A DNA stretch of 64,000 bases, taken from the NCBI RefSeq assembly GCF_037479095.1, contig NZ_JBBGZW010000001.1, forward strand, positions 1-64,000, in the 5' to 3' direction. Source of the stretch: Pantoea nemavictus. Lineage in GTDB: Bacteria > Pseudomonadota > Gammaproteobacteria > Enterobacterales > Enterobacteriaceae. The first letter of the stretch is position 1. The number at the start of each line of letters is the position of its first letter. This document shows positions 1-64,000 of this stretch, piece after piece. Both the position numbers and the translations under genes were made by a program. The notes under the pieces were generated by a model. It did no database searches. It saw only the letters and a program-made list of their open reading frames with translations, and had not been told where the DNA came from.

Positions 1-55
1 GGCTGAACTGAACCCCGGATCCTGGACTTATTATCCAGAATCCGGAGATTTAAAA

Positions 56-568
56 ATGAAGCATCCTTTTTCTGTCAGGCTTGCAGCCGTCACAGAGTAT
101 CTGTCCGGTAAATCCACTCTTGCCGAAACAGCGCTTCAGTTCAATGTTGGGCAAACACCGCTAAGACGCTGGGTACGTGCTCTCAAGCATCAGGGAGAGG
201 AAGGACTGGTCCCCCGGCGTCCGCGTATTTATCCTCCTGAATTCAGGTTAAGCGTTGTTCGTTATGTTCTTGATAATCGATGCAGCAGCGCGGATGCTGC
301 AGCACACTTTGGTATTCCTAATGAGACAGTGATCCAGAACTGGTTGCGTAAATACCGGGCGGGAGGCAGTGTGGCACTTACTCCATCCAGAACCGGCCCT
401 GCCATGATGAAAAAGAGTGCTCCTGACGACAAACCCCTTACCGAAATGACGCACAAAGAGCTGCTCAAAGAGCTTGAGTACCTGCGGGCAGAGAACGCTG
501 TTCTAAAAAAGTTGAAAGCCCTGAGAGAAGAAAAGGCGCTCGGGGCTCAGCAGAAAAAACAAAAATAG
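56..568 (+). CDS. IS3-family transposase OrfA (helix-turn-helix, leucine zipper)
   Basis: The protein has 170 residues. Its N-terminal half holds two helix-turn-helix units (about residues 1-50 and 60-110) of the type that recognises the element's inverted repeats. The C-terminus (about 138-165) is a leucine-zipper-like coiled coil carrying KELEYLRAENAVLKKL, as in OrfA proteins that multimerise. The frame ends with TAG at 566-568, overlapping the GTG that opens OrfB. An A6 run at 554-559 just before the stop is a likely -1 slippage site, which would make the OrfAB fusion transposase. Alone, OrfA usually acts as a DNA-binding regulator of transposition. Confidence 0.9.
   Translation: MKHPFSVRLAAVTEYLSGKSTLAETALQFNVGQTPLRRWVRALKHQGEEGLVPRRPRIYPPEFRLSVVRYVLDNRCSSADAAAHFGIPNETVIQNWLRKYRAGGSVALTPSRTGPAMMKKSAPDDKPLTEMTHKELLKELEYLRAENAVLKKLKALREEKALGAQQKKQK
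554..568 (+). promoter_or_regulatory. probable -1 programmed frameshift site between orfA and orfB
   Basis: In the orfA frame the codons read CAG AAA AAA CAA AAA TAG. Six A residues at 554-559 allow tandem tRNA slippage by one base. The -1 frame has no stop between here and the orfB start at 568. The arrangement matches other IS150-type elements; the efficiency and any stimulatory structure cannot be judged by eye. Confidence 0.6.
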
Positions 569-1404
569 TGTGCTCATTACTGCCTGAACATAGGCTTGCC
601 AGCCTGCTACGGGCTATCGGTCTGCCCCGCAGCTCGTACTACTACCATGTCTCAAAAGACGCTACTGAAACCGACCGGTATGCCGCTGTCATACCGGTGA
701 TGACTGCACTTCACAGAAAGCATTCCGCCCGTTACGGCTATCGGCGTATGACGATAATGCTCAGACGAGAAGGCTTCACGCTGAATCACAAAACGGTACG
801 AAAACTCATGAAGCAACATGGGCTGACATGCCAGATTCGCCGCAGAAAATACCGCTCGTGGATGAATGATGGCAACAAATCTTCAGCCAATCTGCTTTCC
901 CGCCACTTTGAGGCAGAAAGAAGTGGTATGAAATGGTGTACTGATGTCACTGAGTTCAGGGCTGGAGGGGAAACGCTGTATCTTTCGGTCGTTCAGGATC
1001 TGTTCAACAGGGAAATAGTGGCCTGGGAAATGTCGACAAGGCCAGCCCTTAGTCTGACGTGTAAAATGCTGGAGAAAGCGTTGAAAACAGGCCTCCAGAA
1101 AGAGGGGATAATGCTGCACAGCGACCAGGGTTGGCAGTATCGAACGCCGATGTGGCGTTCCATGCTGGCAGAAGGTCAGGTATTGCAGAGCATGTCTCGC
1201 AAAGGCAACTGTCTGGATAATGCAGTGATGGAAAACTTCTTCAGCCACCTTAAAGTGGAAATGTACCATCGTAAAAAGTATGAGTCTGGTAATGCACTGA
1301 AGCGGGATATAGACAGGTATATCCGGTATTACAACTGTGAACGCATTAATCTTAGGATGGGAATGAGCCCGGCAGAATACCGGGCAATGAAAGAAAACCA
1401 GTAA
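568..1404 (+). CDS. IS3-family transposase OrfB (DDE integrase catalytic domain)
   Basis: The protein has 278 residues. An HTH_21-type region (about 45-95) precedes the rve/DDE integrase core. The likely catalytic acids are the Asp in WCTDVTEF, the Asp in LHSDQGWQY and the Glu in NAVMENFFSHLK, with the downstream basic residues normal for the family. OrfB is probably made mainly as the C-terminal part of an OrfAB frameshift product. The GTG at 568 that would open it alone has little Shine-Dalgarno sequence. The frame is intact, so transposition activity is plausible. Confidence 0.9.
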   Translation: MCSLLPEHRLASLLRAIGLPRSSYYYHVSKDATETDRYAAVIPVMTALHRKHSARYGYRRMTIMLRREGFTLNHKTVRKLMKQHGLTCQIRRRKYRSWMNDGNKSSANLLSRHFEAERSGMKWCTDVTEFRAGGETLYLSVVQDLFNREIVAWEMSTRPALSLTCKMLEKALKTGLQKEGIMLHSDQGWQYRTPMWRSMLAEGQVLQSMSRKGNCLDNAVMENFFSHLKVEMYHRKKYESGNALKRDIDRYIRYYNCERINLRMGMSPAEYRAMKENQ

Positions 1405-1433
1405 AAGGTGTCCAGGTTTTGGGGTTCAGTTCA

Positions 1434-1693
1434 TGGCCACGCCCTCTTCACTCCCGGGCCCTGCGCCAGCCCATCCCGCCGCTACGCGGTGCCTTCACTC
1501 AATCGCGATTCCTGACGGACCGGCGGCGATTCGCTCCTGCTCAGCGCCGCCTCTCGCCGCATCCCTGCGGCTCGCCCTGGAATCCCTCACTCGCTCAGCG
1601 GGTTGGGATGTCGCCTCAACCCCCACGCTGCAGCATCAAGGCGTTTTTCTAAATCACCATCGCTATCAACGCCTGTAGATACCGTCTTGCCAG
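1434..1693. other. 260 bp without a recognisable gene, between the two transposase loci
   Basis: This is a GC-rich stretch with short inverted motifs such as CCGCTACGCGG. Short frames exist in several phases, but none has a credible start signal or recognisable product. It may include the 3' non-coding end of the IS110-type element or the remnant of older inserted DNA. I cannot place the boundary. Confidence 0.4.
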
Positions 1694-1706
1694 TTACCTG
1701 GCAAGA
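1683..1706 (-). terminator. strong hairpin over the stop codon of the IS110 transposase
   Basis: GTCTTGCCAG and CTGGCAAGAC form a 10-bp stem with a TTAC loop, and the transposase stop codon lies in the loop. There is no long T run after it on the minus strand. It may therefore be a transcript-end or protection hairpin, or a subterminal recognition structure, rather than a classical terminator. Confidence 0.45.
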
Positions 1707-2656
1707 CATATTTTGGTATCGAACGGACGGCCTGATTTCAGCACACCATAAGCCAGCTGGAGCAGCTTCTTCATCGCCGCGCATACCACGACTTTTCCCG
1801 TTTTCCTGCCCGCATCCAGACGGTTCTTCAGCGAGATGACCGCCGGATTCCACTTCATTGCCACTATCGCTGGCATGTACAACGCCTTACGCATCGCGCT
1901 GTTCCCCATCTTCGATAACCGGCTTTTGCCTTTCCACTCGCCGGACTCCTGCCGCATCGGGTTCAGACCCACCCACGCCACAAGCGCCTTGCTGCTTCTG
2001 AACCTCGACATATCGCCCATATACGCCAGCATCGTGCTGCTCAGCACGCCCGCGATACCCGGGATAGATTCAAGCAGCTCTTTGTTCTTTTTAAGGTCCG
2101 GGTCATTATTGATATGGTCGTTTATTGCCCGCTTTGTTTCGTCTATCTGCGCATCCAGCGCCGCAATGACCACGCGGATTGAGGGCTGCACTACCGCATC
2201 CGATATCTCCAGACGGTTCTCTTCCATCTGCCGCATTTCCTGAAGGTTCGTCAGGCGCTTCACCAGCGCTTTCAGCCTGCGCTCATTGAGTGGTGCCGGC
2301 TGCCACAGCGAGGGGCCGTGCATTTTGCAGTAGCGCGCTATCATGCGCGCGTCGTCCTTATCCGTCTTATTACGGTTCAGTTCGGCCTGGCCAAAGCGCT
2401 TAATGCGCGCCGGATTTTCCACGCTGACGTCATAGCCCTCATCGTGCAGGAAGGTGGCCAGCGGCTCGCTGTACGCGCCGGTGGCCTCCATGCAGATATG
2501 GCAGCAGCCGAACGGCCCCAGCCATTTCTTCAGGGCGCTGAAGCCTTTAGGCGTGTTGGGGAAGACTTTGGTTTTGTAAGACGTCTCGCCTTTCCAGACG
2601 GCCACATCAAACTTTTTCGAAGCAATATCAATACCGACGGGCATACGTGTTTGCAT
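1694..2656 (-). CDS. IS110-family transposase (DEDD N-domain plus Transposase_20)
   Basis: The protein has 320 residues. The N-terminal RuvC-like DEDD domain begins with GIDIASKKFDVAV and continues with CMEATGAYSEPLA and TDKDDARMIA, giving the acidic residues of the family. The C-terminal half has the PGIAGVLSS and WVGLNPMRQESG motifs and then SRLSKMGNSAMRKALY, which contains the conserved serine expected to be catalytic in IS110 recombinases. A good ribosome site, AAGGAG, lies eight bases before the ATG. The gene looks intact. IS110 enzymes leave no classical inverted repeats, so the element's ends are not visible here. Confidence 0.9.
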   Translation of the reverse strand: MQTRMPVGIDIASKKFDVAVWKGETSYKTKVFPNTPKGFSALKKWLGPFGCCHICMEATGAYSEPLATFLHDEGYDVSVENPARIKRFGQAELNRNKTDKDDARMIARYCKMHGPSLWQPAPLNERRLKALVKRLTNLQEMRQMEENRLEISDAVVQPSIRVVIAALDAQIDETKRAINDHINNDPDLKKNKELLESIPGIAGVLSSTMLAYMGDMSRFRSSKALVAWVGLNPMRQESGEWKGKSRLSKMGNSAMRKALYMPAIVAMKWNPAVISLKNRLDAGRKTGKVVVCAAMKKLLQLAYGVLKSGRPFDTKICLAR

Positions 2657-2935
2657 AGATTCTCCTTAACAGCATCAGGGAAACCGCCATGACCATCCTT
2701 ATGGATGCGTGCTCGAAGCACAGGATACCGTCCGGTCTTGAAGGCGGGAGTTAAGTTGCCGGGGATGAATCTACTAAGCAGGCTTTGTGCCCAGGGGTCG
2801 CCCCCATCTCACCAGCAACTTCCCGATGATCAGTCGGGGATCATAGCACCCGGAGGAGAATGATCGAGATATAAGGGTCGCCATTCATGGCGACCAGGTA
2901 ACCCCCGCGGAGCCAGTGCGCTGCTTAACTGACGA
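2657..2935 (-). other. structured non-coding region upstream of the IS110 transposase; candidate bridge-RNA locus
   Basis: About 280 bp upstream of the transposase start carry no coding frame but several local inverted repeats. One is GGTCGCC/GGCGACC with a six-base loop near 2877-2896. Another is a CCCCGACTGATCATCGGGG type fold near 2830-2848. In IS110-group elements the region before the gene is known to make the bridge RNA that pairs with donor and target DNA. That this stretch does so is inference from position and structure; exact RNA ends and guide loops cannot be assigned without aligning the element's junctions. Confidence 0.4.
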
Positions 2936-3014
2936 GCATTACGTCATAAATGGCGCCCCTACGTATTAAGTTGGTTTTTATTTTTTTAGCGAACCGCACA
3001 GTGTTTTTTTCTAA

Positions 3015-3121
3015 CTGTTTCGAGCGGAAGCAAGGCGGCAAGTGAGGACATCCCTGGGAACATACATAAGTATGTGACCAGGGTGGACGAGCGCAGCCAA
3101 CGCAGCAGCCGCTTGAAACAG
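3015..3121. repeat. 107-bp palindromic repeat / MITE-like element
   Basis: The outer ends CTGTTTCGAGCGG (3015-3027) and CCGCTTGAAACAG (3109-3121) are 13-bp inverted repeats with one mismatch. The centre holds a second nested palindrome, CCCTGG-CATAC-GTATG-CCAGGG, at about 3052-3083. It carries no plausible gene. The nested symmetry and small size fit a non-autonomous mobile or dispersed intergenic repeat. I have the impression of similar sequence in other enterobacterial intergenic regions, but this is memory, not a search. Confidence 0.55.
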
Positions 3122-3125
3122 GACG

Positions 3126-3217
3126 AAAAAAAGCCCGCAACAGAGTGCGGGCAACTAATACTGGAAGCAATGTGAGCAATGTCGTGCTCTTCTTCGGTAG
3201 AGCCACCGTCGAAGCGC
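3126..3217 (-). ncRNA. ryhB: RyhB-type small regulatory RNA
   Basis: On the minus strand the 33 nt at 3156-3188 (running from AGCACGACATTG to CAGTATTA) match, as I remember it, the conserved target-pairing core of E. coli RyhB. A 5' stem-loop precedes it (CTTCG and CGGT pairing with ACCG and AAG, 3195-3213). It ends in a terminator, GCCCGCA/TGCGGGC, followed by seven T (3126-3152). Predicted length is about 92 nt, against 90 in E. coli. RyhB acts with Hfq to lower translation and stability of mRNAs for iron-using proteins when iron is scarce. The promoter and Fur box just upstream support the call. Its location beside sapA and mobile DNA differs from the E. coli locus. Confidence 0.92.
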
Positions 3218-3223
3218 AGAAGA

Positions 3224-3252
3224 ATAATAATCATTCTTATTATCATCTGTAA
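3224..3252 (-). promoter_or_regulatory. ryhB promoter overlapped by a Fur box
   Basis: On the minus strand TTACAG (3247-3252) and TATTAT (3224-3229) are separated by 17 bp, and the -10 ends six bases before the predicted RNA start at 3217. The 19 bases at 3226-3244 match the Fur consensus GATAATGATAATCATTATC at 15 positions. Fur bound here with Fe2+ would cover the promoter, giving transcription only under iron limitation, as for E. coli ryhB. Confidence 0.8.
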
Positions 3253-3345
3253 AGCCCTAATTGAGAATTTTTCTCATTTCCACACTAACAATGTGATTAC
3301 CCCATCGCCACTTTGACGAAAAACACAGCAGAAGTGTCGCGAATT

Positions 3346-3374
3346 TGGGGAGTACGAGACCTTTGCGATACACT
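3346..3374 (+). promoter_or_regulatory. possible sap operon promoter
   Basis: A TTGGGG-like -35 is followed after about 18 bp by TACACT (3369-3374), some 30 nt before the sapA start. It is the only reasonable sigma-70 candidate close to the gene, and the -35 is poor. Confidence 0.3.
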
Positions 3375-3404
3375 CTCGCTATTGCCTCAGAATCGTTGAG
3401 TTCT

Positions 3405-5027
3405 ATGCCAAAATTATTCCCTTCTCTGCTGCTTGGTCTCAGCATGATGAGTGCGTCAGCGTGGGCCGCGCCAACCGATAACATCCGCAACAGCGGTTTT
3501 GTCTATTGTGTTAACGGCACGGTCAATACCTTTAATCCTCAAATGGTGAGTAGCGGCTTAGTGGTTGATACGCTGGCGGCGCAGCTCTATGACCGCCTGC
3601 TCGACGTGGATCCTTACACCTATCGGCTGATTCCTGACCTCGCCCAGAGCTGGGAAGTGCGCGATAACGGCGCCACCTACCGTTTTCACCTGCGCAAAGA
3701 TGTCGCCTTCCAGCACACCAACTGGTTTAAACCGACGCGCAAAATGAACGCCGATGATGTGGTGTTCAGCTTTGCGCGCATGTTCGACCGCAAGCATCCG
3801 TGGCATAACGTTAACGGTGGTAGCTATCCTTATTTTGACAGCCTGCAGTTCGCCGATTCGGTGCAGAGCGTCAAGAAGCTCGACAGCGATACGGTTGAGA
3901 TTCGCCTCAACAGCCCGGACGCCTCCTTCCTCTGGCATATCGCCACGCATTACGCGCCGATTCTGTCACAGGAATACGCCAACAATCTCAGCGCTAAGGG
4001 CCAGCAGGAGCAGCTGGATCGTGAACCGGTCGGCACCGGCCCGTTCCAGCTGAGTGAATACCGCACCGGACAATATCTGCGGCTGGCGCGTAACCCGCAG
4101 TACTGGAAAGGCGTTCCGCGCCTGCAGCAGGTGGTGATTGATCTCGGCGTCGGCGGTACCGGACGTTTATCCAAACTGCTGACCGGCGAATGCGATGTGC
4201 TGGCCTATCCTGCCGCCAGCCAGCTGAGCATCTTGCGCGATGACCCGCGTCTGCGCATGACGCTGCGCCCCGGCATGAACATCGCCTATCTGGCGTTTAA
4301 TACGCGCAAGCCGCCGCTCGATCGCCCGGAAGTGCGTCACGCGCTGGCGCTGGCGATCAATAACGAACGCCTGATGGAGTCGATCTATTACGGTACCGCA
4401 GAGACCGCCGCCTCGATTTTGCCGCGTGCCTCCTGGGCTTACGACAGCGATGCGCGCGTCACCGAATACAACCCGGCTAAAGCGCGTGAAGCACTGAAAG
4501 CGCTCGGTCTGGAGAATCTGCATTTGCGCCTGGTGGTGCCCTCATCGTCGCAGTCATGGAATCCCAGCCCGCTAAAAACCGCTGAACTGTTACAAGCCGA
4601 TTTGGCTCAGGTTGGCGTGCGCGTGACTATTGCACCGGTTGAAGGCCGCTTTCAGGAAGCGCAATTAATGGAGATGAATCACGATCTCACCCTAACCGGC
4701 TGGGCCACGGACAGTAACGATCCCGACAGTTTTTTCCGGCCCCTGTTGAGCTGCGCAGCCATCCGTTCACAGACCAACTATGCGCACTGGTGCTCGCCAG
4801 CTTTTGATGAATCCCTACAACATGCGCTGTTGTCGCAGCAGCTGTCGGCGCGCATTGATAGCTACGATAAAGCGCAGCAGATTTTAGCGCAGGAGCTACC
4901 GGTATTACCGCTGGCCTCTTCGCTGCGTTTGCAGGCCTATCGCCATGATATTAAAGGCTTAGTGCTGAGCCCGTTTGGTAACGCCTCATTTGCTGGCGTC
5001 TACCGCGATGAGAGCAGCGAGGAGTAA
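3405..5027 (+). CDS. sapA: SapA, periplasmic peptide-binding protein of the Sap transporter
   Basis: The protein has 540 residues and is an SBP_bac_5 (DppA/OppA family) solute-binding protein. Residues 1-21 are a signal peptide ending ASAWA, followed by a mature part that tracks E. coli SapA closely (for example [31 protein letters not shown] and [17 protein letters not shown]). I chose the ATG at 3405 because it opens the signal peptide; the frame is open 20 codons further upstream but without a signal-like sequence. The Shine-Dalgarno is weak. Sap proteins are linked to antimicrobial-peptide resistance and also, in E. coli, to putrescine export. It is the first gene of sapABCDF. Confidence 0.95.
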
Positions 5028-5029
5028 GC

Positions 5030-5995
5030 ATGATCATCTATATTTTGCGTCGTCTGGTGCTGCTGCTGATCACCTTGTTTTTGCTGTCGCTGGTGAGCTT
5101 TAGCCTGAGCTACTTCACGCCGAACGCGCCGCTGGAAGGTGCTTCGCTGTTTGATGCCTGGTGGTTCTGGTTTAAAGGCCTGCTGCAGTTTGATTTTGGC
5201 GTCTCTAGCACTAACGGCCAATCGATCGATATCCAGCTGCGCGAAGTGTTTCCCGCCACGCTGGAGCTGTGCGTGCTGGCATTTATGCTGGCGCTGCTGG
5301 TCGGCATTCCGCTGGGGATCTGCGCCGGTGTAATGCGTAAAAAATGGCAGGATAAAGCCATCAGTGCGCTGGCGCTGCTGGGGTTCTCAATGCCAGTGTT
5401 CTGGCTGGCTCTGCTCTTCACCCTGTTCTTCTCATTAACGCTCGGCTGGCTGCCGGTTTCCGGGCGTTTCGATCTGCTCTATCCAGTGCAAAATGTTACC
5501 GGTTTCGCCTTGATTGATGCCTGGCTGAGCCATTCGCCGTGGCGCCACGAAATGATGGTGAGCGCCTTAACGCACATGATTTTGCCAGTGGTGGTGCTGG
5601 CGGTTGCGCCTACCACCGAAATGATCCGTTTACTGCGCAGCAGCACCAGCGAAGTGATGGACAAAAATTACGTTAAAGCCGCCGCCACGCGCGGATTATC
5701 GCGTCTCACCGTGATTCGTCGGCACGTGCTGCACAATGCGCTGCCGCCGGTGATTCCGCGTCTTGGCCTGCAGTTCTCTACCATGCTGACGTTAGCGATG
5801 ATCACCGAAGTGGTGTTCAACTGGCCAGGCATTGGCCGCTGGCTGATCAATGCCATTCGCCAGCAGGATTACGCGGCAATCTCCGCCGGCGTAATGGTGG
5901 TTGGTGGGCTGGTTATTCTGGTTAGCGTGTTATCGGATATTCTCGGTGCGGCGCTTAATCCGCTGAAACATAAGGAATGGTATGCCCTTAGATAA
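5030..5995 (+). CDS. sapB: SapB, inner-membrane permease of the Sap transporter
   Basis: The protein has 321 residues with about six membrane segments. It is a BPD_transp_1 (DppB-like) permease, with the N-terminal [18 protein letters not shown] anchor and the EAA-loop region [25 protein letters not shown] at about 220-245. It pairs with SapC to form the channel. The start is two bases after the sapA stop, and its ribosome site GAGGAG lies inside the end of sapA. The 3' end overlaps sapC by 14 bases, so the genes are co-transcribed and probably translationally coupled. Confidence 0.95.
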
Positions 5996-6872
5996 TGTCT
6001 ACGACGAGAAGCGGCTGCCCAGCACGCTGCGTCGCAGCTGGCAGCGCCTGTACCGCGACACCAGCGGCATGGTCGGTTTGTACGGCTTTGGCATCCTGCT
6101 GTTCCTGTGCCTGTTCGGGGGATTACTGGCGCCGTATGGTATCGATCAGCAATTCCTCGGTTATCAGTTGCTGCCGCCGTCGTGGTCGCGCTATGGCGAC
6201 GTCTCCTTCTTCCTCGGTACTGACGATCTCGGGCGTGATGTCTTAAGCCGCCTGTTGAGCGGCGTGGCGCCTACCGTCGGTTCCGCGATGGTGGTGACGC
6301 TGCTGGCGGCGGTCTGCGCGCTAGTGCTGGGCGTATTTGCCGGGATCACCCACGGCGTACGTTCAGCGGTGATGAATCACGTGCTGGATACGCTGCTGTC
6401 AATTCCTTCGCTATTGCTGGCGATTATCGTGGTGGCGTTTCTTGGTCCACGGCTGGAACACGCGATGCTGGCGGTGTTTCTGGCGCTGATCCCACGTTTG
6501 GTGCGCGAGATCTATACTGCTGTGCATGATGAGATGGAAAAAGAGTATGTGGTGGCATTGCGCCTCGATGGCGCGCGCAACCTGAATATTTTATGGAACG
6601 CGGTGCTGCCCAACGTGCTGCCGCTGCTGGTGAGTGAGTTTACCCGCTCGCTGTCAATGGCGATTCTGGATATCGCCGCGCTCGGTTTCCTCGATCTTGG
6701 TGCGCAGCTGCCCTCACCCGAATGGGGAGCGATGCTGGGTGACGCGCTGGAGTTGATCTACGTCGCGCCCTGGACGGTGATGCTGCCGGGCGTGGCGCTG
6801 ATGGTCAGCGTATTGATCGTTAACCTGCTGGGCGACGGTATCCGTCGCGCGGTAGAAGCGGGAGTTGAATAA
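5982..6872 (+). CDS. sapC: SapC, inner-membrane permease of the Sap transporter
   Basis: The protein has 296 residues and is a DppC-like permease with an N-terminal OppC_N segment and a BPD_transp_1 core. Conserved stretches include [34 protein letters not shown] and [20 protein letters not shown], as in E. coli SapC. The start lies inside sapB, with AAGGA eight bases before it. The stop TAA shares its last base with the sapD ATG. The gene is intact and of normal length. Confidence 0.95.
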
Positions 6873-7867
6873 TGCCGCTACTGGATATCCGTAATCTGAC
6901 CATTGAATTTATGACCGCAGACGGTCCGGTCAAAGCGGTCGATCGTATCAATTTAACGCTCACTGAAGGGGAAGTGCGTGGGCTGGTAGGTGAATCGGGA
7001 TCGGGCAAGAGCCTGATCGCTAAAGCTATCTGTGGCGTCACCAAAGATAACTGGCGCGTCACCGCCGATCGCATGGTGTTTGACGACATCGATCTCCTGC
7101 GCCTGTCGCCGCGAGAAAGGCGACGTATTGTCGGCCATAACGTATCGATGATTTTCCAGGAGCCGCAGTCCTGTCTCGATCCTTCGGAAAGTATTGGCCG
7201 CCAACTTATGCAGGCGATTCCGCGCTGGACCCACAAAGGCCGCTGGTATCAGCGTTTGTGGTTTTGGCGTAAAGTGCGCGCCATTGAGCTGTTGCACCGC
7301 GTCGGCATTAAAGATCACAAAGACATCATGCGCAGTTTTCCGTATGAATTGACCGACGGCGAATGCCAGAAAGTGATGATCGCAATCGCGCTGGCCAATC
7401 AGCCTCGCTTGCTGATTGCCGATGAACCGACCAATGCGATGGAGCCAACGACGCAGGCGCAGATTTTCCGCCTGCTGAGCCGCCTGAATCAAAACAACAA
7501 CACCACGATATTGCTGATCAGCCATGACCTGCGCACCATGAGCCAATGGGCCGACCGCATTAACGTAATGTATTGCGGACAGACGGTTGAAACCGCCCAG
7601 AGCGAAGATTTAATGGATACGCCACATCATCCTTATACCCAGGCGTTGATCCGTGCGATGCCGGATTTTGGCAGCGCGCTGCCGCATAAAAGCCGGCTGA
7701 ATACGCTCTCAGGTGCTATTCCGTCGCTGGAACATCTTCCGATTGGCTGCCGCCTTGGCCCGCGCTGCCCCTATGCGCAGCGCAAATGCATCGAAACACC
7801 GCGCCTGACCGGCAACAAAGCGCATCTGTTCGCCTGTCACTTCCCGTTGAATATGGAGAGCCAGTAG
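6872..7867 (+). CDS. sapD: SapD, ATP-binding subunit of the Sap transporter
   Basis: The protein has 331 residues and is an ABC ATPase of the oligopeptide family with the C-terminal oligo_HPY extension. The Walker A is GESGSGKS at about residue 36. The signature stretch reads LTDGECQKV in place of the canonical LSGGQ, as is usual for SapD. The Walker B is [11 protein letters not shown]. In E. coli SapD also supports TrkGH/TrkH potassium uptake by ATP binding; that role is family knowledge. It is coupled to sapC by a one-base overlap and followed two bases later by sapF. Confidence 0.95.
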
Positions 7868-7869
7868 CG

Positions 7870-8673
7870 ATGGAAACCTTGCTGGAAGTGCGCAATCTGA
7901 GCAAAACCTATCGCTATCGCACCGGTTTATTCCGTCGTCAGCACGTCGAAGCGGTGAAAGGCGTGAGTTTTACCCTACGCGAGAAGCAGACGCTGGCGGT
8001 GATTGGTGAAAATGGCTCCGGAAAATCGACGCTGGCGAAAATGCTGAGCGGCATGGTGGAACCCACCGCAGGGGACATGCTGATTGACGATCATCCTTTG
8101 GAGTACGGTGACTACGGTTACCGCAGCCAGCGCATCCGCATGATTTTTCAGGATCCCTCAACGTCGCTCAACCCGCGCCAGCGCATCAGTCAGATTCTTG
8201 ATTTCCCGCTGCGCCTGAATACCGAACTGGATGATGAAGCGCGAGAAAAACGCATCATCGCCACGCTGCGTCAGGTGGGCTTGCTGCGCGATCACGCCGG
8301 TTACTATCCGCATATGCTGGCGCCCGGACAGAAGCAGCGTCTGGCGCTGGCGCGAGCACTGATTTTACAGCCGAAAGTGATCGTTGCCGATGAGGCGCTC
8401 GCCTCGCTGGATATGACCATGCGTTCACAGCTGGTGAACCTGATGCTGGAACTGCAGGAGAAGCATGGCATCGCCTATATTTATGTGACGCAGCATCTCG
8501 GCATGATGAAGCACATCAGCGATCAGGTGCTGGTGATGCATCAGGGCGAAGTGGTTGAACGCGGCGGTACCGCCGATGTACTGGCCTCGCCGCTGCACGA
8601 TTTGACCAAACGTCTGATCACCAGCCATTTTGGCGAAGCTTTAACCGCAGAAGCCTGGCGACGCGAACGCTGA
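7870..8673 (+). CDS. sapF: SapF, ATP-binding subunit of the Sap transporter
   Basis: The protein has 267 residues. I chose the ATG at 7870, two bases after sapD, because the METLLEVRNLSKTYRYR start matches the family; the upstream open codons lie inside sapD. The Walker A is GENGSGKS. The signature region reads LAPGQKQRLALARAL rather than LSGGQ, and the Walker B is KVIVADEALASLD. It is the second ATPase of the Sap transporter and the last gene of the operon. The non-canonical signature is a known trait of SapF and not a sign of decay. Confidence 0.95.
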   Translation: METLLEVRNLSKTYRYRTGLFRRQHVEAVKGVSFTLREKQTLAVIGENGSGKSTLAKMLSGMVEPTAGDMLIDDHPLEYGDYGYRSQRIRMIFQDPSTSLNPRQRISQILDFPLRLNTELDDEAREKRIIATLRQVGLLRDHAGYYPHMLAPGQKQRLALARALILQPKVIVADEALASLDMTMRSQLVNLMLELQEKHGIAYIYVTQHLGMMKHISDQVLVMHQGEVVERGGTADVLASPLHDLTKRLITSHFGEALTAEAWRRER

Positions 8674-8706
8674 TGGCGCAGGTTACCGCGGAAAACGCGG
8701 TGCGAT

Positions 8707-8735
8707 TTACCGCATTTATAGAGACGTGCTAGACT
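8707..8735 (+). promoter_or_regulatory. fabI promoter with an inverted repeat over the -10
   Basis: TTACCG (8707-8712) and TAGACT (8730-8735) are spaced by 17 bp, and TGC before the -10 makes it an extended type. ACGTGC (8724-8729) and GCACGT (8738-8743) form a perfect inverted repeat flanking the -10, a possible operator for an unidentified regulator. Confidence 0.5.
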
Positions 8736-8812
8736 TCGCACGTGATTAACGTCGGTCGCCTATTTTTTAATCATCGCGACCGCCAACAACAATGACCAAA
8801 AGGATTACAGCT

Positions 8813-9601
8813 ATGGGTTTTCTTTCCGGTAAGCGCATTCTGATTACTGGCGTTGCCAGTAAACTCTCAATCGCCTACGGTATTGCGCAGGCGATGCACA
8901 AACAGGGCGCAGAACTGGCTTTCACCTACCAGAACGACAAACTGAAAAGTCGTGTGGAAGAGTTTGCTAAAGATCTGGGTTCAGACATTGTTCTGCCTTG
9001 CGATGTAGCCGAAGACGAGAGCATCACTGCGCTGTTCACCGAACTGGCAAAAACCTGGCCGAAATTTGACGGTTTCGTTCACTCCATCGGTTTCGCGCCT
9101 GGCGATCAGCTGGATGGTGACTATGTGAACGCAGTGACCCGTGAAGGCTTCAAAATCGCTCACGACATCAGCGCCTACAGCTTTGTCGCGATGGCTAAAG
9201 AGTGCCGTGCGATGCTGAACCCTAACTCTGCCCTGCTGACCCTGTCCTACCTGGGTGCAGAGCGCGCGATCCCTAACTACAACGTTATGGGTCTGGCGAA
9301 AGCGTCTCTGGAAGCCAACGTTCGTTACATGGCGAACGCGATGGGTCCAGAAGGCACGCGCGTTAACGCCGTGTCGGCCGGTCCAATCCGTACCCTGGCG
9401 GCGTCAGGCATCAAAGACTTCCGTAAGATGCTGGCACACTGCGAAGCGGTTACCCCGATTCGTCGTACCGTGACCATCGAAGACGTGGGTAACTCTGCGG
9501 CCTTCCTGTGTTCTGACCTCGCGGGTGGTATCACCGGTGAAGTGGTACACGTTGATGGCGGCTTCAGCATCGCCGCGATGAACGAGCTGGAACTGAAATA
9601 A
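8813..9601 (+). CDS. fabI: FabI, enoyl-[acyl-carrier-protein] reductase (NADH)
   Basis: The protein has 262 residues. It catalyses the last reduction of each fatty-acid elongation cycle in the cytosol and is the triclosan target. It is a short-chain dehydrogenase fold with [13 protein letters not shown] at the cofactor site and the catalytic Tyr146, Tyr156 and Lys163 in place. Gly93, the classic resistance site, is unchanged in [10 protein letters not shown] chose the ATG at 8813 because it gives the family N-terminus [12 protein letters not shown] and has AGGA nine bases upstream. It is a single-gene unit with its own promoter and terminator. Confidence 0.97.
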
Positions 9602-9611
9602 GATTCATCCA

Positions 9612-9638
9612 CAGGTCGCCCTTTCTGGCGACCTGTTT
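9612..9638 (+). terminator. rho-independent terminator after fabI
   Basis: CAGGTCGCC and GGCGACCTG form a 9-bp stem with a six-base loop, followed by TTT and then an A run. Confidence 0.75.
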
Positions 9639-9798
9639 AAAAACCCCCCGCCCTTATACTCCTAAGCTATTAATTATTCCCCATCATTCTTTTGCCGTGG
9701 ACAGCCGTTCAGCGACGATAAGCTAGCCCTTTGTTGCACGCCTGCTTTTCAGATTCGCACGCCCTGCAGCAAGTCCGTTTTTAGCGAAAGGAATGACC

Positions 9799-10920
9799 AT
9801 GGAACAACGCCGTTCTCCCGGCCATGACCACTGGTTTTATGAAAGCCAGACTCGCCCGAATACTACCGCTACCGCACCGCTGGTGCCCGAAGCCGCCTAT
9901 ATCGAAGACCGTTTTCTGCTCGGTTTGCAACAGGAAGCCACGGCGTTACAACCGCTGCTGACACGTTTTCAGCCTGCACTGTTGGCTGCGCGCGATCTGA
10001 GTCAGATCCTGTTTCCCGATACGCTGTCGACCAGTTTGACGCACACGTTAACCCTGTACGATCGCCTCAGCACCGCGTTAACGGTGGCGCAGGTCGCTGG
10101 TGTGCAGCGCTTGTGCAATCACTACTCTGCCCGGCTAAATCCGTTGCCCGGCCCGGACTCTTCACGTGAAAGCAATAATCGCCTGACGCAAATTACTCAA
10201 TATGCGCGCCAGCTAGCGATGCAGCCGGAGCTGATTACCCGCAACAGCATTAGCGCGTTGGATGCGGTGGGATTAACCGAGCCCGATATCGTTACGCTCA
10301 ACCAACTGGTGGGCTATGTCAGTTATCAGTCGCGCGTAGTGGCGTCGCTGCAGGCGATGATGGGCTTGCCGGTGCGCTGGATTCCGGGTGTTTCTCCGCC
10401 GCCAGATGCCAACGCCGACCTGTTTGCCCACTCCGCCGACTGGCAACCAGCGTTAAAACCGGTTGAATTGCGCTATGCCAGCGCCGAACAGCTGGCAGCC
10501 GTGACGTTCTGTCAGGGCATTGAGGGTTTGGATGAAGCAACGTGGCTGCTGGTGCAGGATGCGCAAGCGTTGTACGGCTTCGCCACTTTGAAGCAGCGGC
10601 TTAGCGAACATTTTGCGCAGGATGAAGCGCTGGCGCAGGCAGTTAGCGCGCGCGTGCTGGGGTGTCGACGCCAGTTTGATCTGCTGGCAGGTGAATGGCG
10701 CACGGCGCTAGTGCAGGATATCGAGCGCGCCGCTAACACCTCGCCGGTGATTACCCTCAGCGCCCAGTTAACTCGCCTGCCCGACCGCTTTAGCGCTGCG
10801 CACCTGCAGCCGCTGTTAAATGCTGGCTGGGGCACCGAACGCATCTTCACGCTGTTACAAGCGGTAGCCTTTGCCAGCTGGCAGGATCGCGTGCTGATGG
10901 CGCTCGGCGAAACCCGTTAA
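9799..10920 (+). CDS. AhpD/carboxymuconolactone-decarboxylase-like protein with an internal duplication
   Basis: The protein has 373 residues. AAAGGA at 9787-9792 favours the second ATG at 9799; the first at 9793 is too close. Two stretches resemble each other: about 150-185 (AVGLTEPDIVTLNQLVGYVSYQSRVV) and about 340-370 (NAGWGTERIFTLLQAVAFASWQDRVL). Both recall the helical signature of CMD/AhpD-fold proteins. The redox CxxC pair of true AhpD is absent, so peroxidase activity is doubtful. The substrate is unknown. It is convergent with, and overlaps by four bases, the LysR gene that follows. The family call is moderate; a hypothetical protein is the fallback. Confidence 0.6.
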   Translation: MEQRRSPGHDHWFYESQTRPNTTATAPLVPEAAYIEDRFLLGLQQEATALQPLLTRFQPALLAARDLSQILFPDTLSTSLTHTLTLYDRLSTALTVAQVAGVQRLCNHYSARLNPLPGPDSSRESNNRLTQITQYARQLAMQPELITRNSISALDAVGLTEPDIVTLNQLVGYVSYQSRVVASLQAMMGLPVRWIPGVSPPPDANADLFAHSADWQPALKPVELRYASAEQLAAVTFCQGIEGLDEATWLLVQDAQALYGFATLKQRLSEHFAQDEALAQAVSARVLGCRRQFDLLAGEWRTALVQDIERAANTSPVITLSAQLTRLPDRFSAAHLQPLLNAGWGTERIFTLLQAVAFASWQDRVLMALGETR

Positions 10921-11813
10921 TCGGGTAGATGCCGGCGCGCTTCATCAAAGAAATGCTGAGCCAGCGGCGATGCTCTGCCCGGCTCGGCAATCACCAGCGC
11001 CGCCTGACGCCCCATCGGCGCGATATCAATTGGCCGCCGCGCCAGATTCTGCATCAGCTCCGGCAACAGATGGCCGCACGGCGAAACCATCACCCCCAAT
11101 CCTACCTGCGCACTTTGCAACAGCTGCATAATTGAGGCGCTTTCGACGATAACGCGTGGGATCAGACCGGTTTCTCGCAGTTGCCCGTCGAGATAGCGCC
11201 GAAAATAGCGCGTCGGTTCGGCCAGGCACAGCGGCTGGCTGGCGAGCGTAGAGAGCGTGATGGTTTCCTGCTGCAGCAACGCCGGAAAATGCGCCGGATT
11301 AAACAGGGCTTCCACGCCGGGATCTTTCAGCAGTGCCGTCTGGAAGTGCAGCTCACGCAGTGACGTCAGTTCAAAGAACCCGATACCGCCGTCCACGGTA
11401 TGGCTGTTGAGCGCTTCCAGCAGTTGGTCGGCGCTCATCGCCGAAACGCGATAGTCGAGCTGCGGGTAGCGTACCTCCACCGCCTTCAACAGCGCCGGCA
11501 GCGCCACGCTGCACTGCGGCATGACGCCCAGCCGCAACGTGCCGTTGACGCCATGCTTAAGCGATTCAACTTCCAGCTTCAAACCCTGATACACCGATAC
11601 AATCTCCCGCGCCCACGTCAGCACGCGTTCGCCCTCTGGCGTGAAGCCATCGAAATTATTGCTGCGGTTAATCAGCGAAAGGCCTAATTCGCGCTCAAGG
11701 TTTTTCAGACGCATCGACAGCGTCGGCTGGCTGACAAAACTGGCTTCGGCTGCACGACCAAAGTGGCGCTCGCGCTCCAGATTAGTGAGGTAGATTAATT
11801 GTTTGATGTCCAT
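10917..11813 (-). CDS. LysR-family transcriptional regulator
   Basis: The protein has 298 residues. An N-terminal winged helix-turn-helix (about 1-60, with FGRAAEASFVSQPTLSMRLKNLERELG) is followed by a LysR_substrate domain from about residue 90 onwards (GTLRLGVMPQCS). It is a cytoplasmic DNA-binding regulator that usually responds to a small co-inducer. The target is unknown. LysR genes often regulate a divergent neighbour, but here the upstream neighbour (the PTS gene at 11893-13482) runs in the same direction and the CMD-like gene is convergent. The stop overlaps the CMD-like gene by four bases. The ribosome site is weak. Confidence 0.88.
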   Translation of the reverse strand: MDIKQLIYLTNLERERHFGRAAEASFVSQPTLSMRLKNLERELGLSLINRSNNFDGFTPEGERVLTWAREIVSVYQGLKLEVESLKHGVNGTLRLGVMPQCSVALPALLKAVEVRYPQLDYRVSAMSADQLLEALNSHTVDGGIGFFELTSLRELHFQTALLKDPGVEALFNPAHFPALLQQETITLSTLASQPLCLAEPTRYFRRYLDGQLRETGLIPRVIVESASIMQLLQSAQVGLGVMVSPCGHLLPELMQNLARRPIDIAPMGRQAALVIAEPGRASPLAQHFFDEARRHLPD

Positions 11814-11857
11814 GGAAAGCAGAATTGGCTGGAAAACAACAGTGTATCATGGCGAAT

Positions 11858-11886
11858 GCCGCTGCGCTGAAGGCCCGCGCAGCGGC
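11858..11886 (-). terminator. hairpin downstream of the PTS gene
   Basis: GCCGCTGCGC and GCGCAGCGGC form a perfect 10-bp stem with a nine-base loop, just beyond the PTS stop codon. No T run follows, so it may stabilise the 3' end rather than terminate. Confidence 0.5.
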
Positions 11887-11892
11887 ATGTTG

Positions 11893-13482
11893 TTACGCCA
11901 CGCCGAGAGCAGTTTTGACGTCGTTGGCAATCTTCTCGACCTGCGGGCCATAAATCACCTGCACATCGTGTTCGCTGACGCGATTGATACCGTTGGCACC
12001 GGTGGTCAGCAAGGTTTGATCAACCACTTCATTCATCTGTTTCACCCGCACCCGCAGTCGCGTGAAGCAGCAATCGACATCCTCTATATTGGCCTCACCA
12101 CCGAGTCCGCTGATGATGACCTTAGTGCGTTCATCGGCCGCTACCAATTCAGGTTTTTGCTCTTCATCAGATTCGCGTCCCGGCGTCTCCACGCGCATGC
12201 GGGTGATGACAAAACGGAAGCCGTAGTAATAAATCGGCACATAAATCACGCCGAGGACAATCGTCCACCACCAATGGGTTTTGCTGCCGCCGAGGATGCC
12301 GAACACCACCAAATCGATCGCGCCGCCCTGCACATTGCCAATCATCAGCTGCAGCATCGACATCAGCATAAACGACAGGCCAGTTAACAGTGCATGCAGG
12401 ATATACAGCACCGGCGACACGAAGATGAAACAGAACTCCAGCGGCTCGGTGATGCCGGTGGTAAATGAAGTCAGCGCGGCGGCCAGCACCAGCGCTTTGA
12501 CGCGCTGTTTATGCTCGGGCCGCGCGGTGTGGTAAATCGCCAGCGCGGCAGCGGGTAAACCAAACATCATGACCGGAATCTTGCCCTGGGCAAGGAACTG
12601 CGTGGCGCCGCGTACCGTCTCATCTGGAATGGCGCCGGGATGCGTTAGCGAGGTGTTGAAGATGTTCAACGCCCCGACAATGCTTTGCCCATCGACCGTT
12701 GCCATGCCGCCAATGGGGGTAAAGCGCACGGTTTCGTTGAGGATGTGATGCAAACCGGTGGGAATCAGTAAGCGCTCGCTGGTACCCAACAGGAACGCGC
12801 CATACTGACCGCTTTTACCGATCATCAGGCCCACCCACGCAATACCTTCCCCAATGGTCGGCCAAATCAGCGCCAGCAGCACGCCAATCAGCGGCAACAC
12901 CACCACGGTAACGATCGGCACAAAGCGCCGTCCGCCAAAGAAGCTGATCGCCGTAGGCAGTTGCTGAGTATAGAAACGGTTATGCAGCAACACAGTAATC
13001 AAGCCAGCAATCACGCCGCCCAGCACGCTCATGTTGTAGGTAAAAATGCCAAGCATGTCGATGTATTCAGCCGAGGTCATCATCGCCGCGGTTTGGTCCA
13101 TGCCCGCTTTCTGCAGCGCTTCTGGCGTGGTGGTCGCCGCCGTCAGCCCTTTCGACGCCAGCGTGGCGCTGATGCCGACGTTCATGGCGATATAGCCAAT
13201 GACGGCGGCGAATGCGGCGGTGGGCTTCTCGGCTTTTGCCAGTCCGATAGCGCTGGCTACCGCAAAGAACAGCGGCAGATTGGCGAAAAGCGCGCCCGCC
13301 ACTTTGCGGATAAAGCCAATGATCAGTTGCGGCACCTGCAGATTGGCGAAGGCATCCCCGGTGATGGCAGGGTTTTGCATCGCCGCGGCTAACCCAAGGA
13401 AGATCCCTGCGGCGGCGATCACCGAGATCGGCATCATTAAGGCTTTACCGAAGGCGTGAATTTGGCTGGCCAGACTCTTCAT
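11893..13482 (-). CDS. PTS sugar permease EIICB, MalX-like (glucose/maltose/alpha-glucoside type)
   Basis: The protein has 529 residues. An N-terminal EIIC membrane domain (about 1-400, around ten segments) includes ERLLIPTGLHHILNE, GKIPVMMFGLPAAALAIYH and TGITEPLEFCFIFVSPVLY. A linker leads to a C-terminal EIIB domain with the phosphocysteine region VDCCFTRLRVRV at about 461-472. Length and order resemble E. coli MalX. There is no EIIA domain, so phosphate would come from the soluble glucose EIIA. No glycosidase or other sugar enzyme is adjacent, so the substrate stays open. A possible CRP site lies upstream at 13571-13586. Confidence 0.85.
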   Translation of the reverse strand: MKSLASQIHAFGKALMMPISVIAAAGIFLGLAAAMQNPAITGDAFANLQVPQLIIGFIRKVAGALFANLPLFFAVASAIGLAKAEKPTAAFAAVIGYIAMNVGISATLASKGLTAATTTPEALQKAGMDQTAAMMTSAEYIDMLGIFTYNMSVLGGVIAGLITVLLHNRFYTQQLPTAISFFGGRRFVPIVTVVVLPLIGVLLALIWPTIGEGIAWVGLMIGKSGQYGAFLLGTSERLLIPTGLHHILNETVRFTPIGGMATVDGQSIVGALNIFNTSLTHPGAIPDETVRGATQFLAQGKIPVMMFGLPAAALAIYHTARPEHKQRVKALVLAAALTSFTTGITEPLEFCFIFVSPVLYILHALLTGLSFMLMSMLQLMIGNVQGGAIDLVVFGILGGSKTHWWWTIVLGVIYVPIYYYGFRFVITRMRVETPGRESDEEQKPELVAADERTKVIISGLGGEANIEDVDCCFTRLRVRVKQMNEVVDQTLLTTGANGINRVSEHDVQVIYGPQVEKIANDVKTALGVA

Positions 13483-13570
13483 ACTGCATGCCCTTTTCAG
13501 AATGGAAAGAGCAATTATTAGTCAGTTATCTCAGCAACACGTAACCGCCGGCCGTTATCAGCCGGGAAAG

Positions 13571-13586
13571 TTTGATTTAGATCACG
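13571..13586. promoter_or_regulatory. possible CRP site between the PTS gene and the YdeP-type gene
   Basis: TTTGA-N6-TCACG matches the CRP consensus TGTGA-N6-TCACA at eight of ten core bases. It lies about 90 bp upstream of the PTS start and 140 bp upstream of the divergent oxidoreductase, so either could be controlled. Confidence 0.35.
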
Positions 13587-13726
13587 CTTTACGCGCGTGT
13601 TGCGATAAACGCCGCCTATCGCACCATTAAACCAATCAATTAGACAACTTTTAAGGAGAGTCGCACACTTCCCGCTAACAGAAGACATATTCTGATAACA
13701 ACTCATAAACAAATAAGCCTGCAACT

Positions 13727-16033
13727 ATGAAATTTAAACGTAAGATTCAACCCTATCGCGCGGCGGCGGGCGGCTGGGGTTCTTTGGAAGCCACCACCCG
13801 TTTCGTCCTTGATAGCAAAGCGGCGCTGAAAAACATGCGTAATCTGATGCGTATGAACAAAGCGCGCGGTTTCGACTGCCCAGGTTGTGCATGGGGCGAT
13901 GACAACAAAAGCACCTTCAGCTTCTGTGAAAACGGCGCCAAAGCGGTGACGTGGGAAGCGACACGTCGTGTAGTTGAGCCTGAATTCTTCGCCCAGCACA
14001 GCGTAAGCACCCTGTATCAGCAAAGTGACTATTTCCTCGAATATCAGGGACGCTTGACCCACCCAATGCGCTATAACAGCGCGACCGACCATTACGAGCC
14101 GATTAGCTGGGATGATGCCTTTGCGCTCATTGCACGCCATTTGCAGGCGATGGACCATCCGAATCAGATGGAGCTGTATACCTCCGGCCGCGCCAGCAAT
14201 GAAGCCTCATGGCTTTATCAACTGTTTGGTCGCGTGATGGGCAGCAATAACTTCCCTGACTGCTCCAACATGTGCCACGAAGCCAGTGGTACTGGCCTAA
14301 AGCGCAGCATCGGCGTGGGCAAAGGCACCATTCGTCTGGATGATTTCGATCACGCAGACGCGATTTTCGTCCTTGGCCAGAATCCAGGCACCAACCATCC
14401 ACGTATGCTGCACAGCCTGCGTCACGCTGCCGATCACGGCGCGAAAATCGTCACCTTTAATACCTTACGTGAGCGCGGACTTGAGCGTTTTGCCGATCCG
14501 CAGAAGCCGCTGGAGATCGTCACCTCGATGGCTGGCACGATTAGTTCTGCCTATTACCAGCCCAACCTTGGCGGCGATATGGCCGCGATTCGTGGCATGG
14601 TGAAAACGCTGCTGGAAGTGCAGCGTGCGCGTTTGGCCGCCGGTGAGAAAGGTATTTTCGATCAAGCCTTTATCGATGCCAACACGCAAGGCATCGAAGA
14701 GTATCTTGCCGCGGTGGATAACACCCGCTGGGATGATATTGTGCGCCAATCGGGCCTGAGCGAAACGCAGATTCGTGAAGCAGCCGCCATTTATCAAAGT
14801 GCCGAACGCGTCATCGTCACCTGGGCAATGGGCATCACCCAGCACAAACATTCGGTCGATACCGTTCGCGAAATCACCAACCTGCAGCTGCTGTTTGGTC
14901 AACTGGGCAAAAAAGGCGCTGGCCTGTGTCCGGTACGCGGCCACAGTAACGTGCAGGGCAACCGCACCATGGGGATTGATGAGAAGCCGAGCAAGGCGTT
15001 CCTCGATGCACTGGGCGCACATTTTGATTTCGAGCCGCCACGCGAGCATGGCCACAACACCGTTGAAGCGTTGAATGCGATGCTGCGTGACGAAGTGAAA
15101 GTGCTGATTGCGCTGGGCGGTAACCTCGCTGCGGCAGCACCGGATTCACCGGTCACCGAAGAGGCGTTGCAGCACTGCGGTTTGACGGTGCACATCAGCA
15201 CCAAACTGAACCGCAGCCACCTGGTGCCGGGCCATGAAGGGTTGATTCTGCCGACATTGGGCCGCACCGAGCGCGATCGACAGGCAAGCGGCAATCAATA
15301 TATTACCGTCGAAGACTCCTTCAGCATGGTGCACGCCTCTGAAGGCGTGGGCATTCCGCTGGCCGAGACGCAGCGTTCCGAAACCGCGATTGTTGCGGGC
15401 ATTGCGCATGCAACCTTAGGCAGCGATAAAATCGACTGGCTGGCGATGGCGGGCAACTACGATCTGATTCGCGATCACATTGCGGCGACGATTCCGGGCT
15501 TTGCCGATTTCAATAACAAATGCGACATCCCAGGCGGATTCTATCTGGGCAGCGCCGCGGCCGAACTGCGCTTCAACACGCCGAGCAAATTAGCCGAGTT
15601 CAGCGCAGCGGCACTGCCAACCTCGCTGTTTCCACAGCTCGGTGATGTTGCCGTGCCGTTCACGCTGCAAACTCTGCGCTCCCACGATCAGTACAACACC
15701 ACTATTTACGGCCTCGACGATCGCTATCGCGGCGTGTACGGTCAGCGCGAGGTGGTGTTTATTCATCCGGAGGATATGGCATCGCTGGGCTTCACCGAAG
15801 GCCAGTTGGTGGATATTGAAACGCTGTGGAATGACGGTTTGACGCGTCGCGTCAGTGGTTTCAAGCTGGTGCCTTACAATATTCCGCGCGGCAACCTCGC
15901 CGCTTATTATCCGGAAACTAACCCGCTGGTGCCGCTTTCCAGCTTCGGCGACGGCAGCGGCACGCCGACCTCAAAATCGGTGCCGGTTAAGCTGGCATTA
16001 ACCGCCGCCGTACCCTCGCAACGTATCGCCTGA
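13727..16033 (+). CDS. FdhF/YdeP-family molybdopterin oxidoreductase
   Basis: The protein has 768 residues and is close in length and sequence to E. coli YdeP. The N-terminus has the RGFDCPGCAWGDD cysteine motif. The molybdopterin core follows, with YTSGRASNEASWLYQLF and NFPDCSNMCHEASG, where a cysteine sits in the usual ligand region. The C-terminal molydop_binding part is RSHDQYNTTIYGLDDRYRG. The family probably binds a molybdenum cofactor and one Fe-S cluster; the substrate is unknown, and E. coli YdeP contributes to acid resistance. There is no twin-arginine signal, so it is cytoplasmic. It is transcribed divergently from the PTS gene. Confidence 0.88.
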   Translation: MKFKRKIQPYRAAAGGWGSLEATTRFVLDSKAALKNMRNLMRMNKARGFDCPGCAWGDDNKSTFSFCENGAKAVTWEATRRVVEPEFFAQHSVSTLYQQSDYFLEYQGRLTHPMRYNSATDHYEPISWDDAFALIARHLQAMDHPNQMELYTSGRASNEASWLYQLFGRVMGSNNFPDCSNMCHEASGTGLKRSIGVGKGTIRLDDFDHADAIFVLGQNPGTNHPRMLHSLRHAADHGAKIVTFNTLRERGLERFADPQKPLEIVTSMAGTISSAYYQPNLGGDMAAIRGMVKTLLEVQRARLAAGEKGIFDQAFIDANTQGIEEYLAAVDNTRWDDIVRQSGLSETQIREAAAIYQSAERVIVTWAMGITQHKHSVDTVREITNLQLLFGQLGKKGAGLCPVRGHSNVQGNRTMGIDEKPSKAFLDALGAHFDFEPPREHGHNTVEALNAMLRDEVKVLIALGGNLAAAAPDSPVTEEALQHCGLTVHISTKLNRSHLVPGHEGLILPTLGRTERDRQASGNQYITVEDSFSMVHASEGVGIPLAETQRSETAIVAGIAHATLGSDKIDWLAMAGNYDLIRDHIAATIPGFADFNNKCDIPGGFYLGSAAAELRFNTPSKLAEFSAAALPTSLFPQLGDVAVPFTLQTLRSHDQYNTTIYGLDDRYRGVYGQREVVFIHPEDMASLGFTEGQLVDIETLWNDGLTRRVSGFKLVPYNIPRGNLAAYYPETNPLVPLSSFGDGSGTPTSKSVPVKLALTAAVPSQRIA

Positions 16034-16053
16034 CCAAAGCGTTATCAGAAGGT

Positions 16054-16080
16054 AAAAAGCCGCGTAAAGCGGCTTTTTAG
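16054..16080 (+). terminator. terminator after the YdeP-type gene
   Basis: AAAAAGCCGC and GCGGCTTTTT form a stem with a GTAAA loop and a T run. Confidence 0.8.
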
Positions 16081-16157
16081 CCTGTTTTGGCCTTGCCGCG
16101 CGCACCCGATTCGCGTAAAACTGTCAGCCGCTCTTAGGCCACGAAACTATATAAATT

Positions 16158-18092
16158 ATGTTCCAGGATAATCCGCTGCTCGCGCAGCTTAAAGAGAAGC
16201 TTCACGCGCAGACTCCGCGCGTCGAAGGTGTTGTTAAAGGTACGGAAAAAGGCTTTGGCTTCCTTGAAGTTGATGCCCAAAAAAGCTACTTCATTCCGCC
16301 ACCGCAGATGAAGAAAGTGATGCACGGCGACCGTATTTCAGCCGTGATCCACACCGATAAAGACCGCGAGAGTGCCGAGCCGGAAACCCTGGTTGAGCCG
16401 TTCCTGACCCGCTTTGTCGGCCGCGTACAAAAGAAGGACGATCGCCTGTCGATTGTACCGGATCATCCGCTGCTTAAAGATGCGATTCAGTGTCGCGCCG
16501 ATCGTAGCGTGTCCCACGATTTCCAGAACGGCGATTGGGCGGTGGCGGAAATGCGCCGTCATCCGCTGAAGGGCGATCGCGGTTTTTATGCCGAACTGAC
16601 CGAATTCATTGTCACTGCGGACGATCACCTCGCGCCATGGTGGGTGACGCTGTCGCGTCACAACCTCGAACGTCAGGCACCCGACGTCGGTTTTGGTGAG
16701 ATGATTGATGAGAATCTGCAGCGTGAAGATCTGACTGCCCTGAACTTCGTCACCATCGACAGCGCCAGCACCCAAGATATGGATGATGCGCTGTACGTGG
16801 AAGAGACCGCCGACGGCAATCTTTCGCTGACCATCGCTATCGCCGATCCTACCGCTTACGTGCCGGAAGGCAGTGAGCTGGATAAGCTGGCGTCAAAACG
16901 CGCCTTCACCAACTATCTGCCGGGCTTCAACATTCCGATGCTGCCGCGCGAGCTTTCTGACAACGTCTGTTCACTGCGTCCGAACGAGCGTCGTCCGGCG
17001 CTGGCGTGCCGCGTAACGGTACTGAAAGATGGCAGCCTGGCTGACGATGTGCACTTCTTCGCCGCGTGGATCGAATCGAAAGCCAAACTGGTTTATGACG
17101 AGGTCTCCGATTGGCTGGAAAATAGCGGCAGCTGGCAGCCAGAGAACGAGGCGATTGCCCAGCAGATTCGCCTGCTGCATCAGGTTTGCCTGGCGCGCAG
17201 CGAGTGGCGTCAAACCCATGCGCTGGTGTTTAAAGATCGTCCGGACTACCGCTTCGTCCTGGGCGAGAAAGGCGAAGTGCTGGATATCATCTCTGAGCCA
17301 CGTCGCATCGCTAACCGCATCGTAGAAGAGTCAATGATTCTGGCTAACGTCTGTGCCGCCAACGTGCTGCAGGAGAAGCTGGGCTTCGGTATCTACAACC
17401 TGCATACCGGCTTTGATCTGGCGAATGCTGAGCAGGCCGCTGGCGTGCTGGCGGGGCACGGTATCACCGTTGATCCGCAGGCAATTACCACGCTGGAAGG
17501 CTTCCGTCAGCTGCGCCGTGAACTCGATGCGCAGCCAACGCAGTATCTTGATAGCCGCATTCGTCGCTTCCAGTCCTTTGCGGAAGTCGGCACCGAACCT
17601 GGCCCGCACTTTGGTCTCGGCCTTGACGCCTACGCGACCTGGACTTCGCCAATTCGTAAGTTTGGCGACATGATCAACCATCGTCTGCTGAAAGCGATTG
17701 TGCGCGGCGACAGCATCGCCCGTCCGCAGGATGAGCTGACGACGATCATGAGCGAACGTCGTCGTCTGAACCGTATGGCTGAACGCGATGTGGGTGATTG
17801 GCTTTACGCACGTTTCCTGTCGCCGTTTGCTGGCACCGACCGCAAATTCAGCGCCGAAGTTATCGACGTGTCGCGTGGCGGTATGCGCGTTCGTTTGCAG
17901 GAAAATGGCGCGGTTGCCTTTATCCCTGCACCATTCATCCACGCGGTGCGTGATGAACTGGTGTGCTCGCAGGAGAGCGGCACCGTGCAGATTAAAGGTG
18001 AAGTGGCTTACCGCGTTACTGACATCATTGATGTGACCATCGCCGAAGTGCGCATGGAAACACGCAGCGTGGTGGCTCGTCCCGCCGCCTGA
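16158..18092 (+). CDS. rnb: RNase II, processive 3'-5' exoribonuclease
   Basis: The protein has 644 residues, the same as E. coli. It degrades unstructured RNA from the 3' end in mRNA turnover. The order is an N-terminal cold-shock/OB domain ([18 protein letters not shown]), a second cold-shock domain, the RNB catalytic domain from about 190, and a C-terminal S1 domain (about 555-640). The four metal-binding aspartates 201, 207, 209 and 210 lie in [12 protein letters not shown], and Tyr/Phe contacts are kept in [12 protein letters not shown]. The start at 16158 matches the family N-terminus [12 protein letters not shown]. It stands alone between two terminators. Confidence 0.97.
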
Positions 18093-18103
18093 GCATGAAA
18101 ACC

Positions 18104-18134
18104 TGCGGGATAACAGCCGTTATCCCGCATTTCT
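18104..18134 (+). terminator. terminator after rnb
   Basis: TGCGGGATAAC and GTTATCCCGCA form an 11-bp stem with an AGCC loop, followed by a pyrimidine-rich tract. Confidence 0.75.
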
Positions 18135-18276
18135 CTTCGCCCGCTTTAGCAAATGTTAAATTTGCATTCCGCTTCACATTTCTAACGCCTTCGCCTGTCG
18201 TTAACAATTCATTACATTACTTTTAACTTGTTGTATTCGATCGCCTCTTTTCCCGGTCCCTACAAGGAGTTAACTC

Positions 18277-20343
18277 ATGAACAACGTCAAAACCAGATTG
18301 ATCTGGTTAGCGGTGGCGTTAATTGGCGCGGGCGCGTTTGCCATGCTGGCGCTCAGCCGCGGCGAACATGTCAACGCTGTCTGGCTGGTCATTGCCTCCG
18401 TCGCCTGCTACAGCATTGCCTACCGCTTCTACAGCCTGTTTATTTCAAAGCGCATCTTTGAACTGGACGATCGTCGACTTACGCCGGCGGAGCGCCTCAG
18501 TGACGGTCTCGATTACGTTCCCACCAATAAATGGGTGTTGTTCGGCCACCACTTTGCGGCGATTGCCGGTGCGGGGCCGCTGGTTGGGCCGATTCTCGCG
18601 GCACAAATGGGTTTTCTGCCCGGCACCATCTGGATTCTGGTGGGCGTCATGTTTGCCGGCGCGGTGCAGGACTTCCTGATTCTGTTTATCTCTACGCGTC
18701 GTGATGGACGTTCACTGGGTGAGATGGCGCGCCAGGAGCTCGGATCCTTCGCCGGTGTGGTTACCATGCTTGGCGCGTTGGGCGTGATGATCATCATCCT
18801 CTCCGCACTGGCGCTGGTGGTGGTAAAAGCGTTAGCAAACAGTCCGTGGGGCTTGTTCACTATTGCCGCCACCATTCCCATTGCGCTGTTTATGGGCGTG
18901 TATATGCGCTTCCTGCGACCGGGGAAAATTGCGGAAGTGTCGATCATTGGCTTCGTTCTAATGATGGCGGCGATCATTTACGGCGGCAACGTGGCAGCCG
19001 ACCCTTACTGGGGCCCGCTGTTTACCCTGAAAGGCACGGAGTTGACGTGGGTGCTGGTGATCTACGGTTTTATCGCCTCTTCGCTGCCGGTGTGGTTGCT
19101 GCTGGCGCCGCGCGATTATCTCTCTACCTTCCTGAAAATCGGCGTCATCATTGGTCTGGCGATTGGTATTCTGTTTGCCATGCCTGAAATGAAGATGCCC
19201 GCCGTCACCAAATTTATTGATGGCACCGGCCCGGTATTCTCCGGCGCACTGTTCCCGTTCCTGTTTATTACCATTGCCTGTGGCGCGATTTCCGGCTTCC
19301 ACGCGTTGGTCTCGAGCGGAACCACGCCGAAACTGGTGGAGCGCGAAAGTCATATTCGCTTTATCGGCTATGGCGCGATGTTGATGGAGTCGTTCGTGGC
19401 GATCATGGCGCTGATTTGCGCCTCGGTGCTCGATCCGGGCGTCTATTTTGCTATGAACTCCCCTGCCGCGCTGATTGGCACCACGGTGGAAAGCGCCTCG
19501 CAGGCGATTAACGGCTGGGGCTTTGTGGTGACGCCAGAAATGCTAAGCGGCATCGCGCGCGACGTGGGTGAAAGCACCATTCTGTCACGTGCCGGTGGCG
19601 CGCCAACCTTCGCGGTGGGCATGGCGCATATTATTACCGAAGTGTTTAACAGCCGCGCCATGATGGCGTTCTGGTATCACTTCGCCATTCTGTTTGAAGC
19701 GCTGTTTATTCTTACTGCGGTTGATGCCGGTACGCGCGCCTGCCGGTTTATGGTGCAGGATCTGGTGGGCACCGTGGTGCCGTCCATGGCCAATAACCGT
19801 TCATGGCTGGGCAACATGGCTGGCACCACTGTCGCTGTCGCTGGCTGGGGCTTCTTTGTCTATCAAGGCGTGGTCGATCCGCTCGGCGGCATTAATACGC
19901 TGTGGCCGCTGTTTGGCATCGGCAACCAGATGCTGGCGTCAATGGCGTTGATTCTCGGCACCGTGGTGCTGTTCAAGATGAAAAAGCAGCGCTACGCATG
20001 GGTAACAATTTTACCCACCGCCTGGCTGTTTATTACCTCAATGACCGCTGGCTGGCAGAAGATCTTCCATGAGAAGCCTTCGATTGGCTTCCTCGCTCAG
20101 GCCAATAAATTCCGTAAAGGCATTGATGATGGGATTGTCATTGCCCCAGCGAAAACGGTCGCTGATATGCAAACCATCGTGTTTAGCAATCAAATTAACG
20201 CGGCCCTGTGCGCCTTCTTCATGCTGGTGGCGGTCACCATGCTGGTTGCCGCCTTCTTCGTGATTCGTCGGGCACTTAACAGCGCAGTACCGACTACCCA
20301 TGAATCTGAGATCTCTCTGCGTAAAGAGGTGCGAAATGTCTGA
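18277..20343 (+). CDS. cstA: CstA/BtsT-family carbon-starvation transporter
   Basis: The protein has 688 residues with many hydrophobic segments. The CstA core carries FGHHFAAIAGAGPLVGPILAAQMG, GAVQDFLILFISTRRDG, PVWLLLAPRDYLSTFLKIG and ITIACGAISGFHALVSSGTTPK (each split by short variable runs). In E. coli CstA imports peptides or pyruvate and BtsT imports pyruvate. This protein has features of both, so CstA is my choice by family only. It has AAGGAG seven bases before the ATG. It overlaps the downstream YjiX-like gene by eight bases, the usual cstA/ybdD or btsT/yjiX pair. Confidence 0.88.
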   Translation: MNNVKTRLIWLAVALIGAGAFAMLALSRGEHVNAVWLVIASVACYSIAYRFYSLFISKRIFELDDRRLTPAERLSDGLDYVPTNKWVLFGHHFAAIAGAGPLVGPILAAQMGFLPGTIWILVGVMFAGAVQDFLILFISTRRDGRSLGEMARQELGSFAGVVTMLGALGVMIIILSALALVVVKALANSPWGLFTIAATIPIALFMGVYMRFLRPGKIAEVSIIGFVLMMAAIIYGGNVAADPYWGPLFTLKGTELTWVLVIYGFIASSLPVWLLLAPRDYLSTFLKIGVIIGLAIGILFAMPEMKMPAVTKFIDGTGPVFSGALFPFLFITIACGAISGFHALVSSGTTPKLVERESHIRFIGYGAMLMESFVAIMALICASVLDPGVYFAMNSPAALIGTTVESASQAINGWGFVVTPEMLSGIARDVGESTILSRAGGAPTFAVGMAHIITEVFNSRAMMAFWYHFAILFEALFILTAVDAGTRACRFMVQDLVGTVVPSMANNRSWLGNMAGTTVAVAGWGFFVYQGVVDPLGGINTLWPLFGIGNQMLASMALILGTVVLFKMKKQRYAWVTILPTAWLFITSMTAGWQKIFHEKPSIGFLAQANKFRKGIDDGIVIAPAKTVADMQTIVFSNQINAALCAFFMLVAVTMLVAAFFVIRRALNSAVPTTHESEISLRKEVRNV

Positions 20344-20632
20344 GTCCATTTTCCATTGGAGAAAACCGCGCGGCGCGTGGCACATTCAGCAATGCTTACC
20401 GATAGCATGCGCCCCGGCTGGGCAAACTCTTACGCGCTGGCAGCGACTGTGGCAGGGTTTGCAGCAGAGCTTTCGCTTAATGGTCGGCGTTCATGACTAT
20501 CAAACTTATCTGAAGCATATGCGTGAACATCATCCAGACATCGCACCGATGAATGAACGGGCTTTCCACCGACACTGCCTCGATGCGCGTTTTCCCAGCC
20601 AGCCAGGCAAACTCGGCAAGTGTCCTTGCTAA
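20336..20632 (+). CDS. YbdD/YjiX-family small protein
   Basis: The protein has 98 residues. The C-terminal 65 match the YbdD/YjiX family (QSFRLMVGVHDYQTYLKHM, then a C-terminal GKCPC). Family members partner CstA/BtsT transporters and appear needed for their function; the mechanism is unsettled. A good site AAGAGGTG supports the ATG at 20336, eight bases inside cstA. The N-terminal 30 residues exceed the usual 65-67-residue length and contain two cysteines; a later start cannot be excluded. Confidence 0.8.
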   Translation: MSESIFHWRKPRGAWHIQQCLPIACAPAGQTLTRWQRLWQGLQQSFRLMVGVHDYQTYLKHMREHHPDIAPMNERAFHRHCLDARFPSQPGKLGKCPC

Positions 20633-20640
20633 CGCTTTTC

Positions 20641-20664
20641 AGCCCCGTTTATCGGGGCTTTTTC
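20641..20664 (+). terminator. terminator after the cstA pair
   Basis: AGCCCCG and CGGGGCT form a stem with a TTTAT loop, followed by TTTTCG. Confidence 0.75.
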
Positions 20665-20707
20665 GTGCCATTCTTTAATAAAAACAAAAATATATTCAGA
20701 TTGCATC

Positions 20708-20736
20708 TTGTGCTGGCTCAGGAGGTTGAATACTGT
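20708..20736 (+). promoter_or_regulatory. possible promoter of the rpfR/pdeR gene
   Basis: TTGTGC and TACTGT are separated by 17 bp, about 55 bases before the ATG at 20790. The hexamers are imperfect. GGAGGA at 20777-20782 is a strong ribosome site. Confidence 0.3.
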
Positions 20737-20789
20737 AGCTAAAATAATGAGATACCGCCCGCTGAGCATTCCCCCCGGAGGAAGTTTCC

Positions 20790-22775
20790 ATGACCGATGA
20801 ACAAGGGCAAACACTGTTGTACACCTTGTTTGGCACCACCAGCCCTCATTGGCGTTTAACCTCAGATAGTGATGCTTTGCATTTTGCCGAAGATGAGAAC
20901 GCGAATACCAATATGGCGGTTCCACTTACTCCCGCACAAGCCAGTTTGTTGCGTGCGATGACCGTTATAACCTCCAGTATTAACCTCACGCTGTCGCTGC
21001 ATGGCGAGCCGGTACCGATGCATTTTGTTGGCCGTAAAGTTAATCAATCCACCTGGGCTGGCACCTCGTCAGCCTGGGGCGATACCTCTGCTGTCGCGCG
21101 GGATTTGACGCTCGGTTTATCGTTCGCGGAACAGGTGGTTTCGGAAGCCAATTCCGTGATTGTGATACTCGATCAACGCGGCAATATTCAGCGATTCAAT
21201 CGTTTAAGCGAAGAGTACACCGGACTTAAAGAGCAGGAAGTGATTGGCCGTAATGTGTTTCAACTGTTTATGACCAAGCAGGAAGCGCAGGCGTCACGGC
21301 GTAACATCGCCGGTTTCTTCAGTGAAGGCAGTTCTTACGAGGTTGAGCGCTGGATTAAAACCCGTAAAGGCCAGCGACTGTTTCTGTTTCGTAATAAGTT
21401 TGTTCACAGCGGTAGCGGAAAAAATGAAATTTTCCTCATCTGTTCAGGAACGGACATCACCGAAGAGCGCCGGGCGCAGGAACGGCTGCGCGTCTTAGCC
21501 AATACCGATACGGTGACGGGGTTGCCTAACCGCAACGCTATTCATCAGCAGATTAGTCTGGCACTGGAGCTGGCAAATGGCAGTCAAACCGGTGTGGTTT
21601 ACCTCGATTTAGACAATTTTAAGAAGGTCAATGACGCGTACGGCCATATGTTCGGCGATCAGTTGCTGCAAGCAGTGTCTCTGGCGATCCTCAGCTGCCT
21701 GAGCAAAGACCAGACGCTGGCGCGCCTCGGCGGCGATGAATTTGTCGTACTGGCGGAACATACCAGCCAGGCGGCGCTGGAGGCGATGGCGTCGCGTATT
21801 CTTGAACGTCTGCGCCAGCCCTTCCGCATCGGCCTGATTGAGGTGTATAGCGGCTGCTCGATTGGTATCGCTCTGGCTCCGCTGCACGGCGAAGATCGTG
21901 AAAGCTTGATTCGCAACGCGGATACCGCGATGTACCACGCCAAGGAGAACGGTCGCGGCAAGTTCTGCGTATTCGCAAATGAGATGAACCAGCGGGTGTT
22001 TGAGTACCTTTGGCTCGACACCAATCTGCGCAAAGCGCTCGAACTCGACCATCTGGTGGTGCATTATCAGCCGAAACTGAATGCCGATGGCGAGGTGCTA
22101 AGCGCCGAAGCACTGGTGCGCTGGAATTCACCGGAGCGCGGGTTGGTGCCACCGGGCGACTTCATCTCCTATGCTGAAGAGTCTGGTTTGATTGTGCCAT
22201 TGGGTCGCTGGGTGATGCTCAATGTGCTGCAGCAGATTATTAAGTGGCGTAGCGAAGGCATCTATCTGCGTGTCGCGGTAAATGTCTCCGCTAAGCAACT
22301 GATCGACCAGAGTATTTACACTGATTTGAAACATGCGCTGACCGAAGCTGGCCTGACGGATTGCCCGATCGATATCGAATTAACGGAAAGTTGTTTGATT
22401 GAGAATGAAGCTGGCGCGCTGATGCTGATGAAGCAGTTCCAGCAACTGGGTGCGCAAATTCATCTCGATGATTTTGGTACCGGTTACTCCTCGCTTTCCC
22501 AGCTGGCGCGCATCCCTATCGATGCCATAAAACTGGACCAGAGCTTTGTGCGTAATATCAATAAGCAACCTGTCGCGCAGTCGCTGGTCCGTGCGATTGT
22601 CGCGGTTGCCAAAGCCCTTAAGCTGCAGGTGATTGCCGAGGGCATTGAAACGAAAGCCGAAGAGAAGTTTGTGATGGCCAACGGTGTCGATGGGCGTCAA
22701 GGTTATTATTATGCAAAACCAATGCCCGCAGAACAGCTCGGGCATTGGCTGGCTAAGCATCCTGCCCGCGTCTAA
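20790..22775 (+). CDS. pdeR: RpfR/PdeR (Gmr): FI-PAS-GGDEF-EAL cyclic-di-GMP enzyme and likely DSF receptor
   Basis: The protein has 661 residues, the same length as E. coli PdeR (YciR, Gmr). Residues 1-100 match the N-terminal domain that in RpfR proteins contacts RpfF. A PAS domain (about 115-235, GNIQRFNRLSEEYTGLKEQE) is where family members bind the fatty-acid signal. The GGDEF domain has an intact GGDEF at 314, and the EAL domain begins at about residue 440. The EAL side keeps its catalytic motifs ELTESCLIEN, HLDDFGTGYSSL and IAEGIET, so phosphodiesterase activity is expected. It is convergent with rpfF, stops 15 bp apart. E. coli has the regulator but no rpfF. Confidence 0.93.
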   Translation: MTDEQGQTLLYTLFGTTSPHWRLTSDSDALHFAEDENANTNMAVPLTPAQASLLRAMTVITSSINLTLSLHGEPVPMHFVGRKVNQSTWAGTSSAWGDTSAVARDLTLGLSFAEQVVSEANSVIVILDQRGNIQRFNRLSEEYTGLKEQEVIGRNVFQLFMTKQEAQASRRNIAGFFSEGSSYEVERWIKTRKGQRLFLFRNKFVHSGSGKNEIFLICSGTDITEERRAQERLRVLANTDTVTGLPNRNAIHQQISLALELANGSQTGVVYLDLDNFKKVNDAYGHMFGDQLLQAVSLAILSCLSKDQTLARLGGDEFVVLAEHTSQAALEAMASRILERLRQPFRIGLIEVYSGCSIGIALAPLHGEDRESLIRNADTAMYHAKENGRGKFCVFANEMNQRVFEYLWLDTNLRKALELDHLVVHYQPKLNADGEVLSAEALVRWNSPERGLVPPGDFISYAEESGLIVPLGRWVMLNVLQQIIKWRSEGIYLRVAVNVSAKQLIDQSIYTDLKHALTEAGLTDCPIDIELTESCLIENEAGALMLMKQFQQLGAQIHLDDFGTGYSSLSQLARIPIDAIKLDQSFVRNINKQPVAQSLVRAIVAVAKALKLQVIAEGIETKAEEKFVMANGVDGRQGYYYAKPMPAEQLGHWLAKHPARV

Positions 22776-22790
22776 CGCTGGTTTGCGAGA

Positions 22791-23657
22791 TTAGCCGGCT
22801 TTGCGCAAGGATGCGCTATGACGGTTCTGCAGTTGTACCAGACGTTCCATATAAGCAATGTCTTTCGGTTCCAGCGTGAAGGCATAATCAACCCAGTCCT
22901 CCGTGATATCCATTAACTCAGCACGTGATAACTGCAGCACGCGCTGACGCGCCTTCAGCATGGCACGCACGCCGTTGAGCTTTGGACGCAACGTATCGAT
23001 AAAGGTCCGCGTGGTGCGATAGCCATCGCCCGGTTGGAACACTTTATCGACCAGACCACGCGTTTCATACCACTCCGCGCTGTGTGACTCTCCTTCCATA
23101 ATCAGCTCTTCGGCCAGCTTCATGCCAGAGCGACGCGCCACTAATGAGTAGCCGCCCATGCCCGGGAACAGGTTAAACGCGATCTCCGGGAAACCCATGC
23201 GTGCGCTGTTCTGCGCCAGAATGAAGTGATGCGCCAGCGCCGCCTCAAAGCCACCGCCGAGCGCACTGCCCTCAATCATCGCCAGCGTTACCGCACCCGT
23301 ATCAAAACCCCGTGCTGCGGAGTGGATGCAGTCCACACAGGCGCGCGCATAGGCACGCAGCGCTTCACGGCGGTTGTTACGAATGCACTCGACAAAGAAG
23401 CGCAAATCGCCACCGGCGTTAAACATCTGCGGTACCAACGAACCCGTCACCCAGAAGTCAATCGGCAGACCGGAACGCTGGGCTGAATAGCTCAGATTCA
23501 TGATCTCCTCAATTAATTCGTGGTTGAAACTTGGTCGCGGTTGCGCACGCAGCATCATCCACATAGTACGGCGCCCCTCTTCATAGTAGGCGGCGAGCTG
23601 TGTGGTTTGTCCAACTTCGGTGAACAGTCTGCATGTCGGTTGGTTAATTACTGTCAT
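22791..23657 (-). CDS. rpfF: RpfF, DSF-family quorum-signal synthase (crotonase fold)
   Basis: The protein has 288 residues, against 289 for Xanthomonas RpfF as I recall. Crotonase-fold motifs include MFNAGGDLRFFVECIR, ALGGGFEAALAHHF and PEIAFNLFPGMGGYS. Glu138 (in GGGFEAA) and Glu158 (in GFPEIAF) are spaced like the two catalytic glutamates of RpfF (141 and 161). The C-terminal LMDITEDWVDYAF-LEPKDIAYMERLV stretch is also RpfF-like. The enzyme makes cis-2-unsaturated fatty acids (DSF or BDSF) from acyl-ACP by dehydration and thioester cleavage. Enoyl-CoA hydratase is the alternative name, but motifs and its place next to RpfR support RpfF. AGAGGA lies before the ATG. Confidence 0.88.
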   Translation of the reverse strand: MTVINQPTCRLFTEVGQTTQLAAYYEEGRRTMWMMLRAQPRPSFNHELIEEIMNLSYSAQRSGLPIDFWVTGSLVPQMFNAGGDLRFFVECIRNNRREALRAYARACVDCIHSAARGFDTGAVTLAMIEGSALGGGFEAALAHHFILAQNSARMGFPEIAFNLFPGMGGYSLVARRSGMKLAEELIMEGESHSAEWYETRGLVDKVFQPGDGYRTTRTFIDTLRPKLNGVRAMLKARQRVLQLSRAELMDITEDWVDYAFTLEPKDIAYMERLVQLQNRHSASLRKAG

Positions 23658-23769
23658 TGTCTCATCCTCTGTTTATGTTTATGTAGTGCGTTAAACGCCA
23701 CATCAGCGTAATCCAGAGTGAGGCCAGACCAAATGAGAGATTGATTTATAAAGCAAAATCCAGAGATAT

Positions 23770-23798
23770 CCCCGACCATCGGCCGGGGAAGCATTAGC
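23770..23798 (-). terminator. possible terminator after kdgT
   Basis: On the minus strand CCCCGGCC and GGTCGGGG form an 8-bp stem with a GAT loop just beyond the kdgT stop. No clear T run follows. Confidence 0.4.
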
Positions 23799-23802
23799 GG
23801 GC

Positions 23803-24786
23803 TTACTTGATGGCGGCACGCTGCCCTACGGCAACATGAGAACGCTTAACGCGTCGTGAATAAACAGCGGTGATGATTGGCACGATAACAGAAGTGACGA
23901 TCACCGACGTCGCGACTAAAGCCGTGGCGGCGGGTGCGACCGGTTTAAACTGGGGCAGCATCTCGGCGATTAAGACCGGAGTCGCCACAGCAGCACCGGC
24001 GGTGCTTGAGGCTGCAATGCCTGCGGTGCCATCACCGCCACCAATCAGACGGTCGGCAATAATCAGTGGAATGCCGGTGACAATGATAACGGCGACGCCC
24101 AACATGATGCCCAACAAGCCGGTCTGAGCGATGACGGTTAAATCGATGGTGTTTCCCAACGCGAAGGCAAAGAACGGAATTAAGGTGTGTACCGCTTTGC
24201 CGAAGAATTCACGCAGTTCGGGATCGAGATTGCCCAACGCAAATCCTACGATAAACGGCAGTACCGCTCCGACAAATACATGCGGTTCAAACGACGCAAT
24301 ACCCGCGGTTCCAAGAATCACCATCGTCATCAACGGCCCCGACTCCAGTGACATCAGGACAAATGCGCCGGCTTCCTCTTTCGACCCGTATTGCTGCATG
24401 ATTGAGGCGTACAAACCGCCGTTGGTCATGTCCATTGCCGCCACTAATGCCAGCGTCGAGAGCCCGGCAAACATTCCGACCTCCACACCATTCTCTGGCA
24501 TTACGCGTGAAGCGATGGCCGCAACCACCCAGGCTACAGCGATTTTAGTCAGCACCAGCGTGCCCGATTTACGCAGCACCGTGCCCGTTGCGCTGAGTTT
24601 GATGGATGCGCCCATGCAGAAGAACCATACCGCAAGAATTGGTACGGTGCCGGTCATCAAGCCATTAGTAAACGAACCGAAGTATTTGCCCGCACCAGGG
24701 GAAAAGGTATGACAGAGCGCGCCCAGAAACAGCGGGATCAGCATCATACCGCCAGGAATTTTATCGATTGCACGTTTGATATGCAT
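23803..24786 (-). CDS. kdgT: KdgT, 2-keto-3-deoxygluconate permease
   Basis: The protein has 327 residues with about ten membrane segments. It matches E. coli KdgT through most of its length, for example [40 protein letters not shown] and [20 protein letters not shown]. It is a proton symporter that brings ketodeoxygluconate, a pectin-degradation intermediate, into the cell. A near-consensus KdgR operator lies upstream at 24896-24914. It shares its direction with rpfF, but a hairpin separates them, so rpfF probably has its own promoter. Confidence 0.96.
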
Positions 24787-24895
24787 AGTTTTGTCACCTT
24801 AACTGAGCCAGAGGGAGGTGTTTTATGATTTGCCGGATGGCATGGCGAGCAAGATAACGGGCTACGGGAAGGAAAAAAGTGATCGCACATCTATT

Positions 24896-24914
24896 TATGA
24901 AACGTTGTTTTAAT
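24896..24914 (-). promoter_or_regulatory. KdgR operator upstream of kdgT
   Basis: The 19 bases here fit the KdgR consensus AATRAAAYRNYRTTTYATT at 17 positions: TATGAAACG, T, then TGTTTTAAT. It is 110 bp upstream of the kdgT start. KdgR represses pectin-catabolism genes and is released by ketodeoxygluconate, which fits the transported substrate. Confidence 0.7.
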
Positions 24915-24981
24915 TTTATTGATTGATCATTTTGCATTTATGATGCGCATCGCCATACCAGATAAAGACAAGCTAAAAGAA

Positions 24982-24999
24982 AGGCGCCCATAGGCGCCT
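24982..24999 (-). terminator. terminator after araD
   Basis: AGGCGCC and GGCGCCT form a stem with a CATA/TATG loop; on the minus strand TTCTTTT follows. Confidence 0.75.
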
Positions 25000-25016
25000 A
25001 AGTCTTTTAAATCCAA

Positions 25017-25715
25017 TCAATTTTGTCCATACCAAGCGTTCTTTCCGTGCTTACGCAGATAATGCAGGTCCAATAAGGTTTGCGAGATGGGCGGCAACTC
25101 AGTACGCAGCTGTTCCGTATGCAGCGCCATATAGGCCACCTCTTCAAGGACTACCGCGCTGTGCACCGCAGCATGTGCATCTTTACCCCAGGCAAAAGGT
25201 CCATGCGAATTCACCAGCGCGGCGGGAATGGCGGATGGCTGAATGCCGCGCTGAGCAAAGGTTTCAATAATCACCTGACCGGTATTCCACTCATACTCCT
25301 GCTCAATCTCTTCACGCTTCATCGGTCGTGTGCAGGGAATCGTGCCGTAAAAGTCGTCGGCGTGCGTGGTGCCCAAGGCGATAATTTCGCGTCCAGCCTG
25401 TGCCCATATGGTGGCATGGCGTGAATGCGTATGTACGATGCCACCAATCTCTGGCCAGGCGAGATAGAGTGCGCGATGCGTCGCGGTGTCTGATGACGGG
25501 CGCATTTTACCCTCAACCACGTTACCGCTGGCTAGTTCAACGACCACCATATCGTCGCGCTGCATCTGTTCATACTTAACACCTGACGGTTTAATTACCA
25601 GCAGGCCTTGTTCGCGATCCACAGCGCTCACATTGCCCCAGGTAAAGGTGACAAGGTTGTAACGCGGTAGATCAAGATTGGCTTCCAGTACTTGCTGCTT
25701 TAACGCTTCCAGCAT
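25017..25715 (-). CDS. araD: L-ribulose-5-phosphate 4-epimerase (AraD/UlaF/SgbE family)
   Basis: The protein has 232 residues and is a class II aldolase/epimerase fold. Zinc-site histidines lie in [18 protein letters not shown] and one near [18 protein letters not shown]; the catalytic region is [13 protein letters not shown]. It interconverts L-ribulose-5-phosphate and D-xylulose-5-phosphate. Identity to E. coli AraD is high, but UlaF and SgbE are paralogs and no araBA or ula genes are near, so the pathway it serves is uncertain. It is a single gene with its own terminator. Confidence 0.88.
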
Positions 25716-25915
25716 GTTTATTCTCCTGCAAACTGTGATAACTGAATTGTGCGGAGCTGGCGCTAAAAGCGTTATGGAAGGATTAGCTGTAAAAGCTGCG
25801 GAAAGTGACTGAGGCTGTAAATGTGTGGCGTGGGTTGGTTTTGAGCATTAAATAAAAAGTGGGTTACAAACTCGCAGTTTAGGACCGTTTTACCCTGCCG
25901 AGTGCAATGTAACAT

Positions 25916-25925
25916 CTATACTTAA
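25916..25925 (+). promoter_or_regulatory. RpoS-type -10 of the osmB promoter
   Basis: CTATACTTAA matches the extended sigma-S -10 (CTATACT plus TAA) and lies 37 bases before the osmB start. E. coli osmB has an RpoS-dependent, osmotically induced promoter, so the same control is inferred. Confidence 0.6.
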
Positions 25926-25961
25926 AGAGTTACCTCGGTGTTAACAATCAAGGAGAAGTTA

Positions 25962-26180
25962 ATGACTACAACAATGAAACGTTTTACGGCTGTCGTATTG
26001 GCTACCACTTTAGTTGTCGCGCTGAGCGGCTGTTCAAACTGGTCGAAACGCGACCGCAACACTGCAATTGGTGCGGGTGCGGGTGCCATTGGCGGCTCAG
26101 TATTGACCAATGGTAGCGGGCTGGGCACGGTAGGCGGCGCGGCCGTCGGCGGTATCATCGGCCATCAGATTAGCAAGTAA
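25962..26180 (+). CDS. osmB: OsmB, osmotically inducible lipoprotein
   Basis: The protein has 72 residues, equal to E. coli OsmB. A lipoprotein signal with lipobox LSGC puts the lipid on Cys24. The mature part starts SNWSKRDRNTAIGAGAGAIGG and has the glycine-zipper repeats of the family (GGSVLTNGSGLGTVGGAAVGG, in two runs), ending GHQISK. I chose the ATG at 25962 because AAGGAG lies eight bases upstream; earlier in-frame codons lack such a site. It is probably in the envelope, induced in stationary phase or high osmolarity; the precise function is unknown. Confidence 0.93.
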   Translation: MTTTMKRFTAVVLATTLVVALSGCSNWSKRDRNTAIGAGAGAIGGSVLTNGSGLGTVGGAAVGGIIGHQISK

Positions 26181-26219
26181 ATTATAATAATCAGGCTACG
26201 CAGCGCATCTACTTAACAA

Positions 26220-26248
26220 CGGGCCACTCACAAGGTGGCCCGAACTTT
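26220..26248. terminator. bidirectional hairpin between osmB and yciH
   Basis: CGGGCCAC and GTGGCCCG form an 8-bp stem with a seven-base loop. It lies between convergent osmB and yciH and is followed by AACTTTGTC. The T run is weak in both directions. Confidence 0.5.
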
Positions 26249-26249
26249 G

Positions 26250-26573
26250 TCAACCGCCGGCCAGCTTCACCTTCATACCTTTGGCTTCCAGCAACGTTTT
26301 AATCAGATCGCGCTTGTCACCCTGAATCTCAATCACGCCCTCTTTCACTGCCCCGCCGCAGCCACATTTTTTCTTCAGTTCGGCAGCCAGTTTTTCCAGT
26401 GCAGCATCATCAAGGTCAACGCCGGTTATCAGGCATACGCCCTTTCCTTTGCGTCCGCTGGTCTGACGCTGAATGCGCACAATGCCATCACCTTTAGGAC
26501 GGGCGACTTTTTCTTCTTCTGGCGCGATGCGTCCGGTTTCAGTGGAATAAACCAGTCGATTGTCGTGAGCCAT
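26250..26573 (-). CDS. yciH: YciH, SUI1/eIF1-family translation-initiation-like protein
   Basis: The protein has 107 residues and is a single SUI1 domain (about 30-107) with the family motif RKGKGVCLITGVD and a GCGGAVKEGVIEIQGDKRD stretch. It relates to eukaryotic eIF1 and is thought to check start selection or act in stress translation in bacteria; the role is not settled. I chose the ATG at 26573, whose first base is the last base of the pyrF stop, so it is coupled to pyrF. Confidence 0.93.
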   Translation of the reverse strand: MAHDNRLVYSTETGRIAPEEEKVARPKGDGIVRIQRQTSGRKGKGVCLITGVDLDDAALEKLAAELKKKCGCGGAVKEGVIEIQGDKRDLIKTLLEAKGMKVKLAGG

Positions 26574-27280
26574 TATGCCTCCTGTAAACTTTGCAGGATC
26601 TGCTGCAGCGTAGCGGCAGGATCGGCGGATTGGGTGATCGGACGTCCAATTACCATATAGTCTACGCCGGCGAATTTTGCCTGCTGCGGCGTCATAATAC
26701 GGCGCTGGTCGCCGGCATCGCTGCCTGCCGGCCGAATGCCTGGCGTCACCAGCGCGAAATCCTGGCCGATTACCTGTTTGAAGTGTGCGGCTTCCTGTGC
26801 CGAACAAACAACGCCGTGCAGACCGCAATCACGCGTTAAACGCGCCAGGCGTTCAGCCTGCTGCGCTGGAGACAGCGTAATGCCTAAGCCTTTCAGATCG
26901 TCCTCATCCATGCTGGTCAGTACGGTAACCGCAATCAGCATTGGCGCATCTTTACCAAAAGGCAGCAACGCTTCACGCGCTGCATTCATCATGCGAGCCC
27001 CGCCGCTGGCATGCACATTTACCATCCATACACCGAGATCGGCCGCTGCCGCCACTGCATGCGCAGTGGTGTTCGGGATGTCATGAAACTTGAGGTCAAG
27101 AAACACCTCAAAACCGCGTTGCTGCAATGTTTTCACCAGAGATGGACCAAACAGCGTGAACATCTCTTTACCGACTTTCAGGCGGCACTGGCTCGGATCG
27201 ATGCGGTCAATAAACTGCAGCGCGCTGTTGAGATCGTGATAGTCGAGTGCCACCAGAATTGGTGAAGTGGTTGCAGGCAT
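26573..27280 (-). CDS. pyrF: PyrF, orotidine-5'-phosphate decarboxylase
   Basis: The protein has 235 residues in a TIM-barrel. It makes UMP in the last step of pyrimidine synthesis, in the cytosol. The catalytic Asp-Lys-Asp lies in [11 protein letters not shown] at about 62-70. The phosphate-binding region is [17 protein letters not shown] near the C-terminus. The Asp of VALDYHDLN opens the active site. The TAA stop shares a base with the yciH ATG. Its length is about normal. Confidence 0.96.
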
Positions 27281-27487
27281 AACGTTTCCTCAGTGACAGG
27301 CACCCGCAGGCGCGATGGACAAACGGCAAGCATTCTACCTGCCCAGGCCGGATACAACAATCGTGGTTCCGCATCAATCAGTCTGTTGAACGGCTAAATG
27401 CACGACAGTCGAAGGTTGCAATATTACTCACGCCATATGTATGTTGTAACTAATAAGGGCGATAAAATAAAAACAACACGGCCATTG

Positions 27488-28657
27488 TTATTGGCCGTCG
27501 AGTCCGCGGATGGGTTTAACGGAGGACCAAGCCCGGCATGATGGGCAATGCCAGTAAAGTGCATGAGCGGTAAAGCCACATTTCTGGCAGCGATAACGGG
27601 GTTTGGTGCGAATCTGTTCACCGACCATATCGCGTAACACCATCAAGCTCTCTTTCGCGCGTCCATCTTCTGCTTCGTGCAGGTGGAAATCCATCAAACG
27701 ATGAAACACACGCATGGTTGGATGACGCTGGAGTTGACGATTGATATAGAGCTGCGCGGCTTCAGGGCCCTGCTGCTGTTCGAGGATATCGGAAAGATAA
27801 AGCTCGGCTGCGGCGCCGGTATTTTCATCAACGCAACGCTGTAGAAATTGTGCCCAATTCTCAGGCTGATTCAGGCGCTGATAGCAGGTTTCCAACATGG
27901 GCAACGTCTCGCTAACTAGCTCTTTGTCCTGCTCCAGCACGCGCTGCAATCGGCTTGCAGCCTTCGCGTACTCGCCCTGCTCCATTAGGATGCGCCCCAT
28001 CATGATGGAGACACGGGCGCTTTGATGATCGGCTGATTCGCCCTTCTTCAATAAGCTCATGGCACGATCAAGATCGTCGCTGCTTAACGCCTGCAATGCG
28101 AGTTCGCAATAGAAATGGGCGATTTCACCCTTCTGCTTATCTTTGCCGAGCTTGACCAGTTTTTCCGCCACTTCGATGGCTTTTTGCCAGTCACTGGTCG
28201 CCTGATGAATCAGCAACAACTGCTGCAAGGCACCGATACGAAAATCGGTTTCCTCGACCAGTTGACCAAACATATCCTCTGCGCGGTCGTATAACCCGGC
28301 GGCCATGTAGTCGCGGCCAAGCTGCTGAATCGCTAGCAGGCGCTGCTCATAACTGAGCGAGGCGCTCTCCATTAGCGATTGGTGGATGCGAATGGCGCGA
28401 TCGACTTCACCACGTGAACGGAACAGATTACCCAGAGTAAGATGCGCCTCGACCGTGCCGCTATCCTCTTTCAACATGTCGAGAAACAGATCTACCGCTT
28501 TGTCCTGTTGATTAGAAAGCAGGAAGTTAACCCCCGCAACGTATTCACGTGACAGGCGATTCGCTTCGTGTTGCTTATCCTGATGCGCACTACGTCGGCC
28601 CATGTACCAGCCATACGCCGCAGCAACGGGAAGAAGCAGAAACAGCAGTTCAAGCAT
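27488..28657 (-). CDS. lapB: LapB (YciM), lipopolysaccharide assembly TPR protein
   Basis: The protein has 389 residues. An N-terminal membrane anchor (about 1-20) is followed by tetratricopeptide repeats (about 35-340) and a C-terminal rubredoxin-like metal knuckle with CQKCGF and CPSCRAW. It works with FtsH to control degradation of LpxC and so the LPS/phospholipid balance. It sits six bases downstream of lapA, as in E. coli. The C-terminal cysteines are all present. Confidence 0.96.
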   Translation of the reverse strand: MLELLFLLLPVAAAYGWYMGRRSAHQDKQHEANRLSREYVAGVNFLLSNQQDKAVDLFLDMLKEDSGTVEAHLTLGNLFRSRGEVDRAIRIHQSLMESASLSYEQRLLAIQQLGRDYMAAGLYDRAEDMFGQLVEETDFRIGALQQLLLIHQATSDWQKAIEVAEKLVKLGKDKQKGEIAHFYCELALQALSSDDLDRAMSLLKKGESADHQSARVSIMMGRILMEQGEYAKAASRLQRVLEQDKELVSETLPMLETCYQRLNQPENWAQFLQRCVDENTGAAAELYLSDILEQQQGPEAAQLYINRQLQRHPTMRVFHRLMDFHLHEAEDGRAKESLMVLRDMVGEQIRTKPRYRCQKCGFTAHALYWHCPSCRAWSSVKPIRGLDGQ

Positions 28658-28663
28658 CGAAAA

Positions 28664-28969
28664 TTAATCCCGACGGCCAGCAGTGGACGTCGTAGTCACC
28701 GTCGTGGCTTGTTCGTTCTGCGCCTGCATCCGCTTGAGTTTCCGCTGCGCGTTAGCAAGTGATACGCGTAAACGTAACCAGAACAGGCCGCAAATCGCCC
28801 ATCCCAGAATGAACCCAGCGCCAAACAGACTGGCCAGCAATGTTGAAATCCGGAATTCGCCCTGCGCAAGCAGATAGTTAAAGGTGATGATTTGGTCGTT
28901 ATGCGCTCCGAGCGTCACGGAGATGATAAAAATGACCAAAACCACGAGAAAAATAAGCAAATATTTCAC
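28664..28969 (-). CDS. lapA: LapA (YciS), small membrane protein of the LPS-assembly pair
   Basis: The protein has 101 residues with two membrane segments (about 2-20 and 43-65, with LLASLFGAGFILGWAICGLF). The DUF1049 motif TLGAHNDQIITFNYLLAQGEF lies between them. A basic coiled-coil-like tail follows. It is co-transcribed with lapB and helps LPS assembly control at the inner membrane. The start agrees with the family length. Confidence 0.93.
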   Translation of the reverse strand: MKYLLIFLVVLVIFIISVTLGAHNDQIITFNYLLAQGEFRISTLLASLFGAGFILGWAICGLFWLRLRVSLANAQRKLKRMQAQNEQATTVTTTSTAGRRD

Positions 28970-29096
28970 AATGCGTCCTGTCGAGAGGTTATCCAGTAGA
29001 AGTATGCCAAAAAAGCGCCGTTGATGCTGCTATACCCACATCAGTTAGCGCATTTTTCTGTAAGCGCAATCAATCATATGGGGGCAAGCAGCCAAA

Positions 29097-29861
29097 TTAC
29101 AATCCATCATCACGTTGTGCGATCTCCCGATGTTCTTCTGGCGGAATGGTTAAGGGTCCGCAGAAGCGCTGGGCTAACAAGGTTGCTACCGTCACCAGCA
29201 GCCAGGAAATCAGGGTTGCCATAACCAGATCCCGCGGCCAGTGCATACCTAACACTAAGCGGCTGCCCATCACCATGGTCGCCCAAACAAACAATACCGC
29301 TACCGTAGCGATATGGCGGCGCGGCCAAAGTAAACCGATTGCCAGTAGCGCCCAGCTGGCGGCAAACATAGTGTGTCCGGAAGGGAACGCATAACCGGTC
29401 TCAAACGCCCAATGATTTTTTAACCACTGTGGCAGTTGCGTATCGTTGGCCAGTAAAGTTGAAACCATTTCGCTACGCTGCTGGCGATGCAGTTGATAGA
29501 ACTCATCGCCGGTAATGCCATGACTTTTTTCCAGCCAGATGACATAAGGACGCGGTTCCTGAACATGTTCTTTTATGGAGGATTTGGTGTACTGACCGGC
29601 CAGAATTGCGCCGTTCATAATAAGGATGAGCAAAATTGCCGGCTTAAGACGAAAGCGTAAACACCACAGCACCCACGCGCTGAGGATGATACTGGTGAGA
29701 ATCCCCCACGGGCTGGTTACCGTTTCGGTCATCCAGAACAGCACACGCAACAGATCGCCACTTTTCCCCGGCTGCCATTGCCAGCCCGATAACCAGACAC
29801 CCAGTGGCATCAGCAATAATAAAAACGCCCCGAAGGTGGTGCGCTGAATGATTTTTAACAT
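29097..29861 (-). CDS. pgpB: PgpB, phosphatidylglycerophosphatase B / undecaprenyl pyrophosphate phosphatase
   Basis: The protein has 254 residues, the same as E. coli. It is a PAP2 family phosphatase with several membrane segments. The three signature blocks are present: KSSIKEHVQEPRPYVIW, then FPSGHTMFAASWAL, then SRLVLGMHWPRDLVMATL. It removes phosphate from phosphatidylglycerol-phosphate, phosphatidate and undecaprenyl pyrophosphate on the periplasmic side. It is a single gene, divergent from ribA. Confidence 0.95.
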   Translation of the reverse strand: MLKIIQRTTFGAFLLLLMPLGVWLSGWQWQPGKSGDLLRVLFWMTETVTSPWGILTSIILSAWVLWCLRFRLKPAILLILIMNGAILAGQYTKSSIKEHVQEPRPYVIWLEKSHGITGDEFYQLHRQQRSEMVSTLLANDTQLPQWLKNHWAFETGYAFPSGHTMFAASWALLAIGLLWPRRHIATVAVLFVWATMVMGSRLVLGMHWPRDLVMATLISWLLVTVATLLAQRFCGPLTIPPEEHREIAQRDDGL

Positions 29862-30025
29862 TCGCTTCCTTTTAGATCCGCATTAACCCGCGCGACATGC
29901 ATAACTTTAGCTGAAAAAAGAATAACATACCCATTGCGGCTTGGATAATTGTGCTTTATCACTACAATCACTCTGACCGATTAACGGCGAGAGTTCGGGT
30001 TGTGGCACAATAGCGTAAGTTTCAT

Positions 30026-30060
30026 CGGGCCACGTGGGCCCGTGCGTTATCATGATGATA
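30026..30060 (+). promoter_or_regulatory. two inverted repeats in the ribA leader
   Basis: CGGGCC and GGCCCG flank a five-base loop (30026-30042), followed closely by the palindrome TATCATGATGATA. The function is unknown; it is not the FMN riboswitch, whose conserved core I do not see. Confidence 0.35.
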
Positions 30061-30090
30061 GCGCATCCTCTGAAGGTTCTGGAGAGTCAC

Positions 30091-30684
30091 ATGCAGCTTA
30101 AACGGGTAGCAGAAGCCAAACTGCCCACGCCATGGGGAGATTTCCTGATGGTTGGTTTTGAAGAACTGGCAACCGGCCACGACCATGTCGCGCTGGTTTT
30201 CGGAGATATTAGCGATCACAATCCGGTATTGGCGCGCGTCCATTCTGAATGCCTGACAGGCGATGCCCTGTTCAGCCTGCGCTGCGATTGTGGTTTTCAG
30301 CTGGAAGCCGCGCTAACGGCCATTGCGGAAGAGGGTCGTGGCATTCTGATGTATCACCGTCAGGAAGGTCGTAATATCGGTTTGTTAAATAAGATCCGCG
30401 CCTATGCTCTGCAGGATAAAGGTTACGATACCGTCGAAGCGAATCATCAGCTCGGCTTTGCCGCCGATGAGCGTGATTTCACCTTGTGCGCAGATATGTT
30501 CAAACTGTTGGGCGTCAATGAAGTGCGCTTGCTGACAAACAATCCACGTAAAGTTGAGATCCTGACAGAAGCCGGCATCAATATCGTAGAACGCGTGCCG
30601 CTGGTTGTCGGGCGTAACCCGAAAAATGCTCACTATCTCGATACTAAAGCCGAAAAAATGGGTCACTTATTACCCAATTCTTAA
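30091..30684 (+). CDS. ribA: RibA, GTP cyclohydrolase II
   Basis: The protein has 197 residues. It opens GTP in the first step of riboflavin synthesis, in the cytosol. Zinc ligands are the cysteines in [19 protein letters not shown], and the catalytic tyrosine/arginine region is [19 protein letters not shown] chose the ATG at 30091 because it matches the E. coli N-terminus [18 protein letters not shown] and has GGAG eight bases before it; longer upstream starts add an unlike tail. Expression may respond to its structured leader. Confidence 0.96.
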
Positions 30685-30702
30685 GCGGGTGCTAACAATT
30701 AA

Positions 30703-30726
30703 AAAAGCCGGGAAATCCCGGCTTTT
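30703..30726. terminator. bidirectional terminator between ribA and acnA
   Basis: AAAAGCCGGG and CCCGGCTTTT form a 10-bp stem with an AAAT loop and serve both convergent genes. Confidence 0.85.
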
Positions 30727-30729
30727 CTT

Positions 30730-33411
30730 TTAGTTCAGCATGTTGCGTATCACGTAGTGCAAAATACCGTCGTTCTGGTAATAGGTCAATTCATTACCGG
30801 TGTCGATACGGCAGCGTGTTTCCAACGCCTCTTTACTGCCATCTGCACGCGTCAGCGTCACAGCAACCGTGCCACCTGGCTTGAGTTGCGAGAGGTTCGC
30901 AACATCAATGAACTCTTCCCCAGTAAGCTGCAACGTTTTGCGCGTTACGCCTTGCGGAAATTCCAGTGGCAGAATCCCCATACCAATCAGGTTAGAGCGG
31001 TGAATACGCTCAAAAGATTCTGAAATGACCACACGCACCCCTTGTAAGCGCGGTCCTTTTGCCGCCCAGTCGCGGCTGGAACCTGAGCCGTACTCTTTAC
31101 CGGCAATCACTGCTAACGGCACGCCTTCTTGCTGATACTTCATCGCGGCGTCGTATATCGCCAGCTGTTCGTTGCTCGGGAAGTGTTTGGTATAACCGCC
31201 TTCTACGCCCGGTACCATTTCGTTGCGGATGCGAATATTGGCAAAGGTGCCGCGCATCATCACTTCATGGTTGCCGCGACGTGAACCGTACGAGTTGAAA
31301 TCGGTACGCTCAACACCGTGCGAAAGTAAATAGCGCCCAGCTGGACTTTCAGCTTTGATACTTCCTGCCGGCGAAATGTGGTCGGTGGTGACCGAATCGC
31401 CCAACATGGCCAGAATTCGCGCACCTTTAATATCCTGTACCGGCTTCGGTGTTTTCTCCATGTCGTCAAAGAACGGCGACAAGCGAATGTAAGTCGAGTC
31501 GCCATCCCAATCATAGGTTGCCGCCTCACTCACCTTAATTTGCTGCCATTCCGGCGTGCCATCAAAGACTTCGGCATACTCTTTGTGGAACATATCGCTG
31601 GTTACTTTCTGCACCGCTTCCGCAATCTCTTCCGGCGATGGCCAGATATCTTTCAAAAACACATCATTACCCTGCCGATCCTGTCCAAGCGGATCGGACT
31701 GCAGGTTGATTTTCATATTGCCCGCCAGGGCATAAGCAACGACGAGCGGTGGTGATGCTAGCCAGTTAGTTTTGATTAATGGATGTATACGTCCTTCAAA
31801 GTTACGGTTACCAGAAAGCACCGCGGCGACCGTCAAATCGCCCTCTTTAATCGCGCTTTCTATAGCATCCGGCAGCGGACCCGAGTTACCAATACAGGTG
31901 GTACAACCGTACCCGACCAGATTGAAACCCAGCTCATCCAGATAAGGTGTTAATTGCGCAACGGCCAGATAATCAGAAACGACTTTCGATCCCGGCGCCA
32001 GCGAAGCTTTGACCCATGGTTTGCGCATCAAACCGCGTTCAACCGCTTTTTTGGCCAGCAAACCGGCAGCCATCAATACGCTTGGGTTTGAAGTATTGGT
32101 GCAAGAAGTGATCGCCGAGATCACCACCGCGCCATCATCCAGCTGATAGCTATCTCCGGTTTCACTGTCGCGGTAACTGACGGTTTTATGCGGTTTTTGA
32201 GCCTGATTGACTTCCAGCTCATTGCTGGCATCAAATGCAGTCGGAACATCGCCCAGTGAAACACGGTCCTGTGGTCGTTTGGGTCCCGCAAGGCTGGATT
32301 CGACAGTACCCATATCCAGTGCCAGGGAGCTGGTGAATACCGGCTCGTCGCCTGGGTTACGCCACATGCCCTGCTGTTTAGCGTAAGCTTCAACCAATTC
32401 CACCTGCTCTGCATCGCGGCCCGTGAGCGTCATATAACTTAATGTGACGTCATCAACAGGGAAGAAGCCACAGGTTGCTCCGTATTCAGGAGCCATGTTG
32501 GCGATAGTGGCACGATCGGCAAGCGGTAAGTCAGCTAAGCCATCACCGTAGAATTCAACGAATTTGCCGACCACGCCATGTTTACGCAGCATTTGCGTGA
32601 CGGTTAATACCAGATCGGTTGCGGTAATACCGGGTCGTAGTTTCCCTGTGAGTTTAAAGCCCACTACATCAGGAATCAGCATAGAAACCGGTTGGCCTAA
32701 CATGGCAGCCTCGGCTTCAATACCGCCAACGCCCCACCCTAACACGCCAAGCGCATTGATCATTGTGGTATGTGAATCGGTACCAACCAGCGTATCGGGG
32801 TAGGCAACGTCTTCCCCATTTAGGGTTTCATGCCAAACTGATTTACCCAAATACTCCAGGTTGACCTGATGGCAAATCCCGGTGCCCGGCGGCACAACGC
32901 GGAAGCGATTAAAGGCTTTTTGCCCCCAGCGCAGGAAGACGTAGCGTTCGTGATTACGCTCCATCTCTAAATGAACGTTCTCACCGAAAGCTTCATTGTC
33001 ACCGAAATGGTCTACGGTGACCGAGTGGTCAATAACCAAATCAACCGGGGATAATGGATTGACTTTAGCAACGTCACCACCCAGTCGTTTTACCGCTTCA
33101 CGCATGGCGGCTAAGTCCACCACTGCGGGCACACCGGTAAAATCCTGCATCAATACACGCGCGGGGCGGTAGGCAATTTCGCGATCGGCATGGGCATCTT
33201 TTTGCCATGCGACCAGCGCTTCAATATCTTCAAGCGTGACAGAGTCACCATCTTGCCAGCGCAACAGGTTTTCAAGCAGGACTTTCATTGACTTGGGCAA
33301 GCGATCAATATTGCCCAATTGCTGAGCGGCTTTAGGCAGGCTGTAGTAATGATATTTTTTTGCCCGAACATCCAGCGTGTCCTGACTCTGCTCACGTAAC
33401 GTTAACGACAT
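30730..33411 (-). CDS. acnA: AcnA, aconitate hydratase A
   Basis: The protein has 893 residues, against 891 in E. coli. The monomeric TCA-cycle enzyme interconverts citrate and isocitrate through a [4Fe-4S] cluster. Cluster cysteines are in [12 protein letters not shown] and [16 protein letters not shown]. The swivelling domain carries ARGS-like [18 protein letters not shown] at about 775-792. AcnA is the stationary-phase and stress form. RyhB targets iron-sulfur enzymes, although acnA itself is not its best-known target. It is probably downstream of the three tiny genes at 33594-34198 but has its own upstream region. Confidence 0.97.
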
Positions 33412-33533
33412 AGCGCCTCCATGTAAGTAAATCTCTTTTTAAACCTCAGTGACTGCAAGGTTTAACTTAAAGATAGACCACATTCCCGTTAACGTTTTGA
33501 TAACAACACGAAATGACACATTAAAACACAATG

Positions 33534-33565
33534 AAAAATGCCCCGACGTTTGTCAGGGCATTTAA
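33534..33565 (-). terminator. terminator after the 30-residue gene
   Basis: On the minus strand AATGCCCTGAC and GTCGGGGCATT pair around an AAAC loop with one mismatch, followed by TTTTC. Confidence 0.65.
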
Positions 33566-33593
33566 ATAGAACAGTTTAATTTGAGTTATGGGT

Positions 33594-33686
33594 TTACATC
33601 ATTGCCCAAAAGGCTGCTGCCCAAAAAGCAAACGAAAAGGTATATACGCTAAACCAGGATAACGTCGTTGTATTAATGTTCATCAT
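33594..33686 (-). CDS. 30-residue single-membrane-segment protein (YmiC-like position)
   Basis: The product begins MMNINTTTLSWFSV and continues as a hydrophobic, aromatic helix ending AAAFWAMM. A strong GGGAGGG site lies five to six bases before the ATG at 33686, and a terminator follows the stop, so it reads as a real gene despite its size. Its length, hydrophobic make-up and position upstream of acnA recall the E. coli small protein YmiC, but I cannot align them reliably. The ribosome site overlaps a CCCGG-AAT-CCGGG hairpin that could control initiation. Confidence 0.6.
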   Translation of the reverse strand: MMNINTTTLSWFSVYTFSFAFWAAAFWAMM

Positions 33687-33856
33687 TCACTCCCTCCCGG
33701 ATTCCGGGCAAAAAAAGTCCACCGTCTTCAGCGTTGTACTGATGACACCGTTTTTTTAATGCTGAGTGTTAAAGGACGGGCTTTTAACTTGCCCACCGGA
33801 TAATCCGGCAAAAAGAGGGACTAAATATATGTATATGGTACGCAACGCAGACTGCG

Positions 33857-34036
33857 TTATTTCGACTTCATATCCATGAAGGATTCAATAAAATTGCGCT
33901 GATTTTCACTGAGTTCCCACGAAGTAGGAATCGTTACTTGCTGTTCAGTGGAAACAACGTCTTTCACTTTGCACGCAGGCGTTTGCGGCTGACGCGCAGA
34001 TACTGGATGTTTACGACTGAGTGTATTTGCCCACAT
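33857..34036 (-). CDS. YciX-like small protein
   Basis: The product has 59 residues, beginning MWANTLSRKHPVSARQPQ and ending with FIESFMDMKSK. It is hydrophilic, with one cysteine and no membrane segment. It lies between ymiA and the 30-residue gene, the place held by yciX in E. coli; I assign it by position only. The ATG at 34036 follows the ymiA stop by three bases, with GGGG as a weak ribosome site, so coupling to ymiA is likely. The function is unknown. Confidence 0.55.
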   Translation of the reverse strand: MWANTLSRKHPVSARQPQTPACKVKDVVSTEQQVTIPTSWELSENQRNFIESFMDMKSK

Positions 34037-34039
34037 GGC

Positions 34040-34198
34040 TTAACCCCACATACGCCAAATCATTAACGCCACCACTACCCAGAACAGTGCTGAAGCAGCG
34101 AAGACAGTCAACCAAGCTTTGCGACGAGTATTACCAGAACGCTCAACTTTGGTGCTTTTAGTCCGGAAGGCCGGCTGTACAGTTATTCTCGTGTTCAT
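34040..34198 (-). CDS. ymiA: YmiA, small inner-membrane protein
   Basis: The product has 52 residues. The C-terminal half RRKAWLTVFAASALFWVVVA then LMIWRMWG is nearly the same as E. coli YmiA, giving one membrane helix with a basic N-terminal face. Its place between cysB and acnA is also conserved. The function is unknown. It is too short for standard gene thresholds but well supported by similarity. Confidence 0.85.
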   Translation of the reverse strand: MNTRITVQPAFRTKSTKVERSGNTRRKAWLTVFAASALFWVVVALMIWRMWG

Positions 34199-34691
34199 AG
34201 TTTTTGATAATCACTCTCAATAAAACGATTGATGACAACGATTAAGATTTAGGACGAATCCTAAACTTGTTAAGACCGAAAATCCAGTTATTTTTATTGA
34301 GCACAACGATTAACGCTATTTATCAAAACACAAAAAATTGATGAGATAAATTTAATTGCCACGATAACTATTAATTAAATAGTTACATTGTAAATTTGGG
34401 TTATCGACAAATTAGATCCAATCTAAATTTGAGTTTAATTTAGTAACCCAGTAAAAAAGCCCTTATCCATCAACTCTTAACTAGAGTATGGGAATATTCC
34501 TGGCGAGCTGCAAAGTAGCATCGTAAAAATTGTGTACTGATTCGCATTTAAGAACTAACAATAGAAAAACATGTGACCCATGTTTCATTTACATAAAAAT
34601 AATGATTTTTTTTGAAGTACTACTGGCGCTAAGCGCTATGGGATTCCGAAGGTGCCCACTGGACACCTTGGCAAAAGAATGAGTTAGGAAT
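34199..34691. other. AT-rich intergenic region between ymiA and cysB
   Basis: About 490 bp with no convincing gene. The middle (34300-34450) is strongly AT-rich with many TAAATT-like words. Near the cysB stop a hairpin AAGGTGTCC/GGGCACCTT (about 34650-34672) lacks a T run and may end the cysB transcript weakly. The ymiA promoter must lie here, but no single candidate stands out. Confidence 0.5.
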
Positions 34692-35768
<1,077 letters not shown>

Positions 35769-35828
35769 CTATAACCACTATATCAGTTAAAGGAAGAATG
35801 TAGAACGTTTAGCTATAAGGATGGGAAA

Positions 35829-35850
35829 AAGGCCAGCTGTTGCTGGCCTT
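35829..35850 (-). terminator. terminator after topA
   Basis: AAGGCCAGC and GCTGGCCTT form a 9-bp stem with a four-base loop, followed on the minus strand by TTTCCC. Confidence 0.75.
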
Positions 35851-35858
35851 AGGGAGAT

Positions 35859-38456
35859 TTACTTCTTCGCTTCCTGCCACTTGCCGTCAATGTAGAACAT
35901 TGACCAACCCGTGGCTTTGCCGTCTTTTTCTGATGAAACGTACTGCTGCTTAGTCTTACGACTGAAACGCACCAGCGTTTTGTTCCCTTCTGGATCGGCA
36001 GCAGGCGCTTCCGACAGATATTTCAGTTTTTCAGGCAAACGATCGGCAAAGCGCTGCAGCTCTTCTACCAGCGGCGCGCGGGTTTCACGCGATTTAGGGA
36101 AGGTATTAGCCGCCAGGAACACACCCGCAGCGCCGTCACGCAGCACGAAGTATGCATCCGATTTTTCACATGCCAGTTCTGGCAGCGGCACCGGATCTTC
36201 TTTCGGCGGCGCGACATCACCATTGCGCAGAATTTTACGGGTGTTTTTACATTCGTCGTTGGTACAAGCCATGTATTTACCGAAACGGCCCATTTTCAGG
36301 TGCATTTCAGAACCACATTTTTCGCACTCAACAATTGGACCGTCATAACCCTTGATACGGAACTCGCCCTGCTCGATTTCGTAGCCATCGCACTCTGGGT
36401 TATTACCGCAAACGTGCAACTTACGCTGGTTATCGATCAGATAGCTGTCCATTGCCGTACCACACTTCTGGCAGCGGCGACGGGCGCGCAACGCGTTGGT
36501 TTCAGCATCATCGCCTTCCAGCACGTTAAGCACTTCGTTTTCCGGAATCAGGTTAATGGTCTGTTTGCAGCGCTCTTTCGGCGGCAAAGCATATCCTGAG
36601 CAGCCAAGGAATACGCCAGTACTGGCTGTACGAATCCCCATTGGTCGGCTACACGTCGGACAATCGATTGACGTGATAACCATTTGGTTCGGCTGCATGC
36701 CGCCCTCTTCTGGATCCTTTTCAGCGTGATCTAACTGCTGGCTGAAATCACTGAAGAAGGAGTCGAGCACGGCTTTCCACTCGGCTTCATTATTAGCCAC
36801 CTGGTCGAGGCTGTTTTCCATGCGCGCGGTGAAGTCATAGTTCATCAGCTCGCGGAAATTCGCTTCCAGACGATCGGTAACGATTTCCCCCATTTTCTCA
36901 GCGTAGAAACGGCGGTTCTCGACGCGCACGTAACCACGATCCTGAATGGTGGAAATGATCGATGCATAGGTCGATGGACGACCAATACCGCGCTTTTCCA
37001 ACTCACGTACGAGCGAGGCTTCACTGAAGCGCGCCGGCGGCTTGGTAAAGTGCTGGCTGGGCATCAGCTCTTTCAAATCCAGCATGTCGCCAACATCAAC
37101 GGGCGGCAGCGTAAGATCTTCATCATTTTTACGTAGCGCTGGCATTACACGCGTCCAGCCATCAAACCGCAGCGTGCGCCCTTTCGCTTTCAATTTGAAT
37201 TCAGCCGCGCCCACCGTCAGCGTGGTTGAGTCGTATTGCGCCGGTACCATCTGGCAGGCAACAAACTGACGCCAAATCAGCTGATACAGTTTTTGCGCGT
37301 CAGCTTCCATATCTTTCAGCTGTTCTGCCACGACATTCACATCTGAAGGACGAATCGCTTCGTGCGCTTCCTGCGAGTTTTCTTTGCTGGCATAGGTGTT
37401 CGGCGCATCTGGCAGATATTTCTTACCAAAGCTGCTTTCAACATAGCCACGCGCCATCGCCACCGCATCCTGGCTCAGGTTGGTGGAGTCGGTACGCATA
37501 TAAGTAATGTGACCGGCTTCATACAGACGCTGCGCCATCATCATGGTCTTCTTCACACCAAAGCCGAGACGCGTGCTCGCCGCCTGTTGCAAGGTAGACG
37601 TAATGAACGGGGCAGAAGGTTTGCTGCTGGTCGGTTTGTCTTCACGATCCAGCACTTCATAACGCGCTTTTTGCAGAATGGCGACCGCGGCGTGAGTTTG
37701 CTCACGATTAACCGGGCGGAACGCTTTGTCATTCTGATGCGTAACCTGCATGGCAAGATCGGCGCCTTTCGGCGTGGCGAAATCAGCATCGATTTCCCAA
37801 TACTCTTCCGGCACGAAGGCTTTGATTTCGTGCTCGCGCTCAACCACCAAACGCACAGCAACCGACTGTACGCGACCGGCCGACAGACCACGGGCAATTT
37901 TCTTCCACAGCAGCGGCGAGACCATGTAACCCACAACGCGGTCCATGAAACGGCGCGCTTGCTGCGCATTAACACGTTCAATATTAAGTTCGCCCGGCTT
38001 CTCAAACGCCTGACGAATCGCATTCTTGGTGATTTCGTTAAACACCACGCGGCTAAAGCGCTTATCGTCGCCACCGATCACTTCCCGCAGGTGCCAGGCA
38101 ATGGCTTCCCCTTCGCGGTCAAGGTCCGTTGCGAGATAGATGTGGTCGGCATCGGCAGCCAGGTTTTTCAGCTCAGCGACGACTTTTTCTTTGCCAGGCA
38201 GAATTTGATAATCCGCTTCCCAACCATGCCAGGGATCGACACCCATGCGGTTGACCAATGCGGCTTTCTCATCTTTCTTTACCTTTTTGCCAGTTTTCGT
38301 CTTTTCCCCGTCGGCACTTTTACGGGCAGTCGAACCGCTGGTCGGCAAATCACGGATATGACCGACGCTGGATTTCACCACGTAGTCATTACCGAGGTAT
38401 TTATTGATTGTTTTGGCCTTTGCCGGGGACTCAACGATGACGAGTGCTTTACCCAT
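35859..38456 (-). CDS. topA: TopA, DNA topoisomerase I
   Basis: The protein has 865 residues, the same as E. coli. The enzyme relaxes negative supercoils. A Toprim domain (about 1-150, starting [21 protein letters not shown]) is followed by the gated catalytic core, with the active tyrosine in [13 protein letters not shown] near residue 319. Zinc-ribbon modules with CxxC pairs (about 595-735) and C-terminal ssDNA-binding repeats follow. It stands between cysB and the divergent yciN. Long open frames on its other strand are compositional shadows. Confidence 0.97.
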
Positions 38457-38827
38457 ATGTACCTTTACCTAAATGAAACGTCCTGATAAACGGGAGAGAA
38501 TTGGAGGCCCCAAAACCCAATGGGTTCAATATTGCTGCCAGCATTTGTCATTTCAAGGCAGCAGGGATAATCTCAGGTCAGATTGCGTCGACTTCTGCAA
38601 CTTTATGATTAGGAGCGAGTTTTCCATCTGACAGAACCACACATCCGGGTGTGATCTCCCTGAAAGCTGAATCGCCCACACTCTACCTGATAAAATCCGT
38701 TACGCAACTTAATTAGCATTCTGCCTAATTTTGCGCCAGTTTTATGACGCAATGCTGATTTGCTGAACGCGATGGCTCGCAAGTAATATAGAAGGAGAAA
38801 ATTGGCTGTCAAAAAATGAGGTAAACA
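38457..38827. other. divergent intergenic region, topA / yciN
   Basis: About 370 bp with no gene. It must hold the topA and yciN promoters. Near 38711-38730 AATTAG and CTAATT form a short inverted repeat, and CACAC/GTGTG pair near 38640. No clear promoter pair can be chosen by eye. Confidence 0.45.
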
Positions 38828-39076
38828 ATGTCAGTGCCAACGCAATCTATTTCACGCCAGGCGTTACTGGAAATAGCTAATCAGTTAATCACGCAGCACG
38901 ACAATTATTTTGTCGGATTAGAAGCCAATGATGTGATTCAGCAAGGTGATGTGTTGGTGTTTCGTGGTCCCTATTTTCTTAATGATGAAGGCTTACCTAC
39001 CGCCAAAACCACTACGGTGTTTAATGTCTTCAAATACCTTGCCGTGGAACTCTCCGCTCAATATCACCTGGCATAA
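38828..39076 (+). CDS. yciN: YciN, conserved small protein
   Basis: The protein has 82 residues, against 83 in E. coli. Conserved parts are QGDVLVFRGPYFLNDEGLPTAK-like and VFNVFKYLA. It is soluble and acidic, with no known domain role. AGGT lies nine bases before the ATG. Its place beside topA is conserved. The function is unknown. Confidence 0.93.
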   Translation: MSVPTQSISRQALLEIANQLITQHDNYFVGLEANDVIQQGDVLVFRGPYFLNDEGLPTAKTTTVFNVFKYLAVELSAQYHLA

Positions 39077-39102
39077 AAAAGCCCGGCAATTGCCGGGCTC
39101 GC
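39075..39102. terminator. bidirectional terminator between yciN and sohB
   Basis: GCCCGGCA and TGCCGGGC form a perfect palindrome; on the minus strand a run of six T follows, serving sohB. Confidence 0.8.
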
Positions 39103-39104
39103 GT

Positions 39105-40151
39105 TTACAACAGCGGCTTCTCGCCACGCTGCCACATTTTCAGAATCAACCGCTCAGCAGCCAGACTGGCGCTGTGGGTGAAGCGATCCATCATTTTACG
39201 TTTGCGGGCATAGTGCACACCCAATACGGTAAAGCGCTCCATATGCTGGATAATCAATGCGTCGCTGGTACCAATTTCATCAACAAGGCCTAAATCCAGC
39301 GCCTGAGCCCCATACCAATGCTCACCTGTCGCCACCTTATTCAAATCAAGCGAGGGGCGCATCTGGTGCACGAAGTCTTTAAATAGCTGATGGGTTTCAT
39401 TAAGGTCTTCCTGAAACTTTTCGCGCCCTTCTTCGGTGTTTTCGCCAAACAGTGTCAAGGTACGTTTGTATTGCCCAGCAGTATGCAGCTCGACATCAAT
39501 ATTATTACGCTTCAACAATCGGTTGAAGTTGGGGATCTGCGCAACGACGCCAATCGAACCAATAATGGAAAACGGCGCGGCAACAATGCGATCCGCTACG
39601 CAGGCCATCATGTAACCGCCGCTGGCAGCAACTTTATCCACCACCGCGGTCAGCTGCAGTCCGGCATCGCGCAGACGTTGCAACTGTGAAGCCGCCAGAC
39701 CGTAGCCGTGCACCACGCCGCCAGGACTTTCCAGGCGGAGCAGCACTTCATCACCCGGCGTGGCGACGGCCAATACTGCAGAGATCTCTTCACGCAACGA
39801 GGTGACTTCACTTGCATCCATGCTGCCTTTGAACTCGAGCACATAGAGCGTTGGCTTCGGCGTCTCGCTCACGCCCGCTTTGGCGTTGCGCTTATCGATC
39901 TTAGCCTTCTGCTTCTCTTCTTTTTTATGCTGCTTGAGCCATACTTTTTGCGCCTGCGGTTTCATTTTGGCGAGCTGCAAATCTTCCTTCATCTCACGAT
40001 AGTCATCGTCGAGATGCGTCAGGCGCAGTTGGCCGCCGCTGTGACGTTTGCGCAGCGCGGCGTTGAGCACAATCAGAACAATAGCTGCGATCGCCACCAC
40101 CACGGTGACGGCTTTAGCCAGAAATAATCCGTAACTGGAGAAAAAATCCAT
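39105..40151 (-). CDS. sohB: SohB, S49-family inner-membrane peptidase
   Basis: The protein has 348 residues. An N-terminal membrane anchor (about 8-28) is followed by a basic coiled stretch and an S49 (SppA-type) protease domain. The serine nucleophile is in KVAASGGYMMACVADRIV and the lysine general base in the GQYKRTLTLFGENTEEGR region. It acts on the periplasmic side; it was found as a multicopy suppressor of a DegP mutant. Its length and start agree with the family. Confidence 0.94.
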   Translation of the reverse strand: MDFFSSYGLFLAKAVTVVVAIAAIVLIVLNAALRKRHSGGQLRLTHLDDDYREMKEDLQLAKMKPQAQKVWLKQHKKEEKQKAKIDKRNAKAGVSETPKPTLYVLEFKGSMDASEVTSLREEISAVLAVATPGDEVLLRLESPGGVVHGYGLAASQLQRLRDAGLQLTAVVDKVAASGGYMMACVADRIVAAPFSIIGSIGVVAQIPNFNRLLKRNNIDVELHTAGQYKRTLTLFGENTEEGREKFQEDLNETHQLFKDFVHQMRPSLDLNKVATGEHWYGAQALDLGLVDEIGTSDALIIQHMERFTVLGVHYARKRKMMDRFTHSASLAAERLILKMWQRGEKPLL

Positions 40152-40324
40152 TCTGCCGCCTTATTAAACAGTAAATTACAACAGATTTAAGTTTACCCGC
40201 TTTAAACGTTGTCGTCGCGTGAAATGCCCGCAGGCGGCACAGAATGCGAGCCTGAGCGATTGCACCGGGCGGCAATTTAAGGCATAAAGCCAAAAACCTT
40301 CTGACCTGAGCAAAGGACATCGCT

Positions 40325-41089
40325 GTGCATTATCAACCGAAAAGCGATCTGCTGGAAAATCGCATTATCCTCGTCACTGGCGCTTCCGACGGCATTGGCC
40401 GTGAAGCGGCGCTGACTTATGCGCGTTATGGCGCGCGCGTCATTCTGTTGGGACGCAATCCGCAGACGCTGCAGCAAACCGAACAGGCCATTAATCAATT
40501 GAATAAGCAGCCTGCTGCCTCACTGTTATTGGATTTTGCCGACGCCACGCCTGCAAGCTGTCAGCAGTTGGCCGAACAGGTCGCTGCGTTGGTACCGCGC
40601 CTGGATGGCGTGCTGCACAATGCCGGCATTCTCGGTGAGATTGTGCCGCTGGAGGAGCTTGATCCTCAAATCTGGCGTGATGTGATGCAGATTAACCTTG
40701 ATGCCACCTTCTATTTAACCCAGGCGCTGCTGCCGCTGCTGTTGAAATCGGATGCAGGTTCGCTGGTCTTTACCACGTCAAGCGTGGGTCGCACTGGACG
40801 TGCTGGCTGGGGCGCTTATGCGGTTTCAAAATTTGCGACTGAAGGCATGATGCAGGTGTTGGCCGATGAATATAAAAATCGTCATCTGCGAGTCAACTGC
40901 ATTAATCCTGGCGGCACACGCACCAAAATGCGCGCCAGTGCCTTCCCGGAAGAGGATGCGAACTTGCTTAAAACACCGGCTGATTTAATGCCGTTGTATC
41001 TCTATTTAATGGGCGGCGACAGTCGTCGTAAAACGGGCACCAGCTTTGATGCGCAGCCGGGACGCAAAGCGGGGCCGGCAACCGCATGA
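40325..41089 (+). CDS. yciK: YciK, short-chain dehydrogenase
   Basis: The protein has 254 residues. It starts with GTG at 40325, with AAGGA eight bases before it and the family N-terminus MHYQPKSDLL. Rossmann motif TGASDGIG, structural NAG in LHNAGILG, and catalytic Ser-Tyr-Lys with GAYAVSKFATEG are present. The physiological substrate is unknown. The gene overlaps btuR by four bases (ATGA), so the two are co-translated. Confidence 0.93.
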   Translation: MHYQPKSDLLENRIILVTGASDGIGREAALTYARYGARVILLGRNPQTLQQTEQAINQLNKQPAASLLLDFADATPASCQQLAEQVAALVPRLDGVLHNAGILGEIVPLEELDPQIWRDVMQINLDATFYLTQALLPLLLKSDAGSLVFTTSSVGRTGRAGWGAYAVSKFATEGMMQVLADEYKNRHLRVNCINPGGTRTKMRASAFPEEDANLLKTPADLMPLYLYLMGGDSRRKTGTSFDAQPGRKAGPATA

Positions 41090-41673
41090 GCGATCGCCAT
41101 CAGCAGCGCCAGCAACGCCTCAAAGAACAGGTGGATGCCCGTATCGCCGCCGCCACCGAGACGCGCGGCATATTGATGGTGTTCACCGGCAACGGTAAAG
41201 GTAAAACTACCGCCGCCTTTGGCACCGCACTGCGCGCCTGCGGGCACGGTAAAAAAGTGGCGGCGGTACAGTTTATTAAAGGCGAATGGCCAAATGGAGA
41301 ACGCAACTTACTGGAGCAGCACGGCGTCGAGTTTCAGGTGATGTCCACCGGGTTTACCTGGGATACGCAAAACCGCGAGACCGACACTGCCGCTTGCCAG
41401 CTGGTGTGGCAGCAGGCGCGACGCATGTTAGCGGATGAAAGCATCGATCTGGTGATCCTCGATGAAATCACCTACATGGTGAGCATGGATTATCTGGATT
41501 TAGATGAATTGGTGCAGGCGCTAGCACAACGTCCCGCGCAGCAGAGCGTGATTGTAACTGGTCGTGGTTGCCATCGTAGATTGCTGGATCTGGCGGATAC
41601 TGTGACGGAAATACGTCCGGTGAAACATGCGTTTGATGCGGGAATTCAGGCACAGCAAGGAATTGATTGGTAA
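41086..41673 (+). CDS. btuR: BtuR (CobA/CobO), corrinoid adenosyltransferase
   Basis: The protein has 195 residues with a P-loop (GNGKGKTTAAFGTALRACG) of the reversed type that binds ATP. It attaches the 5'-deoxyadenosyl group to Co(I) corrinoids in cobalamin salvage. Conserved EITYMVSMDYLDLDEL and VIVTGRGCHRRLLDLAD follow. It is coupled to yciK. No cobalamin riboswitch is visible. Confidence 0.95.
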   Translation: MSDRHQQRQQRLKEQVDARIAAATETRGILMVFTGNGKGKTTAAFGTALRACGHGKKVAAVQFIKGEWPNGERNLLEQHGVEFQVMSTGFTWDTQNRETDTAACQLVWQQARRMLADESIDLVILDEITYMVSMDYLDLDELVQALAQRPAQQSVIVTGRGCHRRLLDLADTVTEIRPVKHAFDAGIQAQQGIDW

Positions 41674-41710
41674 TAGGCTGACGCCGCAGAACGCGGCGTC
41701 AGTCATCGCA

Positions 41711-42586
41711 TCAGGAACCGCGTTTAGTAGTATTGCGACGCGGATTGTTACTCACCACACCGTGACGTTTTACCGCACGACGAATCTGGTTAGCCTTGGT
41801 GCGACGACGATCTTTCTCAACCGCCACTTTGGTCACGGTCTCTTCCGGCATACTGACTAAAGTACGCAAATAGTTTACCGCCGGTAACTCCATCTCTATC
41901 CAGCCGCCGCGTGGCAGGCCTTTCGGCAATTGGATGTCACCGTAGCGCACACGCATCAGGCGGCTCACCTGCACGCCAACCGCTTCCCACAGACGACGCA
42001 CTTCGCGGTTGCGTCCTTCCGTCAGCGTCACGTTATACCACTGGTTGATACCTTCACCGCCAGCAAACTTGATCGTTTTAAAGGAAGCTGGACCATCTTC
42101 CAACTGCACGCCTTTACTCAGCTGACGGATTTTGTCGTCATCCACTTCACCAAACACACGCACCGCATATTCACGCTCAACTTCGCGGCTTGGATGCATC
42201 AGGCGATTGGCCAGTTCACCATCGGTGGTGAACAGCATCAGGCCGCAGGTATTCACATCCAGACGACCAACGGCAATCCAGCGTGAACCACGCAGACGCG
42301 GCAGACGATCAAAGACGGTTGGACGCCCTTCTGGATCGTTGCGTGTGCAGAGTTCACCCTCCGGTTTGTAATACGCCAACACGCGGCACACTTCGGTCGC
42401 CGATTCAGCGATGGAAACCAGATGACCATCAATACGGATTTTCAGTGATTTATCACTTTCGATGCGATCGCCAAGCGTCGCCAGTTTGCCGTCAACGCTA
42501 ACGCGCCCGGCTGAAATCATGGTTTCGATTTCGCGACGCGAACCGTGACCGGCGCGCGCTAAAACTTTCTGTAATTTTTCGCTCAT
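41711..42586 (-). CDS. rluB: RluB, 23S rRNA pseudouridine(2605) synthase
   Basis: The protein has 291 residues. An N-terminal S4 RNA-binding domain (about 1-60) is followed by a RsuA/RluB/E/F-type synthase with the catalytic aspartate in [18 protein letters not shown] lysine/arginine-rich tail ends it. I chose the ATG at 42586 because it opens [19 protein letters not shown] as in E. coli; upstream in-frame codons are not similar. It modifies one 23S rRNA base late in assembly. Confidence 0.95.
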
Positions 42587-43403
42587 GGAGCCTCGTTGTC
42601 GCCTTCCCAGGCGTCGTGGTAAGAAGAGGTGCGATACAGGGATTACCAATTCCCATATCAGAATCTGTTACCGCTGTGCATCGCTTATGCAATCTCAGGC
42701 GGCCCGCGATTTTACACTAACGCAAGTTTTGTTAACACCTTTTCCTTTGCTGCCGATAATAGTTGGCCTGACAAAAACGCCCCTTGCCGTGCCAGTGGAT
42801 GAAACATTCAGCAGATTGATAGATCTCCTCCATTGCTATCCCGCGCATCGCCGCCAAGTGTCTGAATTATTTTCATTTGCTCCTAACCTTCTGTGCCCTA
42901 TAAATGCATCAATATTAGCTGCATGATACATTAGCGTCATGCAAGACTAAGTGGATAGCAGAGCTCGCCACGCTTCTGGAATACTACAAACGTTAAATCC
43001 AGATAAAAACAACAAAACAGCACAAAACTCCAAATAACAGACTTAAATGGGTTTCAATCTAATATCAAATCTAAATTTATAGCGTATTGGCTCTAAAGGT
43101 TGGATTAAGTCTGTATTTTTGTATTTATTGATTAAGATTAAATTTGATGAATTGTTCTGATAAAAAAACTGTGTAAAATTTAAGCCTGAAATCCAGTGTG
43201 TCGCATTTATAAAAAATCTTACGCTTACGAATCACCTTCGTTTTGATAACAAGTCATTAACGAACACTGTGTAATTTCACTGATAATATAAACCGGCGCG
43301 TGCGGGAATTAACGCGTTTATTCATTTATGGAATGAATTTAATTCGCATGTCGAAAGTCTTCACCAGGGATTTTAGTGACATGCTTTAATGAAGATCACT
43401 GCC
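42587..43403. other. 800-bp AT-rich region without a recognised gene
   Basis: This lies where E. coli has yciQ. No frame has both a start signal and a recognisable product. The right half (42960-43350) is strongly AT-rich. TTGTTC (43153-43158), 16 bp, TAAAAT (43175-43180) is a possible promoter for the lipoprotein gene that follows, leaving a leader of more than 200 nt. The low GC suggests acquired DNA. Confidence 0.5.
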
Positions 43404-44060
43404 ATGAAAACCTCTCTGCTTTGGCCTGCGCTTGCGGCGCTGGCACTGAGCGGTTGTTCTGTGGGCCATACTGAGTACAGCCGTACTGCGATGCAACACG
43501 TTGATATGAGCGTGACAGGCATCCCGACTGTATTAGGTTTGGGCATCCTCGGCACAACCATTCCTCTGACGCCAGAATATAGTCTGACAGCGGCTCACGT
43601 AGCGAAAACCGCCGTTCAACGCGTGAAGGCTTATCACCCTTATTGCGACGTCGCGATTATCTATCATAAAAACAGTCCGGAAACGCTGGCTAAATTCCGC
43701 AGCGGCGCTGTGGGCGAACCGATTAAGATGTACGGTTATAGCTTTATTTCCGCCATGCCGGTGGAATCGAGCGGCGTTAATTTGGCGCGCACGGCTATCA
43801 CCAATAAGTGGAATAAAAAACCCTGCATGGCAATGGCATCCAATGCGGGCGTAGTGCAAGGTATGTCAGGTGGTGCGGTATATAATGCTGACCAAACTAT
43901 TGGTGGTGTTATTGTCGGTTACAGTCACGAAATTTCAAATGTGCGCAGTAAGAAAGTCATCTTAAAAGATGTCTCTCTGTATATTCCGTACGGAGATTTC
44001 AAAACATGGCTGCAATCAAATATCGGTCAGACGCTGAACGCCACGCCTGACCATGCATGA
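43404..44060 (+). CDS. trypsin-fold serine protease-like lipoprotein
   Basis: The protein has 218 residues. I chose ATG 43404 because it gives a compact lipoprotein signal MKTSLLWPALAALALSGC with lipid on Cys18; an ATG at 43389 is the alternative. The mature part looks like a chymotrypsin-fold protease: His65 in LTAAHVAK, Asp82 in YCDVAIIYH and Ser155 in QGMSGGAVYN fit the triad order and spacing. Cysteines are few. The target is unknown. Low-GC flanks and a place where E. coli has yciQ suggest acquisition. Protease identity is inferred from motifs, not tested. Confidence 0.65.
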   Translation: MKTSLLWPALAALALSGCSVGHTEYSRTAMQHVDMSVTGIPTVLGLGILGTTIPLTPEYSLTAAHVAKTAVQRVKAYHPYCDVAIIYHKNSPETLAKFRSGAVGEPIKMYGYSFISAMPVESSGVNLARTAITNKWNKKPCMAMASNAGVVQGMSGGAVYNADQTIGGVIVGYSHEISNVRSKKVILKDVSLYIPYGDFKTWLQSNIGQTLNATPDHA

Positions 44061-44681
44061 TTACTGGAACGGGCGCGTGTCACCGACGCCTTCACGCACT
44101 ACTACCGGCGCATCGCTGGTGAGATCGATCACCGTAGTCGGCTGCTGTCCTAGCGTGCCACCATCGATGATCAGATCCACCAGCTTGCCAATGCTGTATT
44201 GAATCTCTTCGGGATCGGACTCCGTAAAGTCGTTGCCCGGCAACATCAGTGAAGTCGACATCATCGGCTCATTCAAACGCTCCAGCAGCGCTAGCGCGAC
44301 AGGATTTGATGGCACGCGCAGCCCGATGGTTTTACGTTTGTCATTCATCAATCGACGCGGCACCTCTTTTGTCGCCTTCAAAATGAAGGTGTAGTTGCCT
44401 GGCGTATTGTTTTTCAGGATACGAAACGCAGAGTTATCCACCTGCGCATAAGTCGACAGTTCTGACAGATCGCGACACATCAACGTAAAGTTGTGATTAC
44501 CATCCAGTTGGCGAATACGACAAATGCGCTCCATGGCATTTTTCTCTTCCAGCCGACAGCCCAGCGCGTAGCCAGAATCGGTTGGATACACAATCACGCT
44601 GCCTTTGTTCAGATAATCGACCGCCTGATTAACCAGGCGCGGCTGCGGATTGTCGGGATGAATGTGAAAGTATTGACTCAT
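44061..44681 (-). CDS. yciO: YciO, YrdC/Sua5-family protein
   Basis: The protein has 206 residues with a YrdC domain (about 14-195). Motif SVIVYPTDSGYALGCRLEEKNA-type start and KRKTIGLRVPSNPVALALL follow, with a C-terminal PTTVIDLTSDAPVVVREGVG. YrdC/Sua5 relatives make threonylcarbamoyl-AMP for tRNA t6A; YciO itself has an uncertain role and may bind RNA. It lies 12 bases downstream of rnm, so the two are likely co-transcribed. Confidence 0.94.
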   Translation of the reverse strand: MSQYFHIHPDNPQPRLVNQAVDYLNKGSVIVYPTDSGYALGCRLEEKNAMERICRIRQLDGNHNFTLMCRDLSELSTYAQVDNSAFRILKNNTPGNYTFILKATKEVPRRLMNDKRKTIGLRVPSNPVALALLERLNEPMMSTSLMLPGNDFTESDPEEIQYSIGKLVDLIIDGGTLGQQPTTVIDLTSDAPVVVREGVGDTRPFQ

Positions 44682-44693
44682 AAAAACCTCATA

Positions 44694-45578
44694 TCACCTG
44701 TCTGCAACAGCAACGCTGGGCGCCAACTCCGGGAACCGTTCCCAAACCGGCTCTACGCCACCCGGTAGCCATAATTTACGTCCCAGCTCTATCCACGGAC
44801 AAGGTTGGTGAAAATCTGATCCTTGCGACCCTGCTAACTGATTATCGCGCGCATAGGTTGCCAACTGCGTGCGCTCGTTCGGCGCTTGCTGGCACTGCGC
44901 GACTTCCATCGCATCACCGCCCACTTCAGCAAAATGCGCAATCAGCCGCTTTAACCATTTCGCCGACAAGCCATAACGACCAGGGTGCGCTAAAACGGCA
45001 TAGCCGCCAGAATGATGAATGGCATCAATGGCTTGTTTAATTGTACACCATTGCGGAGGCACGTAGCCGGTTTTCCCGCGCGCCAGATAATTCTTGAAGA
45101 CCTGCGCCATATTGTCGGCTTTGCCGATTTCTACCAGATAACGGGCAAAATGGCCGCGAGTAATCAGGCCACCCTGCGCCAAACGCTGCGCGCCAGTCAG
45201 CGCATCGGAAATACGCGCGCGCTCAAGGCGTTCGGCAATCTGCTGTGCACGGTCGAGGCGACACTGATGCTGATGCGCAAGAAATGCTGTCAGCGCGGGG
45301 TGCTGGCAATCCACATTCAGCCCCACAATATGGATTTCGTGATTTTCCCATAAGGTGGAGGCTTCTAAACCGGCCAGCACGCGGATTGGCAGATCCTGGG
45401 TCACTGCCGCTGCCTGCGCCTCTGCTACCCCCGCCACCGTGTCGTGATCGGTAATAGCCAGCACACCGACTTTCATTTCAACCGCACGTTGCACCAGCGC
45501 GGTAGGCGTCAATAGGCCGTCTGAAGCCAACGTGTGGCTATGTAAATCGTAAAGGGGAAAACGAGCAATGTCTGACAA
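44694..45578 (-). CDS. rnm: RNase AM (TrpH), PHP-domain 5'-3' exoribonuclease / phosphatase
   Basis: The protein has 294 residues with a PHP domain starting YDLHSHTLASDGLLTP and continuing ITDHDTVAG and HPGRYG, providing the metal-binding His and Asp residues. It removes short 5' extensions, as in maturation of 5S and other rRNA, and acts on pAp. It is divergent from the trp operon and next to yciO, the conserved setting. Confidence 0.95.
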   Translation of the reverse strand: MSDIARFPLYDLHSHTLASDGLLTPTALVQRAVEMKVGVLAITDHDTVAGVAEAQAAAVTQDLPIRVLAGLEASTLWENHEIHIVGLNVDCQHPALTAFLAHQHQCRLDRAQQIAERLERARISDALTGAQRLAQGGLITRGHFARYLVEIGKADNMAQVFKNYLARGKTGYVPPQWCTIKQAIDAIHHSGGYAVLAHPGRYGLSAKWLKRLIAHFAEVGGDAMEVAQCQQAPNERTQLATYARDNQLAGSQGSDFHQPCPWIELGRKLWLPGGVEPVWERFPELAPSVAVADR

Positions 45579-45645
45579 GAGAACTCCAGCAACGGCATAA
45601 ACTGGCAGGCATGATAACGATTTTGCCTTGGGCTGAAAAAGGGTA

Positions 45646-45680
45646 TTGACTTTTTTCGCCCGAACCAGTTAACTAGTACA
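45646..45680 (+). promoter_or_regulatory. trp promoter with overlapping TrpR operator
   Basis: TTGACT (45646-45651), 17 bp, TTAACT (45669-45674). The 20 bases at 45661-45680 match the E. coli trp operator apart from about two bases (CGAACCAGTTAACTAGTACA), so TrpR with tryptophan would cover the -10. Confidence 0.9.
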
Positions 45681-45708
45681 CAAGTTCACACGTAACGGGT
45701 ATTTAATC

Positions 45709-45792
45709 ATGGCTATTTTGGGTACGCATTTAACTGGTTGGTGGCGCGATGATCCCTTTAACGGGCGACGTCGTCGTGCACAACTTGCGTAA
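45709..45792 (+). CDS. trpL: TrpL, trp operon leader peptide
   Basis: The 27-residue peptide reads MAILGTHLTGWWRDDPF and then a basic tail. Two tandem TGG codons (residues 11 and 12) sense charged tRNA-Trp. It is longer than the 14-residue E. coli leader. GGGT is the only ribosome site nearby. Stalling at the Trp codons would favour the antiterminator; free translation lets the attenuator at 45811 form. Confidence 0.9.
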   Translation: MAILGTHLTGWWRDDPFNGRRRRAQLA

Positions 45793-45810
45793 CCGCTGTG
45801 CAGATACCTG

Positions 45811-45837
45811 AGCCCGCCACCGAGCGGGCTTTTTTTT
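45811..45837 (+). terminator. trp attenuator terminator
   Basis: AGCCCGC and GCGGGCT form a 7-bp stem with a CACCGA loop, followed by seven T. It lies 18 bases beyond the trpL stop, before trpE. Confidence 0.9.
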
Positions 45838-45860
45838 GAGCGAAATTCAGAGAATCCATT

Positions 45861-47423
45861 ATGGCTATTGCGAAACCTACATTGAAGTTGATAACCGGTA
45901 CCGCGCCCTACCGCGAAGATCCGGCCGCAGTGTTTCATCAGTTATGCGGCGCACGTCCAGCAACTCTGCTGCTTGAATCTGCGGATATCGACAGCAAACA
46001 AAACCTGAAAAGTCTGCTCATCGTCGATAGCGCGCTGCGCGTCAGTGCGCTGGGCAATGTCGTTACCCTCAAAGCGTTATCCGAAAATGGTCGCGCTATC
46101 TTGCCGCTGCTGGATGAAGCGCTGCCATCTGACGTACGTATTGAAGTACGTCCTGATGGCCGCGAGCTGCATTTCACTCAGCCACAGGGTCTACAAGATG
46201 AAGATTCACGCCTGAAAGCACTCTCAGTATTTGATGCCCTGCGCCTGATTCCGCAACTGGTTAACAGCCCAGAAGAAGAGCGCGAAGCGATGTTGCTGGG
46301 TGGCCTTTTTGCCTATGACTTAGTGGCGGGATTTGAAGATCTGCCAGAACTGCGCAACGAACAGCGCTGCCCGGATTACTGCTTCTATCTGGCTGAAACC
46401 TTATTGGTGATCGACCACCAGCAGCGCAGCGCGCGCCTGCAGGCCAGTTTGTTCACTCCATCTACCAGCGAGTTCCAGCGTCTGCAAGGCCGCATTGAAC
46501 AACTGCGCGGTCAAATGACCCAGGCGGCGCCCGCACTGCCCGTTCAGCGCGTGGAGCAGATGGCGCTGAGCACCAGCCAGAGCGACGAAGAGTATTGCAG
46601 CGTAGTGCGTGAGATGCAGGAAGCGATTCGCATCGGTGAAATCTTCCAGGTGGTACCTTCACGTCGCTTCTCGCTGCCGTGCCCTTCACCATTGGCCGCA
46701 TATGACACGCTGAAAAACAGCAACCCGAGTCCTTACATGTTCTTTATGCAGGACCAGGATTTCGCCCTGTTTGGCGCGTCGCCGGAAAGCTCGCTGAAAT
46801 ATGACGCTACCTCGCGTCAGATTGAGATCTACCCGATTGCCGGTACGCGCCCTCGCGGTCGCCATGCCGATGGATCGCTGGACCGCGATCTCGACAGCCG
46901 TATCGAACTTGAAATGCGTACTGACCATAAAGAGATGGCGGAGCACCTAATGCTGGTCGATTTAGCGCGCAACGATTTGGCACGCATCTGTGTACCCGGT
47001 AGCCGCTACGTTGCTGATCTGACGAAGGTTGACCGCTACTCGTTTGTGATGCATTTGGTGTCACGCGTGGTGGGCACGCTGCGTGAAGACCTCGATGTGC
47101 TGCATGCCTATCGCGCCTGCATGAACATGGGTACGCTGAGCGGCGCGCCGAAAGTGCGCGCAATGCAGCTAATCGCCGAGAAAGAAGGCACACGTCGCGG
47201 CAGCTACGGCGGCGCCGTGGGTTACTTCACGGCCAACGGCGACCTCGATACCTGCATCGTGATCCGTTCCGCCTGGGTCGAAGACGGCGTGGCTACCGTG
47301 CAAGCCGGTGCCGGTGTGGTACTCGATTCTCAGCCTCAGGCCGAAGCGGACGAGAGCCGCAACAAAGCGCGTGCGGTATTACGTGCCATCGCAACAGCCC
47401 ATCACTGCAAGGAGATTTTCTGA
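45861..47423 (+). CDS. trpE: TrpE, anthranilate synthase component I
   Basis: The protein has 520 residues. It makes anthranilate from chorismate with ammonia or glutamine (with TrpG). The N-terminal [13 protein letters not shown] holds the tryptophan feedback site. The chorismate-binding C-terminal half has [44 protein letters not shown] and [11 protein letters not shown]. The TGA stop overlaps the trpG ATG by one base. Confidence 0.97.
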
Positions 47424-48004
47424 TGGCCGATATCCTGCTGCTCGATAACATCGACTCCTTTACTTATAACCTCGTTGATCAGCTGCGTACCTTCGGCCAT
47501 AACGTGGTGATTTACCGCAACAATGTGCCCGCTGACGTACTGATCGAACGCCTGCAGCAGATGGAAAATCCGATTCTGATGCTGTCGCCAGGTCCGGGCG
47601 CCCCGAAAGATGCCGGTTGCATGCCCGACCTGCTGCAAGCGCTGCGCGGTCGTCTGCCGATTATCGGTATTTGTCTCGGTCATCAGGCAATCGTTGAAGC
47701 TTATGGCGGTCATGTTGGCCAGGCTGGCGAAATCCTGCACGGAAAAGCGTCTTCTATTACTCATGACGGCGAAGGCATGTTTGCCGGACTCAGCAATCCG
47801 CTGCCAGTGGCACGCTATCACTCGCTGGTAGGCAGTAATACGCCCGCAGAGTTAACCGTTAACGCCAGCTACAACGGCATGGTGATGGCCGTACGCCATG
47901 ATGCCGACCGGGTATGTGGCTTCCAGTTCCACCCCGAATCCATTCTCACCACTCAGGGCGCGCGTTTATTAGAACAGACGTTGGCCTGGGCGCTGGCGAA
48001 ATAA
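47423..48004 (+). CDS. trpG: TrpG, anthranilate synthase component II (glutamine amidotransferase)
   Basis: The protein has 193 residues and is a class I amidotransferase. The triad is Cys in [15 protein letters not shown] (about 84) with His and Glu in [13 protein letters not shown] (about 170-172). It supplies ammonia to TrpE. In E. coli this domain is fused to TrpD; here the gene ends with TAA and trpD follows as a separate gene, as in Serratia and related genera. It is coupled to trpE. Confidence 0.97.
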
Positions 48005-48017
48005 TAGGGAGATTATG

Positions 48018-49016
48018 ATGCAAACTATTCTGGAAAAACTTTATCAATCAGAAACCCTCAGCCAGGGAGAGAGCCACCAGCTGTTTAGCGCCATTATTAA
48101 AGGCCAGTTGGAGCCGACACAGCTCGCTGCCGCGTTGATTGCCATGAAAGTGCGTGGCGAGCGTCCGGAGGAAATTGCCGGTGCCGCTTCTGCACTGCTG
48201 GAAGACGCTAAGCCGTTTCCGCGCCCGGATTACACCTTTGCCGATATCGTCGGTACCGGCGGCGACGGCAGTAATAGCATTAATATTTCCACCGCCAGCG
48301 CTTTTGTCGCGGCGACCTGCGGCTTAAAAGTGGCGAAACACGGCAACCGCAGCGTCTCGAGTAAATCGGGATCTTCCGATCTGCTGGCGGCGTTTGGCAT
48401 CAATCTGGATATGCCGGCAGAGCAAGCACGCAAGGCGCTGGACGATCTCAACGTCTGCTTCCTGTTTGCACCGCAGTATCACAGCGGTTTTCGTCACGCC
48501 ATGCCGGTACGTCAACAGCTGAAGACGCGCACGCTGTTTAACGTACTGGGTCCACTGATTAATCCCGCGCGTCCACCGCTGGCAGTGATTGGCGTATACA
48601 GCCCGGAATTGGTTTTACCGATTGCACAAACGCTGAAAGTGTTGGGTTACCAACGCGCGGCGGTGGTACACGGTGGCGGAATGGATGAAGTTGCATTGCA
48701 CAGCCCTACTCAAGTGGCAGAGCTGCGCGATGGTGAAATCACCGGATATCAGCTGACACCCGAAGACTTTGGTTTTGGTTTCCACGATAAAGAAGCGCTG
48801 GCGGGCGGCACCCCGGAAGAAAACCGTGACATTCTGACCCGTTTACTCCAGGGTAAAGGCCAGCCCGCCCATGAGCAGGCCGTTGCGGTGAACGTCGCAA
48901 TGTTGCTGAAAGTATTCGGAAATGAAGATTTGCGCGACAACGCAGAGCGTGCCATCGCTGCCATTCGCAGCGGACAGGCTTATGAGCGCGTTGTTGCTCT
49001 GGCAGCGAGAGGATGA
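48018..49016 (+). CDS. trpD: TrpD, anthranilate phosphoribosyltransferase
   Basis: The protein has 332 residues with [21 protein letters not shown] phosphoribosyl-pyrophosphate motif and [19 protein letters not shown]. It makes phosphoribosylanthranilate. AGGGAG six bases upstream favours the second ATG at 48018 ([10 protein letters not shown]); the first at 48015 is too close. It is separate from trpG. The stop is one base before the trpC start. Confidence 0.96.
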
Positions 49017-49017
49017 G

Positions 49018-50385
49018 ATGAGCATTAAGGGCACTGTTTTAGAGAAAATCGTACAAGACAAAGCCGTTTGGGTTGAAGCGCGTCAGGCTCAGCAGCCGCT
49101 GGCAACCTTCCAGAACGATTTGCAACCTGCGGCACGCCATTTTTACGATGCGTTGCGTGGCTCGCGCACCGTATTCATCCTGGAATGCAAAAAAGCCTCA
49201 CCCTCTAAAGGGCTAATTCGCGAGGATTTCGATCCCGCGACCATCGCTGGGGTTTATCGTCATTACGCTTCTGCGGTTTCGGTGTTAACCGATGAAAAAT
49301 ACTTTCAGGGCGATTTTGCGTTCCTGCCGATCGTCAGCGCCGCTATCACTCAACCGGTACTGTGCAAAGACTTTATCATCGATCCTTATCAGATTTACTT
49401 AGCACGCCATTACCAGGCGGATGCCATTCTGCTGATGTTATCGGTACTGGACGATGAACAGTATCGTCAACTCGCCGCCGTGGCACACAGCCTGAAAATG
49501 GGCGTGCTAACCGAAGTGAGTAATGAAGAAGAGCTGGAGCGCGCCATTGCGCTGGAAGCCAAAGTAGTTGGCATTAACAACCGCGACCTGCGAGACCTGT
49601 CTATCGACCTGAACCGCACACGTCAGCTGGCGCCGCGCCTCGGCCATGGCGTCACCGTGATCAGTGAATCGGGCATTCATAACTATGCGCAAGTGCGCGA
49701 ATTAAGTCATTTTGCCAATGGTTTCCTGATTGGATCCGCATTGATGGAAGAAGCTGACCTGACCGCTGGCGTGCGTCGCGTGCTGCTGGGTGATAATAAG
49801 GTTTGCGGTTTAACCCGCGCCGAAGATGCGCTTGCTGCGCACGAAGCCGGCGCCATTTACGGTGGGCTGATCTTCGCCGAAGGCTCGCCGCGTAAAATCA
49901 GCAGTCAACAGGCACAAGAGGTGCAGGCTGCCGCTCCGCTGAAGTATGTGGGTGTTTTCCGCAATAGCAGCATAAGTGACGTTGTCACCAAAGCCACGAC
50001 ACTAACATTGGCGGCGGTTCAGCTGCACGGCGATGAAGACCAGGCGTTCGTCGCGGAACTGCGTCAGGCATTGCCAGCAGAAATAAAAATCTGGAAAGCG
50101 TTGAGCATCAAAGATCACTTACCTGCACGCGACTGGCCACATGTTGATCGCTACGTATTAGATAACGGTCAGGGCGGTACCGGCCAGCGTTTCGATTGGT
50201 CCCTGCTGCAAGGCCAGGATTTGAGCAACGTGCTGCTGGCCGGTGGCCTAAGCGCAGATAACTGTGTCGAAGCCGCGCAGCAAGGCTGTGCCGGCCTTGA
50301 TTTCAACTCCGGCGTAGAGTCTGCGCCAGGCATTAAAGATGCCAGCAAAGTCGCGGCGGTATTCCGCACGCTGCGCGCCTATTAA
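49018..50385 (+). CDS. trpC: TrpC(F), bifunctional indole-3-glycerol-phosphate synthase / phosphoribosylanthranilate isomerase
   Basis: The protein has 455 residues in two TIM barrels. The N-terminal IGPS part (about 1-255) has [17 protein letters not shown] and [15 protein letters not shown]. The C-terminal PRAI part (from about 258, [12 protein letters not shown], then [13 protein letters not shown]) has its own active site. It catalyses two successive steps. I chose ATG 49018, one base after the trpD stop, because it gives the family start [12 protein letters not shown]. Confidence 0.97.
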
Positions 50386-50431
50386 TTTCGCTTGCCCGCC
50401 AGCGTGCGGGCCGAATAAGGAAGATGAAGAA

Positions 50432-51625
50432 ATGACCACGTTATTGAATCCCTATTTTGGCGAGTTTGGCGGCCAATATGTGCCGCAAATCCTGATGCCA
50501 GCCCTGCGCCAGCTGGAAAACGCCTTTGTTGAAGCACAGCGCGATCCTGAATTTCAGGCCGAGTTTACTGACCTGCTGAAGAACTACGCAGGACGCCCAA
50601 CTGCGTTAACGCTGTGCAGCAACCTGACCAAAGGCACTAAAACCCGCCTGTATTTGAAGCGTGAAGATCTGCTGCACGGCGGCGCGCACAAAACCAACCA
50701 GGTGCTCGGTCAGGCGCTATTGGCCAAGCGTATGGGCAAAAATGAGATTATCGCCGAAACCGGCGCAGGTCAGCACGGCGTGGCCTCGGCGTTAGCCTGC
50801 GCACTGCTCGGTATGAAATGCCGCATCTATATGGGCGCGAAAGATGTCGAACGTCAGTCACCCAACGTATTCCGTATGCGTTTGATGGGCGCAGAAGTGA
50901 TTCCGGTACATAGCGGCTCCGCTACGCTGAAAGATGCCTGTAATGAAGCGTTGCGCGACTGGTCTGGCAGCTATGAAACCGCGCACTATATGCTCGGCAC
51001 TGCGGCTGGCCCGCATCCGTTCCCGACCATTGTGCGTGAATTCCAGCGCATGATTGGCGAAGAGACGAAAGCGCAGATTCTGGAGCGCGAAGGTCGTCTG
51101 CCAGATGCGGTGTTAGCCTGCGTAGGCGGCGGTTCGAACGCTATCGGCATGTTTGCTGATTTTATCGAAGAAGAGAGCGTGGGTCTGATCGGCGTAGAGC
51201 CTGCTGGTCACGGCATTGAAACCGGTGAACACGGTGCGCCACTGAAACATGGTCGCGTAGGCATCTACTTCGGGATGAAAGCACCGATGATGCAGACCGA
51301 AGAGGGCCAGATTGAAGAGTCTTACTCGATTTCTGCGGGTCTGGACTTCCCATCAGTCGGTCCACAGCACGCGCATCTGAACAGCATCGGCCGCGCTGAA
51401 TATGTCTCAATTACTGATGACGAAGCGCTGAGCGCCTTTAAAGAGCTGTGTCGCGCGGAAGGGATTATCCCTGCGCTCGAATCCTCACACGCGCTAGCAC
51501 ACGCACTGAAAATGATTCGTGAGAATCCCGAAAAAGAGCAGCTACTGGTGGTTAACCTCTCCGGTCGCGGCGACAAAGACATCTTCACCGTTCACGATAT
51601 TTTGAAAGCCAAGGGAGAGATCTGA
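50432..51625 (+). CDS. trpB: TrpB, tryptophan synthase beta subunit
   Basis: The protein has 397 residues. It is a PLP enzyme that joins indole and serine. The PLP lysine lies in [12 protein letters not shown] at about 87, with the glycine loop GGGSNAIG and the [12 protein letters not shown] stretch. The ATG at 50432 matches the family start [24 protein letters not shown] is upstream. The stop overlaps the trpA ATG by one base. Confidence 0.97.
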
Positions 51626-52428
51626 TGGAGCGTTATAACCAGCTGTTTCAACGTCTGTCGGCGCAGCAAGAAGGCGCGTTTGTCCCCTTCGTCACCCTCG
51701 GCGATCCTTCACCTGAACTGTCGCTGAAAATCATTGATACCTTAGTGGCAGGTGGTGCTGATGCGTTAGAGCTCGGCATCCCGTTCTCAGATCCGCTGGC
51801 CGATGGCCCTACCATTCAGGGTGCAACGCTACGCGCCTTTGCTTCGGGCACCACCGTGGCGCAGTGTTTTGAAATCCTCGCGACCGTTCGTCAGAAATAC
51901 CCCGATCTGCCAATTGGCCTGCTGATGTATGCCAATCTGGTGTTCAGCAAAGGTATTGACAACTTTTATGCACAGTGTGAAGCGGTGGGTGTCGATTCGG
52001 TGCTGGTTGCTGATGTGCCGCTGGAAGAGTCCGCGCCGTTCCGTCAGGCCGCGATGCGCCATAATGTGGCACCGATCTTTATCTGTCCGCCAAATGCCGA
52101 CGATGAGCTGCTGCGTGAGATCGCTGCAAAGGGTCGCGGTTATACCTATCTGCTGTCTCGGGCCGGTGTAACCGGTTCGGAGAATCGCGCCAGTCTGCCG
52201 CTGCATCACCTGATTGAAAAGTTACGTGAGTTCAATGCTGCGCCGCCGCTGCAGGGCTTTGGCATCTCTGAACCCGGCCAGGTAAAAGAGGCGATTGCTG
52301 CAGGCGCGACCGGTGCGATTTCGGGTTCTGCGATTGTGAAGATCATTGAGCGTAACCAGAATGATCCGACCACGCTGCTTAGCGAACTGAAAGCTTTTGT
52401 TAGCAACCTGAAAGCAGCCACCCGCTAA
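51625..52428 (+). CDS. trpA: TrpA, tryptophan synthase alpha subunit
   Basis: The protein has 267 residues in a TIM barrel. The catalytic Glu is in [19 protein letters not shown] (about 49) and Asp in LLADVP-type [11 protein letters not shown] (about 60s in E. coli numbering; 130s for the second motif). It cleaves indole-glycerol phosphate and feeds indole to TrpB. It is the last gene of the operon. Confidence 0.97.
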
Positions 52429-52435
52429 AAATCCT

Positions 52436-52475
52436 TCAAGGCCTTTTTCGCCGACGCGGATAAGGCCTTTTTTAT
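52436..52475 (+). terminator. trp operon terminator
   Basis: GGCCTT and AAGGCC (with CCG-ACG-CGG inside) form a composite stem, followed by six T. Confidence 0.7.
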
Positions 52476-52681
52476 CGCCACAAACCTTTCCCTCCTCATT
52501 TTCGCTGGCACTCTCAGCCTTCCCTGCGCCGCAATCACTACGATTGGATCAATAAGTGGCAAAAATCAGAAGTTTTTCATCTTTTTCACTCACGGCGATT
52601 TGCCGATTTCGCAACGCCAGACCACAATTAACTGCGCCGCCCCATTGCGGCGAAACATCATCTAAGACAGGGAGATAATCA

Positions 52682-52996
52682 ATGAATTTTTTTAAAGTCG
52701 TTGCAGGAATTATGATGGCTGCAGTAATGGCGCTGACACTTAGCGCATGTGCTCCAACAGCAACCAAAGAAGGCACAGGCGGATACATCGACGATACCGT
52801 TGTAACCACCAAGGTTAAGGCTCAGCTTTTGAATGACGAAGCGCTGAAATCCACCGAGATCAACGTGGAAACCTTTAAGGGTAAAGTGCAGCTGAGTGGT
52901 TTTGTAAGTTCACCGCAGATGGCTAATCGCGCAGTTTCTGTAACGCGTAGCGTGGCTGGCGTGAAATCTGTGGTCAACAACATGCAGATTAAATAA
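52682..52996 (+). CDS. BON-domain lipoprotein
   Basis: The protein has 104 residues. The signal ends with a lipobox LSAC, so Cys23 carries lipid. A BON domain (about 35-104) follows, with TTKVKAQLLNDEALKSTEI and VQLSGFVSSPQMANRA. BON proteins (OsmY, DolP) sit in the periplasm or outer membrane and meet phospholipids. It is between trpA and ompW. AGGGAG lies eight bases before the ATG. It may respond to envelope or osmotic stress, but the sequence shows no clear site. Confidence 0.85.
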   Translation: MNFFKVVAGIMMAAVMALTLSACAPTATKEGTGGYIDDTVVTTKVKAQLLNDEALKSTEINVETFKGKVQLSGFVSSPQMANRAVSVTRSVAGVKSVVNNMQIK

Positions 52997-53001
52997 CACA
53001 A

Positions 53002-53023
53002 CGGGCGACCTTTTGGTCGCCCG
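53002..53023. terminator. bidirectional hairpin between the BON gene and ompW
   Basis: CGGGCGACC and GGTCGCCCG form a 9-bp stem with a TTTT loop, between convergent genes. T runs are short. Confidence 0.6.
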
Positions 53024-53042
53024 CATCCTTTCTAAACGTAAG

Positions 53043-53681
53043 TTAGAAACGATATCCCGCGCCGAAGAAGAACACCCACGGATCGATACGTGTGTTGATG
53101 TTCTGCTGCTCACCGTTCGCTTTGAATTTCACTTCTGTATCAATGTCCATGTACCACAGCGATGCATTCAGCATCCAGTCGCGGTTGATTTGATAATCCA
53201 GCCCCACCTGTCCCGCCATGCCCCATGAATCTTTGACGCTCAGATCGCTTAAACCGGCATCCTCGCCCGTCTGATTGAATTTGGCATCATAGAAAGTGGT
53301 GTAGTTAATACCGACGCCCACATATGGACGCGCTTTGCTTTTACTGTCGAGGAAATAATACTGCGCCATTAGTGTTGGTGGCAGCTGGCGCACGGTGGCC
53401 AGATTACCGGTTGCACCGAGGCCGACTTTATGACGGAACGGCGTGGCTGCCAGCAGCTCAACGCCGATGTTGTCCGTCGCCATATAAGTAAAGGTCAACC
53501 CCAGCTGCGTATCGTTGCTGACGTTAAAGCCGCCCATACCCAGCACATTATCAGAGCCTTCGGTCGGACGTACGGTGGCGCTACCCGCGCGCATAAAAAA
53601 ATCACCCGCTTCATGAGCCAGTGCCAGTTGTGGGATTGCCAGGGATATCAGCAGTGCACATTTTGCCAGTTTCATCATCAC
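53043..53681 (-). CDS. ompW: OmpW, outer-membrane eight-stranded beta-barrel
   Basis: The protein has 212 residues. The signal peptide (1-22, ending ALA) is followed by the barrel, starting HEAGDFFMRAGSATVRPTE, and ending with FFFGAGYRF with the usual C-terminal phenylalanine. It forms a hydrophobic channel and is used by colicin S4. An exact FNR site lies upstream, matching oxygen regulation known for E. coli ompW. It is divergent from yciC. Confidence 0.95.
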   Translation of the reverse strand: MMMKLAKCALLISLAIPQLALAHEAGDFFMRAGSATVRPTEGSDNVLGMGGFNVSNDTQLGLTFTYMATDNIGVELLAATPFRHKVGLGATGNLATVRQLPPTLMAQYYFLDSKSKARPYVGVGINYTTFYDAKFNQTGEDAGLSDLSVKDSWGMAGQVGLDYQINRDWMLNASLWYMDIDTEVKFKANGEQQNINTRIDPWVFFFGAGYRF

Positions 53682-54048
53682 TCCTTTGCGAAAAAGTAGG
53701 GTCTCAATATTATTTGCGGCCCAAGATCTACCTCTTTTTAGCTAAAAGATCATCTGCATCATTTCAAATTAACTACTTAAAAAACAATGGATTGATTCAG
53801 ATCAATTTTGGCCCTGCGCGGTGAATTTGTAATCTTGCTGTGAAGGTTTCAAACTGAAATGAGTTTGCATTTTCAGCATAGGATGAGCGCGGCATCCGTT
53901 AGCAACCCCAACATGCTGCGCATTTACTGCGTTTTTTCACCCTTCTTTACCAGAGATGACAGAAAGTTATCGCAATGCGGGTGCCAGCACGCCAGTAGAA
54001 CATGTACAATCGCCGGGTTAATTAATCCGGTTCTTTCAAGGAGTTTAC
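53682..54048. other. divergent intergenic region, ompW / yciC
   Basis: About 370 bp with no gene. It holds the FNR box at 53792-53805 and an AT-rich run (53700-53790) suited to the ompW promoter. AAGGAG at about 54039-54044 is the yciC ribosome site. Confidence 0.5.
53792..53805. promoter_or_regulatory. FNR box upstream of ompW
   Basis: TTGATTCAGATCAA is the perfect FNR consensus TTGAT-N4-ATCAA, about 110 bp upstream of the ompW start and 240 bp upstream of yciC. FNR activation of ompW under anoxia is known in E. coli; here it is inferred from the site. Confidence 0.75.
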
Positions 54049-54783
54049 ATGTCTATCACGGCAAGCTCGTTATACCGTGACACAGGAAATTTTTTGCGCC
54101 ATCAGTTGGTTACTATTTTACTGCTGGCGCTGCTGACGTCGTTCATTACTGTGATCGTCGGCCACGCGTTAACGCCAGGTGAAGACCAGTTATCATTGTT
54201 GAGCCAGTCCGATGACAGCGCATCATCGCTGTTTGAGCTGGTACAAAATATGTCGCCGGATCAGCAACGTATTCTGCTGCGCGCTTCTGCTGCAGGCACA
54301 TTTGCCGCGTTGATTGGTAACACGCTGCTGCTGGGCGGCATGCTAATGCTGATCCCGATGGTGTCAGGCGGACAACGCGTCAGCGCGCTGCGCGCTATCG
54401 GTGCTTCAGCACCCATGCTGCCAAAGCTGCTGCTGCAAACTTTCCTGATCACCCTGCTGGTGCAACTGGGCTTTATGGTGCTGATGGTGCCAGGCGTAAT
54501 TCTGGCGATTCTGTTTTCGCTGGCGCCAGTGATTCTTGCTAATGAGAAGCTCGGTGTAATAGGTGCCATGCGCGCTAGCATGCGCCTCGCCTGGAAGAAT
54601 ATTAAGGTGATTGCGCCTGCGATTGTGTTATGGCTGCTGGCGAAGATTGTGTTGATGTTCTTCTTTTCATCGCTGACGGTACTGCCCGCTAACATCGCCT
54701 CCGTGGTATTGAATGCACTGGGTAATCTGGTCTCTGCTGTGCTGATTATTTATCTGTACCGGCTGTATATGCTGTTACGTTAA
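54049..54783 (+). CDS. yciC: YciC, UPF0259 membrane protein
   Basis: The protein has 244 residues with about six membrane segments (for example [19 protein letters not shown] and [18 protein letters not shown]). The family motif [18 protein letters not shown] lies in the middle. It is in the inner membrane; the function is unknown. It is first in the yciC-yciB-yciA run. Confidence 0.93.
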
Positions 54784-54786
54784 TCG

Positions 54787-54812
54787 TTATGGCGCTCATC
54801 TGAGCGCCATAA
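54787..54812. repeat. perfect hairpin between yciC and yciB
   Basis: TTATGGCGCTCA and TGAGCGCCATAA form a 12-bp palindrome with a two-base centre. No T run follows, so it may stabilise or segment the transcript. Confidence 0.6.
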
Positions 54813-54842
54813 CTGTACGCTCCTGCCCTAATTGGAAACGCT

Positions 54843-55382
54843 ATGAAGCAGTTACTCGATTTTCTTCCCCTGGTGGTTTTCTTCATCTTCTACAAGCTGT
54901 ACGACATCTTTGTGGCATCCGGCGCGCTAATTGTCGCCACCGGCCTGGCGCTGGTCGTCAGTTGGGTGCTTTACCGCAAGCTGGAAAAGATGACCATTTT
55001 CACCTTTGTGCTGGTTGCGGTATTTGGCACGCTGACGTTGGTGTTCCATAACGATGAGTTCATCAAATGGAAAGTGACGGTAATTTATTCTCTGTTCGCG
55101 GTGGCGCTGCTATATAGCCAGTGGTTTATGAAGCAGCCGCTGATTCAAACCATGTTGGGTAAAGAGCTGCAGCTGCCATCAGGCGTTTGGCGTAACCTCA
55201 ACGTTGCCTGGGCCATCTTCTTCCTCGCCTGCGGCCTGGCAAATATTTATGTTGCATTTTGGTTATCGCAAGAGTTTTGGGTTAACTTTAAGGTGTTCGG
55301 TCTGACCGGCCTGACTCTACTCTTCACCCTGTTAAGCGGCGTTTATATCTGGCGACAGATGCCGCAACAAGAACAAAAATAA
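54843..55382 (+). CDS. yciB: YciB, inner-membrane protein of the IspZ/septation family
   Basis: The protein has 179 residues with five membrane segments. It starts [21 protein letters not shown] and contains [23 protein letters not shown] and [17 protein letters not shown], as in E. coli. It contacts elongation and division proteins and helps maintain the envelope; in some bacteria it is named IspA/IspZ for septation. It lies between yciC and yciA. Confidence 0.95.
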
Positions 55383-55391
55383 TAACACTCC

Positions 55392-55415
55392 GCCCGACAT
55401 CGTCGGGCTTCTCTT
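55392..55415 (+). terminator. hairpin between yciB and yciA
   Basis: GCCCGAC and GTCGGGC form a 7-bp stem with a three-base loop, followed by TTCTCTT. It may be a weak terminator. Confidence 0.5.
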
Positions 55416-55436
55416 CACCTGCAGAAGAACTGAGCA

Positions 55437-55856
55437 ATGGACGAAAAACATAAGTCGCCGCAAGGCGAAATGGTGCTGCGTACCCTGGCAATGCCGGCGG
55501 ATACCAATGCTAACGGTGACATCTTTGGTGGTTGGCTGATGTCGCAGATGGACATGGGTGGCGCGATTAAGGCCAAAGAAATTGCCGAAGGTCGGGTAGT
55601 CACCGTGCGCGTGGATGGAATGACCTTCCTGAAGCCGGTGGCGGTTGGTGATGTAGTGAGCTGTTACGCCCGCTGCATTCGCACTGGCAACAGCTCAATG
55701 ACCATAAATGTAGAAGTGTGGATTAAGAAAGTCTCGTCCGAACCCATCGGTCAAACGTACTGCGCAACTGAAGCCGTGTTTGTTTACGTGGCGGTCGACA
55801 ATACCGGTCAATCGCGCCCGTTGCCGCCCGGCAGAAGTAATTTGAGTGATCTATAA
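55437..55856 (+). CDS. yciA: YciA, acyl-CoA thioesterase
   Basis: The protein has 139 residues in a hot-dog fold. The motif LAMPADTNANGDIFGGWLMSQMDMGGA holds the catalytic Asp and the CoA-binding residues. It hydrolyses short- and medium-chain acyl-CoAs in the cytosol. The ATG at 55437 has a weak site. It is in the yciC-B-A run next to tonB. Confidence 0.95.
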   Translation: MDEKHKSPQGEMVLRTLAMPADTNANGDIFGGWLMSQMDMGGAIKAKEIAEGRVVTVRVDGMTFLKPVAVGDVVSCYARCIRTGNSSMTINVEVWIKKVSSEPIGQTYCATEAVFVYVAVDNTGQSRPLPPGRSNLSDL

Positions 55857-55861
55857 CGCAG

Positions 55862-55890
55862 AAAAAGCGGTCAGTTGACCGCTTTTTTTT
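55862..55890. terminator. bidirectional terminator between yciA and tonB
   Basis: AAAGCGGTCA and TGACCGCTTT form a 10-bp stem with a GT centre, with A and T runs on both sides. Confidence 0.85.
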
Positions 55891-55909
55891 GCCCATTCTC
55901 TGCCTACGC

Positions 55910-56638
55910 TTATTCGATATTGGCGCCGCCATTGATGCGGAACACGATATTCATCGTTAAATTCTTGCCAGGACGCCCCGGTTGATAGCGCCATTTCTTC
56001 ATCGCCTGCTTAACCTCCCGCTCGAACATATTGCGCGGTTCGGCAGAGAGGATCTCGACGTTATCAACACGTCCATCGCTATCCACATCAAACTGTACAC
56101 GCACACGCCCTTCAACCCGGAGCGCAAACGCACGCGCTGGGTACGCAGGCTTGCTGACGTTCATTGCCTTCGGCCCATCGGAAACGCTGGGGGTAGCGGT
56201 CGGATTGGCTTTTGGCGCGGTAGTTGGGCGCGTTTGCGTGGTTGGCGCTTCCTGTTTCACCGGATTTTCCTGCGGCTTCACTTCCTGACGCGGTTTTGGC
56301 TCCGGCTTCTTCTCAACCTTTGGCTTCGGTTTAGGCTTAGGCTTCGGCTTGGGTTCCGGTTTAGGAATCGGCACCGGCTCAACCTTAGGTGGCTCAGGCG
56401 CAACTTCTGGCTCCGGCTCAGGTTCTGGCGGCGGTGGCGTCACCTCCGCTGGAGCGGGCTCGGGTTGCACTTCAGGCGCCACCAGCGAAACGCTGATGGG
56501 CTGCGATGCTTTTGGAACTTCAATTACCTGATGAAACGATGCATAGAGAATGCCAGCAATCAACGAACCGTGAAGTACCACGGATAAAATTACAGCGATG
56601 GGGGTACGTGTAGGCAAAGGCGTAGTCAACGTGGTCAT
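55910..56638 (-). CDS. tonB: TonB, energy-transducing protein
   Basis: The protein has 242 residues from this start. A membrane anchor (about 13-32, [20 protein letters not shown], with His in SVVLHG as in E. coli) is followed by a long proline-rich spacer with EP and KP repeats (about 55-145). The C-terminal domain (about 165-242) has [20 protein letters not shown]. It delivers proton-motive force from ExbBD to outer-membrane receptors. The start is uncertain: ATGs at 56653, 56647 and 56638 are in frame; 56638 gives the length of E. coli TonB before SVVLHG. No site has a good Shine-Dalgarno. Confidence 0.93.
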
Positions 56639-56667
56639 ATCATTCATGTTCATTGAGTGAAGCGCAG

Positions 56668-56688
56668 ATTTTAAATGCAAATAGCAAT
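56668..56688 (-). promoter_or_regulatory. tonB promoter region resembling the E. coli tonB promoter
   Basis: The 21 bases here contain TTGCTA and TTTAAAAT on the minus strand and agree with the E. coli tonB promoter as I remember it, where Fur also binds. Iron control of tonB is therefore likely, but the Fur consensus match is partial. Confidence 0.5.
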
Positions 56689-56842
56689 CAGTTTCAATAA
56701 GCGATGTGCAAGCGCCGTCAGAAAGGGCTTTTTTAACGCTGATTGCGCTGAATGACAGCGTATTTATCTTTCGTTTGCACTCTGATTAACGATCACTTAA
56801 CGTGTCACGCAATTTCGGCAAGTCTAACGGGAGTATCCCATC

Positions 56843-57139
56843 GTGCTTTACGTCATTTATGCGGAAGATACCGCTGATTCACTGGAAAAACGCAATTCGG
56901 TACGTCCCGCACATCTTGCTCGTTTAAAGCTGTTGCAAGATGAAGGTCGACTGATTGCTGCGGGCCCGCTGCCAGCGGTTGACAGTAACGATCCTGGCCC
57001 GGCGGGTTTCACCGGTTCGGTGATCATTGCCGAATTCTCGTCACTGGAAGTGGCGGAATCATGGGCCAAGGATGATCCTTATATTGCCGCAGGTGTGTAT
57101 GAGAAAGTCGCGGTTAAGCCGTTCAAACGCGTCTTCTGA
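56843..57139 (+). CDS. yciI: YciI, YciI-family protein (ferredoxin-like fold)
   Basis: The protein has 98 residues and starts with GTG at 56843, with CGGGAG ten bases before. It has the His and Asp pair (RPAHLARLK and [10 protein letters not shown]) of the YciI family, related to muconolactone isomerase-like dimeric proteins. Function in the cell is unknown. It is divergent from tonB. Confidence 0.93.
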
Positions 57140-57142
57140 TCT

Positions 57143-57316
57143 ATGTGGCAGTCCGTTTTACTGCTGGTGCTTGCTTTAGCACTCATCGGCAGAGCACTTG
57201 TTGTATGGCGCCGGCATAGCTGGCGCCACGCTCGGCAGCAAATTGTCATGATGATTGTGCTGGCAGCAGCGGTACAGATGGTCAACGTCCTGCTGGTGCT
57301 ACGCGCCGGCGCTTGA
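57143..57316 (+). CDS. possible 57-residue two-segment membrane protein
   Basis: The frame begins ATG at 57143, three bases after the yciI stop, and gives MWQSVLLLVLALALIGRALV, a basic loop WRRHSWRHARQ, and a second hydrophobic stretch ending LLVLRAGA. Membrane segments about 4-20 and 36-53 with a positive loop support translation, and it would be coupled to yciI. It has no Shine-Dalgarno of its own and I recognise no family, so it is provisional. Confidence 0.45.
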   Translation: MWQSVLLLVLALALIGRALVVWRRHSWRHARQQIVMMIVLAAAVQMVNVLLVLRAGA

Positions 57317-57332
57317 TGGCCGCGCAGGTTAA

Positions 57333-57506
57333 TCACACCATTTGTGAGATAAACAGGATGGAGCGGCGATGCTGCTGCGCCACCTGATGACGAATAGTAT
57401 GGATGCGTTTATAACGACGCGATTGCCCTTCCAGCCAGCGAGAACGACGACGGTGTACCTGACGTAACATTCTCCAGCGCGCCACTTCATTTTTGCTGCG
57501 TCTCAT
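57333..57506 (-). CDS. yciY: YciY, small basic protein
   Basis: The product has 57 residues, the same as E. coli YciY. It begins MRRSKNEVARWRM and is rich in Arg and Lys (RRRSRWLEGQSRR). GAGAGGG lies before the ATG at 57506. Its place next to cls is as in E. coli. It is strongly basic and may bind RNA or membrane; the function is unknown. Confidence 0.85.
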   Translation of the reverse strand: MRRSKNEVARWRMLRQVHRRRSRWLEGQSRRYKRIHTIRHQVAQQHRRSILFISQMV

Positions 57507-57668
57507 CACACCCTCTCAGACCGGCTAAACTCGGCAGGCATTATAAAGATCTGTTAGCAAATGCCAAATCGAAAGCTTCATCGAAACGTCATTCACGATT
57601 AAAGGTTTCACTACCTGTGATCAGCACGTAAACTTTGCACAACAAAGCGCGAACAGGACGTCCACTTA

Positions 57669-59129
57669 ATGACCACATTTTATACCCTTATCAGTTGGTT
57701 GCTGCTGTTTGGTTACTGGCTGCTGATTGCGGGTGTCACGCTACGAATTCTGATGAAACGTCGTGCGGTCACCTCAGCAATGGCCTGGTTGCTGATCATC
57801 TACATACTGCCGCTGGTGGGTATAATCGCGTATCTCTCATTTGGAGAGCTGCATTTGGGCAAACGACGCGCCGAACGCGCGCGAACCATGTGGCCTTCCA
57901 CCGCTAAATGGCTGAACGATCTTAAACAGTGCCGCCATATTTTCGCTACTGAACACAGTGATGTCGCGCGTTCGTTATTTGATTTGTGTCGTCATCGTCA
58001 GGGCATCGCGGGTGTTAAAGGTAACCAGCTACAGCTACTGACCAACGCCGACGACGTCATGCACGCATTAATTCGTGATATCCAACTGGCTCGCCACAAT
58101 ATTGAGATGGTGTTCTATATCTGGCATCCCGGTGGATTAGCCGATGAGGTTGCGGAATCGCTGATGGCAGCCTCGCGCCGTGGCGTGCATTGCCGCTTAA
58201 TGCTGGACTCAGCAGGCAGCGTCACCTTCTTCCGCAGTCCGTGGGTCAATATGATGCGTAATGCGGGCATTGATGTGGTTGAAGCGCTACAGGTCAGCTT
58301 GCTGCGTGTGTTCCTGCGCCGCATGGATTTACGGCAGCACCGTAAAGTGGTGTTAATTGATAATTACATCGCCTACACCGGCAGTATGAACCTGGTCGAT
58401 CCGCGCTTTTTCAAACAGGAAGCGGGCGTTGGCCAATGGATTGACTTGATGGCACGCATGGAAGGTCCGGTCGCGACCACAATGGGCATTGTGTATGCCT
58501 GTGACTGGGAGATTGAAACCGGTAAACGCATTCTGCCGCCAGCACCAGATGGCAATGTGATGCCGTTCGAGCAGGAGAGCGGCCATACCATTCAGGTGAT
58601 CGCATCCGGCCCCGGCTTCCCGGAAGATATGATTCATCAGGCATTGCTCACGGCGGTTTATTCGGCGCGTGAGCAGCTGATCATGACGACGCCCTACTTT
58701 GTACCGAGTGATGACCTGCTGCATGCTATCTGTACCGCTGCCTTGCGCGGGGTGGAAGTTAGCATCATTGTGCCACGCCACAATGATTCGCTGCTGGTGG
58801 GCTGGGCAAGCCGTGCCTTCTTTACCGAACTACTGGAAGCCGGCGTAAAAATCTATCAATTTGAAGATGGCTTGCTGCATACCAAGAGCGTGCTGGTTGA
58901 TGGGCAACTGAGTTTGGTCGGCACCGTCAACCTGGATATGCGCAGCCTGTGGCTTAATTTTGAGATCACACTGGTGGTTGATGATGACGGCTTCGGCAGC
59001 GATCTCGCCACCGTACAAGATGATTATATCGCTCGCTCACGCTTGCTGGATGGTGCGCGCTGGGCGAAACGTGCCTGGTGGCAACGCATAGTTGAACGAC
59101 TGTTTTACTTCTTTAGTCCTTTACTGTAA
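57669..59129 (+). CDS. clsA: ClsA, cardiolipin synthase A
   Basis: The protein has 486 residues, equal to E. coli. Two N-terminal membrane segments are followed by a pair of phospholipase-D (HKD) motifs: [21 protein letters not shown] (in two parts) at about 221-241 and [20 protein letters not shown] at about 404-423. It joins two phosphatidylglycerols to make cardiolipin in the inner membrane. It precedes yciU. Confidence 0.96.
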
Positions 59130-59166
59130 AACGAGCGAAAATATTACCGCCTCACGGCAAGCAGGA

Positions 59167-59496
59167 ATGACCATGGATTTAAATAATCGCCTTACTGAAG
59201 ATGAAACGCTGGAGCAGGCTTACGATATTTTTCTTGAGCTGGCTGGCGACAACCTCGATCCCGCTGACATTATTCTCTTTAATTTGCAGTTTGAAGAGCG
59301 CGGTGGCGCAGAACTGTTCGATCCTGCAGAAGACTGGCAGGAACATGTCGATTTTGATCTTAACCCTGACTTCTTCGCTGAAGTGGTGATTGGATTAGGT
59401 GAAGCTGACGGCGAGCCGATTACCGATGTGTTTGCGCGTGTTCTGCTGTGCCGTGAAAAAGATCATAAACTCTGCCATATCCTTTGGCGCGAGTAA
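59167..59496 (+). CDS. yciU: YciU, conserved acidic protein (UPF0263/HI1450 family)
   Basis: The protein has 109 residues, as in E. coli. It is strongly acidic; the family stretches [20 protein letters not shown] and [17 protein letters not shown] are kept. It may act as a DNA mimic or bind HU, as for HI1450. I chose ATG 59167 by family length; AGGA is directly before it, so ATG 59173 is an alternative. It is just after cls. Confidence 0.93.
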
Positions 59497-59512
59497 GCGA
59501 CGACTGAGAGAA

Positions 59513-59541
59513 AAAACGCCGGGCATTTGCCCGGCGTTTTG
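59513..59541. terminator. bidirectional terminator between yciU and oppF
   Basis: AAAACGCCGGGC and GCCCGGCGTTTT form a 12-bp stem with an ATTT loop between convergent genes. Confidence 0.85.
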
Positions 59542-59543
59542 TT

Positions 59544-60548
59544 TTAGAGTGGATCGACTTTTAAGCACGATACCGCGTGGCGGAAGCTGCCTTCCAGCAG
59601 CGGTCGCGTTTTGGCGCACTCTGGTCCGGCAATCGGACAACGCGTACGGAACACACATCCCGATGGCGGATTAATCGGCGACGGCAACTCCCCTTCCAGC
59701 AGCTGAATCTGCTTGTTCTTCTCCAGATCCGGGTCGGGAATGGGCACGGCTGACATCAGCGCACGAGTATAGGGATGCTGCGGATTGTTATACACCGCAT
59801 CGTAAGTACCCAGCTCAACCGCATGACCGAGATACATAACCAGCACGCGATCGGAGATGTGTTTCACCACCGCCAGGTCGTGCGCGATAAAGATCAACGA
59901 CAGCCCCATTTCGCGCTGTAACTTCTGCAGCAGGTTAACCACCTGCGCCTGAATCGACACGTCCAGCGCTGATACCGGCTCATCACAGATTATTAACTTC
60001 GGTTCGAGAATCAGTGCACGCGCAATACCAATACGCTGACACTGACCGCCAGAGAACTCATGCGGATAACGGTTGATGAGGTTTGGCAGCAGCCCAACCT
60101 TCATCATCATGGTTTTCACCTTATCCTTCACGTCCTGGCGCGGCATCTTCGGATAATAGGTGCGCAGCGGTTCAGCGATGATATCGCCGATGGTCATACG
60201 CGGATTCAGCGACGCCAGCGGATCCTGGAAGATCATCTGGATGTCGCTGCGTGCCTGGCGCCACTCTTCCTGGCTTTGTCCCAGCAGATCGCGTCCTAAC
60301 CAGGCAACGCGTCCTTCAGTGGCTTTCACCAGCCCAATGATAGCGCGCGCCAGCGTCGATTTACCGCAGCCCGATTCACCGACGACACCGAGCGTTTCAC
60401 CTTCGTACAGACGCAGGCTGACACCATCCACCGCTTTCAGGGTGTGTGGCGGTTGCCAGAACCACTGTTTGCCATCTTTAATCTCGAAATGCACTTTGAG
60501 ATCGGCGATCTCCAGCAGAACTTTTTTCTCTTCAACTACGGTGCTCAT
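59544..60548 (-). CDS. oppF: OppF, ATP-binding subunit of the oligopeptide transporter
   Basis: The protein has 334 residues. Walker A is GESGCGKSTL, the signature is FSGGQCQRIGIARAL, and Walker B is LIICDEPVSALD. The C-terminal oligo_HPY domain has a cysteine-rich RCPIAGPEC region. It works with OppD to drive OppBC. It overlaps oppD by four bases and is the last opp gene. Confidence 0.96.
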   Translation of the reverse strand: MSTVVEEKKVLLEIADLKVHFEIKDGKQWFWQPPHTLKAVDGVSLRLYEGETLGVVGESGCGKSTLARAIIGLVKATEGRVAWLGRDLLGQSQEEWRQARSDIQMIFQDPLASLNPRMTIGDIIAEPLRTYYPKMPRQDVKDKVKTMMMKVGLLPNLINRYPHEFSGGQCQRIGIARALILEPKLIICDEPVSALDVSIQAQVVNLLQKLQREMGLSLIFIAHDLAVVKHISDRVLVMYLGHAVELGTYDAVYNNPQHPYTRALMSAVPIPDPDLEKNKQIQLLEGELPSPINPPSGCVFRTRCPIAGPECAKTRPLLEGSFRHAVSCLKVDPL

Positions 60549-61564
60549 ACTAATTCCTCCACCGGCTTGAAGCAGGCACGCAGACGACCTTCAGCAAAAG
60601 GCTCCAGCGGCGGTGCCTTGGAACAGATGTCCATGGCGTAGGCGCAACGAGGCTGGAACGGACAGCCTTGCGGTAAGCGCAGCAAGTTTGGCGGGTTACC
60701 TGGAATGGTGGTCAGTGACTCACCTTCTTCGGCATCCAGACGCGGTACCGCGCTTAACAGCCCAATGGAATAAGGATGCGCAGGCTGATAGAACACATCG
60801 CGTGCGCGACCGTACTCCATGGTACGACCGGCGTACATCACCAGAACTTTGTCACAGATACCCGCAACCACCCCAAGATCGTGGGTAATCATCACAATCG
60901 CAGTATTGAACTCACGCTTCAGTTCATTTAACAACGTCATGATCTGCGCCTGCACGGTGACGTCGAGCGCCGTGGTGGGTTCATCGGCAATCAACAGTTT
61001 CGGGCGACACAGCAGCGCCATGGCGATCATCACACGCTGGCGCATACCGCCGGAGAACTCGTGCGGGAACATCTTCATGCGCTTACGCGCTTCCGGCATT
61101 TTTACGGCATCCAGCATACGCACCGATTCTTCAAACGCCTGTGCGCTGTTCATCCCTTTATGCAGCTTCAGCACTTCCATTAACTGCTCGCCGACACGCA
61201 TGTAAGGATTGAGCGAGGTCATCGGGTCCTGGAAAATCATCGCAATTTGCTCGGCACGCAGTTTGTTCAGCTTGCTCTCCGGCAGATTAAGGATCTCCGC
61301 GCCGTTGAACTTAGCTGAACCACCAATGCGACCATTTTTTGCCAGCAGGCCCATCAAGGCAAACGCGGTTTGTGATTTACCCGATCCGGACTCACCGACT
61401 ATGCCCAGTGTTTCACCCGCATGCAGTGAAAAATTGAGGTCGTTCACAGCAGTGACATCACCGTCGTGGGTACTAAAGGTGACGCGCAGATCTTTCACAT
61501 CAAGCAGCAGGTTACTGTTTCCCGCACGCGCAGCCATTGCTGGCTGAAATTCATGAATGGTCAT
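60545..61564 (-). CDS. oppD: OppD, ATP-binding subunit of the oligopeptide transporter
   Basis: The protein has 339 residues. Walker A is GESGSGKSQ, the signature is FSGGMRQRVMIAMALL, and Walker B is [12 protein letters not shown]. Its C-terminus carries the oligo_HPY cysteines (GCPFQPRCAYAMDIC). It is the partner of OppF. It lies 11 bases downstream of oppC. Confidence 0.96.
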   Translation of the reverse strand: MTIHEFQPAMAARAGNSNLLLDVKDLRVTFSTHDGDVTAVNDLNFSLHAGETLGIVGESGSGKSQTAFALMGLLAKNGRIGGSAKFNGAEILNLPESKLNKLRAEQIAMIFQDPMTSLNPYMRVGEQLMEVLKLHKGMNSAQAFEESVRMLDAVKMPEARKRMKMFPHEFSGGMRQRVMIAMALLCRPKLLIADEPTTALDVTVQAQIMTLLNELKREFNTAIVMITHDLGVVAGICDKVLVMYAGRTMEYGRARDVFYQPAHPYSIGLLSAVPRLDAEEGESLTTIPGNPPNLLRLPQGCPFQPRCAYAMDICSKAPPLEPFAEGRLRACFKPVEELV

Positions 61565-61575
61565 CGGGAAACTCC

Positions 61576-62484
61576 TTAACGATCTTTCGGGTCGAGGGCA
61601 TCACGCAGGCCATCGCCGATAAAGTTAAAACAGAACAGCGTGACCACCAGGAAACCTGCCGGGAACATCAGTAACCACGGCGACACTTCCATTGAGTTGG
61701 CGCCGTCGCTGAGCAGTGCGCCCCAGCTGCTGAGCGGTTCCTGCGTACCAAGGCCAAGGAAGCTGAGGAAGGATTCGAACAGAATCATGCTCGGCACCAG
61801 CAACGAGGCATACACCACCACCACGCCCAGCACATTAGGCACGATGTGACGCAACACGATATTGAAGGTGCTCACCCCGCCCACCTGCGCCGCTTCGATA
61901 AACTCTTTACGCTTCAGGCCTAATGTCTGACCGCGCACAATACGCGCCATATCCAGCCACGACACCATGCCAATCGCGACAAAGATCAGCAGAATGTTGC
62001 GACCGAAAAAGGTTACCAGCAGGATGACGAAGAACATGAACGGGAAGGAGTTGAGGATCTCGAGGATACGCATCATGACTGAGTCAATTTTACCGCCCAG
62101 ATAACCGGCTAATGAGCCATAGAGCGTGCCCACCAGTACCGCGATCAAGGCGGAAGCGATGCCGACCATCAGTGAGATACGACCACCAATCGCGACGCGC
62201 ACCAGCAGATCGCGTCCCGATGAGTCGGTACCAAACCAATGGCCAGAAACGGTATCCGGCGCGGCAGACATCATCGCCCAGTCGGTATCGTCATATTTGA
62301 ACTGCGACAACATCGGTGCAAACACCACGAACAGCGTGATCACCAGTAACACCAACAGACTGATGAACGCAGCACGGTTGTGAATAAAGCGGCGACGCGC
62401 ATCCTGCCATAGGCTGCGCCCTTCGACTTCCAGTTTTTCACTGAAGGCATCCAGAGCTTCGCTGTTTTTCTTACTTAACATCAT
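61576..62484 (-). CDS. oppC: OppC, inner-membrane permease of the oligopeptide transporter
   Basis: The protein has 302 residues, as in E. coli. The N-terminal part is FSEKLEVEGRSLWQDARRRF, followed by six membrane segments and the EAA loop KEFIEAAQVGGVSTFNIVLRH. I chose the ATG at 62484, with GGAG seven bases upstream and the family N-terminus MMLSKKNSEALD; an upstream extension is not conserved. It forms the channel with OppB. Confidence 0.96.
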   Translation of the reverse strand: MMLSKKNSEALDAFSEKLEVEGRSLWQDARRRFIHNRAAFISLLVLLVITLFVVFAPMLSQFKYDDTDWAMMSAAPDTVSGHWFGTDSSGRDLLVRVAIGGRISLMVGIASALIAVLVGTLYGSLAGYLGGKIDSVMMRILEILNSFPFMFFVILLVTFFGRNILLIFVAIGMVSWLDMARIVRGQTLGLKRKEFIEAAQVGGVSTFNIVLRHIVPNVLGVVVVYASLLVPSMILFESFLSFLGLGTQEPLSSWGALLSDGANSMEVSPWLLMFPAGFLVVTLFCFNFIGDGLRDALDPKDR

Positions 62485-62499
62485 GGGCGAGCTCCACAA

Positions 62500-63420
62500 T
62501 CAGTAACGGATTTTCGGATCGATCACGGCGTACAGCACATCAACGATCGCGTTAAACAGAATGGTCAGCACGCCAACCAGAATGGTCAGACTCATCACCA
62601 GCGAATAGTCACGGTTCAGTGCCCCGTTAACGAACAGCTGGCCAATGCCCGGCAAACCATAGATGGATTCAATGACCATAGAACCGGTGATGATGCCGAC
62701 AAACGCAGGTCCCATATAGGAAAGAACCGGTAGCATGGCGGGCTTGAGCGCATGACGCAGTACGATACGACGCAACGGTAAACCCTTGGCGCGTGCCGTG
62801 CGGATAAAGTTTGAGTGCATGACTTCAATCATCGAGCCGCGGGTAATACGCGCAATACTAGCGATGTAGGCCAGCGAGAGCGCGACCATCGGTAGCAGCA
62901 TGTAGTTCCATTGGCCGCCGTTCCAGCCACCGCCGGGCAGCCAGCGTAAAGTGATCGCGAAGACCAGCACCAGTAAAGGTGCAACGACAAAGCTGGGGAT
63001 CACCACGCCGGTCATCGCGACCCCCATCACGGCATAATCCCACAAACTGTTTTGCTTTAAGGCAGCGATGACGCCCGCCGTCACGCCCAGCACCACGGCA
63101 AGGAAGAATGCCGCCAGGCCGAGTTTGGCTGAAACCGGGAAGGCATGGCCTACCAGGTAGTTCACTGAATAATCTTTATATTTAAACGATGGACCAAAAT
63201 CGCCATGCGCCAGCTGGACCAGATAGCTGAGATACTGTTTCCCAATCGGGTCATTGAGATGGTATTTCGCTTCGATATTGGCCATTACTTCAGGCGAAAG
63301 CACACGTTCGCCGGTAAATGGACTGCCGGGTGCCAGTCGCATCATAAAGAATGAGATGGTGATGAGGATAAACAGCGTCGGGATGGCTTCCAGGAGCCGA
63401 CGCAGGATGAATTTTAACAT
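62500..63420 (-). CDS. oppB: OppB, inner-membrane permease of the oligopeptide transporter
   Basis: The protein has 306 residues. It begins MLKFILRRLLEAIPTLFILI and has the EAA loop TARAKGLPLRRIVLRHALKP. It is the first permease gene and pairs with OppC. A gap of about 80 bases with a hairpin separates it from oppA, so its level is probably set below that of oppA. Confidence 0.96.
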   Translation of the reverse strand: MLKFILRRLLEAIPTLFILITISFFMMRLAPGSPFTGERVLSPEVMANIEAKYHLNDPIGKQYLSYLVQLAHGDFGPSFKYKDYSVNYLVGHAFPVSAKLGLAAFFLAVVLGVTAGVIAALKQNSLWDYAVMGVAMTGVVIPSFVVAPLLVLVFAITLRWLPGGGWNGGQWNYMLLPMVALSLAYIASIARITRGSMIEVMHSNFIRTARAKGLPLRRIVLRHALKPAMLPVLSYMGPAFVGIITGSMVIESIYGLPGIGQLFVNGALNRDYSLVMSLTILVGVLTILFNAIVDVLYAVIDPKIRY

Positions 63421-63458
63421 TGCCGTACCTACCAGGCTGTTGCTTCACAAAGTAAAAA

Positions 63459-63478
63459 GGCGGTGCCGCAGCACCGCC
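63459..63478 (-). terminator. partial terminator between oppA and oppB
   Basis: GGCGGTGC and GCACCGCC form an 8-bp stem with a four-base loop, followed on the minus strand by TTTTTACTTT. It probably lets part of the transcription through and makes oppA more abundant than the rest of the operon. Confidence 0.7.
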
Positions 63479-63500
63479 ACTATCGATAGCCTGAGTGCTA

Positions 63501-64000
63501 TTAATGTTTAATGATATACAGATTTTTATCGACGGTTTTATCCAGCGGATCGTTACCGGTATAACCACCCACGTAAGGTTTCACCAGACGTGCGTTGACG
63601 TAGTAGTAAACTGGCACAATGGTGCTGTCTTTATCCAGAATCTGCTCAGCTTTCTGGTAATCCGCTACGCGCGCTTTGTCGTCGGCAGCTTTAACTGCAT
63701 CGTGAATAACTTTATCGAAGTCAGCGCTCTTATAGTGTGAGGTGTTACTGCTGCTATCAGACAACATGATATTCAGGAACGACGTAGGTTCGTTGTAATC
63801 CGCACACCATGCTGCACGAGACACATCAAAGTTGCCCTGATGACGCGTATCCAGGAAGGTTTTCCACTCCTGGTTCTCTAGCTTGATGTTCACACCGATA
63901 TTTTTCTTCCAGATGGAAGACGCGGCGATCGCAAGTTTCTTATGCAGATCGGAGGTGTTGTAGAGCAGGTTAAAGGTCAGCGGTTTATCCGCAGTATAAC
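63501..64000 (-). CDS. oppA: OppA, periplasmic oligopeptide-binding protein (C-terminal part)
   Basis: About 165 C-terminal residues are present and the frame runs off the window edge at 64000. It is an SBP_bac_5 protein, with TFNLLYNTSDLHKKLAIAA, then ENQEWKTFLDTRHQGNFDVS and a C-terminus ending TVDKNLYIIKH, as in E. coli OppA. It captures oligopeptides for OppBCDF. The start and any GcvB-target leader are outside the window. Confidence 0.95.
   Translation of the reverse strand, partial: YTADKPLTFNLLYNTSDLHKKLAIAASSIWKKNIGVNIKLENQEWKTFLDTRHQGNFDVSRAAWCADYNEPTSFLNIMLSDSSSNTSHYKSADFDKVIHDAVKAADDKARVADYQKAEQILDKDSTIVPVYYYVNARLVKPYVGGYTGNDPLDKTVDKNLYIIKH

Follow-up and report, generated by a model that had tools for sequence, protein, structure and literature searches.

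The window analysed here, a stretch of 64,000 nucleotides from Pantoea nemavictus (contig NZ_JBBGZW010000001.1), contains a gene for an RpfR/PdeR-type protein that faces a gene for a crotonase-fold protein tail to tail, which raises the question of whether the two represent a working diffusible signal factor (DSF) module. The convergent pair was confirmed where the first-pass annotation had placed it, with both ORFs at full length (661 aa and 288 aa). The rpfR/pdeR (gmr) gene, encoding an FI-PAS-GGDEF-EAL c-di-GMP phosphodiesterase, occupies positions 20790..22775 on the forward strand (NF007474, 1212.5 bits against a cut-off of 782; Pfam EAL, GGDEF and PAS), while rpfF, encoding a predicted BDSF-type signal synthase, occupies 22791..23657 on the reverse strand; a gap of 15 bp (22776..22790) was read in the sequence between the two stop codons. 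The genes flanking rpfF are rpfR and kdgT (23803-24786), and an araD-like 4-epimerase gene (25017-25715) and a gene for a CstA-like transporter (18277-20343; 1005 bits, under the cut-off of 1188) lie nearby. Both rnb (16158-18092) and fabI (8792-9601) were located within the window, as had been reported, and a promoter scan returned 0 sites. The deduced RpfF protein is 100% identical to the RpfF proteins of Pantoea sp. SOD02, Pantoea sp. RIT-PI-b and Pantoea endophytica, and the window RpfR adjoins the Pantoea sp. RIT-PI-b copy in two trees based on the GGDEF-EAL part.

Comparison of the window RpfF with the PDB yielded matches to 96 distinct PDB sequences, the best two of which, 6dgn (429.8 bits) and 5fus (428 bits), correspond to the Burkholderia cenocepacia enzyme. 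These were followed by 3m6m (154.6 bits), deposited as 'RpfF protein' and which we take to be from Xanthomonas, where it would represent the RpfF relative of the RpfF/RpfC/RpfG system, by 7zq7 (152.1 bits), deposited merely as a crotonase family protein, and by a fifth match at 56.6 bits. Two glutamates at a 20-residue spacing had been predicted, and both Glu138 (codon 23244..23246, reverse strand) and Glu158 (codon 23184..23186, reverse strand) were indeed found 20 residues apart, aligned with 6dgn, 5fus and 3m6m and coinciding with the glutamates of 6dgn; these are presumably the catalytic residues, according to the numbering of the first-pass annotation. F44 and F88 are also retained. Both 5fus and the FI complex are identified as B. 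cenocepacia RpfF structures in PMC6361424.

The NCBIfam name of the window protein is the generic 'crotonase/enoyl-CoA hydratase family protein' (NF006452, 412.7 bits against a cut-off of 177), and the model for 'diffusible signal factor synthase RpfF' (NF053515) was not passed, with 180.8 bits against a cut-off of 550. As a control, the RpfF protein of B. cenocepacia scored 412.1 bits with the generic crotonase model and 188.2 bits with NF053515, thus also failing the latter, from which it follows that the NF053515 cut-off does not cover this RpfF branch.

The description of the partner as a full-length PdeR/RpfR protein was borne out, since all four domains were matched. These comprise the FI (RpfF-interaction) domain (residues 1-95; 20790..21074), which matches the solved RpfR chain 6dga with 96.5 bits, the PAS domain (residues 118-224; 21141..21461), with residues 115-224 matching 6dgg at 201.3 bits, the GGDEF domain (21495..21965; motif at residue 314; PF00990, 157.8 bits) and the EAL phosphodiesterase domain (22017..22727; motif at residue 440; PF00563, 230.6 bits), all on the forward strand and the GGDEF, EAL and PAS domains above their Pfam cut-offs. 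The window RpfR carries S169, N172, Y183, R187 and N202 (numbered as in the Cronobacter structure), the five residues which touch the fatty-acid signal in that structure (PMC6361424, excerpt). The first-pass annotation had named the FI domain but not the function described for it, namely binding and inhibition of RpfF (PMC6361424, excerpt).

To place the pair in a wider context, 60 genomes were searched as relatives, and rpfF was found in the genome itself and in 34 of the 35 other genomes of the genus, the sole exception being a genome of 2.4 Mb, while rpfF was matched at E 1e-30 in none of 24 genomes representing other families within the order. The module is common in its genus, yet is concealed in annotation by the generic enoyl-CoA hydratase name. 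Among 392 genomes sampled evenly across the family group, RpfR was detected in 140 (E 1e-150) and RpfF in 99 (E 1e-30); all 99 genomes with RpfF also encode RpfR, and 41 encode RpfR alone. The convergent arrangement was observed in all 117 fetched loci holding both genes (80 named loci, 20 others, B. cenocepacia and 16 more), these loci having been chosen for both genes lying close together; in one further genome (G307), the pair is approximately 6 kb apart. The intergenic gap ranges from -4 to 1430 bp in the 80 named loci, with a median of 12 bp. The earlier claim that Escherichia coli keeps just the regulator agrees with a DNA-level search of 5426 E. coli genomes, of which 5372 gave a match and none contained a place covering 80% of the pair. 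YmiD, a 42-residue E. coli frame at the place of rpfF, was considered as an rpfF remnant and rejected, as visual inspection of the three reverse frames revealed no resemblance.

Convergent transcription of rpfF and rpfR has been described, and structures of PAS with BDSF and of FI with RpfF have been solved, the PAS domain binding BDSF (PMC6361424, excerpt). Raised c-di-GMP is reported for the Burkholderia substitutions S168A, N171A and R186A, the equivalents of three among the five contact positions (PMC6361424, excerpt). In Cronobacter turicensis, c-di-GMP was 3.9-fold higher in an rpfR mutant and 3.4-fold higher in an rpfF mutant, with increased biofilm (PMC4698668, excerpt). The same excerpt reports that a signal biosensor remained silent with wild-type C. 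turicensis and was triggered only by a strain with plasmid-borne rpfF, so that little signal may be made under natural conditions, and that in zebrafish virulence equalled that of the wild type in the rpfR mutant but not in the rpfF mutant, suggesting that RpfR may not be the sole receptor.

The C. turicensis system resembles that of the window in its convergent pair, its RpfR domains and its identical signal-contact residues, the proteins being compared solely via the solved FI and PAS chains and the window being known from its sequence. The B. cenocepacia pair is likewise convergent, with the same glutamates, an RpfF protein of 64% identity and near-equal NCBIfam scores, but differs in its RpfR protein (57% identical, with Phe at 183) and its 48-bp gap. 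In Xanthomonas, signal reception relies on a sensor kinase together with an HD-GYP regulator (PMC4698668, excerpt), whereas the predicted receptor of the window is RpfR.

Given the homology, the two glutamates, the ligand-contact residues, the conserved pairing and the published function of homologues, the proposal of a DSF-type RpfF/RpfR module is well supported, and we consider it highly probable (roughly 90%) that the pair is a working signalling module. By analogy with published homologues, RpfF would take 3-hydroxyacyl-ACP from fatty-acid synthesis and dehydrate it to the cis-2 form, after which the product, most probably BDSF (cis-2-dodecenoic acid) or a closely related compound, would be released as a free acid and bound by the PAS domain of RpfR, leading to degradation of c-di-GMP by the EAL domain; the N-terminal FI domain of RpfR would bind RpfF and keep signal synthesis low. 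As put forward in the first-pass annotation, the strain may make such a signal, and motility, biofilm or virulence may be under its control. Both this mechanism and the convergent layout are already in print for Cronobacter and Burkholderia (PMC6361424 and PMC4698668, excerpts), so that the Pantoea module adds a member to a known kind; no paper on it was recognised among the titles and abstract openings listed. Two testable additions emerge, namely a putative antisense terminator within the coding sequence of rpfR and a possible erosion of the signal pocket where the receptor has no synthase partner.

An ordinary enoyl-CoA hydratase of fatty-acid or aromatic degradation, standing beside pdeR by chance, is a very improbable identity for the crotonase. 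Such an assignment would suit its generic NCBI name and the fold it has in common with these enzymes, but is contradicted by its approximately 430 bits to a BDSF synthase, by the fact that crotonases past the first four PDB matches score no more than 57 bits (so that by score, 430/428 against 57, the protein does not group with ordinary hydratases), by its convergence with RpfR in 117/117 fetched loci with both genes and by the occurrence of RpfF without RpfR in 0 of 392 genomes; furthermore, the other two ECH_1 matches of the genome are longer open frames located elsewhere. A less remote but still unlikely reading holds that the pair is intact, while RpfR responds chiefly to C12:0 or some other fatty acid, the product of RpfF being a different cis-2 acid, in which case the system would be a fatty-acid gauge and not a population signal. 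C12:0 did co-purify with the Cronobacter PAS domain (PMC6361424, excerpt), and the signal was undetectable by bioassay from wild-type Cronobacter; against this, C12:0 is called an inactive isomer in the former source, the contact-residue mutants of B. cenocepacia have raised c-di-GMP and, throughout this sample, retention of RpfF goes with retention of the contact residues.

The first-pass annotation had also stated that the junction of the two genes lacks a terminator. This is doubtful as regards rpfF. On the strand of rpfF, a terminator-like hairpin with 12 stem positions, 11 pairs and one mismatch, followed by TTTT, was observed in the last codons of rpfR (22713..22748, reverse strand; hairpin from 22748 down to 22719, T-rich tail 22718-22713). 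A simple terminator scan reported none at the junction, and the fold of the junction on this strand was modestly better than that of shuffled sequences overall (z -1.84; 10/200 as good). The termination of convergent genes is a studied subject, and a wider search, in which stems of 8 or more positions followed by a T-rich tail were sought and random synonymous recoding of the same proteins served as the null, identified such hairpins in 66 of the 117 paired loci against 5.8 expected, near-identical loci not being independent; the remaining 51/117 have none by this rule. For the named Pantoea, the corresponding figures were 27/36 and 1.3 expected. Nearly all hairpins fell at one of two distances from the rpfR stop codon, approximately 27 or 93 bases. 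In control searches, the sense strand over the same stretch contained hairpins in 3/117 loci, and the antisense strand of four inner stretches in 1 to 13 of the 117 paired loci and 1 to 3 of 39 receptors without rpfF (orphans).

At the junction-proximal stretch itself, 5/39 orphans carry a hairpin (2.2 expected), four of which (L100, L136, L140 and L152) belong to genera in which rpfF is present in the other members sampled; a fifth orphan from such a genus (L149) has no hairpin. Transcription of rpfF may thus end at a hairpin overprinted on rpfR, suggesting a way in which a near-spacerless convergent pair could end one of its transcripts. On the side of rpfR, no such hairpin was found in the window and few were found across paired loci (6/117), so the rpfR transcript may extend into rpfF, and in this direction antisense interference of the kind raised earlier may occur.

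The RpfR-only genomes allow receptors with and without a synthase to be compared, a natural experiment in which the two groups differ at residues that cannot be removed in Burkholderia without disturbing signalling. The paired set consisted of RpfR from the window, from each of the 98 remaining paired genomes and from 80 named loci (the named and unnamed sets overlap), and the orphan set of 38 of the 41 RpfR-only genomes, G087, G120 and G259 being left out because of partial matches. All five contact residues, which were selected from the structure independently of invariance, are intact in 98/98 paired genomes (including one, G380, with rpfF in two frames), the window and 80/80 named paired loci. 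In the orphans, they are intact in 17/38 and changed in 21/38, one of the latter at Tyr183 alone. E. coli PdeR (Gmr) shares its domains and its rnb-to-osmB neighbourhood with the window, but it lies in a species in which none of 5426 genomes has a place covering 80% of the pair, and it has Leu at 187 in all six sequences examined out of the 5372 genomes with the gene. With one E. coli sequence counted (39 orphans), Asn172 is changed in 11, Ser169 to Ala in seven, Arg187 to Leu in three, Tyr183 in two and Asn202 in none. A contact change is present in 11/17 orphan genera compared with 0/32 genera with RpfF (Fisher 4e-7, with kinship ignored and some genera in both groups).

Positions invariant in 178 paired loci were compared between domains by the mean number of the 39 orphans changed. 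This mean was 6.7 for FI (14 positions), 1.8 for the linker (10), 1.65 for PAS (52), 0.35 for GGDEF (49) and 0.29 for EAL (72); as selection by invariance favours change in the other group and FI evolves fast anyway, only the contrast from one domain to another carries information. Both motifs, GGDEF and EAL, are unbroken in 112/112 aligned rows. On a fixed GGDEF-EAL tree, the FI rate relative to the core was 3.3 on orphan branches, 2.4 on paired branches of the same clade (45/5000 permutations as high) and 1.3 on all paired branches, while that of PAS was 1.08, 0.77 (259/5000 as high, i.e. marginal) and 0.42, respectively; EAL displayed no rate excess on orphan branches of this tree. The whole PAS domain relaxes in orphans, the contacts along with the rest.

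A tree of 112 RpfR proteins, for which named loci were thinned to three per genus and two incomplete ones (L012 and L032) were dropped, required 11 changes of rpfF presence, three of which were forced by well-supported branches. The orphans fall within the paired range of the tree, which, given also the constant arrangement of the genes, makes loss of rpfF more likely than its gain. Every row with a contact change is an orphan, except for the B. cenocepacia outgroup (Phe at 183). In a control for kinship, three independent pairs were usable, too few for significance, and the pocket never changed in the opposite direction. The link between pocket decay and rpfF loss is strong as a count and, phylogenetically, only suggestive.

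Changes at the contacts could instead reflect lineage drift that is independent of rpfF loss, which we regard as unlikely, if far from negligible. This is where the lack of power of the three-pair test on well-supported branches and the marginal PAS rate excess weigh in, as do the relaxation of other PAS positions (the contacts exceeding random sets of five PAS invariants mildly, with 1011/20000 draws as high) and the 17/38 orphans that keep all five contacts. However, drift accounts poorly for change in 0/178 paired loci against 21/38 orphans, for its spread over 11 of 17 orphan genera, for the concentration of change in FI and PAS as opposed to EAL and GGDEF and for the confinement of changed rows, the outgroup aside, to orphans.

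The alternative, which stands at about even odds, is that the synthase was lost repeatedly with the receptor kept, after which the FI surface and the DSF pocket (S169A, N172Y, R187L and others), freed from signal constraint, would have decayed while the c-di-GMP enzyme stayed intact and the synonymous codons serving the terminator were released, E. coli PdeR being a retired DSF receptor with another input. These sequence comparisons suggest that orphan RpfR often loses its signal-binding site and probably often no longer reads DSF; no paper on such decay was found among the titles and abstract openings listed. E. coli has been noted to carry the receptor gene (gmr) without the synthase, with C12:0 as a possible regulator offered as speculation (PMC6361424, excerpt), and DSF sensing by orphan receptors such as PdeR becomes a question of direct binding. 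The largest changes in FI among the 39 orphans affect Ala29 (35 orphans), Ser27 (21) and Asp26 (16), which are candidates for an RpfF-contact patch.

Sequence alignment of the paired loci, i.e. those in which both rpfF and rpfR are present, at RpfR residues 26-30 (window positions 20865-20879) revealed a D-S-x-A-L motif within the FI domain, of which the D, S and A residues were invariant among the loci alignable at this position. In orphan receptors, which occur without RpfF, the A residue was mostly changed, while the S and D residues were often changed. Judged from sequence, residues 26-30 represent a candidate RpfF-binding patch.

The gene neighbourhood of the pair differs from that of pdeR, as rpfR is named in E. 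coli, in the single E. coli record used for comparison. In the window, a gene encoding a CstA-like transporter (18277-20343) is located between rnb and rpfR, whereas this gene is missing between rnb and pdeR in the E. coli record examined. Similarly, kdgT and an adjoining araD-like 4-epimerase gene (23803-25715) separate rpfF from a small lipoprotein frame at 25938, which we take to be OsmB-like, while neither gene was observed at this place in the E. coli record. The place of rpfF in E. coli is occupied by ymiD (locus L130, 5239-5367, minus strand), a 42-residue frame that overlaps the end of pdeR and did not display any resemblance to rpfF when compared by eye.

In one genome (G380), rpfF consists of two overlapping frames adjoining an intact receptor gene, which apparently represents a loss in progress. 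The rpfF gene of another (G443) was alignable at 68% over its length, with a divergent final fifth. Furthermore, genome G321 was shown to harbour a second rpfF (73-74% identical) ~280 kb away from its paired copy, and no long RpfR match was present in the 5 kb fetched around it (contig 7, 1003800-1008800).

Three fetched loci belong to records with the titles Enterobacter ludwigii EnVs2 (L007), Enterobacter cancerogenus M004 (L008) and Erwinia sp. S63 (L010). As their RpfF proteins exhibited 99% identity to that of the window, and their RpfR proteins were placed among or near Pantoea copies, the genus given in these titles may be wrong.
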